DNA from: an uncultured Lachnospiraceae bacterium
Lineage (GTDB): Bacteria > Bacillota > Clostridia > Lachnospirales > Lachnospiraceae
Direction: 5' to 3'
Assembly (NCBI GenBank): GCA_947175175.1
Contig: CAMWLV010000003.1
Location: 1-59,609 of the forward strand
DNA: 59,609 nucleotides
A program made the position numbers and the translations under genes. The notes under the pieces were generated by a model. It searched no databases. It was not told the origin of the DNA and worked only from the letters and a program-made list of their open reading frames with translations. Positions 1 to 59,609 of this stretch are shown in pieces; positions within the stretch are counted from its first letter, which is position 1, and every line of letters begins with the position of its first letter.

Positions 1-241
1 CAGATGGATTATACCAAAGTGATGATGAAATATTCCTGTAACTGTAATTGCCGGCTATTATGACAATAGACAGTTTTCCGAAAGATGCAGGTTTGGAATC
101 TTTTTGACAGAGGCATATCATGATTATTTTATTCGCATTATTGCTGATTATTATTGGTATTTGAAGGAAATAAATGCTATGCATGTTCGATATGATAAGA
201 CGGTATATGATGCAATGATGCAGAAATTAGAGGGAGATTGA
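1..241 (+). pseudogene. 3' remnant of an unrecognised CDS with a frameshift
   Basis: Frame 2 is open from base 29 to the TGA at 239-241 and gives a protein-like C-terminal tail of about 70 residues, rich in Tyr, Ile and Asp, ending in QKLEGD. Upstream, the sensible reading is in frame 3 (DGLYQSDDE) and hits stops soon after base 38. A one-base loss near bases 27-32 would join the two into one smooth protein. The segment therefore looks like the end of a gene with a single-base frameshift, cut off by the window edge. I do not recognise the family. A sequencing error at the contig end is an alternative explanation. Confidence 0.4.
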
Positions 242-304
242 TATAATTGACTTCAATATTCCACTTTTTGAGAGGAATATCGGACCAATCCTAACAGCAA
301 AACA

Positions 305-333
305 TTGACATCAATTTCCATGGTTGATAAAAT
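305..333 (+). promoter_or_regulatory. Sigma-A promoter of the hybrid kinase
   Basis: A perfect TTGACA box (305-310), 17 bp spacer and TAAAAT box (328-333) lie about 70 bp upstream of the kinase start. The ribosome binding site is CGGGAGG at 388-394, six bases before the ATG. Nothing else is visible between the pseudogene stop (241) and the start codon. Confidence 0.75.
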
Positions 334-400
334 AAAAGTTAGAAATAAAGAAACTTGAACACACGAAATCAAGATTACAGAATCCACGGGAGGATTTCAT

Positions 401-3400
401 ATGTATCATTGTCATATAAACTTCTTTTTTCTAGGCAGTCAGAGCAGGCTATTCCAACTGATTGAGAATATGCCTCCGCTTGAACACTTTACACATGAAT
501 ACTTTGAGAGCAGAATGCCTTATGAGGCAATGGTCTCAAAAGCTGATGTCATCATAGCAGATCTGTCTGACATGGATGCTGCTGCGACATTGCAGACATT
601 GCTTTCGGACAAAAGACCTGATGCAGAACTGATCGTGCTCACAGAAAAGGAACAGTTTTCTGTCCTGACCAGTCTGCCTGGCCGTCTGTCCGCAATTTGT
701 GATATCTGGACGCTTCCGCTTTCTGATGAGGAGTTACAATTTCATTTTTCCAAGTGGCAGAGGCATTATAAAATGCGCAGGGACTTCTGGCAGACGAACC
801 AGTATCTCGAAGCCACCATCAACAGTGTGCCTAACCTGATCTGGTATAAGACCAAAGACGGCATTCACGAAAAGGTCAATGACAGCTTCTGCAGCACTGT
901 CAACAAGACCAAAGCCCAGGTAGAAGGCAGGGGACACGCCTACATCTGGGATGTCGAGCATGATGATCCAGCCTGTATCGAATCAGAGCGCGAAGTCATG
1001 AACCAGAGAAAAACCTGTATCTCTGAGGAGACCATCCAGACCAAAGACGGAACAAGACTGCTCACTACATACAAATCCCCACTGTATGACCTGGATGGAA
1101 GCGTCATGGGAACAGTGGGCGTCGGCATCGACATTACACTCGAAAAAGAATACAAACAACAGCTCATCTCCAAGACAAAGATTCTGGAAACATTGTTTAC
1201 CACAATGGACTGCGGCGTCCTATGCCACACTGTCGACGGCTCAAAAATCATCAGTGTAAACGCCGCTGCTCTCAAAATTCTGGGTTATGAATCGCAGGAG
1301 GATCTTGTGAAAGCCGGATTTGACATGATCGCATCATCGGTCGTGGAAGAGGATCGGTCAACCCTCCGCAAGAGTATTCTATCCCTGCAGAATGAGGGCG
1401 ACAGTGTCAATGTCGCATACCGCGTGCGGCACGACAATGGCGATCTGCTGCACATCATGGGTAATATCAAACTGATGAAGGAAAATGGAGAATTGTTCTA
1501 CCAGCGCTTTCTTCTGGACTGCACTACACAGCGGCTTCGCGAAGAAGCAGAGCGCAAGGAAAACGAAAGGCTCCAGATGGAACTCATTCAGGCACTGAGT
1601 ATCGATTACAATCTCGTATGCTTTTTTGACCTGGATACCGGAAAGGGACGTACCCTTCGAATGAGCCAATGTAAATATCATGTGTTGGATGAACTTTTTG
1701 CAGGGGAATTGTCCCTGGAAGAAAATCTTGGACATTATATAGACAGGTGCGTCTATGCAGAGGACAAGGAGATAATGCGACAGGCCATCACTCACGAAAG
1801 CCTGATGCAGAGGCTCACCGAAAAGAAAATGTACACTGTCAATTACCGCGCCCTCTGCCATGGAGAAATACGCTATTTCCAGATGAAGGCTGTCTGCGCA
1901 GGCGACTGGAGCGATCACTGTGAAATCGTCCTTGGTTTCCATAGTATCGACGAAGAAACCCGCATTGAGATGGAGAAAAATACCATTCTGGAAGATGCAC
2001 TGACGCAGGCAAACCGCGCCAACAAGGCAAAGAGTGTATTCCTTTCCAATATGTCGCATGATATCCGCACTCCGATGAATGCCATCATCGGCTTCACGAC
2101 GCTGGCGCTCAGCCGCCTTGATCACACGGAACAGGTTGAGGGTTATCTCAAGAAGATCATGACTTCTGGAAACCATCTGTTGAACCTGATCAACAATGTC
2201 CTCGACATGAGCCATATTGAAAGTGGCAAGATGCAGCTGTCAGAGCAGCTCTGCAGTCTGCCGGAAATCCTGCATGGGCTGCGCAATATCATACAGGCAG
2301 ACATTCATTCCAAGCAGCTTGAACTGTATATGGACGCCATCGATGTACAGAACGAAAATATCTATTGTGACAGACTGCGTCTGAACCAGGTGCTGTTAAA
2401 CCTGCTGAATAACGCTGTAAAATACACGACTGCCGGAGGGATTGTCAGCATCAAGGTCACAGAGAAAGCTATAGCGCAACAAGGATATGCCGTATATGAA
2501 TTTCAGGTCAAGGATACAGGCATCGGTATGAGCGAGGAATTTGTCTCCCACATTTTTGAGCCGTTTGAGCGGGAGCGCAACTCCACCATCAGCGGTATAC
2601 AGGGAACTGGTCTCGGTATGGCAATCACCAAAAACATTGTGACAATGATGAATGGCACAATCAGCGTGACCAGCAAGCAAAATGTCGGCTCAGAATTTAT
2701 TGTCTCCTTCACCTTCCGTGTCAGTTCGGAAGTCAAGGAATCACCTCTGATTCCAGAACTGCAAGGATGCCGTGCTCTTGTGGTGGACGACGACTTTAAC
2801 ACCTGCGACAGCGTTTCCTATATGCTGCAGCAGATCGGAATGCGCGCAGAATGGACCTTGTCTGGAAAAGAAGCTGTCCTTCGCACCCATCAGGCCGTCA
2901 CACGCAAAGACTGCTACGCCGTATACATTATCGACTGGCTGCTTCCTGACATGAATGGTGTCGAAGTCGCACGCCGCATCCAAAAGGAAACTGGCGGAAA
3001 TGTACCAATCATCGTGCTGACCGCATACAACTGGGAAGATATCGAGGAAGAAGCAAAGGAAGCTGGTGTCACAGCATTTTGCAGCAAGCCGCTATTCCTG
3101 TCAGAGCTGAGAGAATGTCTGCATTCTGTCACAAGCACTGGAAAGGAACAGAAATCAGATAGTCTTATAGAATCTGCGCCATTTCATGCAGAACGCCTTT
3201 TGCTTGTGGAAGACAATGAACTGAACCAGGAAATCGCAGCAGAAATCTTGCAGGAAGCTGGTTTTTCAGTGGATCTTGCCAGCAATGGACAGCTAGCCGT
3301 TGAGAAGCTGAGAGCTTCCAAGCCAGGATATTACCAGATCATACTGATGGATGTACAGATGCCTGTCATGAATGGCTATGAGGCAACCCAGGCAATCCGC

Positions 3401-3565
3401 AAGCTTGAGGATCCACAGCTTGCATCGATCCCAATCATCGCAATGACTGCCAATGCCTTTGAGGAGGATAAACAAGAAGCCCTGCGAAGCGGTATGAATG
3501 GCCACATCGCCAAGCCGATCAATATCGATAATCTGATGACCACTTTAAAAACTATCCTAAAGTAA
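401..3565 (+). CDS. Hybrid sensor histidine kinase with two receiver domains
   Basis: A 1054-residue phosphorelay protein. The first ~110 residues resemble a degenerate receiver-like fold (ADVIIADLSD, ELIVLTE). PAS-type sensing segments follow at about 130-245 and 260-370, with a third PAS-like stretch at about 390-520. The HisKA dimerisation helix carries SHDIRTPMN with phospho-acceptor His553. The HATPase domain shows an N box (LNNAVKYT, ~665), G1 (DTGIGM, ~705) and G2 (GTGLGMAI, ~735). Two receivers follow, with phospho-acceptor Asp845 (IIDWLLPDMNG) and Asp984 (LMDVQMPVMNG). No membrane segment is evident, so it is probably a cytosolic sensor; its ligand and output partner cannot be told. 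There is no HPt domain and no adjacent response regulator. It converges on the GLUG/MMPL operon and has its own strong promoter. Confidence 0.93.
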   Translation: MYHCHINFFFLGSQSRLFQLIENMPPLEHFTHEYFESRMPYEAMVSKADVIIADLSDMDAAATLQTLLSDKRPDAELIVLTEKEQFSVLTSLPGRLSAICDIWTLPLSDEELQFHFSKWQRHYKMRRDFWQTNQYLEATINSVPNLIWYKTKDGIHEKVNDSFCSTVNKTKAQVEGRGHAYIWDVEHDDPACIESEREVMNQRKTCISEETIQTKDGTRLLTTYKSPLYDLDGSVMGTVGVGIDITLEKEYKQQLISKTKILETLFTTMDCGVLCHTVDGSKIISVNAAALKILGYESQEDLVKAGFDMIASSVVEEDRSTLRKSILSLQNEGDSVNVAYRVRHDNGDLLHIMGNIKLMKENGELFYQRFLLDCTTQRLREEAERKENERLQMELIQALSIDYNLVCFFDLDTGKGRTLRMSQCKYHVLDELFAGELSLEENLGHYIDRCVYAEDKEIMRQAITHESLMQRLTEKKMYTVNYRALCHGEIRYFQMKAVCAGDWSDHCEIVLGFHSIDEETRIEMEKNTILEDALTQANRANKAKSVFLSNMSHDIRTPMNAIIGFTTLALSRLDHTEQVEGYLKKIMTSGNHLLNLINNVLDMSHIESGKMQLSEQLCSLPEILHGLRNIIQADIHSKQLELYMDAIDVQNENIYCDRLRLNQVLLNLLNNAVKYTTAGGIVSIKVTEKAIAQQGYAVYEFQVKDTGIGMSEEFVSHIFEPFERERNSTISGIQGTGLGMAITKNIVTMMNGTISVTSKQNVGSEFIVSFTFRVSSEVKESPLIPELQGCRALVVDDDFNTCDSVSYMLQQIGMRAEWTLSGKEAVLRTHQAVTRKDCYAVYIIDWLLPDMNGVEVARRIQKETGGNVPIIVLTAYNWEDIEEEAKEAGVTAFCSKPLFLSELRECLHSVTSTGKEQKSDSLIESAPFHAERLLLVEDNELNQEIAAEILQEAGFSVDLASNGQLAVEKLRASKPGYYQIILMDVQMPVMNGYEATQAIRKLEDPQLASIPIIAMTANAFEEDKQEALRSGMNGHIAKPINIDNLMTTLKTILK

Positions 3566-3588
3566 AAAGGCGCTTCAGCGCCTTTTTA
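3564..3588. terminator. Bidirectional rho-independent terminator between convergent genes
   Basis: AAAAAGGCGCT, a two-base loop and AGCGCCTTTTT form an 11 bp stem flanked by A and T runs, so it works in both directions. It overlaps the TAA stop of the kinase (3563-3565) and the stop codon of the leftward GLUG gene (3586-3588). Confidence 0.85.
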
Positions 3589-6500
3589 TTTTATTGATTC
3601 TTCTGATTTTTCCTCTACTTTCTTCTGACGTTTCTGTTTTCTACGTTCCCTGCCTTTCTTGATCATGACAATCAGCAGAATCAAGACCACTGCTGCTGCC
3701 ATTGTACAGAGAATGATCATAACCAGATTAGATGTATTCTCTACCACACAGAAAAACTGATGCGTACCAGTCATATCAACCTGCAGGTACTGACCTCTGT
3801 CCTTGCTTTCGATCTCTGTCCATGCACCGTCCTTGTATCCATAGACAACCGCATCCTCATAGGGATTCAGGATTCTCAATGAGAAAGTATCCGTCTCTTT
3901 GATACCGCCATTTTCCAATGTAACCTCGTAGACTACATTCTGCTTCTCAGCAGCCTCCTCTGGCGGAGCCATATCACTGATTCGGGCATATAATACGGTA
4001 TCCTCTGTAAAGATGTCCTCAACCAAAGCATATGGTCTCTGCCACTGACCTTCCTCTGCGCTGTCCTCTTCCTTGTTACTCTGTACTACAGTTACATTGT
4101 CCTTGTATTCCGCCTCGACCACCATGGTTCCTCTCATTGTCATATCTGACACGTCGGGCCATTCCCCATAGAATCCCTCTTTGCCAGGAATCTGCGGAAA
4201 GTTCAATTGATCAAGCTTCTTGCCATATTCCACTTCCTCAGAACCAAGGTAAGTATCTTCTATCTTATATATGACTTTGAGATGCCAGAACTGTGCGGGA
4301 AGCTGCTCCACTGCCAGTAAATCCTGGTAGGTGATTGGTTCCGCTACTCCCATATAACTGATATTGTCAATACCATGAATGTTCTCGCCCACATAATAGT
4401 TACCTCTGACCTTTGGCTCATCTGTCTCTTCAGATTCATCATCAATACCTGTACTAACCTTGTCATATTCGGAGATCTGCCCCGCGATTGCGCCCACTCT
4501 GCCGTTTTCAGAATGTACATCCGCCATGGAATAGCAGTTCTTCAAAGTATCTGCATATCCAGCTATTCCGCCCACATTTCTGTTACCTGCGACAGAACAC
4601 AGTGCATAACACTGCTCAATTATCGTATGAGACTCACCGCAGATGCCGCCTACGTAGTCTCCCTCGGTGCTTTCCACACTTCCATAACTCTCCGAACTAA
4701 CGATAATACCATGATCCATGTATCCGCAGATACCGCCCGCACCATTTTTCTTAGCAGTAATATATCCTTCATTTACGCTGTCCGTGACAAGGCATTTCAG
4801 CAGGAAACGTCTGCCCACTTCATACTCAATCGAACCGACTGCACTGTCATCCAGATCTTCGTCGTCAATTGACATGGAACCGACTATACCGCCTACATTG
4901 ATATCCCCCTTTATCACGCCCTTGTTGCTGCAGGACTCCGTCCTTCCTGTTGTTATGGAATCGATGTCTTCATCGCCGACATCATTATAAAACGCTGCAA
5001 GCTCCATCTTCTCTGCATCAGATAACCTGTCGGCAAGAAGGTTGAATATCACGTTGATCTGGTCATTTACCGCCCTCAGATCTGCATTTACCACATCGGA
5101 ATATCTTGAAGCATCCTCGCCCAACAATTTCATATTGTCGCTGATTGCCTGAAGATGATTGCGGAGATTGATTCTGTTGTAGTCATACTCTGCGCCAAGC
5201 TTGGTAAACGTGATATCAGACTGGTCGTTTATGTAATTGACAATATCTTTTGTGCGACTTGTCGCAGCCTTTATGGAATCGAGTGCACGCTTCAAATGAT
5301 CTGACATATTACCGAGATCATTGTTTACTGCCTTAAGGGCATCCGATGCCTGTTTTCCGTAGATATCTGCCAGAATCTCTATATTCTCGATTATGGTACT
5401 GGCGGCAGACAGCATTTTCTGCAGCTCTGAAGCATTGACCCCATTGTTGTCATTAATTTTATCAATTGTATCCTGGACCTCGCGGATCGCATTCTCAATC
5501 TCTGACTTTGCGCTGTCTACAACGCTCGATGTTGTCGTCATCATTTTGAACAGGATCGATACATTGTATTCCTTGTCACCAGATACTTGGAAGGAGTAGG
5601 AATTTCCGCTGTCTGGAGATTTCCTTGAACCATCTATCGTCACATAGTCCACGGTATATCCTCCTGACGGCTCCACCGTGATCGTTACCGTATTATTAGT
5701 GTTATTGTAAGAATAATTTGCATTTCCCGACAGATTGGAAGTGATCTTCACAGAAGGATTTTGTGTTTCTATCTCAGTCGCATCGTCTGTCTTTATCTCC
5801 ACATCTGTCACGACTGCATTCTCTATTGCATCAAAGCTTATTGTGCCGATATCAAGACTTGTGACCGCTATTCCATTATCTGGTTCGAAATATGCCTCAA
5901 CCCTCACATTTTCCGCCGGCATTGTAAAAGTAAATGGTGAAGCTGCTGATGTTGTTACTTTTTCCCCATTTGTAACCTTTACGACATCAATTTGCGCTAA
6001 ACGATACGCATTCGATGAACCACCGACGGTATCCGTTTCAGCCGTAATCGTAACCTGATCCCCTTCCTTAGGATTATACAAATCCGAAGTGATGTATCCG
6101 CCAACTGTATGTAGAAGTGTAATTCTCTTATTTTTTGACACATCATACGATCCGCTGCCAACATCGGTTATCTTCCCCATGTCATCCGAAATCCTTTTCA
6201 AAGATTCAACAGCATTGTTAAAGCTGTTCTCTGCCGCCTCAAAGTCATTCAGCACCCCTGGCGTCATTTCCAGCACATGGTCAAAACGGTTTGTCATGGA
6301 CTGCACTTGGTCAAGATTGTCGTCCGCAAAATCACCAATCTGATTGGCAAGCGCATCTGCCGCATCCACCGCACCGTCACTGTATGATGTAATCGCATCA
6401 AAATCCCGCTTCACACCGTTCTTTGCTGCCTGCATATCATTGAGTGTCTTGTCGATCAGCTCATGCAGCCTATCGACGGCAGCCCTGATCGATTCTGCCT

Positions 6501-7491
6501 CATTGATCTCAATAAAAGGCTCCATCTGTCCTACAATACCACCAATGTCCTTGCGTCCATACACTGTGCCATTATTAGTACTAAGTGATACGATACCCGA
6601 CTGACGTCCTGCAATACCACCGATATTATACCCTGTATGTTCATAACCGACCGTTCCCGAATTGGTACATCTTATGATCAAACCATCCGAAAATCCAGCA
6701 ATGCCACCTGTGTCAACGCCGCTGTACAGCTCACTGTCCTCATCATCTGTAAGGCTTTCGAGGATTCCCATACCGCTGCCCATCTCGTCATCCTCCTCAA
6801 CCCATGCACTGTTATCATTAATCCCAGCACGGTTTGAGCAGTAATTTAAAGTACCATGATTGATTCCGACAATTCCCCCTGTCGAGTAATAACCTGTAAC
6901 CCTTCCCTTTACGGCACATCCGGTTATAATTCCAATATCTCCGTTAATTCCCGCAATGCCGCCGACTGTGTCGCGGCCGCTCACAGTTCCCTGAAAGGTA
7001 CAGTTTTTAATCGTACCATAGTTCACACCACAGAGACTTCCGATACACTCCTTTTGGTTTTCGGACTCAATAGTTCCCTTCAAAGTCAGGTTCTGTATTA
7101 CCCCCTGACTTTCCACATGGCGGAATAATCCCACAACATATCCGTCACCCACATAGTCAAAGCCGGAAATCGTGTGCCCCACACCGTCAAATATTCCATT
7201 AAATACAGGAACTACACGCATTTCTGTGCCTGTAAGGTCGATATCTGCTTTCAGACTAACGTATTTATTTTCTGACCAGGAGTCGATATAACATTTCGAT
7301 GCAAAGTCAGCAAATTGTTCTGCCGTGCTGATGTCAATCCGCTCATATTTGATCTCGTCTTCTGCTGAAGCAGTATCTGTTTTCCCTGCCTCCTCCGCGC
7401 GGATATCCTGCACTGGAAGCATGCCAAAAACCAGTACTGTAGTCAGTGTTAATGCAAATAATTTTTTATGTAATCTATGCATCCTTCTCAC
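3586..7491 (-). CDS. Large surface protein with GLUG repeats, coiled coils and a C-terminal membrane anchor
   Basis: A 1301-residue exported protein. Residues 1-32 form a signal peptide (basic start, LFALTLTTVLVFGML, AEE cleavage region). GLUG-type repeats of the pattern GGIAGxNxGxIxxC occupy about 85-325 and return at about 860-1050. Between them lie helical segments (about 330-410 and 650-840) and a beta-rich part at about 450-640 with an InlB/Flg_new-like repeat (VTITAET, FTMPAENV). A single transmembrane helix near 1250 (MIILCTMAAAVVLILLIVMI) is followed by a Lys/Arg-rich cytoplasmic tail, so it is a type I anchored envelope protein, not a sortase substrate. The start overlaps the end of the MMPL exporter gene by 17 nt, implying coupled translation and a shared role. 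GLUG repeats occur in adhesins; the partner and ligand are unknown. Confidence 0.8.
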   Translation of the reverse strand: MRRMHRLHKKLFALTLTTVLVFGMLPVQDIRAEEAGKTDTASAEDEIKYERIDISTAEQFADFASKCYIDSWSENKYVSLKADIDLTGTEMRVVPVFNGIFDGVGHTISGFDYVGDGYVVGLFRHVESQGVIQNLTLKGTIESENQKECIGSLCGVNYGTIKNCTFQGTVSGRDTVGGIAGINGDIGIITGCAVKGRVTGYYSTGGIVGINHGTLNYCSNRAGINDNSAWVEEDDEMGSGMGILESLTDDEDSELYSGVDTGGIAGFSDGLIIRCTNSGTVGYEHTGYNIGGIAGRQSGIVSLSTNNGTVYGRKDIGGIVGQMEPFIEINEAESIRAAVDRLHELIDKTLNDMQAAKNGVKRDFDAITSYSDGAVDAADALANQIGDFADDNLDQVQSMTNRFDHVLEMTPGVLNDFEAAENSFNNAVESLKRISDDMGKITDVGSGSYDVSKNKRITLLHTVGGYITSDLYNPKEGDQVTITAETDTVGGSSNAYRLAQIDVVKVTNGEKVTTSAASPFTFTMPAENVRVEAYFEPDNGIAVTSLDIGTISFDAIENAVVTDVEIKTDDATEIETQNPSVKITSNLSGNANYSYNNTNNTVTITVEPSGGYTVDYVTIDGSRKSPDSGNSYSFQVSGDKEYNVSILFKMMTTTSSVVDSAKSEIENAIREVQDTIDKINDNNGVNASELQKMLSAASTIIENIEILADIYGKQASDALKAVNNDLGNMSDHLKRALDSIKAATSRTKDIVNYINDQSDITFTKLGAEYDYNRINLRNHLQAISDNMKLLGEDASRYSDVVNADLRAVNDQINVIFNLLADRLSDAEKMELAAFYNDVGDEDIDSITTGRTESCSNKGVIKGDINVGGIVGSMSIDDEDLDDSAVGSIEYEVGRRFLLKCLVTDSVNEGYITAKKNGAGGICGYMDHGIIVSSESYGSVESTEGDYVGGICGESHTIIEQCYALCSVAGNRNVGGIAGYADTLKNCYSMADVHSENGRVGAIAGQISEYDKVSTGIDDESEETDEPKVRGNYYVGENIHGIDNISYMGVAEPITYQDLLAVEQLPAQFWHLKVIYKIEDTYLGSEEVEYGKKLDQLNFPQIPGKEGFYGEWPDVSDMTMRGTMVVEAEYKDNVTVVQSNKEEDSAEEGQWQRPYALVEDIFTEDTVLYARISDMAPPEEAAEKQNVVYEVTLENGGIKETDTFSLRILNPYEDAVVYGYKDGAWTEIESKDRGQYLQVDMTGTHQFFCVVENTSNLVMIILCTMAAAVVLILLIVMIKKGRERRKQKRQKKVEEKSEESIK

Positions 7492-9967
7492 CTTCTTCCT
7501 TCTGCATCAGTTCCTTCAAATCTCTTCCATCGTCCTCCTGCTGCTCAAGCCTGCCCATATTTACAAACAGGCTTGCATCACCGCGCACCAGACCGTGTAC
7601 TTCACCGACAATCGTACCATTGATCTGTCCCTGTACAAGACCGTCAACACGCATCAGTCCACTGACGCGCTCCAACTTCAGCGGAATGGATACTGCGAAC
7701 GAAGTCCTGTCAATAATTTTCTCACCCAGCAGAAGAATCTGCGGGAGTACAAACATAACCGTGAAAATCGAGAGGATCGTACCTCTTCCGAGACACTGCC
7801 CGATACCGCACACCGCACCATCCGACGACATCTGTCCGATAAAGATACCTGCAAGTGCAAGCATTGTACCAGACGTAACGATTGTCGGGAACGCGAAGTT
7901 CATCGTCTCGATAATAGCATCTCTCTTTGACATTTTATCCTTGATCTCCAGAAATCTTCCTGAAATAACGATCGCATAATCGATATTTGCACCCATCTGA
8001 ATAGATGATACAATCATGGCACTCAGGAAGAATACATTCTTCTGCTCCACGGACGGGAAGGAGAAATTCACCCAGATCACACCCTGAATGACCGCAATCA
8101 GAAGCACCGGCATACCAGCCGACATAAATGTAAACAGCAGAACAACCAGCACCGCGAGGATAGAAACCACATTAACAACCGTATTGTCCCTCTGAAAAGT
8201 CTTGTACAGATCATACTGGCTCGTTGATTCCCCAGGAACCAGCACCTCCGACCGCTCATAATATTTGCCTGCGATCTCATGCATCTCGTCAAGGAAAGCA
8301 AAGGTCTCATCCCCTTCCTCCGGCAGGGTCAGATAGATCAGCATACGGCTGTAATCCTCACCCTGCAGCTGGTCAAGTGCAATCTGCATCTTTGTATGTG
8401 CATCCTCCAATGTATCCATCAGATCGTCATCCAGTGTGACGTACCCCTCATCTACCTCATCATAGAGGAACATAAACATATCGATTAACGGTACACTGTA
8501 GTTGGAGAATCCATTGATGATCTTTGCATAATTTTCATCATTCACTGCATAAGCCGTATAGAGAAGCTCCGCAATCTCATAGTCGACCTCTAAAAGCTCA
8601 GAAAAATCCCTCGCTGTCAGCTTGTCGGTCAACATATACCCATCCATCGCCTCCGTGTTGGCAAGTCCCTGCGAGTGGTCGACCTCCGATCTGGCATCCA
8701 ACTCCTTTAAGAGTCTGCCCTCCCTCTCATAGTCCCCTGCCGGAACGACAAGCGCCACAAAGTTTTCTGCCCCAAAGCTCTCCTCGATCATCTCGTCCAC
8801 GACCATCGCATCACTCTGTACAGGTGTTTCCAGCTGTGTATAACCATATACATAAGGACAATGCGACTGAACGATATAGGCACCAACCAACACAACCACA
8901 AATAACGGCGGTATGATATATCTTGTCTTGTATGCGAATTTTCCAACAAATGGAATGTCCGGGATAAAGCTCTTGTGCTTTGTCTTATCCATCGCCTTGC
9001 CAAAGAGCATGATTAGTCCCGGCATCAGCAAAAATACAGCAAGCAGGCTCAATAAAATCGCCCTGATCAGACAGAACGCCATATCACGTCCGATACCAAA
9101 CTGCATGAACATCATCGCAACCAGACCACCTACTGTGGTGAGTGAGCTGGAAGAAATCTCAGGGATCGCCTTGCTGAGAGCCACTATATCAGCCTCCCTG
9201 ATGCCAAGCGTCTGATGCTCCTCCTTATATCGGTTACAGAAAATTACTGCATAATCCACAGACAACGCAAGCTGCAATACAATCGTAACGGAGTCTGAGA
9301 CAAAGGAAATCGTACCCATCAGGAAATTTGTTCCCTTGGTGATCAATGCCGCCGAACAGAAAGTCAGCAGCAGCACCGGCACCTCCGCCCATGTCTGCGA
9401 AGTAAACAGCAATACGGAAACGACCACAATTGCGACGAGCACACTGATCACGGACATCTCCTTTGCCAGCTGCTCTGCCGACGCATCGCCCATGGAGGTG
9501 GATACATAGATATCGTATCCGTCGAGCATTGCCCTGACTTCATCGAGTGCTTCCAGTGCCCTGTCGTCGGTCTCCTCATAGCCAAACGTGATGCTGTATA
9601 ATGCTGCAAAATTGTTATAGTGGCTCTTCGAGTTGTCAAAGTCAAGCATGATGATACTGTCAAACTCCAGAAGCTCCTCATAGATTTTGTCAGCCTCGTC
9701 ATAGGGAATATTCATCACCATGACCTTTGCTGTACCATAAGTGATAAACTGTTCCTCCATGCGGTTAAGCCCCTGACTCGTCTCCGTCGTGTCCGGAAGA
9801 TACGCTGAAAGTGCGTTTTCTACTGATACCCAGTTCATGGACACTACGGAAAAGATCAGCGCAATGCCAAACAGCAGAAAGAACAAGTTGCGTCTGTCAA
9901 CGATAAAGGTGGCAGCTTTAATCATAAATCCGCCGTCTTCACCGCTTTTCTTTGGTTGTTCGTCCAT
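7475..9967 (-). CDS. MMPL/RND-superfamily exporter
   Basis: An 830-residue integral membrane protein with the duplicated architecture of MMPL transporters: one N-terminal helix, an extracytoplasmic domain, a five-to-six helix bundle, then the same again. The first bundle carries ALSVDYAVIFCNRY and the second GANIDYAIVISGRF, the two expected intramembrane Asp-Tyr motifs of the proton relay. After the last helix there is an unusual tail (~765-830) of short GxVxGxI-like repeats resembling a small bactofilin-type beta solenoid, then an acidic end. The start has AAGGAGAGG at a good distance. Family members export lipids, polyketides or drugs; the coupled GLUG protein suggests an envelope role. Confidence 0.9.
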   Translation of the reverse strand: MDEQPKKSGEDGGFMIKAATFIVDRRNLFFLLFGIALIFSVVSMNWVSVENALSAYLPDTTETSQGLNRMEEQFITYGTAKVMVMNIPYDEADKIYEELLEFDSIIMLDFDNSKSHYNNFAALYSITFGYEETDDRALEALDEVRAMLDGYDIYVSTSMGDASAEQLAKEMSVISVLVAIVVVSVLLFTSQTWAEVPVLLLTFCSAALITKGTNFLMGTISFVSDSVTIVLQLALSVDYAVIFCNRYKEEHQTLGIREADIVALSKAIPEISSSSLTTVGGLVAMMFMQFGIGRDMAFCLIRAILLSLLAVFLLMPGLIMLFGKAMDKTKHKSFIPDIPFVGKFAYKTRYIIPPLFVVVLVGAYIVQSHCPYVYGYTQLETPVQSDAMVVDEMIEESFGAENFVALVVPAGDYEREGRLLKELDARSEVDHSQGLANTEAMDGYMLTDKLTARDFSELLEVDYEIAELLYTAYAVNDENYAKIINGFSNYSVPLIDMFMFLYDEVDEGYVTLDDDLMDTLEDAHTKMQIALDQLQGEDYSRMLIYLTLPEEGDETFAFLDEMHEIAGKYYERSEVLVPGESTSQYDLYKTFQRDNTVVNVVSILAVLVVLLFTFMSAGMPVLLIAVIQGVIWVNFSFPSVEQKNVFFLSAMIVSSIQMGANIDYAIVISGRFLEIKDKMSKRDAIIETMNFAFPTIVTSGTMLALAGIFIGQMSSDGAVCGIGQCLGRGTILSIFTVMFVLPQILLLGEKIIDRTSFAVSIPLKLERVSGLMRVDGLVQGQINGTIVGEVHGLVRGDASLFVNMGRLEQQEDDGRDLKELMQKEEGEKDA

Positions 9968-10020
9968 AATTCATCCTCTCCTTTACACAGCAAGAATTTT
10001 TTCATAATCGCGTGTAGTAT

Positions 10021-10049
10021 AGTATATTACATCACTTTTGTTTTTTCAA
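10021..10049 (-). promoter_or_regulatory. Sigma-A promoter of the MMPL-GLUG operon
   Basis: On the minus strand, TTGAAA (10044-10049), a 17 bp spacer and TATACT (10021-10026) lie about 55 bp upstream of the exporter start codon. Confidence 0.7.
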
Positions 10050-10050
10050 T

Positions 10051-10067
10051 AATGACTTGTGGTCATT
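10051..10067. promoter_or_regulatory. Palindromic operator-like site next to the -35 box
   Basis: AATGAC-N5-GTCATT is a perfect 6 bp inverted repeat over 17 bp, starting one base upstream of the -35 box. Its size and symmetry suit a dimeric repressor such as a TetR-family protein, which often controls MMPL pumps. No regulator gene is adjacent. The rest of 10068-10160 is AT-rich with no recognisable feature. Confidence 0.45.
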
Positions 10068-10162
10068 TTCAATTTTTAATATTTTATTTATAATCTGTAT
10101 GTCATTGATATGTTACCTATGCAAAACTGTCATACATGTTTTTGCATTTGCATCGGTATGTA

Positions 10163-10203
10163 CAAAAAAAGTAACTATCCCAAAAGTGTATGAATAGTCA
10201 CTT
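10163..10203 (-). terminator. Rho-independent terminator of the glycan operon
   Basis: Read leftward, AAGTGACTAT, a 15-base loop and ATAGTTACTT form a 10 bp stem followed by seven T. One pair is G-T on this strand but would be A-C on the other, so the hairpin suits the minus strand. It lies 13 bp past the last gene of the locus. Confidence 0.75.
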
Positions 10204-10215
10204 CTCTAACATTTT

Positions 10216-11298
10216 TTATATTTTGTTCAAGTACTCTTCCCACTCTTTGTTCACCTTGTCTGGTGCCAGTCTTTCGGTGATTTTGCAGGCATTCTCACGC
10301 AGTTTCTGTTCAAAGTCCTTGTCCTCAAGAATCCTGCGGAACGCATCGGCAAGCGCAAAGGCATCCCCTACTGGCACAAGCAGCCCGCTCACCTCATTCT
10401 CAATTAATGCCGCTGGTCCCCCGCAGGGACAATCTGTCGAAATGACAGGGATCCCAAGCGCCATCGCCTCCATGATGGAGTTGGGCATTCCCTCGGTATT
10501 GGAAGTCAACGCAAAAATTCTCGCTTTGCAGATGCAGTCCGCGACATCACTGACATTTCCCGGAAAGGCAATTCTATCACTCAGACCTTTTTCCGCCGCA
10601 AGTGTCTCAAGCGCCGCCCTAAGCACACCTTCTCCATAAATCACAAGATTTACCGTTGGATACTCATCCGCAATTTTGGCAAAAGCATGAATCAGCATGG
10701 CATGGTTTTTGTTCTCATCCAACCTGCCCGCTGTCACGATCAAATCCTCCCGTTCCGCACTGATCTTTCGGTTTAGGAACTGTGGATTCAGGGGATTCGA
10801 CAAAATTACACTCTTCTTTCTGACTGATTTAGGAAAAAACGCGCGTACCGCCTCTGTCTGGAGCACCACCCCGTCTGCAAACCGAAAGACAACCTTCGCA
10901 ATCAGCTGCATCAGCTTTCCCTCATACTCCATGGTTGGCTCTCCTCTTACAGAGACCACTACCTTTGAGGGCAGGAATGCTGCTGTCGCCACAGCCATGA
11001 GATTATTTTTCCCGAGAAATGCCAGGATCAAATCCGGCTTGTACGCCTTCCAGATGTCCCGCAGTGCACCAAACCGGGCCAAAAAATTCTTAATCCGCCC
11101 TCCTTGTAACAGGGATTCATCAGGCTCAGAATAGACACGCCGTATCTCTGGCGAAATGCTGTATTCAATTTTCATTTTATACTGGGTTATGAGAATCACA
11201 TCATATTTCCTCGCATGAAAATATTCCGCAAGATTCACCATTACCCGCTCAGACCCGCCTTTTTGAAGAGAGCTGATAAACAATGCTATCCTTTTCAT
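10216..11298 (-). CDS. GT4-family glycosyltransferase
   Basis: A 360-residue GT-B enzyme and the last gene of the locus. The N-terminal motif is SSLQKGGSERVMVNLA. The donor-binding half has the hallmark EGMPNSIMEAMALGIPVIS followed by DCPCGGP and GLLVP, the pattern of GT4 enzymes such as PglH/PglJ that act on undecaprenyl-linked acceptors. It is soluble or peripheral on the cytoplasmic face and should add a sugar from a nucleotide donor to the lipid-linked repeat unit. Donor and acceptor cannot be assigned. It starts 22 bp after the asnB-like gene, with a G-rich ribosome site (TTGGGG). Confidence 0.9.
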   Translation of the reverse strand: MKRIALFISSLQKGGSERVMVNLAEYFHARKYDVILITQYKMKIEYSISPEIRRVYSEPDESLLQGGRIKNFLARFGALRDIWKAYKPDLILAFLGKNNLMAVATAAFLPSKVVVSVRGEPTMEYEGKLMQLIAKVVFRFADGVVLQTEAVRAFFPKSVRKKSVILSNPLNPQFLNRKISAEREDLIVTAGRLDENKNHAMLIHAFAKIADEYPTVNLVIYGEGVLRAALETLAAEKGLSDRIAFPGNVSDVADCICKARIFALTSNTEGMPNSIMEAMALGIPVISTDCPCGGPAALIENEVSGLLVPVGDAFALADAFRRILEDKDFEQKLRENACKITERLAPDKVNKEWEEYLNKI

Positions 11299-11320
11299 AA
11301 TAAAAACCCCAAGTAAAGTC

Positions 11321-13201
11321 TTATCTCATATATGTCCTAAACCACTGCTGGAACACAAAAAATGACCACGCAACCTTTGAGTAATTTGCCCCGGAAGCCG
11401 GCCCCTTATCACCGGTTTTCAGATACGTACTGACAAACTCATGCACATACTGTACATCAAATATTCCCTGTTCTCTCAAAAACTCCCTGCTGCACATCTC
11501 CTGTAATGCCTCTCTTAAAGGACCGCGCATCCACTGATCAAGAGGAACGCCGAACCCGACCTTGGGTCTGTCAAGCAGCTCTCTTGGAATATAATCATAA
11601 GCAATGTCCTTCAAAATCCTTTTTTTGACACCGCCTGCATACTTGTATGCATGCGGCAGCCGGTATGAGTATTCCATCACATTGACATCAAGGATCGGGC
11701 ATCTTGCCTCGAGTGAATATTTCATGGATGCCCTGTCCACCTTGCACAGAATATCCCCGGGCAGATATGTCTCCTCATCCAGCAGCATCCTGCGCTCCTG
11801 CCAGTTGCTTTCGTGATACTTGGACTCCACAGGAAACTTAAACGGCACCCCGCTGTCTGGAAGCATTTTGTCGATCACATTGATATAGGATCTTCCTCCG
11901 AGCTGTGTCTTTGTCTCTATGTCATGATTTCCTGCCACTACCTGAACCCGGAAAGGGAGTTTCTCAAACAGTCCAAGCTTTTTAAAGGGAGGAAACTGGC
12001 ACACACCATAAGTCATGCGCCCGAGTACATCCAGCTTCTGAGCCTGCGCCACATTGTCGTAAATATTATAGCCGCAGAAAAACTCATCTCCCCCATCACC
12101 AGAGAGAACAACTGTCACATCCTTTGCCGCCAGCCCTGCTACCAGCATTGATGGTATCTGCGAACTGTCCGCAAAGGGCTCATCATAATATTTCGGGATA
12201 CTGTCAACCATGTCAAACATAGCCTTCTCGTCAATATAAAGCTCCGTATGCTGTGTGCCAAGATGTCGTGCTACCTCTTTTGCGTATTTTGCCTCATTGT
12301 ATCGCTCCTCATTGAAACCGATGGAGTATGTCTTTACAGGTTCACTGCTTACCTCCTGGGCAATCGCAGTGACAAGCGAGGAATCATAACCGCCGCTCAA
12401 AAAGGCTCCTACTGGTACATCCGCGACCATTCTCTTCTGAACTGCATCCTTTAATACCTCTTTCAGCTCCTCCTTTGCCTCCTCATAGGAACCAACCTTT
12501 TCCTGCTTTTTGGCATGATATACTTTTGCGATATCCCAATATTTATGTTTTGATACCCTGCCATTTTTAAACCGAATCACCTGCCCCGGCTCTACTTTGT
12601 ATACACTCTCAAAGATTGAATCCGGTTCATTGACACACTGCTGGTACAGATATCGCTTGATCACATCTTTTCTGATTTTTTTTGGAAACCCTGGGCATTC
12701 CATAATCGGCTTTAACTCTGATGCAAACACAAGATTATCCCCATCCAGCCAATAATACAGCGGCTTTTTCCCAATCCTGTCCCTTATGAGATAAAGTTCC
12801 CCTTTTTCCCTGTCATACAAGGATATCGCGAACATTCCCTGAAACCGGTCCACACATGAGATCCCCCATTTCAAGTATGCGGCCAAAATCACCTCCGTGT
12901 CACACCGTGACTGAAATGGATAATCCTTTAATTCCCCACGCAGTTCCAGAAAATTGTAAATCTCCCCATTATAGGAAATCACAAGCCTGTTGTCGCAGGA
13001 TTGCATCGGCTGATGTCCAAGCATGGATAAGTCCAGGATTGACAGACGCCGCTGTGCCATACCGATCTGATATCCATCCCTGCCAGCAAAGATTTCCTCC
13101 CCACTGTCGTTTGGTCCTCTGTGATACATCGTATCATTCATGTTTTTCAGCTGCTCCCGTGTGATGTTTTTCCTTGATACAAAACCACATATCCCGCACA
13201 T
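11321..13201 (-). CDS. asnB: AsnB-type glutamine amidotransferase, probably acting on a glycan sugar
   Basis: A 626-residue class-B asparagine synthetase. Met is followed directly by the nucleophile Cys2 (MCGICGFV) of the glutaminase domain (~1-190). The synthetase domain (~220-600) carries the pyrophosphate loop LSGGYDSS. Full length, no lesions, with AGGAGG upstream. Free asparagine synthesis is possible. Placement inside a glycan locus that also makes UDP-GalNAcA points instead to amidation of a uronic acid carboxylate, as proposed for WbpS of Pseudomonas aeruginosa O6, or to another amide decoration. The substrate is inferred from context only. Confidence 0.88.
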   Translation of the reverse strand: MCGICGFVSRKNITREQLKNMNDTMYHRGPNDSGEEIFAGRDGYQIGMAQRRLSILDLSMLGHQPMQSCDNRLVISYNGEIYNFLELRGELKDYPFQSRCDTEVILAAYLKWGISCVDRFQGMFAISLYDREKGELYLIRDRIGKKPLYYWLDGDNLVFASELKPIMECPGFPKKIRKDVIKRYLYQQCVNEPDSIFESVYKVEPGQVIRFKNGRVSKHKYWDIAKVYHAKKQEKVGSYEEAKEELKEVLKDAVQKRMVADVPVGAFLSGGYDSSLVTAIAQEVSSEPVKTYSIGFNEERYNEAKYAKEVARHLGTQHTELYIDEKAMFDMVDSIPKYYDEPFADSSQIPSMLVAGLAAKDVTVVLSGDGGDEFFCGYNIYDNVAQAQKLDVLGRMTYGVCQFPPFKKLGLFEKLPFRVQVVAGNHDIETKTQLGGRSYINVIDKMLPDSGVPFKFPVESKYHESNWQERRMLLDEETYLPGDILCKVDRASMKYSLEARCPILDVNVMEYSYRLPHAYKYAGGVKKRILKDIAYDYIPRELLDRPKVGFGVPLDQWMRGPLREALQEMCSREFLREQGIFDVQYVHEFVSTYLKTGDKGPASGANYSKVAWSFFVFQQWFRTYMR

Positions 13202-13235
13202 AAGCTCTATCCCTCCTGTACTTTCACAACATAGC

Positions 13236-13991
13236 CTATCCTAATGGTTCTACAAAATAATCCCGGTACTCCCCAAAATCCTTACATTCATTATCAATGC
13301 TGTCAATCAGTTCAATATATTTTTCCTTCACCAACGCTTTATAATTATCAAAATTATCATAGCCCTTTTTCGTCCATGCAAATGGATGCGTCAGTATCTG
13401 CACCTTGTCATGTCCCAGTATATTTTCTTCATCAGGATAACCATACCGCCATATATGATTGGCATCAGACATATATTTTACCGCCAGCACAGAATCCTTT
13501 CCTGCATTTTCCGAAAACGTAAAAAACTCATCCTGATATGCATTGATGATGCCCGGCAGCTTAATATTCTCCGCAAGTACGGTCGGTGAGGGACGGTGCA
13601 CGGAAAACTCCGATATCTCAAATCCCAGCATCTCGCTCAGCATATGCATTTCCCTGACAATCTGCCGCCGCACCTCCTGCATATCTGTCATTCCGTTCAG
13701 CGCAAAGTGCAGACCGATTTTCTGCCCACGCTCATGCATATCACAGATCAAATCCCTGTTTTTCCTGGATAACAGATTATATGAGTTATTTGTCCACTGG
13801 AAAAAGAAAGTCGATGTAAAATCCATGCTGGTTTCCACCTTTGCAAGTGCATATGCGCGCTCCACACTGTATTCCACATCATGCCGCATGATAATAAACT
13901 TATCCTTGTGTAAGGCGCCTGCATAGTCACTCTGCAATCCTGTAGACTTGATAATTCTTATGATTTCCCTGTACTCACTATATGAAAACAT
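13236..13991 (-). CDS. Polysaccharide-deacetylase-like protein
   Basis: A 251-residue cytosolic protein with no signal peptide. The IIMRHDVEYS segment (~33-42) looks like a variant of the NodB first motif (metal-binding His-Asp), and GLHFALNG (~92) like the second. SVHRPSP (~130) may be a later active-site segment. Related proteins are common in O-antigen and capsule loci and are thought to deacetylate sugars or their nucleotide or lipid-linked forms. A formyltransferase lies two genes upstream in the same operon, so it could expose the amine that is then formylated. Fold assignment is fair; the activity is inferred. Confidence 0.65.
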   Translation of the reverse strand: MFSYSEYREIIRIIKSTGLQSDYAGALHKDKFIIMRHDVEYSVERAYALAKVETSMDFTSTFFFQWTNNSYNLLSRKNRDLICDMHERGQKIGLHFALNGMTDMQEVRRQIVREMHMLSEMLGFEISEFSVHRPSPTVLAENIKLPGIINAYQDEFFTFSENAGKDSVLAVKYMSDANHIWRYGYPDEENILGHDKVQILTHPFAWTKKGYDNFDNYKALVKEKYIELIDSIDNECKDFGEYRDYFVEPLG

Positions 13992-14009
13992 GATCCCTCT
14001 CCCTATCTC

Positions 14010-15137
14010 TCATCCTCTATGCTTTGCACTACATATTTCTTCAATATAACTCTGCCACTGTTCAAAAATTGCCCGCGCATTGGCTTGCTGTGCAATATTC
14101 TTCGCTTCTCTTCCCAGCCTCCCTGCATATTCCGGATCTTCGATCAGCTTGTTAATCCCATCCTCCAGAGCTTTCTGATTCTTGATTGGTATCAGTAAAC
14201 CATTCACACCGTCTTTCATCACCGTCCGCGGTCCCCCACAGGGACAATCTGTGGCTACGATCGGAAGTCCCAATGCCATCGCTTCCAGCAAAGCATTGGG
14301 CAGCCCTTCCCAGTCCGATGAAAACGCATACACTGCCGCATCGATCATATCCTGCTCAAGGGTATCGCTGGCTCCCATCAACCTGATATAATCCTGCGCC
14401 TTGTTTTCCGCAATGATTTCCTCCAGTATTTCCTTTGTCCCATCAAAGGAATCCCCGCCATAAATTTTTAAAATATAATCTGGGTGTTTCTCATGCACTT
14501 TGACAAAAGCGCGCAGCAGCATTGGCTGATTCTTGAAATCCACCAGCCTCCCCGACTGTACCACTTCCTTTTTCCGGTGCTGCGGCTCCGGCAGTCCGAT
14601 ATATTTGTCATTTATCGGGTTCAAAATGATACGGGAGTTCTTTTGCAGAAATGGAGCAAAAAACTCTTTCTGTCCTTCTGTCTGAAATACACACCCTGAT
14701 GCTTTGGGAAACAATACAGGGATCTGCAGCTTGTCCGACCATGCATCATAATGTCCCACTGGGTCTGTTCGAATCGATATCATTACTGGTACATTGGTTC
14801 CATAAGACGCCATCAATGCCCTGTAGTTTGCCCTCTGTGCAAAAGCGATCAGTAGATCTGGCTTTTCTGTATTCATAAATTGACGCAGATATTTTACCCT
14901 AAGGAAAAACTGCGCGATACGATTCTTCTTATCATCACTGTCTTTTAAACCTACATGAACCCTTCTCACACGACGGTCAATCTGAAATTCATTCTCCCCA
15001 TACCATTCTGTGGCGATCAGAACCTCGTATCCTTCCTTTACAAACTGGTTTGCCAGATTGGACACCACTCTCTCCGCTCCACCCTGCTCCAGGCAGTTTA
15101 AATGAAATGCTATTTTATGTTTCATATTGACACTCAT
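14010..15137 (-). CDS. GT4-family glycosyltransferase
   Basis: A 375-residue GT-B enzyme. It has LNCLEQGGAERVVSNLA near the start and DWEGLPNALLEAMALGLPIV with DCPCGGPRTV in the donor domain. It is closely similar in motifs to the enzyme at 10216-11298, so the two are probably related members adding sugars to the same lipid-linked oligosaccharide. The ATG overlaps the stop of the upstream formyltransferase in an ATGA. A second in-frame ATG four codons later is possible. Confidence 0.9.
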   Translation of the reverse strand: MSVNMKHKIAFHLNCLEQGGAERVVSNLANQFVKEGYEVLIATEWYGENEFQIDRRVRRVHVGLKDSDDKKNRIAQFFLRVKYLRQFMNTEKPDLLIAFAQRANYRALMASYGTNVPVMISIRTDPVGHYDAWSDKLQIPVLFPKASGCVFQTEGQKEFFAPFLQKNSRIILNPINDKYIGLPEPQHRKKEVVQSGRLVDFKNQPMLLRAFVKVHEKHPDYILKIYGGDSFDGTKEILEEIIAENKAQDYIRLMGASDTLEQDMIDAAVYAFSSDWEGLPNALLEAMALGLPIVATDCPCGGPRTVMKDGVNGLLIPIKNQKALEDGINKLIEDPEYAGRLGREAKNIAQQANARAIFEQWQSYIEEICSAKHRG

Positions 15138-16054
15138 TCCAAAATATCTCCCACTGTCAATTCCCGTTCACTCTCATAACGGTCAATCAGCAAGGAACCA
15201 TCCACGGTTCTCACAATTGGCTTTCCGTCAAAAATATCCACGATTTCCCCAGGTCTGTAATCCGAAAAATCAATCATTTCATCAAAAGGATGTGCTTCCC
15301 ATATCCGCACGGTCTGCCCTCCGCACACTGCAAAAGCTCCCGGAAAAGGCTCTGACACACCACGGATCAGATTATAAATCGTTCTTGTCCGTTCATGAAA
15401 GTCAACTTTTCCGTCCGCCGCTGTGCGTTTGTTGTACCAGGAGTCAAAATCCTTGGATTCTGTCCGCACTGTAATATTCCCTTCCTGATAGGCTTTGAGC
15501 AATTTTCGGATCAGATTTTTGGAACAGATCATATTCTTATACTGTGCCGTGCGGATATTGTCATGCGGAGTAATCGAAAACATCTCTGTGGCAAATACGT
15601 TGGGACTATCTGCTTTCTCGTCATACTGGAACAAATTCAGATTAAACCGCGTATCTCCCAGTATCATTGACCAGTTCAGCGGTGATCTCCCCCTCCCAAA
15701 TGGAAGATATCCGCTGTTTCCATGAAATCCATACACCCCATACACAAATTTGTCCAACACATATTTCGGAATCAGACGCTGCCATCCCATAGAGATTGCA
15801 AGCTCAAACTGATTCTCGTCCATAAACGTCTTTGTTTTCTCATCTGTCAGAAAGTAACTGTCCGCCTCAAATACGGGAATTCCATATCTTTCTGTCAATA
15901 CAGAAAGTCCTTTAAAACCTGATACCTGATTCTTTTTTAACACTTCGCTGTTGATTGTTATCACCAGATCTACTGGACATATCGTCTTGTGAATAAATTC
16001 CACAATATTTTCCGAAGTATCCTTTACGCCAAAAACGACTACCTTATATTTCAT
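15134..16054 (-). CDS. Formyltransferase-family protein (sugar N-formyltransferase)
   Basis: A 306-residue protein of the Fmt/ArnA-N superfamily, expected to transfer a formyl group from N10-formyl-tetrahydrofolate to a sugar amine. The core signature FHGNSGYLPFGRGRSPLNW (~113) matches the HGSLLPxYRGxxP region, and a C-terminal OB-like extension (~215-306) is present as in Fmt. The Asn that normally sits two residues before the His is Gly here (YGFH). ArnA uses that Asn in catalysis, so the mechanism may differ. Good AAGGAG site upstream. Its likely target is an amino sugar of this locus. Confidence 0.8.
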   Translation of the reverse strand: MKYKVVVFGVKDTSENIVEFIHKTICPVDLVITINSEVLKKNQVSGFKGLSVLTERYGIPVFEADSYFLTDEKTKTFMDENQFELAISMGWQRLIPKYVLDKFVYGVYGFHGNSGYLPFGRGRSPLNWSMILGDTRFNLNLFQYDEKADSPNVFATEMFSITPHDNIRTAQYKNMICSKNLIRKLLKAYQEGNITVRTESKDFDSWYNKRTAADGKVDFHERTRTIYNLIRGVSEPFPGAFAVCGGQTVRIWEAHPFDEMIDFSDYRPGEIVDIFDGKPIVRTVDGSLLIDRYESERELTVGDILE

Positions 16055-16093
16055 GTCACATATCTCCTTCTTGCAATTCTGCTGTCAATCTAC

Positions 16094-17491
16094 TTAAACT
16101 CTTTTCTGTTTCCATCCCTGTATACACATGACTGCCCCTGCCTGATAAAATAGTGCTGTATTATAAAGCATATACCGCATCTGTGGATAAATCGTCAAAG
16201 ACGTAAAACATACATTCACAACAATCGCCAGAACAACAACTGCCGCAAAAGGAAGACTGTCCCTTACACCTCTGCGCCTTAAATATATAAAAAGAACCAC
16301 ATATACGCCATAGATCAAAACCGCTGCCCAGTTTAAGAACTTGTGAACCTTCAATATCGTAGTTATCATACCATGAATGACATTGCAGACAAAAAGTTTC
16401 ATAAGATCAGGTATGCATGGGGCAAATAACTCTTTCATCATACTGCCTGCAATCTCATTATAATCATCATGTCTCTTGTCCTCTGGAACCCCTGTCTTTT
16501 CCTGATGCTCTCTGATCACTGCCATAACCACATCAAATTTAATCCTGTCATAAGACGTGCTGTAGTGCTCTTCTATAGCATGCCAGTTCCAAAGAAAACT
16601 TCCCCGAATCCCCTCCAGGCTCTCCTGCCGGGCATAGGCAATGTTATATTCCTGTTCGTCAGTCCGGTTCATGATTTCCCGAAACAATTCCCTGCGCTCT
16701 TCTGTCTCAATATATTTTTCCATATCCTGGTCTGCAAGGTACAGCTCTGTTCCCAGTATAAAACTTGAATCTCCTGAATGGGAAGTAAAAATACCCCTCA
16801 CTGCATAGTTATAACTGCAGTCAATCAATGTTGTCGCCGCAAGTACTCCTACTCCGCTTAATACAGCGGTTACAAATGCCTTTTTCCAATATTTTTCCTT
16901 CCATCCCATATAAAATAAACATAAAATCAAAATTACTAATGTGATAAGCATCTGCTTTCTGATCGATATCAGGACAACAGACCACAAAAACGCTGCCGCA
17001 ATACTTTTTTTGCTGTGGTCATAAACAATTCCCAGAATACCCAAAAAGAAGAAAATCCATAAGGAATAACACAGCCCCTCCGTCTCAATGCTGTTATAAT
17101 AACTATATCTTCTCTGTGCCACAAATCGGTTCAGAAGTGTCACGCCATACTGTATGAAAAGCATCAATAACATTTCTATATCGTTCAAAGAGAACCGCCT
17201 CTTCAATCCCAATGTAATTTCCACGGCAGCCACTGCTGCAACAATACACTGGATGATCACTGCAGCGTGCAAGGCCCCGCTGTCGAATAAAAAACGCAGT
17301 ACTGCAAGAAAAATACAGTATCCGGGCTCTCTATCACTGGTCATTGTTATATAAGATTGTGCATCCTCTGTAAGAATAATGCCATCCATCCAATACCAGA
17401 TCAGGTAAAAAACGACGCTTACTATAAAGATTCCCAGCCGCAAAATCCTGTCTGCACTCTTTTTGTCTTTCCTTTTCAACCATTTCACCAT
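16094..17491 (-). CDS. Polytopic membrane protein, uncharacterised family, GT-C-like
   Basis: A 465-residue protein with about ten predicted helices. After the first helix it has an acidic loop, DAQSYITMTSDREPGY. A paralogue at 22470-23876 has the same spacing (D-x3-Y-x6-REP-x-Y). Both end in RYMxYNxxLFYxAG. An Asp in the first extracytoplasmic loop and a soluble loop in the middle are typical of GT-C glycosyltransferases using polyprenyl-phosphate sugars, but I recognise no named family. It overlaps the upstream GT4 gene by 7 nt. Confidence 0.7.
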   Translation of the reverse strand: MVKWLKRKDKKSADRILRLGIFIVSVVFYLIWYWMDGIILTEDAQSYITMTSDREPGYCIFLAVLRFLFDSGALHAAVIIQCIVAAVAAVEITLGLKRRFSLNDIEMLLMLFIQYGVTLLNRFVAQRRYSYYNSIETEGLCYSLWIFFFLGILGIVYDHSKKSIAAAFLWSVVLISIRKQMLITLVILILCLFYMGWKEKYWKKAFVTAVLSGVGVLAATTLIDCSYNYAVRGIFTSHSGDSSFILGTELYLADQDMEKYIETEERRELFREIMNRTDEQEYNIAYARQESLEGIRGSFLWNWHAIEEHYSTSYDRIKFDVVMAVIREHQEKTGVPEDKRHDDYNEIAGSMMKELFAPCIPDLMKLFVCNVIHGMITTILKVHKFLNWAAVLIYGVYVVLFIYLRRRGVRDSLPFAAVVVLAIVVNVCFTSLTIYPQMRYMLYNTALFYQAGAVMCIQGWKQKRV

Positions 17492-18663
17492 TCTTCTTCA
17501 ATCATTTTTACTAGATTTTTGAAATATCCTTCTGTCCCAAACGCTTTGGCTCTCTTTACTGCCATCTCCCTGTAATGCAGATATAAAACATCATCTGTCA
17601 ATATTTTTTCCATCTCCTGTGCAAAAATTTCTTCCTCAACAGAAAAGCTGTCAGCTTCCAGATTCTTCTCTCCCTGAAATATTGGCATCAGTATTCCGTA
17701 ATCTGCATGATAAACCTTATGTTGGTCAGCGCATACGGTATAATTTTCCTGTAAAATTTCAGCTGGTCCTGTCTTGCAGTTTACGCTGATGCACGGAATG
17801 CCGCATGCCATAGCCTCGATCAGCGCATTGGGAAATCCTTCGCTTTGAGAGGTCAGTGCATACAGATCCGCCTTTGCAAGAAGAGAAAACGGATTTTGCA
17901 AAATTCCTGTAAACAGAACAGCATCTCCAATCCCCAATGCCCCCGCAAGCTCCTCATACGCACTGTAATCGCCATCTCCGATAATCATAAGCTTTAACTC
18001 CGAAACTTGTTTTTTCACCAGATAAAAACTTTTTATCAGATGCCAGAAGCCTTTTACATCATGCGCTCTTCCCATAGATACGATCGTTTTTCCCGGTCTC
18101 TTCAGAAATGTTTGAAACGTCTCCGACACTGTTTGGCATGCGAGTTGTTCAATTCCTTCCAGATCACAGGGATTATAGAGAGTGGCGATACCTTTTACAC
18201 GAAAACACCTGGCAATCTCCTGTTCCATTATTCGCGTACAGCTGATCACCCTGTCCGCCAGGCTGCAGATTAGTTTCATGGAACCTTTGCTGCTCAACGC
18301 GCCATACCCTCTGATTCCTGCCCATGTAATATCCTTACGCTTCGATAACACGTTAACGAGGTTCGCTGTCGGTCCAAAGCTGTAGCTAAGATGAATCCCC
18401 AGCTGCTTTTTCAGCTTTCCCACGCGCTGTACTCTTCTGAATACATTGACAGCTTTTCCTATTCTGCCTTCTACTGCTCCCATGTTTAGATCTATGACAT
18501 CTACCCCTGACACATCATATATCATGCCTGTCGTATTAAAAACGACCAGATGAACATCATATTCTTTTTTCAAAAGCTGTGCCGTCTCTGCACATACACG
18601 TTCAAGACCACCTTGGTCAAGCATGGGCACGATCAACATAATGCGTTCTTTGTTCTTTTTCAA
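17485..18663 (-). CDS. GT4-family glycosyltransferase
   Basis: A 392-residue GT-B enzyme with VPMLDQGGLERVCAE near the start, and SEGFPNALIEAMACGIPCISVNC with GPAEIL in the donor domain. It resembles capsular GT4 enzymes. The start shown is a TTG directly after the upstream stop with a GAGAG site nine bases away; the ATG at 18639, eight codons in, is the alternative but lacks a clear ribosome site. Donor sugar unknown. Confidence 0.88.
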   Translation of the reverse strand: MKKNKERIMLIVPMLDQGGLERVCAETAQLLKKEYDVHLVVFNTTGMIYDVSGVDVIDLNMGAVEGRIGKAVNVFRRVQRVGKLKKQLGIHLSYSFGPTANLVNVLSKRKDITWAGIRGYGALSSKGSMKLICSLADRVISCTRIMEQEIARCFRVKGIATLYNPCDLEGIEQLACQTVSETFQTFLKRPGKTIVSMGRAHDVKGFWHLIKSFYLVKKQVSELKLMIIGDGDYSAYEELAGALGIGDAVLFTGILQNPFSLLAKADLYALTSQSEGFPNALIEAMACGIPCISVNCKTGPAEILQENYTVCADQHKVYHADYGILMPIFQGEKNLEADSFSVEEEIFAQEMEKILTDDVLYLHYREMAVKRAKAFGTEGYFKNLVKMIEEEW

Positions 18664-18664
18664 A

Positions 18665-19450
18665 TCAGTTCACTCTCTTCATGACCTTCATTGCTGTGAC
18701 AGCAAGTTTTCCCAACAGTGTATTTCCCACAAACACATTGTAGTACGTAATCTTTTCCCCGCCAAATTTCAGCTTAAATTCATCAATTCCATTCGGATTT
18801 TCAAAATCGGAGATTCCACCCCAGTCGTATCGCTGCAGTCCTTTTTTCTTAAAATACAGGATATCCTCCCAATGGAGACGTTTGTTCGCACGGCCGATCA
18901 TGGACTGATCCGCACTCTCCTCCCGGAAGCAGGAGGCAGAATGCAGCAATCTGGCATCTGTGTCATCGCAGATATAGGAGTGGAATACCAGCATTTCATC
19001 CTCATGCCATACTGCAGAAAATACAATCCCATCCGCATCAAGATACTTTTTAACAGCAGATATGTTCAGCTTTGTATCGGATCCCTTTGACTGATACATC
19101 CGCTCATAAATATCAGCAAAAGCCGCGATCAGTTCTGGTGCATTCTCTATGTCTGTTTTGGTATAGAAACGTATTTCGATATTATCTTTTTCACTTCTGC
19201 GAAACTGATATCTGACAGCCTTATTGATCGCCGCGAGCATCTCTTCTTCTGTAATGGTAATATCATTCATACAGGTATGATACTCCTGCCATCCCCGAAA
19301 GCGCCCTTTTGTCTCCCCAATGGGAACACCATGCACAAACAGAATGTCTGCCTTTCTCTTCTGCTTTAAAAGTTCTGATATAGCAATATCTCTGGGATAC
19401 CATATCTGATTCACCTTTAAAAATTTCTTCTGATACGAGATATCAATCAT
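18665..19450 (-). CDS. FemAB/GNAT-like acyl or aminoacyl transferase
   Basis: A 261-residue protein of the FemAB-like (Acetyltransf_6) group. The recognisable part is IGRANKRLHWEDILYFKKKG followed by RYDWGGI (~195-222), matching the conserved C-terminal half of FemX-type enzymes. FemAB relatives transfer amino acids from tRNA, or acyl groups, to amines on peptidoglycan or glycans. In this locus it may attach an amino acid or acyl group to an amino sugar. There is no coiled-coil arm as in true FemA. The start sits directly against repeat E1, whose G-rich edge supplies the ribosome site. Confidence 0.7.
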   Translation of the reverse strand: MIDISYQKKFLKVNQIWYPRDIAISELLKQKRKADILFVHGVPIGETKGRFRGWQEYHTCMNDITITEEEMLAAINKAVRYQFRRSEKDNIEIRFYTKTDIENAPELIAAFADIYERMYQSKGSDTKLNISAVKKYLDADGIVFSAVWHEDEMLVFHSYICDDTDARLLHSASCFREESADQSMIGRANKRLHWEDILYFKKKGLQRYDWGGISDFENPNGIDEFKLKFGGEKITYYNVFVGNTLLGKLAVTAMKVMKRVN

Positions 19451-19521
19451 AGTTTATACCCCTTGCGTGCTCCGGCACGCATACCAATCAATAGTTTGAA
19501 AGTGACCTTCTTTCAAACTTC
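19447..19521 (-). repeat. Intergenic repeat E, copy 1, with a mini-ORF coupled to the next gene
   Basis: About 60 bp closely match copy 2 at 47655-47718. It has two hairpins: GTTTGAAAG/CTTTCAAAC with a 7-base loop, and TGCGTGC/GCACGCA with a 4-base loop. On the minus strand an 11-codon frame (MRAGARKGYKL, 19447-19482) ends in a TGA that overlaps the FemAB-like ATG as ATGA. The AAGGGG at the repeat edge acts as its ribosome site. The rest of 19522-19587 shows nothing clear. Confidence 0.7.
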
Positions 19522-19587
19522 CTGCCTTCCCACAAAACTGTACAAAAACCATATCCACTTTACTTGTTCCATGGCAATTCCAAAATA

Positions 19588-20733
19588 TTATTGTGTCACG
19601 ACTCCCGGCGGATTCTTCCCGCTCATATAAAATGCTTCCATTTTTACTGCCAGCGCACGAACGTCAAAATCTCTATCAGCAATCGCCGCCCGCATATCTT
19701 TCCGCTCTAACGCCGCTTTGGCGTTTCGCATAATCTCACCTGCCCAGTTTGCAGCCGGTTCCTCGATACTCTTGTAAGTCACAAGTTCTGTCAGTGCTGC
19801 TTCTCTCGTAACTTTATCCGAGACAAGACAGTAAAGTCCTGATGCCTGCGCCTCCGCCACACTGCCCGGAAGTCCTTCAAAGGTCGATGGGAAGACGAAA
19901 TAGTCAAATACTTGATAATACCGCTCCACATCAAAGCGATTACCTAGAAAAAGTACCTTATCTGTAAGATTCAATGTTTTTACTTTTTTTTTCATCTCCT
20001 CTTCCAGCTCACCCTTTCCGATCAATACCAGCACTGCATCGTCCCGCATCCTGCAAAGTTCTGCAAAGACATCTATTAAATAACCATGATTTTTCATAAA
20101 GCTAAATCTGCCCACGTGACCGATCACAAACTTTCCAGTAAGTCCAAGCTCTGCGCGTATCTGCTCCCGTACTGTGGGATTGTATGCAAACCGCTGCACA
20201 TCAATCGCATTGGGAATGGTTCTTACCTTTCCCATGTCTATCCACTTTCTTCCATAGACCGCCTCCGCCGCCTCCGCGGAACAGGTAAAGCAATAATCTG
20301 CCCTGTATTTCAGCGGATAGCGGATCACCTTGGTCGCAAATCCCTTGATGCCTGGATCTACCCCTGCACTTCTAGCATGGGCAATTGTCACGGGAATACC
20401 TGCCTTCTTCGCAATCGGAAGATAGATGGACGCTGTGCTGGTCATATGCCCCTGTACTGCTGCAAATTCATTATGCTCGCAAAAAAACCTTCGCAGCGCC
20501 TTTTGATACGGCAGGATATTGTACACCCGAAACCGTGGAACATTGTATATCCTGCCTCCAAGACGCCGTATTTCCTCACCGTACTGACCTTCCTTCTCTG
20601 TGTGCACGAGAAAATCAAACTGCACCTTGTCCCTGTCGAGTGCCCGGTAGAGCTCCATCACTCTGCTCTCCGCACCGCCGAGATCTATCGTTCCAAGCAC
20701 ATTCAATACTCTCACCGGATTTGTCTGCATCAT
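19588..20733 (-). CDS. GT4-family glycosyltransferase (EpsF-like)
   Basis: A 381-residue GT-B enzyme. TIDLGGAESRVMELYRALD near the start and FEGLPGSVAEAQASGLYC in the donor domain fit the EpsF-type capsular glycosyltransferases of Firmicutes. The ATG overlaps the upstream deacetylase stop in an ATGA with AGAGG upstream. The acceptor is presumably the lipid-linked repeat unit on the cytoplasmic face. Donor unknown. Confidence 0.9.
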   Translation of the reverse strand: MMQTNPVRVLNVLGTIDLGGAESRVMELYRALDRDKVQFDFLVHTEKEGQYGEEIRRLGGRIYNVPRFRVYNILPYQKALRRFFCEHNEFAAVQGHMTSTASIYLPIAKKAGIPVTIAHARSAGVDPGIKGFATKVIRYPLKYRADYCFTCSAEAAEAVYGRKWIDMGKVRTIPNAIDVQRFAYNPTVREQIRAELGLTGKFVIGHVGRFSFMKNHGYLIDVFAELCRMRDDAVLVLIGKGELEEEMKKKVKTLNLTDKVLFLGNRFDVERYYQVFDYFVFPSTFEGLPGSVAEAQASGLYCLVSDKVTREAALTELVTYKSIEEPAANWAGEIMRNAKAALERKDMRAAIADRDFDVRALAVKMEAFYMSGKNPPGVVTQ

Positions 20734-21494
20734 ACCTTTAAACCTCTAATATTAACCAGCACAAATTTTGTGAATGCCATCAAGTATTCCCTCACATTTC
20801 CAAACACACCTCGTTTTCTCGGTGTCAGCTCCAACAGCCCTGCATACGAAACAAGCCTGTCCCTGTGTATGGCAAAAATCTGCTCATACCGCTCAAAGTC
20901 CTTGTCATTCATTGTGTTCGCGTGAACGACAAATGTCGTATAGCCCTTTTTTGCCCTGTTTTTCAGGACACTGCTCTGTTTGTACGATATCGGATAAAAT
21001 ACCATTCCGAAACGGATATATGGATAGTCTCCAAAGCCGTCTGTCAGTCTGCGAAATCCCAGTTTCTTTAACGCCTTTATGGTATTGCGGTCAAAAGAGT
21101 GTGCTGGCGCCATAAAAATATCAGTTCTGATTCCGTGATCTGTTAGGATTTTTCTGCCCCGCTTTAATACCTCATACTGCTGCTCATACCCTATCCCTGC
21201 AAATTCTGACAGCTGGTTCAGCGGAAAGCAGCCCATCTTTTTGGTGGTGTAAATATGGGTCGCGCCATGCTGCGCGATGCACCAGCCATCTTTTTGCAGT
21301 TCTCTCAGATATTGCCAGAAATCACTTATGGGCGCAGTTTCGGGTGCATTAATTTGAAGGTTTTCATCCATATTGTCAGGTACTACCCCAATCAGCGGCT
21401 TGATGTTATACTGGTCACAGAGTGCCTTAAAACGCATAAATTTTGCCCAGTCCATATCCGGCGTGATATCGTCCATTCTTATACTGATCTTCAT
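20730..21494 (-). CDS. Polysaccharide deacetylase-like protein (DUF2334-like)
   Basis: A 254-residue protein starting MKISIRMDDITPD, a NodB-type first motif with the metal-binding Asp-Asp. IAQHGATHIY (~88) gives the His pair, and MAPAHSFD (~130) resembles a later motif of DUF2334 deacetylases. No signal peptide, so it probably acts in the cytoplasm on a nucleotide or lipid-linked sugar. It overlaps the WbpP-like gene upstream and the GT4 gene downstream by 4 nt each, so it is tightly coupled to UDP-HexNAc(A) metabolism. One possible role is N-deacetylation before formylation. Confidence 0.72.
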   Translation of the reverse strand: MKISIRMDDITPDMDWAKFMRFKALCDQYNIKPLIGVVPDNMDENLQINAPETAPISDFWQYLRELQKDGWCIAQHGATHIYTTKKMGCFPLNQLSEFAGIGYEQQYEVLKRGRKILTDHGIRTDIFMAPAHSFDRNTIKALKKLGFRRLTDGFGDYPYIRFGMVFYPISYKQSSVLKNRAKKGYTTFVVHANTMNDKDFERYEQIFAIHRDRLVSYAGLLELTPRKRGVFGNVREYLMAFTKFVLVNIRGLKV

Positions 21495-22477
21495 AAATTC
21501 TCTTTGTACCAGTCGATTGCCAGTGCGATACCGCTCTCAAAGTCATACTCCGGGGCATAGCCCAGCATTTCCTTTGCCTTCGAGATATCCGCGTTGGAAT
21601 GCTTGATATCCCCTGCGCGGTCTGGTCCAAAATGGGGCTCCACTTCCTTGCCGAGCGCTTTGCACAGGTCATAATAGATATCAATCAGATATTCCCTGCC
21701 ACCGTATGCAATGTTAAATGCCTGTCCCGCCACATCGCTTGACGCCTGGCATGCTTTTAAGTTTGCCTCGATTACGTTGTCGATGTAAGTGAAATCTCTT
21801 GACTGCTTCCCGTCGCCATTGATCGTCGGAACATCCCCGTTAAGCAGCTGCTTGATAAACTTGGGAATCACTGCCGCATAAGCTCCGTTGGGGTCCTGCC
21901 TGCGCCCAAATACATTGAAATAACGCAGACCATAGGTGTCAAGGCCATAGAGTTTCTTATAGAGCTTGCCATACTCTTCGTTTGTACGCTTTGTCAGTGC
22001 ATAGGGCGATAACAGATTGCCCTCCTCTCCCTCCTTCTTGGGAAGAACAGGGTGATCACCGTAGACAGAAGAACTCGACGCATATACAAATTTCTTTACA
22101 CCGTTCTGCCTTGCCGCTTCCATCATGTTCAGTGTCCCCATAATATTGTTCTGCTCATAAAATAACGGCATCTCAATACTTCTGGGAACAGAGCCCCACG
22201 CCGCCTGATTTAAAACGCAGTCAACCCCCTCACATGCTTTCATACAGGTGTCGAAGTCTTTGATATCGCCTTTGATAAAGGTATAGTTTGACCTGTCCAT
22301 AAACATCTTCACATTGTCTTCCTTACCGGTGGAGAGATCGTCAAGGCATCTCACCTGATACCCCATATCCGTTAACGCCTCACACAGATTTGAACCGATA
22401 AAACCGGCGCCGCCTGTCACAAGAAACACACTGTCCTTGTCAAACTTTAAATCTCTATATCCCATGTTATCAACCAT
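21491..22477 (-). CDS. wbpP: UDP-N-acetylhexosamine (or uronic acid) C4-epimerase, WbpP-like
   Basis: A 328-residue extended SDR. The Rossmann motif is TGGAGFIGS, with SSSSVYGD and YALTK carrying the catalytic Ser/Tyr/Lys set. NQAAWGSVPRSI is the diagnostic segment of the WbpP/TviC subgroup, which interconverts UDP-GlcNAc and UDP-GalNAc or their uronic forms. The WbpO/TviB-like dehydrogenase lies one gene away, so together they should give UDP-GalNAcA. Overlaps the upstream membrane protein gene by 8 nt. Confidence 0.88.
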   Translation of the reverse strand: MVDNMGYRDLKFDKDSVFLVTGGAGFIGSNLCEALTDMGYQVRCLDDLSTGKEDNVKMFMDRSNYTFIKGDIKDFDTCMKACEGVDCVLNQAAWGSVPRSIEMPLFYEQNNIMGTLNMMEAARQNGVKKFVYASSSSVYGDHPVLPKKEGEEGNLLSPYALTKRTNEEYGKLYKKLYGLDTYGLRYFNVFGRRQDPNGAYAAVIPKFIKQLLNGDVPTINGDGKQSRDFTYIDNVIEANLKACQASSDVAGQAFNIAYGGREYLIDIYYDLCKALGKEVEPHFGPDRAGDIKHSNADISKAKEMLGYAPEYDFESGIALAIDWYKENL

Positions 22478-23876
22478 GCCTTTCCTGAATCAATTCTCTA
22501 AGTTCCAAAAATCCTGCCATATAAAACAATGGGAGGTTATATATCATATATCTGGATATACACTGTATCATCAGTGCCGTCGCACAGACATTTCCCGCGA
22601 TCGTGAGCAGCACAACAGCCATAAAAGATGCTGCCATGCTCTTTGGATCACGCTTCCACAATAGGATCGTCAATACTACTGCTGCTATATAAACAAATAT
22701 TGCATACCATGCCAGAAATATATTTTCATACGCAACTGTCCTAATAAACCCAAGTGCGATTATATAGATATAATTGAATGCATATCTGCCGAATAACTGC
22801 GGCATCAGCTCTGCGGAAAGTTCTGCGGCAACCTCATCGACCGCAATCATCAGCTCCTGAAAGCGATCCGCATAGATTCCCTGCTTCTCACCCACATACT
22901 GTCTTGCCGATTCCGCAAAATAGGTGAAATTCAACTCGTCATGACATTTTTCGTGGTATGCCGCCCTGCCAAGAATCCCAGACGGTGCATATTTATAATT
23001 CATCTGATCTGCATCTGCCTTGTCATATATCTCATAAAACAACGCCCGCAGCCCATCATCGGCAACTGCATCGCCGTCCTCCCTGTCTGCCGCATACAGA
23101 ACATTTGCAAACGACATTGCTTTCCCTGACGCAGTATCCACAAATAATCCCTGTTCACAGTAGTTATACACATGAATCACAATGCTTCTCGCCGCAAAAG
23201 CGATAATAACTGCTGCCAAAACTGCAGTCAATCCCTGTTTTGCTATATTTTCTGCCAACACAAATGTATTTTTTTTATCCTGCGTCCTGTTCGTCACCGC
23301 AATGCCATTTTTCACTAACAAAACATATGCTACCAGAAACCACACAACAAACAGTACCATCATCTGACCGCGAATCAATGAGAGCAGCAGAAAGAAAGCA
23401 AGTGTGCCAAAACTCTTTTTTCCAACAGGATTTCCCGACCACATCATATCCAACAGACTCATAAAAGCCAGCGGATACAGGGAAAACAGAACTCCCTCCG
23501 TCATCAGAGCATTTGTCAGCACTAAATGCGTGCTCGCAAACACTGGCGTCATAATGTGCGGTACCAGTAAAATTCCTGTGAATAACAATGACACCCCTAC
23601 ATTCAAGACAAATCGTTTTCTCATAAACACAATCAATATTGTGTTTGCCGCCACGGCCAGAATATTTTGGAACAATATGATCAGCCAATATTGATTTTCA
23701 GGCGATACGAAGCGGCAAAACTGCATCAGCAGTGCATAGACCGGCTCCCGCATGATCATTTGGTTTTCATATTGAAAGGTATCTCCTACATACATCGGCT
23801 CGCCTGCCATGAGCAAATATCCAAAGAAAGCTGTGAATATCCCCAAGAAAACGAAATTCATTCTATCCTTATGCAT
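22470..23876 (-). CDS. Polytopic membrane protein, paralogue of the 16094-17491 product
   Basis: About 468 residues with ten or more predicted helices. DTFQYENQMIMREPVY after helix 1 and RYMIYNLPLFYMAG at the end match the spacing of the paralogue at 16094-17491. The ORF track extends to a TTG at 23915, but those extra residues (ETIVLETIVLE) merely translate a 15 bp tandem repeat. The ATG at 23876 has GGAG just upstream, and a second ATG five codons later also has AAGGA. Function unknown; GT-C-like use of a polyprenyl-phosphate sugar is an inference. Confidence 0.68.
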   Translation of the reverse strand: MHKDRMNFVFLGIFTAFFGYLLMAGEPMYVGDTFQYENQMIMREPVYALLMQFCRFVSPENQYWLIILFQNILAVAANTILIVFMRKRFVLNVGVSLLFTGILLVPHIMTPVFASTHLVLTNALMTEGVLFSLYPLAFMSLLDMMWSGNPVGKKSFGTLAFFLLLSLIRGQMMVLFVVWFLVAYVLLVKNGIAVTNRTQDKKNTFVLAENIAKQGLTAVLAAVIIAFAARSIVIHVYNYCEQGLFVDTASGKAMSFANVLYAADREDGDAVADDGLRALFYEIYDKADADQMNYKYAPSGILGRAAYHEKCHDELNFTYFAESARQYVGEKQGIYADRFQELMIAVDEVAAELSAELMPQLFGRYAFNYIYIIALGFIRTVAYENIFLAWYAIFVYIAAVVLTILLWKRDPKSMAASFMAVVLLTIAGNVCATALMIQCISRYMIYNLPLFYMAGFLELRELIQERHG

Positions 23877-23879
23877 TCT

Positions 23880-23918
23880 CTCCAATACTATAGTCTCCAA
23901 TACTATAGTCTCCAATAA
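23880..23918 (-). repeat. 15 bp tandem repeat in the leader of the membrane protein gene
   Basis: TTGGAGACTATAGTA occurs twice in tandem, followed by a third partial TTGGAGA, between the dehydrogenase stop and the next ATG. Each unit carries a GGAG. Copy number changes would alter the leader in 15 bp steps. Confidence 0.8.
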
Positions 23919-25219
23919 AGATACCCTGCATCCACATACGTTTTTTTATCCAGAATACCCTTTAAGTCAGTCAACACCTTTGCCCTGCCGCTGTCTGCAT
24001 AGAGTGCATCCAAGTCCGCCTTGCCAAATGACTTGTAGGACTCATGTGCCACTGCGAGAATCACCGCATCGCAATCCTTAATATCTGTCAACGGCGTAAA
24101 CTCAATTCCGTACAGACGTTTTGCCTCATCAGCGTCAGCATTGTCATCCGCCACCTGTGCTGTAATGCCATACTCTTTCAATTCGTTATAGATATCAATG
24201 ATCTTGGTATTTCTGGTATCCGGGCAGTTCTCCTTGAATGTAAAGCCGAGGATTGCTACCTTGGCACTCTTTACTGGAATATCTGCCTTGATCAGATTCT
24301 TGACAAGGTTCTCTGCCACATATTTGCCCATGTCATCGTTAATACGGCGTCCGGAAAGAATGATCTGAGAGTGATATCCCAGCTGCTCCGCCTTGTAAGT
24401 CAGATAATACGGGTCAACACCGATGCAGTGTCCACCGACAAGTCCCGGCTGGAAATTCAGGAAATTCCACTTTGTTCCTGCCGCTTCCAGAACGGACTTT
24501 GTGTCAATCCCCATCTTGTTAAATATAATGGAAAGTTCATTCATAAATGCTATGTTGATATCTCTCTGACTGTTCTCGATCACCTTTGCTGCCTCTGCGA
24601 CCTTGATGGACTCCGCTCTGTATACGCCAGCCTCAACCACAAGTTCATACACATGTGCAACTTCGTCAAGTGTCTTTGCATCCATACCAGACACAATCTT
24701 TGTGATCGTCTCCAGACGGTGTATCTTATCCCCTGGATTGATACGCTCTGGTGAATAGCCAATCTTAAAGTCCACACCGCATTTTAAACCGGATTCCTTC
24801 TCGAGAATCGGCACACAGATATCCTCCGTGACACCGGGATACACTGTCGACTCAAACACTACAATAGAACCTTTGGTAAGATTCTGTCCAAGAATACGGC
24901 TTGCGCCCTCAACAGGTGTCAGATCCGGTGTGTGGTCATCATTGACCGGTGTCGGAACTGCCACGATATGGAACTTTGCCTCTCTTAACCGGGAAGCGTC
25001 AGCAGTAAACTCCACCTTTGTGTTCCTGATCACCTCGTCTCCCACTTCATTCGTGGGGTCTATACCCGACTTATAGAGATCGATCTTTGCCGCATTCAGG
25101 TCAAACCCCACGACTTTAATCTTCCTCGCAAAAGCGACTGCAATCGGCATTCCCACATAGCCAAGCCCGACCAGTGACAATTTCTCTTTTCCGCTCAAAA
25201 TATCTTCGTATAAACTCAT
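23903..25219 (-). CDS. wbpO: UDP-N-acetylhexosamine 6-dehydrogenase (WbpO/TviB-like)
   Basis: A 438-residue NAD-dependent nucleotide-sugar dehydrogenase. The Rossmann motif is GLGYVGMPIAVAFA. AVPTPV and ESTVYPGVTE mark the first domain, and GGHCIGVDPYYLT holds the catalytic Cys. The IGYSPERINPGD segment is typical of the WbpO/TviB/WecC group that oxidises UDP-HexNAc at C6, not UDP-glucose. With the WbpP-like epimerase it should give UDP-GalNAcA. The ATG overlaps the upstream GT4 stop in an ATGA with AAAGGAG upstream. Full length. Confidence 0.92.
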   Translation of the reverse strand: MSLYEDILSGKEKLSLVGLGYVGMPIAVAFARKIKVVGFDLNAAKIDLYKSGIDPTNEVGDEVIRNTKVEFTADASRLREAKFHIVAVPTPVNDDHTPDLTPVEGASRILGQNLTKGSIVVFESTVYPGVTEDICVPILEKESGLKCGVDFKIGYSPERINPGDKIHRLETITKIVSGMDAKTLDEVAHVYELVVEAGVYRAESIKVAEAAKVIENSQRDINIAFMNELSIIFNKMGIDTKSVLEAAGTKWNFLNFQPGLVGGHCIGVDPYYLTYKAEQLGYHSQIILSGRRINDDMGKYVAENLVKNLIKADIPVKSAKVAILGFTFKENCPDTRNTKIIDIYNELKEYGITAQVADDNADADEAKRLYGIEFTPLTDIKDCDAVILAVAHESYKSFGKADLDALYADSGRAKVLTDLKGILDKKTYVDAGYLYWRL

Positions 25220-26322
25220 CTTAAATTTTCTCCTTTCATGATCGCATGAATTTCTTCCATATATATTTGTACCACTTTCCTACGGTCAAATTCCTTTTCC
25301 ATTTTAACCCTTGCATTTTTTCCCATCTGAGCACGTTTCTCATAAGGAAGGCTTATAAATTTTCTGAGCGTTTCCAGGAGCGCCTCCCTATCCCTCGGCA
25401 CAAACCCGAATCCTGTTATACCGTCCTCGAAACCTTCCTGACAGCCTGGTATCTGCGAAGCCAGCACCGGGCGCCCACTTGCAGCCGCCTCCAAAATGAC
25501 ATTGGACATTCCCTCGTGATAACTTGGCATTAATATAGCAGATGCTTCCTGATAATATGGTGTAATATCTTTTTGATAACCAATGTGCTCTACGATTTCC
25601 TTTTTTTCGAATTGCTCTATTTTATACTTATAGTCATCCTCATAATTTCCCACGAGTCTGAATATGACTTCCGGATACTCTTCGCGGATCTTAGCTGCCG
25701 CATAGAGCAGCTCGTCAATCCCCTTTTCCTTCATAACCCTGCCCACATAGAGAAAAATCATCCCCCCCTCCTTAGAAGGATATTCCTTAAAACAATGTCT
25801 GTCAAGATTTACTCCAGAACCAGGTAAAAGTCTCGCCTTTTTTCCCTGAATATGAAACTGCTCAAATATGTCCTGATTCGCCCTGTTCTGAAAAAAAACG
25901 CATTTGGCATTTTTCAATGCTATTTTATATAAAAAAACTACTATTTTCCGAACCAGACCATCGTTTTCAAAAGCTGAGCCCAAGCCCGTGATGTTAGCGA
26001 GATATGGTATCTTTTGAATCCTGCAGCACAGATTCCCATAAATATTTGGCTTGACCGTATAGGTCAAAACAATATCAGGCTTTATTTTGTGCACCATTTT
26101 AAAATATTCACAAAATAATTTGATATCCCGCACAGGATTGATTCCCCGCCTGTCAATCGGCGTATGGATAACCCTGCTCCCCTCCTTGGCAAGCTCTGGC
26201 ACCTTTTGCTCGTCTGGAAGGCTTATAAATACCTCATATTCCTTTAAAAGCTCCCTGATCAGCTCATTTCGAAAATCATATAACCCGCTTGCAGAATTGG
26301 CAAGAATCAATACTTTCCCCAT
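25216..26322 (-). CDS. GT4-family glycosyltransferase (PglA-like)
   Basis: About 368 residues. LANSASGLYDFRNELI and TYTVKPNIYGN, NITGLGSAF are features of the PglA/CapM-type GT4 enzymes that add the second sugar to undecaprenyl-PP-bacillosamine or similar. The donor domain has HEGMSNVILEAAASGRPVLAS. I place the start at the ATG at 26322, with AAGGG ten bases upstream; the track start at 26346 is TTG without a site. It lies immediately after the ATP-grasp and PglC-like genes, which suits a second-step transferase. Confidence 0.85.
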   Translation of the reverse strand: MGKVLILANSASGLYDFRNELIRELLKEYEVFISLPDEQKVPELAKEGSRVIHTPIDRRGINPVRDIKLFCEYFKMVHKIKPDIVLTYTVKPNIYGNLCCRIQKIPYLANITGLGSAFENDGLVRKIVVFLYKIALKNAKCVFFQNRANQDIFEQFHIQGKKARLLPGSGVNLDRHCFKEYPSKEGGMIFLYVGRVMKEKGIDELLYAAAKIREEYPEVIFRLVGNYEDDYKYKIEQFEKKEIVEHIGYQKDITPYYQEASAILMPSYHEGMSNVILEAAASGRPVLASQIPGCQEGFEDGITGFGFVPRDREALLETLRKFISLPYEKRAQMGKNARVKMEKEFDRRKVVQIYMEEIHAIMKGENLR

Positions 26323-26323
26323 A

Positions 26324-27307
26324 TCATACATTCCCTTTTGCATCAACTGTATCTATGAGCATGATCTCATTGTATTTCATCATCACCTTTTGTGTCTGAT
26401 ATCCACCGACGGCGACAGGGTTTGCCACTCCCAAAAGATTATTTTTGATAAGCGTCATGTGATCTGCTCCACAGGCATATGCATGGGGATATCCGCCGCC
26501 AAACCGCGGATTTACCTCTGAAAAATAATATACGCCATCCTGCTCAAAAATATCAATGTCAATCTGTCCTGTAAATCCGTTTTCTGTCACAAACTTTTTG
26601 ATCTGTTCAAATAATCGCTCATCAATAAAAGATATTGCCTTATCGGTCTCCCCTGCCCGCATCACAAGTTTCTTCTTGGTGAAAATGGACACAACCTCCC
26701 TGCTGATCAGATCAATATAGACATCTGCACCAATCTCCTGCCCTGTCATATACTCCTGTATAATCATCTGTTCACCATGCATGAACAAAAACTCCGCTGT
26801 ACCCATATCATCGGCTTTGGCAATCTGAATGCTCGCACTGCCTTTCATCGGTTTTACAAAAACCGGGAAACTGATCTTTTCAAGCTCCAGATCCCTTTTG
26901 AATTCTTCTATATCGATATATGTTTTTGCACAAGGATATTCATGTGCTTTCATCCAACAGTACAATTCCCACTTATTTAATGTGCGTTCGCACAGTTCAT
27001 AGGAAGAGCCAATGACTGTAACACCAAGGGCTTTAAAATCCTCCTCATGCAATGCGATCAACGAAAGTTCCGGATCAATAAGTGACAGCACACCTGTGAC
27101 AGATTCTTTTTTGCAGATATCATATATCACATCGAGATACCCTGGCTCTGTAATCCTTGGCACAATATAATGGGCATCTGCCTCATACAGCGCCGGCGCA
27201 TAAGGACTGCAGTCCGTGCAGATTACCCTGCCATCCCTGCCAAAAGATTCTTTAAAATATTGAACCACCTTATCTCTTGTACCACAGCTTAATATCAAAA
27301 GATTCAT
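26324..27307 (-). CDS. ATP-grasp ligase
   Basis: A 327-residue carbamoyl-phosphate-synthase-like ATP-grasp protein: an N-terminal pre-ATP-grasp domain (~1-100), then FPVFVKPMKGSASI (ATP lysine), IIQEYMTGQEIGADVY, and FSEVNPRFGGGYP, the Mg-binding Glu-Asn-Arg segment. ATP-grasp enzymes join a carboxylate to an amine or thiol through an acyl phosphate. It sits between the PglC-like transferase and the PglA-like GT, where a sugar N-acyltransferase such as PglD would be expected. It may ligate an amino acid to the 4-amino sugar. Substrates are unproven. Confidence 0.82.
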   Translation of the reverse strand: MNLLILSCGTRDKVVQYFKESFGRDGRVICTDCSPYAPALYEADAHYIVPRITEPGYLDVIYDICKKESVTGVLSLIDPELSLIALHEEDFKALGVTVIGSSYELCERTLNKWELYCWMKAHEYPCAKTYIDIEEFKRDLELEKISFPVFVKPMKGSASIQIAKADDMGTAEFLFMHGEQMIIQEYMTGQEIGADVYIDLISREVVSIFTKKKLVMRAGETDKAISFIDERLFEQIKKFVTENGFTGQIDIDIFEQDGVYYFSEVNPRFGGGYPHAYACGADHMTLIKNNLLGVANPVAVGGYQTQKVMMKYNEIMLIDTVDAKGNV

Positions 27308-27312
27308 TGCAA

Positions 27313-27939
27313 CTACTCCTTTTTCTGCTTTGCCTTTCTGATCTCAGCAAAATTACCTTCTACCTGATTTGTGTTCACTTCTATGTCTTCGTGTGTCAAA
27401 ACCTTGCAGATTGTCATGCAAAAAATTTTCACATCCATGACAAATGAAAGATTTCTGACATACTCTACATCTGTCGCAATACGCCTGTCCCAGTCAAGCA
27501 GGTTTCTCCCCCGCACCTGTGCAAGCCCTGTAAGTCCTGGTCTTACACTGTGTCTGAGTCGCTCCTCGTTTGTGTAATATGGAAGATAGCTTACCAAAAG
27601 GGGGCGCGGGCCAATCAGGCTCATATCACCCTTTAGGATATTCCATAACTCGGGAAGTTCATCGAGGCTTGTCGCCCGCAGCATCTTCCCAAATTTCGTC
27701 AACCGAACTTCATCCGGCAGCAGTTCGCCGTCAGCACCACGCTCATTTGTCATGGAACGAAATTTGCAGAGTTTAAATACCTTTTCATGATATCCTGGTC
27801 TCTCCTGATGAAAGATCACTGGCGAGCCAAGCTTTATGCGCACCAGCACTGCAACGATCAACAGAACCGGACTCAGTATGATAAGTGCCATGAGCGATAT
27901 GACAATATCCAACAACCGTTTTATATATTTCTGATACAT
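27313..27939 (-). CDS. pglC: PglC-like monotopic phosphoglycosyl transferase (initiating enzyme)
   Basis: A 208-residue membrane-associated enzyme that transfers a sugar-1-phosphate from a UDP-sugar to undecaprenyl phosphate, the first committed step. There is one N-terminal re-entrant hydrophobic helix (~8-32), then FKLCKFRSM, the catalytic Asp-Glu dyad in TSLDELPELWNIL, GPRPLL, and RPGLTGLAQVRGRN. The length is that of the small PglC/EpsL type, not the long WbaP type. Next to pglE and pglF, its donor is probably a UDP-bacillosamine derivative. Confidence 0.9.
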   Translation of the reverse strand: MYQKYIKRLLDIVISLMALIILSPVLLIVAVLVRIKLGSPVIFHQERPGYHEKVFKLCKFRSMTNERGADGELLPDEVRLTKFGKMLRATSLDELPELWNILKGDMSLIGPRPLLVSYLPYYTNEERLRHSVRPGLTGLAQVRGRNLLDWDRRIATDVEYVRNLSFVMDVKIFCMTICKVLTHEDIEVNTNQVEGNFAEIRKAKQKKE

Positions 27940-27954
27940 TTTTCCTGGCTCCCA

Positions 27955-29097
27955 CTATTTCTGAAAAAGTCCCCTCACAATGCCGATCACCTTATCCATA
28001 TCTGCATCTGTATTCTTAATATCACTCGGCAGACATACACCTCGGTTAAAAATATCCTCACCAACGCTGATTCCGCTCTCATTATGACTCATAAAATCAT
28101 ACGCTGCAAAGACTGGCTGCAGGTTCATGGGTTTCCAGATCGGACGTGACTCGATGTTCTCAGCTTCCAGTGCATCCATCACCATGTCGGGTGTCACCTT
28201 ACTCCCCTGTTCTATTGTCATACAGGAGAGCCAGTTATTTGCATCCCCTTTTGGATTCAGGGGATTCATGGTAATTGCTGCAATGTCAGCAAATGCCTCC
28301 TGATATCTTTTGTAAATTGCCTTCTTTAACCTCAGATGCCCATCAAGATGCATCAGCTGTCCCCTTCCGATACCTGCATCAATGTTGCTCATCCGATAAT
28401 TATATCCTATCTTAGAGTGCTGATAATGTCTTGCCGCATCTCTCGCCTGTGTCGAAAGTACCCTTGCCTCCTTCACAAGTGCTTCCTCGCCGGACACCAT
28501 CATCCCGCCGCCAGAGGTTGTGATGATCTTGTTGCCATTAAACGAATAGATCCCGATGCGTCCAAATGTTCCCGTATGCTTTCCATCATATGTAGAGCCA
28601 AGGGACTCCGCCGCATCCTCCAATATCGGTACCTTGTGCCTCTCACATATATGCATGATCTCATCCATCTTTGCCGGGGTACCATACAGATGAACGACAA
28701 CGACTGCCCGTGGATTCGGATATTTTTCAAATGCTCTCTCAAGCGCCTGCGGCGACATATTCCAAGTATCTGGCTCTGCATCGATAAACACTGGTGTCGC
28801 TTTCTCATACACGATCGGATTGCAGCTGGCAGAAAATGTGAGTGATGATACGAACACCACATCCCCTTCCCCCACTCCCAATAGCTTTAGCCCCAGATGA
28901 ATTGCTGCGGTCCCGGAACTTAACGCCGCGGCATATCCACATCCTGTATACGCTGCAAGCTCTGTCTCGAAATTGTTGACATTTGGTCCCAGCGGCGCCA
29001 CCCAGTTTGTGTCAAACGCCTCCGCCACAAAGTGCTGCTCGTCTCCATGCATTGTAGGACTTGATAGATAAATTCTTTTTTTTGCACTGCTTTCCAT
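27955..29097 (-). CDS. pglE: PglE-like sugar 4-aminotransferase (PLP, DegT/DnrJ family)
   Basis: A 380-residue aminotransferase. YSFNGNKIITTSGGGM carries the PLP lysine and is the segment typical of PglE/EpsN, which converts UDP-4-keto-6-deoxy-GlcNAc to the 4-amino sugar. LSSGTAAIHLGL and VEDAAESLG are the other cofactor contacts. Strong GGAGGAGG site. It lies directly downstream of the PglF-like dehydratase that makes its substrate. Confidence 0.92.
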   Translation of the reverse strand: MESSAKKRIYLSSPTMHGDEQHFVAEAFDTNWVAPLGPNVNNFETELAAYTGCGYAAALSSGTAAIHLGLKLLGVGEGDVVFVSSLTFSASCNPIVYEKATPVFIDAEPDTWNMSPQALERAFEKYPNPRAVVVVHLYGTPAKMDEIMHICERHKVPILEDAAESLGSTYDGKHTGTFGRIGIYSFNGNKIITTSGGGMMVSGEEALVKEARVLSTQARDAARHYQHSKIGYNYRMSNIDAGIGRGQLMHLDGHLRLKKAIYKRYQEAFADIAAITMNPLNPKGDANNWLSCMTIEQGSKVTPDMVMDALEAENIESRPIWKPMNLQPVFAAYDFMSHNESGISVGEDIFNRGVCLPSDIKNTDADMDKVIGIVRGLFQK

Positions 29098-29135
29098 AAT
29101 ATTCCTCCTCCATCTCTACAGAAACTGCTATCATG

Positions 29136-31034
29136 TTATACATCCGTTTTTGACTGCTCTGTATCCTGCGATGTATCTGAACTTTTGGGCGAATATGTGG
29201 GCACGATCTCCTGTATCAATGCACGCACATCATCACACTCACTCTCGACTGCCTGTTTTAGTTGATTGAGCTGCACATAAAATAACGTCTCGTCAAACTC
29301 GATCGGCTTACCGACATGAATCAGCTTATTTTCTGTGTCCGTAAGCCCCTCCTCGCTCATCAGAAGCTCCTCATAGAGCTTTTCGCCTGGTCTTAATCCA
29401 GTGAACGCTATCTTGATATCCTCGTCAACCTTATAGCCAGACAATCGGATCAGGTTCTTTGCCAGATCCAATATCTTGACTGGCTCCCCCATATCAAGGA
29501 CAAAGATTTCACCGCCCCTGGCATAGACACCAGCCTGAAGTACCAGCGATACCGCCTCGGGAATTGTCATAAAATAGCGGATGATATCCGGGTGTGTGAC
29601 TGTCACAGGACCTCCTGCGGCAATCTGTTTCTTGAACAGGGGAATCACGCTTCCATTGCTTCCCAGTACATTTCCAAAACGAACGGCCACAAACTCTGTG
29701 TCATAATGACGATTGTATGTCTGTATGATCATTTCACAGATCCGTTTGCTCGCCCCCATGATATTCGTGGGATTCACCGCTTTATCGGTCGAAATCAGCA
29801 CAAATTTCTTCACTCCATTCTGAACTGCTGCCTGTGCTGTCTTCCAAGTGCCAAACACATTGTTCTTGATCGCCTCATTTGGGCTTACTTCCATCAAGGG
29901 TACATGCTTGTGCGCCGCCGCGTGATAGATAATATCGGGATGATAATTCTTCATAATGCTGTTGATGCGGTTTGTATTTCTCACAGAAGCAATCAGTACC
30001 ACCAAGTCTAAATTGGGATACTTGTGTTTCAGCTCCTGTTGTATCTCATAGGCATTATTCTCATAAATATCGACAATAATCAGTCTGGCTGGCTTGTGTC
30101 CTGCGATCTGCCGGCAGAGCTCACTGCCGATCGAACCGCCGCCGCCAGTCACCATGATCGTCTGACCTTTGACATAATTTAAAATAGACTCCAGATCGAC
30201 TTTGATCGGATCGCGCCCCAGCAGATCCTCGACATCCACATCCCGCAGCTTGCTGACATTGACCTCACCATTGACAAGCTGATAAATGCCCGGCAGGGTT
30301 CTTAGCTTGCAGCTCGTCTCCTTACAGATCTCGACAAGCGCTTTCATCGTCGCGCGGTTTGCCGACGGTATCGCTATAAAAATCTCGTCAATACCATACA
30401 GCGCAGCATATTCTACAATCCTGTCGCGCCCGCCGGCAATCTTGATCCCCTGTATAAATCTGCCCCATTTGTTCTCGTCATCATCGATAATGCACTTGAT
30501 CGTCATGGTGCTGTAGCTGCTGTTTGTAATCTCCTTGATCACTGTATTTCCAGCATCTCCGGCACCAATGATCATCACGCGTGTGCCATTTTTCCTGTTC
30601 TGCGCCTTATGGCGCATACTGCGCATAATACGGTAGGAAAACCTGGTACAGGTTGTGATCCCCGTAAGCACCAATGCGTACGTAAAATAATAACTTCTCG
30701 GAATCGGGTACTGCATAAACTTCATTCCAAGAAAGTCAAAAATAGCACTTAAGATACAGGCAGCAATGATATTCTGCACCTCCGCTGTCCCTGCAAACGC
30801 CCATAAACTGTGATACAGCTTAAAGACATAGAACACAGCGAGTGTTATGACCACATTGAAGATTATAAAATTCCATGCGGAGTTTAAGTAGACATCTGGA
30901 ATATCTCTGTAATTTAATTCAAAGCGAATCCACAATGGCGCGATACTTGCAATACACACTGTCATAATATCAAGTATCACCAACACAATTCTTCTTTGCA
31001 GCAGCTGTGGATTGATATGATTTCCTATTTTCAT
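29136..31034 (-). CDS. pglF: PglF-like membrane UDP-GlcNAc 4,6-dehydratase
   Basis: A 632-residue protein. Four N-terminal transmembrane helices (~15-125) are followed by a CoA-binding-like Rossmann domain (IIGAGDAGNTVIKEI, ~153) and the SDR dehydratase domain (VTGGGGSIGSELCRQI, ~294). The active site has STDKAVNPTNIMGASKR with Met in place of the usual Tyr, as in PglF/CapD/FlmA. It makes UDP-4-keto-6-deoxy-GlcNAc for PglE. Length is normal for the group. Confidence 0.93.
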   Translation of the reverse strand: MKIGNHINPQLLQRRIVLVILDIMTVCIASIAPLWIRFELNYRDIPDVYLNSAWNFIIFNVVITLAVFYVFKLYHSLWAFAGTAEVQNIIAACILSAIFDFLGMKFMQYPIPRSYYFTYALVLTGITTCTRFSYRIMRSMRHKAQNRKNGTRVMIIGAGDAGNTVIKEITNSSYSTMTIKCIIDDDENKWGRFIQGIKIAGGRDRIVEYAALYGIDEIFIAIPSANRATMKALVEICKETSCKLRTLPGIYQLVNGEVNVSKLRDVDVEDLLGRDPIKVDLESILNYVKGQTIMVTGGGGSIGSELCRQIAGHKPARLIIVDIYENNAYEIQQELKHKYPNLDLVVLIASVRNTNRINSIMKNYHPDIIYHAAAHKHVPLMEVSPNEAIKNNVFGTWKTAQAAVQNGVKKFVLISTDKAVNPTNIMGASKRICEMIIQTYNRHYDTEFVAVRFGNVLGSNGSVIPLFKKQIAAGGPVTVTHPDIIRYFMTIPEAVSLVLQAGVYARGGEIFVLDMGEPVKILDLAKNLIRLSGYKVDEDIKIAFTGLRPGEKLYEELLMSEEGLTDTENKLIHVGKPIEFDETLFYVQLNQLKQAVESECDDVRALIQEIVPTYSPKSSDTSQDTEQSKTDV

Positions 31035-31060
31035 AATTTTATTTCTGCCTCCCGGCCCTT

Positions 31061-33727
31061 CTATCTTCCCTGTGTACTTGTGCGCATTAGAACCATCTGC
31101 ATCAGTATAAAACTAAAACCCACCGGAATACACGGATGGTACGCCCACTCTGTCAAGCTGACAAACCCAAACACAACAACCAACACAAATGGAGTCAACA
31201 CAATATTGAATTTTTTCCCGTGCTCCAAAGCAAATTGGACAGAGCGCCACAATGTCAATGCATACAAAATGATAAACACAATCCCTGCAATCACCCCGAA
31301 ATTATATGCAACTTGGATAAAAGAATTGTGCGCATGAGCATATTCATTGCCATTTTTATCCTCTGGTCCCATCCATGGATGTCCCTGAAATCCAATTTCT
31401 TTTATATAATCGCCAAAGATCGCAAACCTTCCATTCGATATGTCATTTTTCTCTCCATCTTCGAGGCTGCCTTCTCCATCGCCCTCCATGGAAAACTGTG
31501 ATCGATTGATTCCTGCCAGACCGTCTCCTGTATAGACCAGTTCTCCTGTCTCTTCCAACCAGATTCCCTCGATCTGCCCTGCCTCTGCTTCTTCCTCTCC
31601 TTCTGACTGAAACCTGCCGAATAATGTACTAAAAAAGCGGCTTACTGTCATGTATTTATCCGAGTCAATCGGATCTCCCTCATAAACCATGAAAGACCGA
31701 TCCTGAAATTCCAAGTCATATCGCACTGGTTCATTCACAACAGCCGGAACCATCCGCACTGCTGTAAAAACCATCGGAAAACTGACCAGACACACCATTG
31801 CCAGGACGCCAAGCTCTGATACAATCCTTCTAAAGCTTTTGTGATATATGACCGCTGTCAGAACCACAAGCACTGTCACTGTCACTGCTGAAGTCAAAAA
31901 TGCCGTTCTTGACATCGTAAGCACGATAAATCCAACCACACATGCTGTCACAAAATACTCTGGCAGACAAAAAACGAGTATATTCTTTCTGGTCTTTAAC
32001 TTGCCATAGAGTTTTGCAAGCACTGCCCCAAGCACCACTGCAAGATACATACCAGTACATGCCACCGTATGAAACATTCCGCCATACCGATAAAGCATCC
32101 AGTAATGATGCGGCCTGTGTTCGAGGCAGAACATTGTCACCAGAGCAAAGCTTAAAAGGATTCCATTGTTAAAATTCCTTAAAAACCTGCATCGAACCAA
32201 CAGTGTGTTCGGAACAAAAAGAAACGCCAGAAATGGAAGTGTTGCGGTAAATACCCACACCTTCTCATATCGGTTTGCGTACATCAGCAGGCTAAACACA
32301 ACCCATAAGACCAGATACACCGTCTGCTGCTTATGCGTAATCACCTGTCTGGAAATCTTTTTTCCAATATTGTGTAAATGCTTTTGATCATAAACTGCGC
32401 TGGTCCGCACCAGAACAAAAAGAATATTCAGAGCCAACAGCCCCCACGCCGCCACCACACCACAGGTAAGTCGTGCAAGGAGCAGTTTGTTTTCATCTGT
32501 CCCAGCTGCCCTGCAGTAAAACACAGAGCCGACAAGACCAAGCGCAAGCCATATGGCACTAAACTTATTGACAAACTGCTTTTCGCTATAGTTCATCAAC
32601 AGGCCAGCCGCCAGGAAGATCAGCATCCACCTGGTGTTCGTGTAATGATAAAAATCCCTGTCCGCATTGACATACTGACATAATGCACAAAACAACAACC
32701 CAAAGCATACCGTCTGAATATAGTTTCTCCACACCAGACAGATTTTACTACTGACTGGAAGTTTTGCCTGCTGTGCCGGCCGGATTATTCTTGTCCCTTG
32801 CCACAACATGCCAGCCAGCCAGCCCCATGCAGCTATCATTCCGATTGAAAAAAAGAGTTTGTCCCACACTTCCCCGCCAAAACGCCCCAATACTACAGCA
32901 TAAACGAACAGTACGATCACTGCAAGGCCGCCAGCTGCACTCATACCAAACCGAAAATATCTGATAATCTGTCGAGAATAGCATGCCATCCGGTCATCAT
33001 ACCAATAGACCACAATCAGCAAAAAGAAATATAGGAGCACTGCTCCAGCAAGAATCAATGCATAGAGCAAGACAATCTGCACTGCGGAAAGTGGTCTTGT
33101 ATAGTCAAAATCAGCGACCAGGCTCAGCTCCTCATTGATAATACCATCAATATATAAGGTGCTGTTCTCCTCCTGTGCAAGCAATTTCCTGTCTGCGACG
33201 GGCAATGTATATCCTGCCCGGCTCTCGTCACTGATCACAATTTCATAATAATACGCTTTCCCTGTCTCCACATCCATATCAGGCTCTGCGTTCAGATACC
33301 CATTTTTCTCAATCGTCCGACTGTTCTCCTCCTCCTCGTAAATACAGGAAAAGTTCTCATCATACAGCCGAAACAGAACACTTTCCTGCCCGGATTGTTC
33401 TGATGAGATCACACATTGCATATAGAGCTTTATTTGTTCAATATGCGTTTCTGAAAAAAACAACATCTGAAGTTTTTTATCTTCTGCAGTAAATGAATCT
33501 CCTGAAAATGCAGTCTCTGTGGTCTTCTTATACGCCTGCTGCTTTGACAATGTATGATTTTTTACTACCCCCATCGGAAATACCCGCATCAGCAGAATAA
33601 AGGCAGCTGTTGCTACAACGATCTGAACTGCTGCATTTCTTTTTGCCTGGATTCTGGCATGTTCACTGTCGGAAAAAGTATAGAAGATCACGTCATTTAT
33701 ATAATGAAAAAAACTATCCAAATCCAT
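31061..33727 (-). CDS. Wzy-like polymerase / O-antigen ligase family protein
   Basis: About 888 residues with twelve or more predicted helices. The C-terminal part contains the O-antigen ligase signature region YAHAHNSFIQVAYNFGVIAG. A beta-rich extracytoplasmic domain lies near the N-terminus (~85-230) between helix 1 and helix 2, similar in layout to the small protein encoded upstream. It probably polymerises or ligates lipid-linked repeat units outside the membrane. I move the start from the track's TTG at 33775 to the ATG at 33727, which has GGGAGG just upstream. The only Wzy candidate in the window. Confidence 0.8.
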   Translation of the reverse strand: MDLDSFFHYINDVIFYTFSDSEHARIQAKRNAAVQIVVATAAFILLMRVFPMGVVKNHTLSKQQAYKKTTETAFSGDSFTAEDKKLQMLFFSETHIEQIKLYMQCVISSEQSGQESVLFRLYDENFSCIYEEEENSRTIEKNGYLNAEPDMDVETGKAYYYEIVISDESRAGYTLPVADRKLLAQEENSTLYIDGIINEELSLVADFDYTRPLSAVQIVLLYALILAGAVLLYFFLLIVVYWYDDRMACYSRQIIRYFRFGMSAAGGLAVIVLFVYAVVLGRFGGEVWDKLFFSIGMIAAWGWLAGMLWQGTRIIRPAQQAKLPVSSKICLVWRNYIQTVCFGLLFCALCQYVNADRDFYHYTNTRWMLIFLAAGLLMNYSEKQFVNKFSAIWLALGLVGSVFYCRAAGTDENKLLLARLTCGVVAAWGLLALNILFVLVRTSAVYDQKHLHNIGKKISRQVITHKQQTVYLVLWVVFSLLMYANRYEKVWVFTATLPFLAFLFVPNTLLVRCRFLRNFNNGILLSFALVTMFCLEHRPHHYWMLYRYGGMFHTVACTGMYLAVVLGAVLAKLYGKLKTRKNILVFCLPEYFVTACVVGFIVLTMSRTAFLTSAVTVTVLVVLTAVIYHKSFRRIVSELGVLAMVCLVSFPMVFTAVRMVPAVVNEPVRYDLEFQDRSFMVYEGDPIDSDKYMTVSRFFSTLFGRFQSEGEEEAEAGQIEGIWLEETGELVYTGDGLAGINRSQFSMEGDGEGSLEDGEKNDISNGRFAIFGDYIKEIGFQGHPWMGPEDKNGNEYAHAHNSFIQVAYNFGVIAGIVFIILYALTLWRSVQFALEHGKKFNIVLTPFVLVVVFGFVSLTEWAYHPCIPVGFSFILMQMVLMRTSTQGR

Positions 33728-33759
33728 AAACCTCCCAGCAGCATTTCCTATATCTTCCA

Positions 33760-33788
33760 AGTATAACACAACCAAAACAGCAATACAA
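33760..33788 (-). promoter_or_regulatory. Possible promoter upstream of the polymerase gene
   Basis: An extended -10 (TGTTATACT, -10 box at 33760-33765), 17 bp spacer and a weak TTGTAT -35 (33783-33788) lie about 33 bp upstream of the start codon. Confidence 0.4.
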
Positions 33789-33803
33789 CCACATCACTTT
33801 ATC

Positions 33804-34436
33804 TCATAATACCACTAAAACGATCAAAATCAATCCAAATACATAATATACAAGATACTCATATATTGCAATGGGAACCGCATAAACAAATGCAGCCTGC
33901 AGCGCCGAATGCTCCACATCCATCCCTGCATAGACCAGATGAAAACCCTTCTGCTCCGCCGATGCCGCAAGCCTGGAATCCAAAAAAGAAATCTTGGGGC
34001 CATAATCCACGCAATCAATACTCTCCAAAACAAGTGTATTGACCTCTCCAGGTGTCAGCTGCACATGAACCGGAACCTCCACCCAGCCATACTGCGGCAG
34101 TTCGGAAACGGGAATCATTATATGGAATACATGTTCTTTATATTGGTTCAAAATACTGACCTGCAGCACCCCTACCTCCCTGGCACACTCGGATGCGTCA
34201 ATATGAACCTTTACAATCTCCAATGATTCATACTGCGGTATAAAATCCTGTTCCAGCTGATAACCAAATGCCACGGAATCGACCTTCTGCTCATATGCAG
34301 CTCCGCTCTCCGACACCACTGCCCTTGTGATCCGCCCAGTGATACAAAGCGCTGTCAATACCATTGCCAGTATGATACCACTGACGATCACTCCTATCCT
34401 TCTCCACTTCTCCAATGTGTTCCTCCCTCTACTCAT
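33804..34436 (-). CDS. Small two-helix membrane protein with an extracytoplasmic beta-rich domain
   Basis: A 210-residue protein: an N-terminal helix (IGVIVSGIILAMVLTAL), about 140 exported residues predicted as beta strands, and a C-terminal helix. The exported part resembles in layout and short motifs the N-terminal ectodomain of the polymerase gene next to it (IEIVKVHI versus IEQIKLYM, then a GxV/GxA strand pair). It may be a detached copy of that module that assists the polymerase or a GT-C protein. Its ATG overlaps the upstream gene by 4 nt. Family not recognised. Confidence 0.65.
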   Translation of the reverse strand: MSRGRNTLEKWRRIGVIVSGIILAMVLTALCITGRITRAVVSESGAAYEQKVDSVAFGYQLEQDFIPQYESLEIVKVHIDASECAREVGVLQVSILNQYKEHVFHIMIPVSELPQYGWVEVPVHVQLTPGEVNTLVLESIDCVDYGPKISFLDSRLAASAEQKGFHLVYAGMDVEHSALQAAFVYAVPIAIYEYLVYYVFGLILIVLVVL

Positions 34437-35866
34437 TCCTTATGCCTGATTTGATAGAGTTGAAATTCATTCTGTTCGATCCCTGTTGTCATAACAAATT
34501 CCTTTTCCAAACCATTTTGTTCCAAAACCTGTGCATCAAGCCAAGGTGTCACACAGCTGTCAAAATACCAGATCGAGCTAAAATCGCCCGCAAAGTCCAC
34601 ATCATTTAAAAATGTTACCCTGTCCTCAAAATAAATATTGTAGATAAATCCATAAATCTCAAAATTGTAGGCAATCAGGTCCTCCGGCTCCAGGTGTTCC
34701 TCCATATACGCAAGCAATTCTTCTGTATGTGTACTGTGATATTCCATCTCAATATTTTTCTGATAGGACTCCAGAACCATAAAAAGCCCAAAGATACCGA
34801 TCAGAATCTGGACATACTCGCGCTTTCCCTGAAATGCAAGTGCCAGAAACAATGCAAACAGCCCCATACAGGGCAGGAGATACCTGGCAATAAAAAAGGG
34901 AGTCACCAGAACGGATACCACGATGCCAATCAGCGCTGTCAGTAAGGGAACCGCGAGCATCATCAGCGCTGTCAAACCTTCCCAGTCTCCATCGCTCTTT
35001 TTCCTGCACCGATTGATGCAGACCAGCACTGCGGCACCACACAAAACCAGATACAGCACAGCAGAACCCGGCAGCCGCGATGCAAACAGGAAATCAGGAT
35101 ATTTGCGTATAACCTCCCATGTGACAGGTTCAATCCAGTAGTTCTCAATCCGGCTCATTGTCTGCCTAAGCAGAATAACAAGCCATGGCAGGTAACACAC
35201 CGCCACTGTACTACCGGATATCAGACTAACTTTCAGCAATATCCAGTTTTTTCTTTTTCTGCACTGCAATAATACACAGACACATAGCAGCATATAAATG
35301 CATACACAGCTCAGCATTGCATAGGTATGCGTATAACATCCCAGTAGACTAGCAGCCGTCAACTGTATGCAGCAGCACTTCCCAATCCGCTTGTCCTCCT
35401 TCATGCACATTCCATATGCACTCAGTCCTGCCCATGTGACAAAAAACAACGCCCAGCTGTACATACGCATCTGCACCACATACTCAAGCACACAGGGAAT
35501 AGCATTAACCATGATCAGGAACAGCACTGCTGCACGCTCTCCCCACCACGGTCTTATATGGGAAACTGCCAGCAGCATTGTCAGCACCATCGGAATAATG
35601 GAAACCGCCTTGTATACCAGAAAAGTATCGCCAAAAAGAAGCACAAAACATTTCACGATCAGATAATACAACGGGGGATGCACATCATTTGCCGTATTTT
35701 GAATAATCCCCCAGAAATGATTTTCGCGAACTAATTCCATTGTATAAGCTTCATCTGTCCATATATTCCTATTAAAGATCAGACTGATATATAATCCAGC
35801 AAAAAGCAGAATCAAAACGATCAAAACAATCAGACCAATCTTTCTCTCAGTCATTTTTCCCTTCAT
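34433..35866 (-). CDS. GT39/ArnT-like membrane glycosyltransferase (GT-C)
   Basis: A 477-residue protein with about ten helices. The first extracytoplasmic loop has NIWTDEAYTMEL, and the second motif NDVHPPLYYLIVK, the acidic and His-Pro-Pro signatures of ArnT/PMT-type GT-C enzymes. These move a sugar from a polyprenyl phosphate to an acceptor outside the membrane. The start has AGGAG eight bases upstream inside the previous gene, which it overlaps by 20 nt. The GtrB-like enzyme two genes upstream could supply its donor. Confidence 0.82.
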   Translation of the reverse strand: MKGKMTERKIGLIVLIVLILLFAGLYISLIFNRNIWTDEAYTMELVRENHFWGIIQNTANDVHPPLYYLIVKCFVLLFGDTFLVYKAVSIIPMVLTMLLAVSHIRPWWGERAAVLFLIMVNAIPCVLEYVVQMRMYSWALFFVTWAGLSAYGMCMKEDKRIGKCCCIQLTAASLLGCYTHTYAMLSCVCIYMLLCVCVLLQCRKRKNWILLKVSLISGSTVAVCYLPWLVILLRQTMSRIENYWIEPVTWEVIRKYPDFLFASRLPGSAVLYLVLCGAAVLVCINRCRKKSDGDWEGLTALMMLAVPLLTALIGIVVSVLVTPFFIARYLLPCMGLFALFLALAFQGKREYVQILIGIFGLFMVLESYQKNIEMEYHSTHTEELLAYMEEHLEPEDLIAYNFEIYGFIYNIYFEDRVTFLNDVDFAGDFSSIWYFDSCVTPWLDAQVLEQNGLEKEFVMTTGIEQNEFQLYQIRHKE

Positions 35867-38189
35867 TTACGAGTCTCCTGTCTTTCGGTAAGCATAAGAT
35901 TCCTGCAATCCCTATTGCTGTCAAAACGGTAATCACATATGCAATCTTCCACAATATCGGGATAACATACCTCACACCAATAATTCCATCATAGTTTCCT
36001 GGAACCTCAATGGCAATTCGGTTGTTCTGTCCTGCTGCTGTGGAAAACTGCTCTCCACTCTGCAGGTCATACGCCTGATAATGGTCATAGCAGAATAGCG
36101 GAATTTCTACATGCTTTGGCGCATTGCTGTCATTCCTGCACGCAAAAGATACCCTTCCACCCTGACTGACATAATCAGCCGCCTGCACTGTATCATCTTC
36201 CAGGATCATATCCCTGCGCAAACACAACGCTGTCTCTGTTCCTTCCAGCAAATACTCCCCACCATAAATATTGGTAATCGAATCCACCCCACTCATAGAT
36301 GCATACATTTTTGTGGTGATAGAGACATCTGCGTACTGCATATAAAAGAGTCCCACATTCAACAGCAGCAGGAAACAGATGCTCCCGCCAGCAAACAGGC
36401 CATACCGCATTTTCCCGCTCTCACTGCAGAGCGTGATTCCTATAACGGTGACAAACACACACAACACCGTTGCCATGGAAAGATATCTCCACGGAAACTG
36501 TATGACAGTTGCTATTTTTACTATAGTTTCGCTCACCGCCCCAAGGCTGTCCCACGGAAATGCTTGCAGTGAAAAACAAATGGCGAGACCTGCAAGCAGG
36601 GAAAATACAGCGCCGGAACGCATCAGTGCACTTTCCTCCATACCCCAGTCAAATCTTTTGATATAACACCATAAAAAAACACCGATCCCAACTGCAAGAC
36701 CGAATCCTAAATTGATGGGCAGATCACCCTGCAGCTCTTCCAATGATTTTCCACCAGGCGTCATAAACATGCCAAAAAGCTGGATCAAATAAGCTCCGGA
36801 TTCCTGAATGTGCCCAGAATTGTTAGACCTCACCAAAATATCCATCTGCATGGAATCCAGCATCGGCACCAAAAACCCAAGATTCAACAGCACTGTCAAG
36901 AGCGCCGCCTTCACCAATGCGATAAAACGATAAGGCTGAAAAGTCTTTTTAATTAAAATAACGCATGTTATAGCAATAAAAAGTGCTGTGATCTCTGTCG
37001 AGATCAAATGGCTTTGAAGCATCCCTGTCAGTCCCAGAACAACAAAGATATAATCCCTGATGCTGATCTGCCTCTGTTTTGTTGTATATATTTTATAAAA
37101 TCCATATACCACCATTGGCATAAACACCATTGCCGTATATTCCCCGACTGCAGCCCTGACATAAACATTCGTTATCCTGTAAGCGGAAAAAAGATACATC
37201 CAGGTTCCCAGAAATGCAATGCTGCGATTCTTACAAATCCCTTTGAAACAACAATAACATACTACACTGGTCGCTGCATTTGCACAAAATACATATACCT
37301 GATAACAAATATGAATCGGAACTGCCATATTATATAAAACTGCAGGAAAATATAAGAAAAGCTGTCCGTAAAATAAGGGCGATGCATACCCATAACCATT
37401 CATCATATCTGCCTGAATCGGCGCAATCCATCTGCCCTCTTCGATTGACCGCCCCAGAGATAAAATTCTTGCCAAATGAAACGGTGCATCATGTCCTCCA
37501 ATGATAAATCCCTGAAAAACCGGAAGACTGGACAAAAAGACCATGACAAGAAAACCAAGGACAATGTGCTTATTCCTATAAGTATTCTTCCTGATGAAAT
37601 AAAAATAGCAGAAATCAATAAACAAAAATCCCAGAACCCATGTCAAAATACGGGTAACACGCCAACGCAGCAATTCCCTGACAGTGATCTTTTCTATCTT
37701 TAAAATGCCGCTTCCCCCATAATAAACTTTAAAATCCAGATCATCAATATCTGTCACAGATGTGATCCACATCCTGTCCTTTTGGCTTGTCTGCCCCCCT
37801 GTCAGTTCGATTGTATTATATTTTACACTTGTTGGATTCTTGTATGACCTGATCCGCAGCCATCCTGCCTGATCTGCACAGCTTCCCACTGTGTCCTCCA
37901 CATTCATGATACTAGAATACTGTATCTCCACGTCATACGCCCCCGGCGCAATCCGCATCTTTGCATTTCCCAGAGCAGGATACTCCCCAGCCGCCTCCAT
38001 GTCTGGTCCGATATAATACGCGTCCTCCTGCTCATTATAAATCACATTCTCGCGATAAATTTCTGTGTTCTCTGCATTAAAATCATAAATTTTCCGTCTG
38101 CCTGCCACGCTTATCATCAGGAAACACATCACGATTGCCTCAAAGAGAAAAAGCCTTCTTGCTGTTTGATCAAAAGCTGTTATCTTCAT
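35847..38189 (-). CDS. Large membrane protein, PTPS-related / YfhO-like GT-C type
   Basis: A 780-residue protein: helix 1, a beta-rich exported domain (~40-170, carbohydrate-module-like), then ten or more helices with GGHDAPFHLARILSL in the next exported loop, and a C-terminal exported domain before the last helix. The layout matches membrane proteins annotated as 6-pyruvoyl-tetrahydropterin synthase related, now seen as GT-C-like enzymes that glycosylate surface polymers. It overlaps the GtrB-like gene by 20 nt. The precise role is unknown. Confidence 0.75.
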   Translation of the reverse strand: MKITAFDQTARRLFLFEAIVMCFLMISVAGRRKIYDFNAENTEIYRENVIYNEQEDAYYIGPDMEAAGEYPALGNAKMRIAPGAYDVEIQYSSIMNVEDTVGSCADQAGWLRIRSYKNPTSVKYNTIELTGGQTSQKDRMWITSVTDIDDLDFKVYYGGSGILKIEKITVRELLRWRVTRILTWVLGFLFIDFCYFYFIRKNTYRNKHIVLGFLVMVFLSSLPVFQGFIIGGHDAPFHLARILSLGRSIEEGRWIAPIQADMMNGYGYASPLFYGQLFLYFPAVLYNMAVPIHICYQVYVFCANAATSVVCYCCFKGICKNRSIAFLGTWMYLFSAYRITNVYVRAAVGEYTAMVFMPMVVYGFYKIYTTKQRQISIRDYIFVVLGLTGMLQSHLISTEITALFIAITCVILIKKTFQPYRFIALVKAALLTVLLNLGFLVPMLDSMQMDILVRSNNSGHIQESGAYLIQLFGMFMTPGGKSLEELQGDLPINLGFGLAVGIGVFLWCYIKRFDWGMEESALMRSGAVFSLLAGLAICFSLQAFPWDSLGAVSETIVKIATVIQFPWRYLSMATVLCVFVTVIGITLCSESGKMRYGLFAGGSICFLLLLNVGLFYMQYADVSITTKMYASMSGVDSITNIYGGEYLLEGTETALCLRRDMILEDDTVQAADYVSQGGRVSFACRNDSNAPKHVEIPLFCYDHYQAYDLQSGEQFSTAAGQNNRIAIEVPGNYDGIIGVRYVIPILWKIAYVITVLTAIGIAGILCLPKDRRLVNEGKND

Positions 38190-39126
38190 ATTCTTTCCCT
38201 CTGCTCCCCACTTCTTCCTTGACTACATACTGCGGCGAATTATTAATACTGATGTAAATACGTCCAATATATTCCCCAATGAGTCCCAACATGATCATCA
38301 GCATACCGCCGATAAACACAACTGCCGCCATCAGTGAACTGAACCCCAGCGGCACTTCTGGATTGACAAATTTTTTCACGATCGTATAAATTCCATAGAT
38401 AAAACCTGCGCCCGCAAAAGTAACACCCGTTATTGTAGCAATCCGAAGCGGCAGGATCGAAAATGCCGTAAACCCATTAAACCACAAACCCAGCAGTTTT
38501 TTCATTGTATATCCCGATGTTCCGACCTCACGACTTCGGTGTTTTACCGGAACATTGGAGATATTTCTGGTGGCGCGCAGCACAAGACCAATAATATAAG
38601 GATAACTGTTCTCATACTGGAGCATGCTGTCCACCACAAAGCGCTTCGCTGCAAAATAGCTTGTCAGATGCAGCTCTTTTGGCTTTCCCAGCATCATCCT
38701 CGTCATAATATCATTCATCCACGTCCCAAAGTTTCGAAAGGCGCTGTGCTGTTTATTTTCGTAGCTCGCATAGACCACATCGCTTCCATTCTCAATACCC
38801 TCAAGCAGCTTGCCCACCTCATTTGCCGGTGTCTGCCCATCATCGTCAAGACAGACAACAATATCGCCGTCTGACCTGCGAAGTCCTGCCATCAGTGCCG
38901 CATGCTGTCCAAAATTCCGTGCCAGACTGATTCCTGTAATATTGTTGTATTTTGCACACAACGCCTTAATGACCTCATACGTGTCATCCGGTGAACAGTC
39001 ATTTACCAGAAAAATGTCATATACATATTTGGGTATAGATGCCATTGTATCCTGTATCTCTGCCACAACTTTCTCGATTGTCCTTGCGCTTTGATAACAG
39101 GGAATGACAAAGCTAATTTTACTCAT
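38170..39126 (-). CDS. GtrB/ArnC-like polyprenyl-phosphate glycosyltransferase (GT2)
   Basis: About 318 residues. The GT-A domain (~1-230) has FVIPCYQSARTIEKV, LVNDCSPDDT and VVCLDDDGQTP (metal-binding acidic motif). Two C-terminal helices (~235-300) anchor it, as in GtrB/DPMS. It should load a sugar from a nucleotide donor onto undecaprenyl phosphate for the GT-C enzymes encoded beside it. I use the ATG at 39126; the track's GTG at 39150 lies within the AAGGAG site. Spacing is long (13 nt). Confidence 0.88.
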   Translation of the reverse strand: MSKISFVIPCYQSARTIEKVVAEIQDTMASIPKYVYDIFLVNDCSPDDTYEVIKALCAKYNNITGISLARNFGQHAALMAGLRRSDGDIVVCLDDDGQTPANEVGKLLEGIENGSDVVYASYENKQHSAFRNFGTWMNDIMTRMMLGKPKELHLTSYFAAKRFVVDSMLQYENSYPYIIGLVLRATRNISNVPVKHRSREVGTSGYTMKKLLGLWFNGFTAFSILPLRIATITGVTFAGAGFIYGIYTIVKKFVNPEVPLGFSSLMAAVVFIGGMLMIMLGLIGEYIGRIYISINNSPQYVVKEEVGSRGKEYEDNSF

Positions 39127-39159
39127 AATTAACTGATATCTCCTTATCACTGTTTGGAA

Positions 39160-39705
39160 TCAATGATCCCTTGGATTAACGGCCCCAAACAATATCAAGT
39201 CCTCATATTTTCCCTCCAGAAAAAGCTCATCCTTCAGATGCGCTTCCTGCACATAACCAGCCTTCTCATGCAGGCGCCTGCTCGCCGTATTATACGCAAG
39301 CACACGCGCTGATAATTTATGCAGCCCAAGTGTCCCAAAAGCATAGTCTGCTATCAGCTTTACTGCTTCCGTTCCGATTCCTTTTCCGTACGCCTGCTCT
39401 TCCCCCAGATAAATGCCAGACTCCGCCCTTTTGTGCTCATCCTCAAAATTCTGCAGATAGACAGAGCCCAGCGGCATGGCATCCTCGCTCCTGCATATGA
39501 TAAACTGATGTACCAATCCCTTAAAAACCTTATTGGTAAGCCACTTCTCATGATCTTTTCGGCTGACTGGCTTCCGATAGATAAAATTTTTTACCACTGC
39601 CGGCTTATTGCGCCAGCGCACTGCCAGCTCCGTATCATCCGCCGTAATCGGTCTCAGATAGATCTGCTGTCCTCTTATCACCAAATCTTTTTTTATAGGT
39701 TCCAT
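39160..39705 (-). CDS. GNAT N-acetyltransferase (RimJ/RimL-like)
   Basis: A 181-residue GNAT protein. IYLRPITADD starts the fold, YGKGIGTEAVKLIADYAF forms the acetyl-CoA loop, and NTASRRLHEKAGYVQE is the typical C-terminal motif. Strong AAGGAG site. It could acetylate the 4-amino group of the dTDP-4-amino sugar made by WecE two genes upstream (a WecD-type step), or act on the PglE product, for which no PglD is present. The choice cannot be made from sequence. Confidence 0.85.
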   Translation of the reverse strand: MEPIKKDLVIRGQQIYLRPITADDTELAVRWRNKPAVVKNFIYRKPVSRKDHEKWLTNKVFKGLVHQFIICRSEDAMPLGSVYLQNFEDEHKRAESGIYLGEEQAYGKGIGTEAVKLIADYAFGTLGLHKLSARVLAYNTASRRLHEKAGYVQEAHLKDELFLEGKYEDLILFGAVNPRDH

Positions 39706-39717
39706 ATTTAACTCTCC

Positions 39718-41535
39718 TTATTTCTTCGCTAGCTCATACACATCAAATGCCGGTTCCTCTGCACCTGTCTGTATCTGATCCATTTGCCGCAGTTCGACCA
39801 TTATCCCTCTTTTTTCATAGTATTGTACCAGCCAGTCAAGATTTTTGTCTGCATTCACCACGAAATACGCTTTTGCCTGTCCCCTTGTCCTGTCACTGCA
39901 TAGAGCACTCTGAATATCCCTGAAATGATGCTTCTCCAATTTCTGCCTCGCAAGCGGGCTTTTTGCCGCCCACCCTCCACAGAGGTCAAAATTTTTATAC
40001 GAATTATTCACATCCGCAAACATTTTTTCTGAGTAGGGCGCATTTTGGTAAGAGGTTGAGGAATACACATCTATTACATAATAATTATTTCCATTTTTTC
40101 GGCAATAATCCATCATCGCATTCCAGCGCGCATCTGCTGCTGCACGCTTGTCATACTCGTCCTGCACTTCCCACAGGTTTACCGCAAACACAGCAAGAAC
40201 ACCAACAATGCACAAAATGCCAACCACTGATTTTACGATACGGAAAGCACCAGAATTCTCTCTCCTAGAACAGTCACAGAGGAAAAAGCTTACCAGCATG
40301 ATAAGTTCCACCATCAGAAGTGGTATTGTTACCCTGTCAAGCACCCTGTCCACCATGCACAGATACAGCCACAAAACACTCCGCACCGCAAGAACACACA
40401 AAATTTTCAGAACTGCTCCCGCTTGCTGCTTTCCTTTCGCAGGTAATACACACAGGATAAGATACAACAAATACAAGACAATCACTGCAGCGCTGGCAAG
40501 AGATATATTGCTTTGGAGCTGAGTTCTATACTTCCACAGCGCATCTTTGACACTATTCCTGCTGACAAGTCCAAATGTATAATGAAGTCCCTTTCCCTCC
40601 TTTGCCAGCTGCTCCTGATATGCCACGATTGCTTCAAGCCTCCATGTGTCAATCGACTCGTCGAGGGCAAAATTATAATTTTCCAAGAGCGCGTAAGACT
40701 CCCTCGACAAGCCAATTGACTCATAAAAATCCCTGTTGTCTTCATAACCAGGAATATCATAAAAATCATACAGCTTTGTGCGCGCGTCAAAAAAACTCCG
40801 AAAACTACTCCATTCACTTCCCCTGTACGCCACCAGATCAAGGGAGCACATGGCTGCCATACACAAAAGCGCAGACACGATCAACATGATATATTTTCTG
40901 AAATTAACCGCCGTAAAAACTCTATCCTCACTGCACCATTTTACAAGCCCTGCAAGCAGCAGAAACGGCATCAGCATAATGCACACTTCTGTTCGAATCG
41001 AAAAAGACACTACCACAAGAATCAGCGGAATCAGATTTCTTCTGAAAAATACGGACGGCTTGTCTGTTTTCGGTGCCGTAAGAAACAAAAACACCGCTCC
41101 TGCCATGCAGACTCCCGAAGTCACACTGTACTGCACCACCACAAATTCCCGCAGAAACAGCCCAAGCACCAGAGCCGCCTCTGCCGCAAGCGCCGCAAAT
41201 CTTGTTCCTGCCCTTTGCATGACCAACAAAAGCCGCGCCGCAATCAGAAAAACGACGCCAAACTGACACAGACACAAAAACAAGCCATACCATGGAATTG
41301 CCGGAATGACTTTGTAAAAAAGCGCAATACACCACGCTAAAGGATACAGCATCTGTATACAATATCCACTTGGCTGCCCTGTATAGGCTCCTGATACGAT
41401 ATCCTTTATCATGGTGTCGTCATTCAAATCATAATAAAAATCAAATAAGACAGATAAAAGCAGCGCAAGCAAAAAGGTATAAACAAAAGCACCACACACT
41501 TTTGCTGCCTTTACTCCTGTGTGGTCATCCATCAT
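39718..41535 (-). CDS. Polytopic membrane protein, uncharacterised, GT-C-like
   Basis: A 605-residue protein with about eleven helices. The first exported loop holds YYDLNDDTMIKDIVSGAYTG, an acidic Asn-Asp-Asp motif as expected of GT-C enzymes, followed by a glycine and proline segment ending in IPWYGLF. The C-terminal ~150 residues are exported and soluble (YYVIDVYSSTSY). It overlaps the wecE stop by 4 nt. Likely a surface-glycan glycosyltransferase, but no named family is recognised. Confidence 0.65.
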   Translation of the reverse strand: MMDDHTGVKAAKVCGAFVYTFLLALLLSVLFDFYYDLNDDTMIKDIVSGAYTGQPSGYCIQMLYPLAWCIALFYKVIPAIPWYGLFLCLCQFGVVFLIAARLLLVMQRAGTRFAALAAEAALVLGLFLREFVVVQYSVTSGVCMAGAVFLFLTAPKTDKPSVFFRRNLIPLILVVVSFSIRTEVCIMLMPFLLLAGLVKWCSEDRVFTAVNFRKYIMLIVSALLCMAAMCSLDLVAYRGSEWSSFRSFFDARTKLYDFYDIPGYEDNRDFYESIGLSRESYALLENYNFALDESIDTWRLEAIVAYQEQLAKEGKGLHYTFGLVSRNSVKDALWKYRTQLQSNISLASAAVIVLYLLYLILCVLPAKGKQQAGAVLKILCVLAVRSVLWLYLCMVDRVLDRVTIPLLMVELIMLVSFFLCDCSRRENSGAFRIVKSVVGILCIVGVLAVFAVNLWEVQDEYDKRAAADARWNAMMDYCRKNGNNYYVIDVYSSTSYQNAPYSEKMFADVNNSYKNFDLCGGWAAKSPLARQKLEKHHFRDIQSALCSDRTRGQAKAYFVVNADKNLDWLVQYYEKRGIMVELRQMDQIQTGAEEPAFDVYELAKK

Positions 41536-42662
41536 ACGTGATAGAACTCCTTCACTTTACTTACGATATAGTCAGCTTCAGCAGACGTCAGCGCATAAAA
41601 CATCGGCAGACGCAGCAGCCTGTCACTTTCCTTAGTCGTGTACACATCCTCACCGAAAAATCTGCCAAACTTTAATCCCGCCGGCGCAGAATGCAGCGGT
41701 ACGTAGTGAAATACTGCCCAGATACCATTTTCTTTCAGAAAATCGATGAGTCGTGTGCGCTCCTCCAGATCCTTTGTCTTGACATAGTACATATGGCCAT
41801 TGTGAACACAGCCCTCCGGCACATGGGGAAGTTCCAAGATTCCCTGCTCCTGCAGCGGCTGCAGCAGTTCGTTATACTGATTCCACAACGCCACACGCTT
41901 TGCAGTGATCTCGTCAATCAATTCAATCTGAGCCCACAGATAAGCAGCGTTCATGTCACTTGGAAGATAGGAGGAACCGTAGTTCACCCAGCGGTACTTG
42001 TCGATCTGTCCCCGATAAAACTGTGATCGATTCGTCCCCTTTTCCCGAATAATCTCTGCATCATTGACAAACTGCTCATCCTGTATCAACAGTGCACCGC
42101 CCTCGCCCATGCTCAGATTCTTGGTCTCATGAAATGAATAACACCCGAAATCACCGATCGCGCCGAGCTGCCTGCCCTTGTATGTTGCCGCAATTCCCTG
42201 TGCTGCATCTTCCACCACAAAAAGCTTGTGACGCTTTGCGATGTCCATAATGGTATCCATCTCACATGCAACACCCGCATAGTGGACAGGAACGATCGCC
42301 CTTGTCCTGTCTGTGATCGCCTGTTCGATCAACTTTTCATCAATATTCATGGTATCCGGCCGAATATCGACAAACACTGCCTTTGCGCCGCGAAGCACAA
42401 AAGCGTCCGCAGTGGATACAAAAGTGTAGGAAGGCATGATCACCTCGTCTCCCTCCTTGATATCAATCAGGAGCGCCGCAAGTTCTGTTGCCTGTGTGCA
42501 GGAGGGGGTCATCAGACACTTCGCCATGCCTGTATACTGTTCAATCCACTCACTGCACTTCCTGGTAAATGGTCCATCCCCGCATATTTTCTGATTCTCA
42601 ACTGCCTGCCTGATATAGTCCATCTCCCTGCCAGTAAATGGCGGTACATTAAAATTGATCAT
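41532..42662 (-). CDS. wecE: dTDP-4-amino-4,6-dideoxygalactose transaminase
   Basis: A 376-residue PLP aminotransferase that is strikingly close to Escherichia coli WecE/RffA along its whole length: NVPPFTGREMDYI at the start, ADAFVLRGAKAVFVD, VPVHYAGVACEMDTIM, and SFHETKNLSMGEGGA with the PLP lysine. It converts dTDP-4-keto-6-deoxyglucose to dTDP-Fuc4N. The ATG at 42662 matches the WecE N-terminus; the track's GTG at 42683 adds seven residues. The RmlA/RmlB enzymes that make its substrate are not in the window. Confidence 0.93.
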   Translation of the reverse strand: MINFNVPPFTGREMDYIRQAVENQKICGDGPFTRKCSEWIEQYTGMAKCLMTPSCTQATELAALLIDIKEGDEVIMPSYTFVSTADAFVLRGAKAVFVDIRPDTMNIDEKLIEQAITDRTRAIVPVHYAGVACEMDTIMDIAKRHKLFVVEDAAQGIAATYKGRQLGAIGDFGCYSFHETKNLSMGEGGALLIQDEQFVNDAEIIREKGTNRSQFYRGQIDKYRWVNYGSSYLPSDMNAAYLWAQIELIDEITAKRVALWNQYNELLQPLQEQGILELPHVPEGCVHNGHMYYVKTKDLEERTRLIDFLKENGIWAVFHYVPLHSAPAGLKFGRFFGEDVYTTKESDRLLRLPMFYALTSAEADYIVSKVKEFYHV

Positions 42663-42717
42663 GCTATAACCATGCCTTTCCACTATTTCCTAATCCTGGA
42701 AAACTATTTCTCGCTTT

Positions 42718-42746
42718 ATTGTACTCTTTTCATAAGATTTTGGCAA
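42718..42746 (-). promoter_or_regulatory. Sigma-A promoter upstream of wecE
   Basis: TTGCCA (42741-42746), a 17 bp spacer and TACAAT (42718-42723) on the minus strand, one mismatch to consensus in each box. The predicted leader is about 50 nt. Confidence 0.65.
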
Positions 42747-42756
42747 GGTTTTGGGA

Positions 42757-45651
42757 TTAATATACCAGAAACACAATATATTCTTCATTGCTAAAGCACT
42801 GCTGATATCCTTTTTCCTCCGCAAAATCCATGATGAGCCTCAGTTTCTGACGAGAAAGTCCATCCGCCTCTGTCAAGCCTTCTACATAAGGGCGTCCAAA
42901 TATAATGACTGGAAGTGCATCTGGTGCCGTTTCGGCCGACAGTTGATTCAAGTCTTCTTCCAGTGTATCAATACTGTTTGAATCGAGATCCGCCCATGTC
43001 GTGAATATTGCCGGCTCCATATCCATCATATATGCTATTGCAGGAATCTCACCATATAATATCACCTGTTTTTTATTCAGATTGTTCTGATATAAATACG
43101 TGTCAAGCTCCTCAAGATTCTTTTTCTTGTCCGCTGTCGTCGCAAGTCCTGCACCTGTATTGCTGCACTGTAGTTCTATATTGATACAATTGTTACTTTC
43201 CTGCACTCCTCTGTCGTGAAACACAAACCCAATTCCAAACAGGATACTCTGTATTGTTGTGCACACGAGTATAAAACCAAGCGTTATCCGAAATGCATAG
43301 CTTTTTGAGCCTGCTTTACAGCTTTTCCCGAACAAATCCTCAACCATCAAAATTGAGACTGGAATCACCAGAAACAGATTGTTGATAATTGGATGCAATC
43401 TATTATTGCTTCCAAGCGGTGTCACAAATATGATAACAAGCAAAAATACTGCCCATAATTTCAAGTCCCTGCTTGCTGTTTTGTAAAATAACATACCAAT
43501 ACACAAAGCAATCACAATCAACAGATAGACTGTAACCCACTTATACATGCTAAAATATCTACTATAATCAAAGTCAAACATCCCTCTGCCATAGCACAAA
43601 CGAAGTACCACAAGCAATCCCAATGCATATAACGTTTCAAAAATATATGTTATTTTTTTCTTCGCTGTCGTCTGCACGACTTTATCCAGTATATAGAAAA
43701 ATAGCAGCCCTGCTGCCATATATCCCACAAACAAAAACAGCCATACACTGTAATGAATATAATCCTCAAACATTGCCATAACCATTGATGCCGGCTTATA
43801 ATCCGCCGCATGGTCTGTCATTCCAAACAGGGAAGAAATCATGTTCGGGTATGCTGTCAATCCATAGCGCACACAGATCACTGCCAACGGCACAAGCAGT
43901 CCCGCCAGATAGCCGCCAATACAGTACAGGGTGCGTGCTGCCAGCCCGCCAAACCACGCATTTTTCTTTGGAGCCATCTCTCCCCTGCTGCGATTCCAAA
44001 AACAGTCACACCATACCGGCAAAATCAGTGCCATATAAGTAATGTTGGGCATTCTCACAGTCACACAGAGTCCTAAAATAACACCCGCCATAACAAAGTA
44101 TTTCTTTTTTTCTTTTGTAATTGCCTCAAATAGTATTATAACAGCAATTGTCATCAAAAGATATCCTAAATACTGATATAAAATAACATTCGGAGCCCAG
44201 CATAGTGAGAGTGCTGTCAGCTCAGACACAAACAACAAGACACTAAATAATTTCCGTTTCTGTCCATAGTGTTTCCACAAATACAAATATACACCTGCCG
44301 CTGCTGCTCCAATCAGCAGGCCACAGTATCTATCCATGCCGATCCAACAGTCCCCAAAAGGCAGTTTCGAAATAGCAGCGCCTGCTATATTTGCCAGATA
44401 AGTTGCCAGCTTCCACATTTGATTCAGCGAATCAAAAAAGCGGTAATTTCCCAACGCATAGCCCGCATCCATCAGATCAATTCCAACACCTGCATGCCGC
44501 AGCGGATACAATAGCAGAATCAGTGCCGGAAGAATTGTCATGCTGCCCTTCTGCCGAATCAGTTCCATCACTGTACAAATCAGATATACACACACAACAC
44601 TGAGAAGCATATGACACAAAAAACCTGCAGCAGAACTCCCAATCTGTTCCTCACAGTGAAACCACTTTGGCCATGCATAGCGTATATTGATATGCTCATG
44701 GATCAGGTAGACGCCAAACGATGCCCCGGAAAGCAGTTCAATCGGCTTGCGGAAACGCTCTAACGTCTGTCCTGCTCTATTTTCAACTCTGTCTCCATTT
44801 AATGCGTTCACTTTATACTCTTTAAACAAAAGAAACAGTCCAACTGCACCTGTATAACAAAACAGGAAATTGTAAGTGTACCCATAGTGAATCATCGCTT
44901 CCAATTTTCCTGTTCTCAGATAAATCATCCGAATCAGAAAAAAGGAGGCAAACACCGCCATCGTACTACCCAAATACAGTGCTGCTGCCCTTCCTCTCGT
45001 CTTTATGAGCGCTATTTCATATCTTCTAAGATACGCTCCTGTCAGATACAGAACAATAAACCACAGACTGTCATACCCGTAGTTATCCCATGGAAGCTGC
45101 ATTGGAATAATGGTCTTGGAGATACTAAAGAACAACACAAACCCCATCAGCAGACAGCCTGTCTCCCTCTGCTCCAGATAAGAAATACCTGCGTTCAAAA
45201 ATGGCATCATGAGACATAAAACAACATAGTACGTTGCAAACCAATAGTGCTCTGTCACCAGGGGAAAACAATAGGAAAAAAACTGATAGAGGTCAAATTC
45301 CTGCGCTCCGATAATGAGCGCACCGCAGCCAAAGAGCATCGAATAAAAGAACACCTGCTTCCATATATTGATCGGTCTTCTCAATACTCCCCGCAATGTA
45401 ATCTTAGTGCTGCCTGACAGACTCCCCCGCGCATCCACACCAAAGTATCCACTGATGAGCACATATACATTGACCGCCACCAGACAAAATGCCTCGACCA
45501 GCCACGCCGCATATCCTGCTGCTGTCATATCCGCCCTTGCCGGATCGCCGAGCAGCCCACCTTTGCTAAGATAGTGCAGACACACGATCATCAGCATCGC
45601 TAAGATGCGCAGCAGCTCATAATTCAATTGTCTCTTTTTTCCTGCAGCCAT
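42757..45651 (-). CDS. Fusion of an acyltransferase-3 domain and a GT-C-like membrane domain
   Basis: About 964 residues and twenty or more helices. Residues ~1-375 are an OafA-type acyltransferase-3 domain (YELLRILAMLMIVCLHYL with the catalytic-region His, and NVYVLISGYFGV). Residues ~385-964 look like a separate GT-C-type membrane protein that starts at SMTILPALILLLYPLRHAG, has an acidic loop (GIDLMDAGYALGNYRFF), and ends in an exported domain. The two are normally separate genes. The likely role is O-acylation plus sugar transfer on the outer face. The track's start at 45675 is TTG; the ATG at 45651 has GAGG seven bases upstream and lies 4 bp after pseG. Confidence 0.78.
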   Translation of the reverse strand: MAAGKKRQLNYELLRILAMLMIVCLHYLSKGGLLGDPARADMTAAGYAAWLVEAFCLVAVNVYVLISGYFGVDARGSLSGSTKITLRGVLRRPINIWKQVFFYSMLFGCGALIIGAQEFDLYQFFSYCFPLVTEHYWFATYYVVLCLMMPFLNAGISYLEQRETGCLLMGFVLFFSISKTIIPMQLPWDNYGYDSLWFIVLYLTGAYLRRYEIALIKTRGRAAALYLGSTMAVFASFFLIRMIYLRTGKLEAMIHYGYTYNFLFCYTGAVGLFLLFKEYKVNALNGDRVENRAGQTLERFRKPIELLSGASFGVYLIHEHINIRYAWPKWFHCEEQIGSSAAGFLCHMLLSVVCVYLICTVMELIRQKGSMTILPALILLLYPLRHAGVGIDLMDAGYALGNYRFFDSLNQMWKLATYLANIAGAAISKLPFGDCWIGMDRYCGLLIGAAAAGVYLYLWKHYGQKRKLFSVLLFVSELTALSLCWAPNVILYQYLGYLLMTIAVIILFEAITKEKKKYFVMAGVILGLCVTVRMPNITYMALILPVWCDCFWNRSRGEMAPKKNAWFGGLAARTLYCIGGYLAGLLVPLAVICVRYGLTAYPNMISSLFGMTDHAADYKPASMVMAMFEDYIHYSVWLFLFVGYMAAGLLFFYILDKVVQTTAKKKITYIFETLYALGLLVVLRLCYGRGMFDFDYSRYFSMYKWVTVYLLIVIALCIGMLFYKTASRDLKLWAVFLLVIIFVTPLGSNNRLHPIINNLFLVIPVSILMVEDLFGKSCKAGSKSYAFRITLGFILVCTTIQSILFGIGFVFHDRGVQESNNCINIELQCSNTGAGLATTADKKKNLEELDTYLYQNNLNKKQVILYGEIPAIAYMMDMEPAIFTTWADLDSNSIDTLEEDLNQLSAETAPDALPVIIFGRPYVEGLTEADGLSRQKLRLIMDFAEEKGYQQCFSNEEYIVFLVY

Positions 45652-45655
45652 GCTT

Positions 45656-46777
45656 TTACCTCGTTTCCGCTGCAAGCCTCATCAACTGCTCTGCGATGCG
45701 GCGTGCTCCTTTTCCATCGATCAGTTCTCTTTCCTGCCTGTGCAGAAGCTCCCTGTATGACTTATCTCTGATACAGCGTTTCAATGTCTCTCTCACGTTG
45801 TCTGCTACCAACTCAGGATTCTTGGCAAAGCAACCCGCATTGACAATATCCGTGAGTTTCTCCAGCGCCTCCGCTCCCTGCCGCTGATTTTCGGCAAAAT
45901 AGAACACAATCATCGGCACCCCCAGGGAACTGACTTCATAAATCGTGCTCCCTGTCGCCGTGATGACCACATCGCTTTCCAAAAGCAGACTGCGCATATC
46001 CTTTACATTTTCATGGATTGTTATTGTTACTCCGCGCATGCGGGACTGTTCTTTTTTGCAGTCACGCCATTCTTTAACTTCGTCGTGCTGGCATTTGCGC
46101 TTCAGCTCACCTGCAAAGCGGTTAAAAGGTCCACTGATCAAATGCAGGTGTAGCCCCTGTTCTGCCAGTGTTCTATCGCTGCTCAAAACGTCTGCAAAAG
46201 CCCCCATTGCAAAATAGGGATCACTTCCGCCCGTTGTTGCAATAACATTTGTTACTTTATCATTGACCATATATCCCGCTGGTTCCTGAAATGCCTTTCG
46301 TAGCGGCATATACTCTGCGCCTAACAATACTTTCCGGGGAAATCTGCCGTTTGCCCCACTTTCTGAGTCCTGTTCCTTATAACATTTCTCCAAATCTGGC
46401 GCATAGATATTGTAATTGATCAGCAAATCAACGGGATACGCCTGCCCCATATCCTCAAAACATGCCACTTTCACAAGCTTCCGCAGCGCAAGATAATATT
46501 CACTGTCCGCCTGATAACTGTCCACAAGCAGCACATCCTGTTTTTGAAACAGCGGGTCCAACTGCCAAAGCTCACTCATCATATCCCTGTAATCTGTCCC
46601 CAGCACAATGACGCGAAACCCCCGCTCCTCAATCAGCGTCCGGCATCCCTCATCTGCTGTAATAAAAACAGGCGGATATACATGGTCGATATCCGCCGCC
46701 GCTTCCGCAACGGAGAGACAGCGCATCACATGCCCCATGCCAATCTCTGTATTGCCGTCTGCACGTATATATAACAT
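45656..46777 (-). CDS. pseG: PseG: UDP-2,4-diacetamido-2,4,6-trideoxy-altropyranose hydrolase
   Basis: A 373-residue GT-B-fold hydrolase. YIRADGNTEIGMGHVMRCL at the N-terminus is the PseG/SpsG signature with the catalytic-loop His. LLVDSYQAD and TTGGSDPYF mark the UDP-binding half, and ATGSTIYEVSSLGVP the C-terminal site. It removes UDP from the Pse precursor, giving the free sugar for PseI. It is longer than Campylobacter PseG (about 275 residues), with extra sequence in the middle. Last gene of the Pse set, with element B(a) just upstream. Confidence 0.88.
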   Translation of the reverse strand: MLYIRADGNTEIGMGHVMRCLSVAEAAADIDHVYPPVFITADEGCRTLIEERGFRVIVLGTDYRDMMSELWQLDPLFQKQDVLLVDSYQADSEYYLALRKLVKVACFEDMGQAYPVDLLINYNIYAPDLEKCYKEQDSESGANGRFPRKVLLGAEYMPLRKAFQEPAGYMVNDKVTNVIATTGGSDPYFAMGAFADVLSSDRTLAEQGLHLHLISGPFNRFAGELKRKCQHDEVKEWRDCKKEQSRMRGVTITIHENVKDMRSLLLESDVVITATGSTIYEVSSLGVPMIVFYFAENQRQGAEALEKLTDIVNAGCFAKNPELVADNVRETLKRCIRDKSYRELLHRQERELIDGKGARRIAEQLMRLAAETR

Positions 46778-46804
46778 CTCAATCCTCTACTTCCTAACTG
46801 CTCC

Positions 46805-46965
46805 TTAGGAACTGTCGCGAAATAACCTTTCATTTTGACTTGTCTAAATCCACACATGCGTCGTTGTCGTCAATCGGCGTACGTCCAGTACGCCTCACTC
46901 CTCCGCCTAGCCTGTATGAATTTATTCTGCGTCAAAATTGAAAGTTATTTCATGACAGCTCCTTA
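46805..46965 (-). repeat. MITE-like palindromic element B, copy a
   Basis: 161 bp bounded by TTAGGAACTGTC and GACAGCTCCTTA; its arms pair for about 35 bp at each end. Read on the minus strand it shares with copies b and c the order GGAxCTGT, GCAGAATA, AGGCGTA and AAATAGACAAGTCAA. It overlaps the last 15 codons and the stop of the deacetylase gene. No coding capacity. Confidence 0.75.
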
Positions 46966-47647
46966 TGGTTTTACGGATCAACATAAATGCTTCCGCCCGC
47001 TCCATGCCTGCTGCCATGCCGCGCGTTTTTGACAGCACATCCATCCCTGTCAGACTTCTCGGGTGTGGAAAGCTGCAAAGCTCTGACACATAACAGTTCA
47101 TCGCCTGCTCCTTCTTGTCATAATAATCGGAGATATCCACAAATACATTCGGACAAAAAGCAGACTGTACACTGTAATCAAAATTCCACTCTGTGGAAGA
47201 AAGCGTCTCAAAGGCATAAATCTCCTCCACACTATAGTCACCGATCGGTCTTGTCGCCGTGAGTACCGCGCGCGCTGTATACTGGTGGTCTACATTCAGA
47301 TCACCGCTGTAATGTGTATAGATAATCTGTGGCTGTAGTTCCTGTATTTTCTGCTCCACTGCTTTTACAATGTCCAGCAGGTCCACATCATCAAAACGAT
47401 TGTCTGGAAAATCCGCAAAAAATACGTTCTGGAATCCTACTGCCTCGGCACTCTCCAAAGTGTTTTGATGAAGTTCTTCCACAACCTCCCTGTCTGTATC
47501 CTCCCGATGGGTACCGCGCGAGGTCTGCCCCTCCCCCAAAATATAGGCATAGACAACATCGCCCTCCGCCACATGCCTTGCCACCGTTCCGCCAACTCCG
47601 AGAATCTCATCGTCTGGATGTGCCGCCACAACCAAAACTGTTTTCAT
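46922..47647 (-). CDS. PIG-L/LmbE-family N-deacetylase
   Basis: A 241-residue zinc deacetylase. VVAAHPDDEILGVGG holds the His-Pro-Asp-Asp metal and base motif, and THYSGDLNVDHQYTARAV the second metal His. It should remove an N-acetyl group from a sugar. Its place inside the Pse operon, next to a formyltransferase, suggests deacetylation of a Pse intermediate followed by N-formylation. Its last ~13 residues (after KTIR) are encoded by element B(a), so the natural C-terminus has been replaced. The ribosome site is the G run of repeat E2. Confidence 0.88.
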   Translation of the reverse strand: MKTVLVVAAHPDDEILGVGGTVARHVAEGDVVYAYILGEGQTSRGTHREDTDREVVEELHQNTLESAEAVGFQNVFFADFPDNRFDDVDLLDIVKAVEQKIQELQPQIIYTHYSGDLNVDHQYTARAVLTATRPIGDYSVEEIYAFETLSSTEWNFDYSVQSAFCPNVFVDISDYYDKKEQAMNCYVSELCSFPHPRSLTGMDVLSKTRGMAAGMERAEAFMLIRKTIRSCHEITFNFDAE

Positions 47648-47718
47648 CTTTTATCCCCCCTGCGTGCTCTGGCACGCATACCAATCAATCGTTTGAAAGT
47701 GAACTTCTTTCAAACTTC
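47644..47718 (-). repeat. Intergenic repeat E, copy 2, with a mini-ORF coupled to the next gene
   Basis: It matches copy 1 (19447-19521) with only a few differences and keeps both hairpins (GTTTGAAAG/CTTTCAAAC and TGCGTGC/GCACGCA). The minus-strand 11-codon frame MRARARRGDKR (47644-47679) ends in TGA overlapping the deacetylase ATG, exactly as in copy 1. Confidence 0.7.
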
Positions 47719-47734
47719 AATCTCCTATCTCCCG

Positions 47735-48457
47735 CTATGATTCTGACTGATCTGACATATGCCGAAAAGTGACCTTTGCTGAGAGTTCTTTTTCATTGTT
47801 TTCATTGATTAAAAATGCTGCCTGTTCCAGTTCCAATCGATAATCCCCAAACTCTATAAATGCCCTGGGATAACCTTCCGCGTCCAGCATTCTGATATAA
47901 TCATAGATTTGGTCTGTTTTCATATCAGACGTTATATTCCCATCTTCTGGCTTTCTGCGTTTAAACAACACTGGTTCCCCTTCCTGTGGAATGGGTGCTA
48001 TTTTCTCACTACCCTCATCCAGAAACTGTGGAATCATTTCCCGAAAAATAATATCCGAACAACGCACAAAAATCTCCTGTGCACTTCCTTCCAACGATAA
48101 CGCATGCTTCATATATATTGGACCGCCATCGAGTTTCTCTGTCATTCTGACCGCAGATATCTTTGTCTCTTTATGTCCGCGCACGATCAGATTCTGAAGC
48201 GGACTTCCTCCCCTTCCATATGGCAGATCTGTCATATGAAACACCACACACTCCCAATCGTCCGTTATTTCTTTGGGCATAATATAGGACCAGTGTGGCA
48301 GGAAAATGTAATCAGGTCCAAAATCGCATATGTTCTTCAGCATAAATTCTTCCTTGCTCGTATAAATTATAATCTCATGTACGCCTTCATATTTCTTCTG
48401 CAGCTCTCTCGCCCGCTCAATATTCCATGATTTGATTGTCGCAATGATAATCTTCAT
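47735..48457 (-). CDS. Formyltransferase-family protein within the Pse operon
   Basis: A 240-residue protein of the Fmt/ArnA-N superfamily in which VVFHMTDLPYGRGGSPLQNLI (~74-94) is the active-site region and MTEKLDGGPIY carries the conserved Asp. The Asn found two residues before the His in ArnA is Val here. It most likely N-formylates a 4-amino or 7-amino position created by the adjacent PIG-L deacetylase, giving an N-formyl pseudaminic acid derivative. It starts with AAGGATG upstream and lies between two repeats (E2 and B copy b). Confidence 0.8.
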   Translation of the reverse strand: MKIIIATIKSWNIERARELQKKYEGVHEIIIYTSKEEFMLKNICDFGPDYIFLPHWSYIMPKEITDDWECVVFHMTDLPYGRGGSPLQNLIVRGHKETKISAVRMTEKLDGGPIYMKHALSLEGSAQEIFVRCSDIIFREMIPQFLDEGSEKIAPIPQEGEPVLFKRRKPEDGNITSDMKTDQIYDYIRMLDAEGYPRAFIEFGDYRLELEQAAFLINENNEKELSAKVTFRHMSDQSES

Positions 48458-48511
48458 TTCATAACATCCTTTACATTATTTTCATGCAGCTGCTCGATAT
48501 TCATATCGTTA

Positions 48512-48675
48512 TAAGGAACTGTTCAGAAATAATATGTGCAACTTGCGCAGAATATTTCTTCGAGGGTGCAGGTCAAAAAACGCAGGCGTAGCGGGCTACG
48601 GCGAGGCTTTTTGACCTGTGCAATCGGAGAAATAGACAAGTCAAGGTGTACAGATTATTTTTGAACAGATCCTAA
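48512..48675 (-). repeat. MITE-like palindromic element B, copy b
   Basis: 164 bp, bounded by TAAGGAACTG and CAGATCCTAA, with a strong inner palindrome (AGGTCAAAAA...TTTTTGACCT). It is the same length as copy c (53603-53766) and differs at about eight positions. It fills the gap between pseH and the formyltransferase gene. No coding capacity. Confidence 0.85.
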
Positions 48676-48681
48676 ATACCT

Positions 48682-49137
48682 TTACTCGATTTCTTTTTCA
48701 TACTGTGCATAATCTGGCAACTCTTTTTTCAAAAAACCATTTTTCTCAAAAGCCCTGGCAGAAGCACGATTTTCATACTTTACCTGCCCAACTATCTTTG
48801 TGACATGCATGCTTTTCGCTGTGTTCAGCTGCGCCTGCATCATTTGAAGCATTTCGCTGCCATATCCTTTTCCGCGCTGGTCGCATGCTATGCTATAATC
48901 AATAACGGCTTCACCACCTTCGACATTGAGCCGAATCTGCCCGACTGGCTTCTCGCCCTCGCACAGAATATATAGATATACATCCGCATCAGCCATCACT
49001 TTTTCAAACCATTGCACATGATTTTCATAAGAAATCTTTTCTGTGTGAAAGGCATTTGCCCTGACAGTATCGTCATTTGCCCATTCAAAAAGCAAATCTA
49101 TATCATCATAATCCGCCTTCCTCAACCGCAGATTCAT
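48682..49137 (-). CDS. pseH: PseH-like N-acetyltransferase
   Basis: A 151-residue GNAT protein. LRLRKADYDDIDLLFEWAND opens the fold, QRGKGYGSEMLQMMQ forms the acetyl-CoA loop, and NRASARAFEKNGF closes it. Position beside pseI and the rest of the set identifies it as PseH, which acetylates the C4 amine of the PseC product. Its ATG overlaps the pseI stop in an ATGA. Confidence 0.85.
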   Translation of the reverse strand: MNLRLRKADYDDIDLLFEWANDDTVRANAFHTEKISYENHVQWFEKVMADADVYLYILCEGEKPVGQIRLNVEGGEAVIDYSIACDQRGKGYGSEMLQMMQAQLNTAKSMHVTKIVGQVKYENRASARAFEKNGFLKKELPDYAQYEKEIE

Positions 49138-50204
49138 GACTGATACTCCTCCATGCCCTCAATATCCCCAAATGCCAGCGGCGTCCCACGCTTCAATTCG
49201 CGCTTTGCAGTTTTACCGAGCACGTCCTTGTAGTACTTCGGTTTCAATCCATATGCTGGCCGGATACTTCTGATATTCTCCGGTGTAAACGCCTCGCCGG
49301 CAGCAATATCCTTCACGACAAAGAGGGAACGGCGAAAACAGGTATTGCTTTCTTCCTGTTCCGAAACACCATAATAAACCTTTCCCATTGCTTTCTCCAC
49401 CTCGCGCACCTGACAGACCATCTCACGGAACTCCTCTGGTTCCATAGAAAAACTCGAATCTGGATTTTTGATCGCACGGCTGATGCAGAAGTGCTTTTCA
49501 ATGATATTGGCTCCCATTGCAACCGCAGTCATGGCGCCAAAATACCCCATCGAATGATCAGAAAGCCCTACCGGAATATCAAAACGCGCTTTTAAATCCC
49601 GAATCGTACTGAGATTCATCTCCTCACTTTTCGCCGGATAAGCGCTCGAGCACTTCATCAATGCCAGCTGCTTGTTTCCAGTGCGGTAAACTGCCTCAAC
49701 TGCCTCATTGATTTCCTCTAAGGTTCCCATCGCTGTTGACATGATGATCGGTTTCTTTTTGGAGGCAATATATTCCAACAGCGGAATGTCCACCAGTTCA
49801 AACGAAGCTATTTTGTAAAAGCCTACGCCAAGATTCTCCAGGAAATCGACTGAGGTCTGGTCAAAAGGTGTTGACAGAAAGTCAATGCCCACCTTTGCCG
49901 CCTCGTCGCGAAGCTGCTCCTGCCACTCCCATGGTGTATACGCTTTCTGGTACAGGGAATACAGGTTATCACCCTCCCATGTACCCTTTTCAATCTGAAA
50001 ATACTCATTGCGGCAGTCAATTGTCATTGTATCCGGCGTATAAGTCTGTATCTTAACACAGTCTGCCCCCGCCTCTTTTGCCACATGAATCAATTCCAGC
50101 GCACGCTCAATGCTCCCCGCATGATTGGCTGACATCTCTGCTATGATATAAGCAGGATTGCCATCTCCCACTGTCCTGCCATTAATGTTAAAAGTATCGC
50201 TCAT
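49134..50204 (-). CDS. pseI: Pseudaminic acid synthase
   Basis: A 356-residue NeuB-family enzyme that condenses the free hexose with phosphoenolpyruvate. The TIM barrel has IIAEMSANHAGS, CVKIQTY, MKCSSAYPA, SDHSMG and IEKHFC; the C-terminal SAF domain (~295-350) is RRSLFVVKDIAAGE onward. The track runs to 50459 by adding 85 residues that are a shadow of the pseF gene; the ATG at 50204 has AGGAG eight bases upstream and begins SDTFNING, as expected for PseI. Full length. Confidence 0.93.
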   Translation of the reverse strand: MSDTFNINGRTVGDGNPAYIIAEMSANHAGSIERALELIHVAKEAGADCVKIQTYTPDTMTIDCRNEYFQIEKGTWEGDNLYSLYQKAYTPWEWQEQLRDEAAKVGIDFLSTPFDQTSVDFLENLGVGFYKIASFELVDIPLLEYIASKKKPIIMSTAMGTLEEINEAVEAVYRTGNKQLALMKCSSAYPAKSEEMNLSTIRDLKARFDIPVGLSDHSMGYFGAMTAVAMGANIIEKHFCISRAIKNPDSSFSMEPEEFREMVCQVREVEKAMGKVYYGVSEQEESNTCFRRSLFVVKDIAAGEAFTPENIRSIRPAYGLKPKYYKDVLGKTAKRELKRGTPLAFGDIEGMEEYQS

Positions 50205-50215
50205 CTTTCCCTCTC

Positions 50216-50944
50216 CTATTGATTTCCATTCTGCAGATTTGTGCCCATCAAAAGCTGGTATTTCATCTCTGCGATCTCCCAATCTTCCAGTGTATCGATA
50301 TCCTGCACATATTTTTCGTCCTGTACAAATGGGACTGCATTCTCCATCCAGATCGCCTTCTGCCGTCGAAAACTCTCCACATTCAGACAGTAAAACTGTC
50401 CACAATCGTGATAGAGCGGTTCCAAATCCTGTGAGCGCTTTGCCATATTTTCCGGCCACATTGGTGAGAGTATACCATCATGAACCACAACACCTCTCTG
50501 CGGCGGGAAAGAAAATTTCACCACTGGTATCACACAATCCGCCCGACCCTGAGACAGGGGCATTTCCTGCTCTAATAGCATCATGGCTGTCCTGATGGTG
50601 TCTGCCGTCACAAAAGGCGCTGTGGGATAGATACAGCATACCGTATGAAAATTTTTTCCAATCTGCTCATAAGCTTCAATAACCTCTGCAATTACATCCG
50701 CTGTCGTGGCAAAATCATTGGACGTCTTCTCGCTTCTAAAAAAAGGAACCTTCGCCCCTGCCCTTTCTGCCACCTGCGCGATCTCCTCGTCATCTGTCGA
50801 CACCATAACCTCATCAAACAGATCCGCCCGCAGTGCTGCCTCAATACTGTACTCAATAATTGGTCTTCCCAGAAATGGCTTGATGTTCTTGCGCGGTATG
50901 CGTTTGCTGCCTCCCCTCGCCGTTATGATCGCTGCACTTTTCAT
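50216..50944 (-). CDS. pseF: Pseudaminic acid cytidylyltransferase
   Basis: A 242-residue CMP-sugar synthetase. ITARGGSKRIPRKNIKPFLGRP is the CTP-binding loop, VSTDDEEIAQVA and CIYPTAPFV are other family motifs. It activates the nonulosonic acid as CMP-Pse for a sialyltransferase-like enzyme. Followed after 11 bp by pseI; AAGGAG upstream. Sequence alone would allow NeuA; the Pse assignment rests on the neighbours. Confidence 0.9.
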   Translation of the reverse strand: MKSAAIITARGGSKRIPRKNIKPFLGRPIIEYSIEAALRADLFDEVMVSTDDEEIAQVAERAGAKVPFFRSEKTSNDFATTADVIAEVIEAYEQIGKNFHTVCCIYPTAPFVTADTIRTAMMLLEQEMPLSQGRADCVIPVVKFSFPPQRGVVVHDGILSPMWPENMAKRSQDLEPLYHDCGQFYCLNVESFRRQKAIWMENAVPFVQDEKYVQDIDTLEDWEIAEMKYQLLMGTNLQNGNQ

Positions 50945-50989
50945 CTTGATCTCCTTACTTCTTCAATCGGTAAAAGCCTGGCATATTAC

Positions 50990-51152
50990 TAGTACTCCAT
51001 CCAGACAGAAATTGGAGTTGTGGGCTGCATGGTTCGTGCCAGTGCTAGGCAAAATTTCGACGGCGATGCGGTGGCATCGTCTAGAAATTTTAACGACGCA
51101 ATGGTGCGAAACAGGCGGTCACAATTCTAATTTCTGACCGGATGGAGTACTA
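50990..51152. repeat. Long palindromic element D
   Basis: 163 bp with perfect 13 bp ends TAGTACTCCATCC/GGATGGAGTACTA, then CAGAAATTxGAxTTGTG pairing with its reverse (15 of 17), and an inner AAAATTTC/GAAATTTT stem with a GCGATGC/GCATCGT tip. It fills the pseC-pseF gap. Similar length to element B but a different sequence. No ORF. Confidence 0.8.
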
Positions 51153-51163
51153 AGCTCACATTT

Positions 51164-52357
51164 TTATTTTTTATAATAGTCCACAAGCTTCCTGACCGCC
51201 ATGATCACATCATCGACATCGCGGTCTGTCAGGGAATAATAAATCGGCAGACTCATCATCTCCTCATATAACTTCTCCGCATTAGGACAGAGCCCTTTTT
51301 TGTATCCAAGCTTCTCGTAATATGGGTGCCAGTACACTGGGATATAGTGCACATTACAGCAGATATTCTCTGCCGCCATCGCGTCAAAAAAGCCCCTGCG
51401 GTCGATTGTCAACATCTCTGGTCTAAGCCGCAGTATGTAGAGATGTCTCGTCGTATCGGACTCCGGTATCTCCTGCTGTACAAAGAGCTGTGGAATCTGC
51501 AAAAACGCCTCATTATAGCGTTCCACGATCTTCCTGCGTCTTTCTGCAAACTGTGAGAGCTTGTCAATCTGACTTAAGATCAGCGCGCACTGAATATCTG
51601 TAATTCTGTAATTATATCCTAGGTCAATCTGTTCATGATACCATGAACCATGACTCTCATTCACATAAAAAGTCTCATCTTTTGTAATTCCATGGGAACG
51701 GTACAGCAAGAGTTTTTCGTATAAATCCCCGCGGTTTGTGAGCACCGCACCTCCCTCCCCGCCTGTCACCGTCTTGACAGGGTGAAAACTAAACGTTGTC
51801 ATATCTGCGATACTTCCAACCGGCTTTCCCTTGTATTTTGTACCAATAGAATGCGCCCCATCCTCTATCAATACAATGCCTTTCCTGCGGCATATCTCAA
51901 GCAGCTCATCCAGCGGCGCGGCTTGTCCTGTAAAATCCACTGCCACTACTGCCTTGGTGTGATCGGTGATCTTCTCCTGCACACTCACCGGATCAATATT
52001 GTAAGTATTCGGATTAATATCTGCAAAAACTGGTCTTCCGCCACAGTAAAGTGCACAGTTTGCAGATGCAGCAAATGTAATTGGTGTTGTGATCAGCTCA
52101 TCCCCTGCTCCTACACCTGCCGCCATTGCCGCGATATGAAGCGCCGCAGTGCCATTGCTGACAGCAACTGCATACTTTGCCCCCGTGAGTGCACAGAGCT
52201 TTTTTTCAAGCTCCACAACTTTTGGACCGCATGTGAGGTAATCGCTGGTGAGCACTTCCTCCACCGCCTTCACGTCCGCCTGATCGACAAACTGATGTCC
52301 ATAATAAAGTTTTGTGTTCCTGACCGGAGAACCTCCGGCAATCGCTGGTTTTACCAT
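51164..52357 (-). CDS. pseC: UDP-4-amino-4,6-dideoxy-AltNAc transaminase
   Basis: A 397-residue DegT/DnrJ aminotransferase. SNGTAALHIAAMA, LIEDGAHSIG and TFSFHPVKTVTGGEGGA (PLP lysine) are PseC-type motifs. It aminates C4 of the PseB product. AGGGGG precedes the ATG, which lies 9 bp after pseB. Full length and intact. Confidence 0.93.
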   Translation of the reverse strand: MVKPAIAGGSPVRNTKLYYGHQFVDQADVKAVEEVLTSDYLTCGPKVVELEKKLCALTGAKYAVAVSNGTAALHIAAMAAGVGAGDELITTPITFAASANCALYCGGRPVFADINPNTYNIDPVSVQEKITDHTKAVVAVDFTGQAAPLDELLEICRRKGIVLIEDGAHSIGTKYKGKPVGSIADMTTFSFHPVKTVTGGEGGAVLTNRGDLYEKLLLYRSHGITKDETFYVNESHGSWYHEQIDLGYNYRITDIQCALILSQIDKLSQFAERRRKIVERYNEAFLQIPQLFVQQEIPESDTTRHLYILRLRPEMLTIDRRGFFDAMAAENICCNVHYIPVYWHPYYEKLGYKKGLCPNAEKLYEEMMSLPIYYSLTDRDVDDVIMAVRKLVDYYKK

Positions 52358-52366
52358 AAAAACCCC

Positions 52367-53362
52367 CTACTCGTGCAAATCTGTCTTCAAGAGCTTTCGA
52401 ATCTGTTCTACAGACAGCCACTCCGTATTGTTTCCCGACGAATAATAGAAGCCCTCCTCCACCTTTCTGCCACTTGGATTCGGACGTTTTGACTCCTGCC
52501 AGAACATCTGCGGATAGATGATAAAATTCTTTTCATACTCATACGTCGTCATAGAATCTTCCGCTGTGATCATCACCTCATGAAGCTTCTCACCTGGACG
52601 GATACCAACTTCCACCGTCTTCATCCCTGGTGCCATCGCCTCCGCAAGATCTGTGATCTTAAACGAAGGAATCCTGCTGATAAAAGTCTCACCGCCTTTC
52701 GCCTCCTCGAGTGCCTTGATCACAAGCTCAACTCCCTGCGTCAGACTGATCCAGAAGCGTGTCATGCGATAATCCGTAATCGGAAGCTCACTTGCGCCCT
52801 CGTCAATCAGCTTTTGAAAAAGCGGAATGATCGATCCCCTGCTTCCCGCTACATTTCCATATCGCACGATAGAGAAATTCAAGTCCTTCATGCCACAGTA
52901 CGCGTTGGCAGCAATAAATAACTTATCTGACACCAATTTCGTACCACCATATAAATTCACCGGATTGACTGCCTTGTCTGTAGATAAAGCTACAACCTTT
53001 TTAATACCTGTATTTAACGCTGCATCAATGACATTCTGCGCACCATTGACATTCGTCTTGATCGCCTCGTTCGGATTGTACTCACACGCGGGCACCTGTT
53101 TTAACGCCGCCGCATGAATCACATAATCAACGCCCTCAAACGCACGTTTCATGCGCTCATAATCACGCACATCGCCGATAAAAAAACGAAGCTTTTCTTT
53201 GTACTGTGCAAAATCGTTCGCCATCACCCACTGTTTATATTCATCCCTTGAATAAATAATAATCTTTTTGGGGTTATAATGTGTCAGTACATATTCGGTA
53301 AAGCACCTTCCAAAAGAGCCTGTACCACCTGTAATTAGTATCGTTTTATCATCTAATATCAT
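52367..53362 (-). CDS. pseB: UDP-GlcNAc 4,6-dehydratase (5-inverting)
   Basis: A 331-residue soluble SDR. TGGTGSFGRCFTEYVL is the NADP loop; LSTDKAVNPVNLYGGTK holds the catalytic Asp-Lys and Tyr-Lys, which separates it from the Met-type PglF. SRDEYKQW and GIRPGEKLHE are typical of PseB. It opens the Pse route from UDP-GlcNAc. GGAGG lies seven bases before the ATG, and a good promoter precedes it, so this is the first gene of the Pse transcript. Confidence 0.95.
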   Translation of the reverse strand: MILDDKTILITGGTGSFGRCFTEYVLTHYNPKKIIIYSRDEYKQWVMANDFAQYKEKLRFFIGDVRDYERMKRAFEGVDYVIHAAALKQVPACEYNPNEAIKTNVNGAQNVIDAALNTGIKKVVALSTDKAVNPVNLYGGTKLVSDKLFIAANAYCGMKDLNFSIVRYGNVAGSRGSIIPLFQKLIDEGASELPITDYRMTRFWISLTQGVELVIKALEEAKGGETFISRIPSFKITDLAEAMAPGMKTVEVGIRPGEKLHEVMITAEDSMTTYEYEKNFIIYPQMFWQESKRPNPSGRKVEEGFYYSSGNNTEWLSVEQIRKLLKTDLHE

Positions 53363-53405
53363 AATAATCCTCCAAATATTTATTCAATATGCCCAATCTT
53401 TTCCA

Positions 53406-53434
53406 ATTCTATCACATTTTTCCCTGTCCGTCAA
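53406..53434 (-). promoter_or_regulatory. Sigma-A promoter of the Pse operon
   Basis: TTGACG (53429-53434), a 17 bp spacer and TAGAAT (53406-53411) on the minus strand, one mismatch in each box, about 45 bp upstream of pseB. Confidence 0.75.
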
Positions 53435-53455
53435 AACAATCAGCCATTTATTTCG

Positions 53456-53605
53456 TAACAGTTCAACCTTCAGGTTACTGTTCACTCCGTTCCAGTAACA
53501 GGTAAAAATCCATGCAAAATTTGCTTCGCAAATGGATTTTTACTCACATGCGATACGTTTTCTCACGGACTTAGCAGTAAATGCTAAGTCCTGTCTGAAC
53601 AGTAA
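53456..53605. repeat. Structured repeat X, left copy
   Basis: About 150 bp holding three hairpins. Hairpin I is AACAGTTCAACC/GGTTACTGTT. Hairpin II is GTAAAAATCC/GGATTTTTAC, with a one-sided ATGCAAA bulge and an inner ATTTGC-TTC-GCAAAT tip. Hairpin III is GGACTTAGCA/TGCTAAGTCC. It is tandem with the right copy, from which element B separates it. The 541 bp gap 53363-53903 holds only these repeats and the pseB promoter. Confidence 0.7.
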
Positions 53606-53766
53606 GGAACTGTGCAGAAATAACATGTGCAACTTGCGCAGGATATTTCTTCGAGGGTGCAGGTCAAAAAACGTAGGCGTAGCGGGCTACGGCGAGGCTT
53701 TTTGACCTGTGCAATCGGAGAAATAGACAAGTCAAGGTGTACATGTTATTTTTGAGCAGTTCCTAA
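53603..53766 (-). repeat. MITE-like palindromic element B, copy c
   Basis: 164 bp bounded by TAAGGAACTG and CAGTTCCTAA, about 95 per cent identical to copy b by eye. It sits exactly at the TAA junction between the two X copies and is flanked by TAA on both sides, which fits a 3 bp target duplication. Confidence 0.85.
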
Positions 53767-53893
53767 CACCTTCGGCTTCCTGTTACAAGCATCAAGCCAT
53801 GCAAAACCACTTCGTGGCGGCTTGATGCATCTCAACCACTACGCTTTCTTACGGACTTTGCAGTGTGGTGCAAAGTCCCAGGCTGAACTGTAA
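53767..53893. repeat. Structured repeat X, right copy
   Basis: 127 bp with the same plan as the left copy. Hairpin II is GCATCAAGCC/GGCTTGATGC with an ATGCAAAA bulge and a CCAC-TTC-GTGG tip; hairpin III is GGACTTTGCA/TGCAAAGTCC. The stems differ in sequence from the left copy but still pair. It ends in TGAACTGTAA, 10 bp from the SGNH gene stop. There is no T run, so it is not a simple terminator. Confidence 0.7.
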
Positions 53894-53903
53894 TGCTATT
53901 TCC

Positions 53904-55268
53904 CTATTCATCAAACACCAGATTTGCCACAACACCTTCTGTCACCTTATCATATACGATAATGTTCCATCTGCTTCCAGCCTGGAAGTGATTCACATTG
54001 TCGATTAAAACCTGATAGAAACCGCCCGTCTTTGCCAGCACAAGCTCACTTTCCCCAATCCGGATATGCCTGATGCCATCGTCCTGCCACTGTACCTCCA
54101 GCGCAATCTCACAATCCTGGTACACCCACTGCTGTACCTCTTTGCCGTTTCCAGCTTTCCTATCCGTCACGATCAGAACATAATCCGCGTCATTCTGTGT
54201 CATCTCCAGACATTCCCTCGCTGTCCGGGCTGCCATAAACTCCTGCCATCCGCTCCTTTGTCTGTAACTGCTTGCCGCATCCCATGAATTTGGTTTTTCA
54301 TCCAGTCTCCGGTCCGGCAGGTCATAATTTGCCTTGACATATCCGCCCAGATGGATCGTGACCTTTTTTGCCCCAAAATCATTGAGATGATCGTCATCCC
54401 GGAAATCCGCTGCCGTATCAAGCTCCAGCTCCCCATTCTGGTAAAGTTCATTGTAGTCTACAAATTTCAGACCACGCGCATCCGCAAGCGCCCTGACTGC
54501 CTCCGTCTCATACCGGTGCCAGTTTGCCTTGGGCGATTTGAACAGCAGCAGCTCCACATTCTTTTTGCGGCACAGCTGTACGATCTCATCCAGATAGGCA
54601 ATATTGGCTTCCTCGATCCACGCCTCTCCCTCAAAATCATATTCATTGAGATTCACAGTGTTCTCTGCCACTTCCTGCGTTTCCAGATAGCCCTTAGTAT
54701 AGTTTGTCTTGTCCTGGCTGAAATATGTATAATCCAGCTTACTCAGCTCTTTCCAGCGATCGTGATAGCGAAATACCGGATACACATAAGAGAAATATTC
54801 CGCATCCACCCTGCCTAGTGACTGATAGATACATTTCAGCTTATCAAATGAAAGCGGAATGTCCGTATACCCCCACCGCAGCCCCGCTTCATTGATACTG
54901 TGAATACTGCCCCCTGCCATCATATTCACCTCCAACGCTACAACCTTAGGCTTCTGTGTCTTCAATGCCTCCTTTATATAGAGCACCGAAATGTTCATGG
55001 GCTGCGACGAACTGCCAAAATCATATGCTGCTATGCCGTACTCCTCATATAACGTGACCGGATCAACTGTGCAGAAGCTGTTGCTGCTGCCAATCACGAT
55101 CATATCAATGTCATTCTCCTTTTCCGCATAGAAACCATTCACGATCGTTGTGGAATCCCCTATGAATTTTGCGCGGACGATCCTGTCTGTAACCGTGAGT
55201 ACCAGACTGACAAACAGGATAAAAACCGCCACCGCCGCGATCCTCGAAACCACTGCCTTTTTCGCCAT
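53904..55268 (-). CDS. SGNH-type O-acetylation partner protein (AlgJ/DltD-like)
   Basis: About 454 residues. One N-terminal transmembrane helix (~10-30) leaves the rest outside the membrane. IVIGSSNSF (~55) supplies the Ser of the SGNH fold and DDDHLNDFG (~290) the Asp-x-x-His dyad. It should take an acetyl group delivered by the MBOAT protein encoded just upstream and place it on the glycan, as in AlgI/AlgJ or PatA/PatB systems. The ATG at 55268 follows GGAGG; the track's ATG at 55280 overlaps that site. The C-terminal ~150 residues are extra and unassigned. Confidence 0.78.
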   Translation of the reverse strand: MAKKAVVSRIAAVAVFILFVSLVLTVTDRIVRAKFIGDSTTIVNGFYAEKENDIDMIVIGSSNSFCTVDPVTLYEEYGIAAYDFGSSSQPMNISVLYIKEALKTQKPKVVALEVNMMAGGSIHSINEAGLRWGYTDIPLSFDKLKCIYQSLGRVDAEYFSYVYPVFRYHDRWKELSKLDYTYFSQDKTNYTKGYLETQEVAENTVNLNEYDFEGEAWIEEANIAYLDEIVQLCRKKNVELLLFKSPKANWHRYETEAVRALADARGLKFVDYNELYQNGELELDTAADFRDDDHLNDFGAKKVTIHLGGYVKANYDLPDRRLDEKPNSWDAASSYRQRSGWQEFMAARTARECLEMTQNDADYVLIVTDRKAGNGKEVQQWVYQDCEIALEVQWQDDGIRHIRIGESELVLAKTGGFYQVLIDNVNHFQAGSRWNIIVYDKVTEGVVANLVFDE

Positions 55269-55321
55269 TCCAACCTCCATACATGCCCCAGTCCTGATTG
55301 TCCAATCACAAAAACGTCTGT

Positions 55322-56812
55322 TTAAAATTGGAAGTAAATGAACTGGGACGCATCATAACCTTCACCGTATACACCAAACACAAGTATCATTACCAGCAGC
55401 ACGGCCACAAACACATACTGCACTGCAAGGCACTGCTCCTTTACAAGTGTATCAAACAAAGCCTTCTTTCTGACATAATACAGATCCACTACCAGCAGAA
55501 TCAGTATTCCAATCCACATGACACCCATTTCCTTTCTGTCAAGTCCCAGATAGTACATGGATTCATCAAACAGAGACCACACATCAAAGGTCATAAATAG
55601 CCGCTGTATATAATAGACTGCATCCTTTACAGTCTCAGCCCGGAAAAATACCATCGACAACGCAAACAGGAAAAAAGTGCATACTCCCTGAAATAGCTGA
55701 TAAACAAAAGTTTTCACACGCACATGAAAAAAGGTCTGAAACCTCGCCTTTACTGGCTTGAGCATATCACCCACAATAATATACAACCCTTGTATTGCGC
55801 CCCACGCCACAAAATGCCAGCTCGCACCGTGCCAGAATCCGCTCAATATAAATGTCACCATATTGTTAAAATACATGCGCGGCTTAGAACATCTGCTGCC
55901 GCCCATGGGTATGTAGACATAATCCCGAAACCATGAGCTCAATGACACATGCCAATGTCTCCAAAGTTCCTTGATACTTTTTGAGAAAAATGGCGCCTCG
56001 AAATTTGCCATCAATTCGATTCCCAAGAGCTTTGCCGCCCCCATTGCGATCACGGAATAGCTTGCAAAATCACAGTAGAGCTGCACAGAAAACAGCACAC
56101 AGGCAAACAAAAGCGGCAGTCCGCTATACATATAATACATTTCGAACACATGATCAACAAGCATTGCTACCCGGTCCGCGATGACCATCTTCATAAAAAA
56201 GCCCCACAGCATCAGGAGCAGCCCACGTGTTATTTTATCAAAACTCCATGTTTTTTCATGCAGGACTTTCTCAAGCTGTCCCATCAGATGACCGCTTCTT
56301 TCGATGGGACCCGCCACAAGCTGCGGAAAAAACGAGACGAACAAGGCATATTGAATAAAATTCTTCTCCGCCTTCACTGTCCCCCGGTAAACGTCAATCG
56401 TATATCCCAGCGCCTGAAATGTATAAAATGAGATTCCGACAGGAAGGATAATATCAAGCCTCGATGCCTCTATCCTGATACCAAACACGGCAAAAAACGC
56501 TTCCGCTGTATCATGCAGAAAGTAAAAATATTTATAAAATACAAGAATCGCAAGATTCGTCACAATCCCCGCTGTCAGTAACAAAAGGCGTTTCCTTCGC
56601 TCCCGCCTCCCTATGCGGCCGATGAATATACCACACAGATATGTAATCACTGTTGATATCAAAATCAAGAGCGCGTATTTTGCATTCCATCCCATATAAA
56701 AATAGTAGCTTGCCAGCAATAACCAAAGCTGGCGGAGCTTCCTGGGTATCACATAAAACAACAATACCACAACCGGTAAAAATATTAAAAATTCAAAAGA
56801 AGTAAACTGCAT
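55322..56812 (-). CDS. MBOAT-family acyl carrier membrane protein (AlgI/DltB-like)
   Basis: A 496-residue protein with about eleven helices. LWRHWHVSLSSWFRDYVYIP and LSGFWHGASWHFVAWG carry the two conserved His regions of MBOAT O-acyltransferases. It passes an acetyl group across the membrane to the SGNH protein downstream. Length is normal for AlgI-type members. Confidence 0.92.
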   Translation of the reverse strand: MQFTSFEFLIFLPVVVLLFYVIPRKLRQLWLLLASYYFYMGWNAKYALLILISTVITYLCGIFIGRIGRRERRKRLLLLTAGIVTNLAILVFYKYFYFLHDTAEAFFAVFGIRIEASRLDIILPVGISFYTFQALGYTIDVYRGTVKAEKNFIQYALFVSFFPQLVAGPIERSGHLMGQLEKVLHEKTWSFDKITRGLLLMLWGFFMKMVIADRVAMLVDHVFEMYYMYSGLPLLFACVLFSVQLYCDFASYSVIAMGAAKLLGIELMANFEAPFFSKSIKELWRHWHVSLSSWFRDYVYIPMGGSRCSKPRMYFNNMVTFILSGFWHGASWHFVAWGAIQGLYIIVGDMLKPVKARFQTFFHVRVKTFVYQLFQGVCTFFLFALSMVFFRAETVKDAVYYIQRLFMTFDVWSLFDESMYYLGLDRKEMGVMWIGILILLVVDLYYVRKKALFDTLVKEQCLAVQYVFVAVLLVMILVFGVYGEGYDASQFIYFQF

Positions 56813-56830
56813 ATCTGCCCCCCATATCCT

Positions 56831-57871
56831 TTACGTCCCGCTGTTTCCAGTACTGCGGCGTATTTTATTGCGGTAAAAATAAAGCAGCTGAAAATAAAGC
56901 TTGAATTTAAGGGGGGACTGCATGTGCATCGCTGCAAGCTTCTTCTGTTCCTCGTCAAATGCATTCTGGTAATAAATATTGTCCTGAAAATCCGGGAACT
57001 CCTGTTTCATTCCATCTGCAATCTCTTTGAGGAACTTTAATCTGGTTTTCCTCACTCCAAGCATATAAGTAAAAAGTGTGTTCATATAATATATTTTTGA
57101 AAAAGCGAACTCAAACTCCTGCCTGTAAGGCTTGTAAATACCATATCTGCGCGCCTCCTCGATCAGGCGCTTTCCCATTGCAAGTCTCGCCTCACATTTC
57201 TCCAAACTGATTTCATGTACTGTGGAAGTCCCATGCTGATAATAATAGTAAAGAGGCTCATCCACTTTCTCGAAGTGCGTAAAGTGCAGCATCCAGATCG
57301 GTGAAGCACAATTATCCTCATAAAAAGACCTCTCCGGAAACCTCAGACCATACGCATCGATCACAGCTTTCAGATATACCTTGATCACCATGCTTCCCGG
57401 ATTCATGACAAGCTTTTTATAACGCTCGTGGTCAAGCACTCCGGTCTGGTCCGTCGTATTGTTGGGCATCAGCTTACCGATATTCATCGTATGCGTATCA
57501 ACCATGCAGTAATCGCATCCGACAACATCCGCGCCCGTTTTCTCCGCTTTTTTTATCAGCTTTTCGTACATGTCAGGTGCAACCCAGTCATCGGAATCGA
57601 CAAAACCAATCCATCTGCCGCGCGCGATGTCAAGCCCCTTATTGCGCGCGCCGCCCTGCTTGACATTCTCGTAGGACTGTACCGCCTTAAATTTCCATGG
57701 ATACTTGGACTCATATTCTTTGAGAATCATAAGCGATTCGTCCGTCGAGGCATCGTCTACTGCTATGATCTCATAGTCCGCAATCGTCTGATTGATCAGC
57801 GAGTCCAGGCAAAATCTGAGCTTATTGTCCGCCGCCATATTGTAAACAGGTACTATTATACTTAGCCTCAT
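56831..57871 (-). CDS. GT2-family glycosyltransferase
   Basis: A 346-residue GT-A enzyme. IIVPVYNMA, AVDDASTDES, GGARNKGLDIARG and FVDSDDWVAPDMYEKL are the classical inverting GT2 motifs, the last with the metal-binding Asp-x-Asp. The C-terminal third is helical and binds the acceptor. No membrane helix. It extends the lipid-linked oligosaccharide with an unknown sugar. The ribosome site is weak (GTAGG). Confidence 0.9.
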   Translation of the reverse strand: MRLSIIVPVYNMAADNKLRFCLDSLINQTIADYEIIAVDDASTDESLMILKEYESKYPWKFKAVQSYENVKQGGARNKGLDIARGRWIGFVDSDDWVAPDMYEKLIKKAEKTGADVVGCDYCMVDTHTMNIGKLMPNNTTDQTGVLDHERYKKLVMNPGSMVIKVYLKAVIDAYGLRFPERSFYEDNCASPIWMLHFTHFEKVDEPLYYYYQHGTSTVHEISLEKCEARLAMGKRLIEEARRYGIYKPYRQEFEFAFSKIYYMNTLFTYMLGVRKTRLKFLKEIADGMKQEFPDFQDNIYYQNAFDEEQKKLAAMHMQSPLKFKLYFQLLYFYRNKIRRSTGNSGT

Positions 57872-57892
57872 AACCTACCACCACTTTCCCTA

Positions 57893-57938
57893 CGCCACGT
57901 AACAGTTTCATATTCGTTTTCCTGTTGCCTTCGTGGCG
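57893..57938. repeat. Intergenic hairpin between the ABC and GT2 genes
   Basis: CGCCACG-TAACAG pairs with CTGTT-GCCTT-CGTGGCG around a 16-base loop. There is no T run on either strand, so it is not a standard terminator. Short segments (GTAACAGTT, CTTCGTGGCG) echo repeat X. Confidence 0.45.
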
Positions 57939-57966
57939 ATCCGATACCTAACACAATCTGCGTTTC

Positions 57967-59609
57967 CTAGCGTTCTCTTACAATACCGCCGTCCTCCACT
58001 CTAAATACCATATCACATTTCTCAATTGTCTGTAACCTGTGCGCAATAATAACAAGTGTTTTTTTACCATGCAGCCGGTTGATGGACTCCATGATCGCCG
58101 CCTCCGTGTCATTGTCCAGCGCCGAGGTCGCCTCATCCAGAATCATCACCTCTGGGTCATTGTAAAGTGCCCTCGCAATACCAATTCTCTGACGCTGCCC
58201 GCCAGAAAGCCTGATTCCACGCTCACCAATACCAGTATTCACACCCTCTGGCAGCGTCTTTACAAATTCGTCAAGCTGTGCTTCCTTCAAAGCATACCAA
58301 AGCTTTTCCTCATCAATCTCCTCCTCCGGGACGCCAAAAGCAACATTTTTCCTGATATCCGCATCCAGCAAAAAGATCATCTGCGGTATGTAGCCCACAT
58401 TGGCAAGCCACTCCCTGTAATGATCCTGTATATTCACATCATCTGCAAGCACACTGCCGCCCTGCAGCTTTAAGAGCCCTAACAAAATGTCAATAATTGT
58501 CGTCTTTCCGGCGCCGCTCGTCCCCACGATACCGATTGATCTGCCAATTGGAAAAGAAACCGTCGCATGGTCAAAGATCAGCTTGTCCGAATTGGGATAG
58601 TGGTACGTAATATCGGACAGTTTTACCTCCCTCGTGACAGGCAGCTTTTCTTTCGCGGCAACTGCATAGGAAATGTCTGTGTGTACCTCGTCCGTCTCCT
58701 CGACAAGATTATCGCTCACATTAAAGAAAAACGGTTCATTAAATGCCATGCTTGTCATCTGGTTATTAATACGGCTCGCTGCGGGCAAAAGCCTCATCGC
58801 CGCAATACCAAACGCTGCAAATAAGGAAACCATACCCGATACATCTGTTCCTATCACGATCAGCGCCATAATATAGCCCAGCAGCCCTGCCATACACACA
58901 GTCTCAATTAAAAGTTTCGGGGTGTTATTAAACAGGCTGAACCGCTCCATTGCCTTCACATAACCTTCTCCGACCTTGCAGTACTCGCCTATAAAATACT
59001 GCTCGCGCCCTGCGACCTTAATTTCCTTTATACCCTGTACAGTCTGTGAAATCCACGCAAACATGGACGCGCCATAGTCTTGATTTTCTTTGCCCGTGCG
59101 GTTCATGATCGGCTTGATGATATTCTTGATGACAACAAGTGTTACTACCAATAGCACTGCAATCACCACTGTCATGACTGGATCTTTTACAGCGAGCGCC
59201 ACAACCAGAAATACAGCAACAATCACCTCCGATGCGATCTGCAATACAGACATGATCAACGCGTACATATTGCTGACATCTGCAGTAATACTCCTCTGTA
59301 TCACAGATGTTTCTGCATCAAGATAATACTCATATTCGCGCCTGACAAAATTTTTCATCAGGCTCGATGCCGTCTTGAACTGGTTGCTGTACACAAACCG
59401 GTACAGATTCCTCTGCAGAAAAAACTGGAACACATTCTTTGCGATATATAATACGATCAAAAACAGAATCGCAAGAACGGAAAACTGCACTGTGTTCTGC
59501 AGGTGAAAGACATCACATATCACCTGATATTTTTCCCCCTGTTCCAGCGCAACCGGATCCAGGATCAGCTGTACCACATACATTACCATCATCACGGCTC
59601 CAGTTTCCA
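57967..59609 (-). CDS. ABC exporter, PglK-like lipid-linked oligosaccharide flippase (5' end outside window)
   Basis: At least 546 residues; the frame stays open to the window edge, so the first ~40-50 residues, with helix 1, are missing, and the GTG at 59595 used by the track is internal. The permease half (~1-300) is followed by the ATPase: GTSGAGKTT (Walker A), LSGGQRQRIGIARAL (signature), MILDEATSALD (Walker B) and the H-loop His in IIAHRL. The MRLLPAASRI segment at the end of the permease resembles PglK of Campylobacter. With no Wzx in the window, it is the likely flippase for the undecaprenyl-linked glycan. Confidence 0.85.
   Translation of the reverse strand, partial: ETGAVMMVMYVVQLILDPVALEQGEKYQVICDVFHLQNTVQFSVLAILFLIVLYIAKNVFQFFLQRNLYRFVYSNQFKTASSLMKNFVRREYEYYLDAETSVIQRSITADVSNMYALIMSVLQIASEVIVAVFLVVALAVKDPVMTVVIAVLLVVTLVVIKNIIKPIMNRTGKENQDYGASMFAWISQTVQGIKEIKVAGREQYFIGEYCKVGEGYVKAMERFSLFNNTPKLLIETVCMAGLLGYIMALIVIGTDVSGMVSLFAAFGIAAMRLLPAASRINNQMTSMAFNEPFFFNVSDNLVEETDEVHTDISYAVAAKEKLPVTREVKLSDITYHYPNSDKLIFDHATVSFPIGRSIGIVGTSGAGKTTIIDILLGLLKLQGGSVLADDVNIQDHYREWLANVGYIPQMIFLLDADIRKNVAFGVPEEEIDEEKLWYALKEAQLDEFVKTLPEGVNTGIGERGIRLSGGQRQRIGIARALYNDPEVMILDEATSALDNDTEAAIMESINRLHGKKTLVIIAHRLQTIEKCDMVFRVEDGGIVRER

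Follow-up and report, generated by a model that had tools for sequence, protein, structure and literature searches.

The miniature inverted-repeat transposable elements (MITEs) of bacteria are short sequences that lack an open reading frame (ORF), end in terminal inverted repeats, duplicate a target of fixed length and occur as many intergenic copies, which may be nested in one another. The family described here, X, has all of these traits and is a member of this already known kind of element. What is unusual about it is the core, which, unlike that of bacterial MITEs in general, consists of three hairpins that covary across subfamilies and of conserved unpaired motifs, together with the DDE-type ends. 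X also resembles insertion sequences (IS) of the IS66 family (PF03050), with which it shares GTTACWGTTCA repeats, an 8-bp target duplication and an inverted near-copy of the repeat near the left end, although X has no gene and the IS copies examined have neither hairpin II nor hairpin III. IS66 is a DDE family and is expected to act on double-stranded ends. REPINs, the mobile units of REP-RAYT systems, are likewise short, intergenic hairpin elements moved in trans, in their case by a Y1-type RAYT that works on single-stranded DNA; X differs from them by its 8-bp duplications and IS66 ends. ERIC, NEMIS/Correia and BOX are, like X, intergenic palindromic repeats, which can be co-transcribed and folded in mRNA, but their sequences, ends and hosts are different. 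An integron attC site, which lies in a cassette array, is used by a tyrosine recombinase and produces no target duplication, was considered and rejected, as X has 8-bp duplications with inverted repeats. Finally, the STAXI motif is a structured motif with covariation, for which an action as single-stranded DNA has been put forward as a possibility (PMC2864571). Both traits recall X; by contrast, STAXI consists of pseudoknot repeats near DNA-manipulation genes, and terminal repeats or a target duplication are not described there (PMC2864571). Within the libraries available, searches for publications on IS66 MITEs, on ISBst12 and on structured clostridial repeats yielded no description of X.

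The window, that is, the whole stretch of DNA that was analysed, comprises 59,609 nucleotides from an uncultured Lachnospiraceae bacterium (contig CAMWLV010000003.1). Three insertions, X2, X1 and P, are nested in its region 53447-53902 (Table 1). X1 and X2 are two members of one non-autonomous MITE family, one inserted inside the other. An earlier note on this DNA had described them as tandem elements, an arrangement that has to be replaced by nesting, with X1 located in hairpin I of X2 between the two copies of its own 8-bp duplication. The same description had missed P, a separate palindromic MITE that lies between hairpin III of X1 and the rest of X2. P is a near-perfect palindrome with the ends GGAACTG/CAGTTCC; it has a second copy in the window (about 48515-48672) and many in the genome, and it duplicates TAA or TTA, a TWA duplication that is shared by eight of nine copies. 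A covariance model recognises both X1 (E 5e-19) and the right piece of X2 (E 5e-16). The right end of X2 is 9 bases from the stop codon of a 458-aa ORF at 53904-55280, and its left end is 92 bp above the start of a pseB-like gene (52367-53362; Polysacc_synt_2). As had been claimed, the copies lie upstream of the pseB promoter, insofar as a promoter-like site, TTGACG-N17-TAGAAT on the minus strand at 53434-53406, known from a consensus match only, is found between X2 and pseB.

Table 1. Features of the nested insertions in region 53447-53902 of the window
Feature	Position	Strand	Details
Left copy of X2 target duplication	53447..53454	+	TTTATTTC
MITE X2, B subfamily	53455..53894	+	Divided by X1 into 53455-53473 (left) and 53776-53894 (right)
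X2 hairpin I, 5' arm	53455..53461	+	GTAACAG, also the left inverted repeat; 3' arm CTGTTAC at 53780-53786; covaries in the family
Left copy of X1 target duplication	53466..53473	+	ACCTTCAG
MITE X1, A subfamily	53474..53767	+	133 bp without P; within hairpin I of X2; pieces 53474-53605 and 53767
X1 hairpin I	53474..53499	+	GTTACTG/CAGTAAC; includes the left inverted repeat
X1 hairpin II	53502..53543	+	Outer stem GTAAAAATCC (53502-53511)/GGATTTTTAC (53534-53543); bulge 53512-53518; inner stem 53519-53524/53528-53533
X1 hairpin III	53567..53591	+	GGACTTAGCA/TGCTAAGTCC
P	53606..53763	.	158-bp palindromic MITE unrelated to X; inserted in the X1 right inverted repeat; TAA at 53603-53605 and 53764-53766
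Right copy of X1 target duplication	53768..53775	+	ACCTTCGG
X2 hairpin II	53789..53828	+	Outer stem GCATCAAGCC (53789-53798)/GGCTTGATGC (53819-53828); bulge 53799-53806; inner stem 53807-53810/53814-53817
X2 hairpin III	53853..53878	+	GGACTTTGCA/TGCAAAGTCC
X2 right inverted repeat	53884..53894	+	TGAACTGTAAT
Right copy of X2 target duplication	53895..53902	+	GCTATTTC

X is a multi-copy family of elements of about 133-145 bp that have no transposase gene, are dispersed and are flanked by 8-bp target duplications. In the genome of the window, the region has 63 matches, which sort into X1-like, X2-like and P-like sets. The intact X1-like copies are 133-134 bp long, with 98-100% identity, the ends GTTACTGTTCA/TGAACAGTAAC and 8-bp duplications, and the X2-like copies found elsewhere are uninterrupted and measure 138-140 bp. 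The terminal inverted repeats of the family are GTTACTGTTCA..TGAACAGTAAC in the A subfamily and GTAACAGTTCA..TGAACTGTTAC in the B subfamily. Among 83 elements from named Lachnospiraceae records, an 8-bp duplication with at most two mismatches flanks 51, a figure that is somewhat inflated because the boundary search also scored duplications; for shuffled pairs of left and right flanks, the rate is 1.7%. The duplication is asymmetric, with a pyrimidine at its last position, position 8, in 79%. The nearest relative (G017, locus L331), which is 98% identical beside pseB, has an empty X2 site, TCTATTTC; it reads CATCTATTTCCCTATTC where the window has CATTTATTTC, X2 and GCTATTTCCCTATTC. A second empty site was found for another X copy. 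As read from sequence, the target duplications, the nesting and the empty site in a relative establish X as a mobile element. In three other relatives, the region upstream of pseB (L337, L338 and L339) carries other MITEs or remnants with IS66-type ends in the same intergenic spot, which looks like a recurrent insertion site.

The covariance model, a check that had been proposed with the original description, gives matches to X in 38 of the 116 related genomes; 32 of these belong to the genus of the window and six to other genera, and the number of copies scored in one genome reaches at least 27. Among the named carriers are Parablautia muri, Mediterraneibacter agrestimuris and Hominisplanchenecus murintestinalis. 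From two copies alone, it could not have been excluded that the structures are chance palindromes or the product of a simple tandem duplication. This possibility is already refuted, and its probability is negligible, given the many copies with one architecture across Lachnospiraceae, the separate 8-bp duplications of X1 and X2, and the empty site.

The source of the transposase was sought in relatives because the genome of the window gave only a partial IS66 match at a contig end, together with IS ends at contig breaks. Complete autonomous IS66-family elements, which have the ends of X and exact 8-bp duplications (gctgcttt, gccggaat and gtattaga in three of them), were located by way of a D-type end that occurs at contig breaks. 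They contain a single ORF of about 560 aa (561 aa at 3251-4936 of L207) with an IS66 transposase domain (PF03050) that scores above the Pfam cut-off and below the IS66 equivalog cut-off of NCBIfam. Their ends are GTTACTGTTCA or GTTACAGTTCA, with the consensus GTTACWGTTCA, and these ends are common to homologues of 44-63% protein identity. In addition, an inverted near-copy of the terminal repeat is present about 35 bp inside the left end, which is the layout of hairpin I of X. In view of the shared ends, duplication length and left-end layout, the transposase of this IS66 subgroup probably moves X in trans. The A subfamily ends match an IS66-family element identically over GTTACTGTTCAC. For B elements the assignment is weaker: the search found no autonomous IS with exact GTAACAGTTCA ends, and the nearest IS end is GTTACAGTTCA (loci L258 and L207). 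X does not appear to be a deletion derivative of the IS as judged from internal sequence, as the model of the X core has no match in the IS copies examined. The partner subgroup is rarer than X, being present in nine of 299 genomes of the family at a strict threshold, and five of 14 X-carrying genomes, several of which are incomplete MAGs, have no IS66 match.

Other candidates for the partner were discarded. An ORF beside a terminal repeat (C80) looks like the start of a transposase, but its translation, from which it was judged, reads like a serine protease. An element with the end CAATGTCATTAAGTTAAGC, found at many contig ends, has an ORF start resembling that of an IS4-type transposase and inserts into the ends in question; a 60-residue fragment of this ORF has no match in Pfam. 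At loci L059-L070, it gives 18 end matches, mostly at contig breaks and repeatedly at GTTCACNCC or GAAC inside terminal repeats, apparently choosing the termini of other mobile elements as its targets. Further IS66 types found in X-carrying genomes were rejected as well, because their ends differ. One genome of 6.7 Mb (G072, that of locus L161) has 88 IS66 transposase matches, and in L207 (499-5012) two elements of the subgroup, with transposases that are about 63% identical, lie head to head 9 bp apart. The IS66-type ends and 8-bp duplications of X are shared by another family of structured MITEs, whose members (L041, L043-L045, L047, L049 and L050) are 142 or 157 bp long; its core is unrelated to that of X, and paired changes occur in its hairpin I as well.

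The structural plan that had been noticed in the two window copies is common to many subfamilies: hairpin I, hairpin II with a one-sided bulge, a linker, hairpin III and a short tail. The perfect outer stems of both copies, the inner stems (ATTTGC/GCAAAT and CCAC/GTGG, each with a TTC loop), the one-sided ATGCAAA(A) bulge and the complementary stems of hairpin III are all present as described. The plan of two hairpins was nevertheless incomplete, as a third, hairpin I, occupies the left end of each copy. The region folds with a z-score of -12.2. Hairpin II has perfect arms of at least 9 bp in 42 of 59 representative elements, as against 1.2% of dinucleotide shuffles, and perfect arms of at least 7 bp in 77 of 84, with 31 different arm sequences.

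Covariation was assessed in two kinds of alignment. In a MAFFT alignment of 22 elements, which was not fitted to the structure, two-sided changes occur in 18 of 42 pairs (8.1 when shuffled), and pairing falls from 90% to 29-47% once the partners are slid. When 93 elements are aligned to the model, and thus fitted to the structure, two-sided changes affect 37 of 42 pairs and 664 cells, compared with 195, and all four helices of the three hairpins covary. Against a null simulated on the tree, using a script of our own in the manner of R-scape rather than R-scape itself, eight pairs are significant and none off-structure in the former alignment, and 25 of 41 pairs are significant, with one off-structure, in the latter. 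RNAalifold, run on a first sequence-only alignment, recovered only hairpin III, because the stems of the subfamilies were misregistered; anchored subgroup and model-based alignments replaced that alignment. Since most loci were gathered by a hairpin III pattern, this hairpin is frozen in them, but in copies found by the model it covaries too (for example, GAGGTTTGCA/TGCAAACCTC, GGGTTTTGCA/TGCAAAACCC and GGACTTCGCA/TGCGAAGTCC).

While the stem sequences vary, with arm positions of hairpin II conserved at 36-92% and mostly at 36-80%, several unpaired motifs are kept: the AT-NN-AAA bulge, the GCAG-NNN-TGC loop of hairpin III and the TTCTTAC linker. In the bulge, the opening A is conserved at 99%, the T at 98% and the last As at 98% and 97%; the AC before hairpin III is kept in 97% and 100%, and the G that opens its loop in 100%. 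Hence, the proposal that the covarying stems reflect selection on structure is supported by the further copies, in which, contrary to what would have refuted it, all helices covary and the bulge and loop are preserved. Some copies depart from the common plan. In L015 (189-337) and L023 (788-940), which represent both subfamilies, one and the same 20-bp hairpin, TGGCTTGTAAAAGCCATAAT or nearly so, takes the place of the base of the hairpin III 5' arm, and hairpin II of L119, L128 and L145 carries an additional palindrome at its tip, different from copy to copy yet paired.

Selection is not the only process that could produce such changes. When a DNA polymerase switches template from one arm of a quasi-palindrome to the other, it can create or mend stems and make multi-base compensatory changes, a documented mechanism (PMC8794818), so that the covariation might be mostly mutational, with changes copied across arms and no selection on the fold. 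The near absence of wobble intermediates and the new perfect palindromes at hairpin tips in the three loci just named agree with this. Nevertheless, template switching leaves the conserved unpaired motifs, the one-sided bulge, the linker and the constant stem lengths unexplained. Moreover, in copies that are at least 95% identical, all six paired-site changes are one-sided, a small number, and the two-sided share grows with divergence, to 0.47 at 90-95% identity and 0.9 at 60-70%. As the main source of the covariation, template switching is therefore improbable, although it is a live rival for part of it, and selection is the better explanation. Recent copies decay one side at a time, whereas the differences between lineages are paired. 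Selection on lineages that are still moving is considerably more likely than template switching as the cause.

A further question is on which strand, and in which nucleic acid, the fold would act. On the strand given, G.T wobble pairs make up only 23 of about 3,200 cells, unlike in most structured RNAs. Of the two possibilities raised in the earlier note, a structured mobile element is borne out by the duplications, the nesting and the empty site, and a functional RNA is less certain in view of such rare wobble pairs. A.C mismatches, which would be wobble pairs on the complementary strand, number 55 and are mostly in hairpin I. Where the neighbouring genes are in tandem, X is oriented opposite to them in 61 cases and with them in 22 (p = 2e-5), so that the complementary strand is the co-transcribed one, and the hairpin I side faces a gene 5' end in 97 of 128; the ORFs for these counts were called crudely. 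X1 and X2 follow the same orientation rule. On the complementary strand, the inner loop of hairpin II is C(GNA)G, with a free middle base, in 75 of 93 elements, and C(GNA)G belongs to a stable DNA triloop family (PMC5815330). The excess of A.C over G.T, the orientation bias and this loop are three weak hints that the functional strand is the complement of the one first described.

Two readings build on these hints. According to one of them, the core is a functional RNA passenger, either a cis-acting leader or a processed sRNA, which is made from the complementary strand, helps or spares the neighbouring genes and has been spread by mobility. The mismatch counts, the orientation bias and the window copies that obey it speak for such an RNA. 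By contrast, a scan of the window and five family loci gave no Rfam match at the gathering score, no T-run that would mark an intrinsic terminator follows hairpin II or hairpin III (the two matches of the terminator scan are in P), and the asymmetric target duplication means that target choice could itself generate an orientation bias. We consider an RNA passenger rather unlikely, though not negligible. Slightly less likely still is a core that acts as single-stranded DNA, with the transposase or a factor of the host making contact with the hairpins of the complementary strand while the DNA is replicated or transposed. The triloop would suit this, as would the DNA folding energies, which, in each of the three elements tested, slightly favour the complementary strand. 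However, a DDE family such as IS66 should work on double-stranded ends, and the autonomous IS lacks hairpins II and III, so that its transposase needs neither there.

The explanation we favour, and hold to be fairly probable, is that X is a MITE moved in trans by the IS66 subgroup, with a core selected as a folded single strand. The transposase of the subgroup would recognise the ends of X and insert it with an 8-bp duplication, and hairpin I would probably be a transposase site, given the similar layout of the IS left end. Hairpins II and III would form a core added to these ends, whose helices, bulge, loop and linker have outlasted many replacements of the stem sequence, most likely because the lineages that still jump are selected for the folded single strand of the core. 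The folded core would act either in the RNA of read-through host operons or in transient single-stranded DNA. As the hairpins persist despite changing sequence, the folded shape itself probably matters to the movement or survival of X. The more specific idea that X needs a folded single strand for its mobility or persistence, through a three-hairpin core that is recognised by its shape, free to vary in sequence and added to the ends of a classical DDE transposon, is possible but less likely than not.

Covariation is commonly regarded as proving a functional RNA; in X, a mobile element nearly free of wobble pairs, it is very strong. X is also a warning that searches for structured RNAs in gut Firmicutes may pick up MITEs. 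With hundreds of young copies and dated insertion footprints, the X family is also a natural test bed in which selection on structure may be set against template-switch mutation, and in which it may be asked if a DDE transposon system is able to make use of a folded core.
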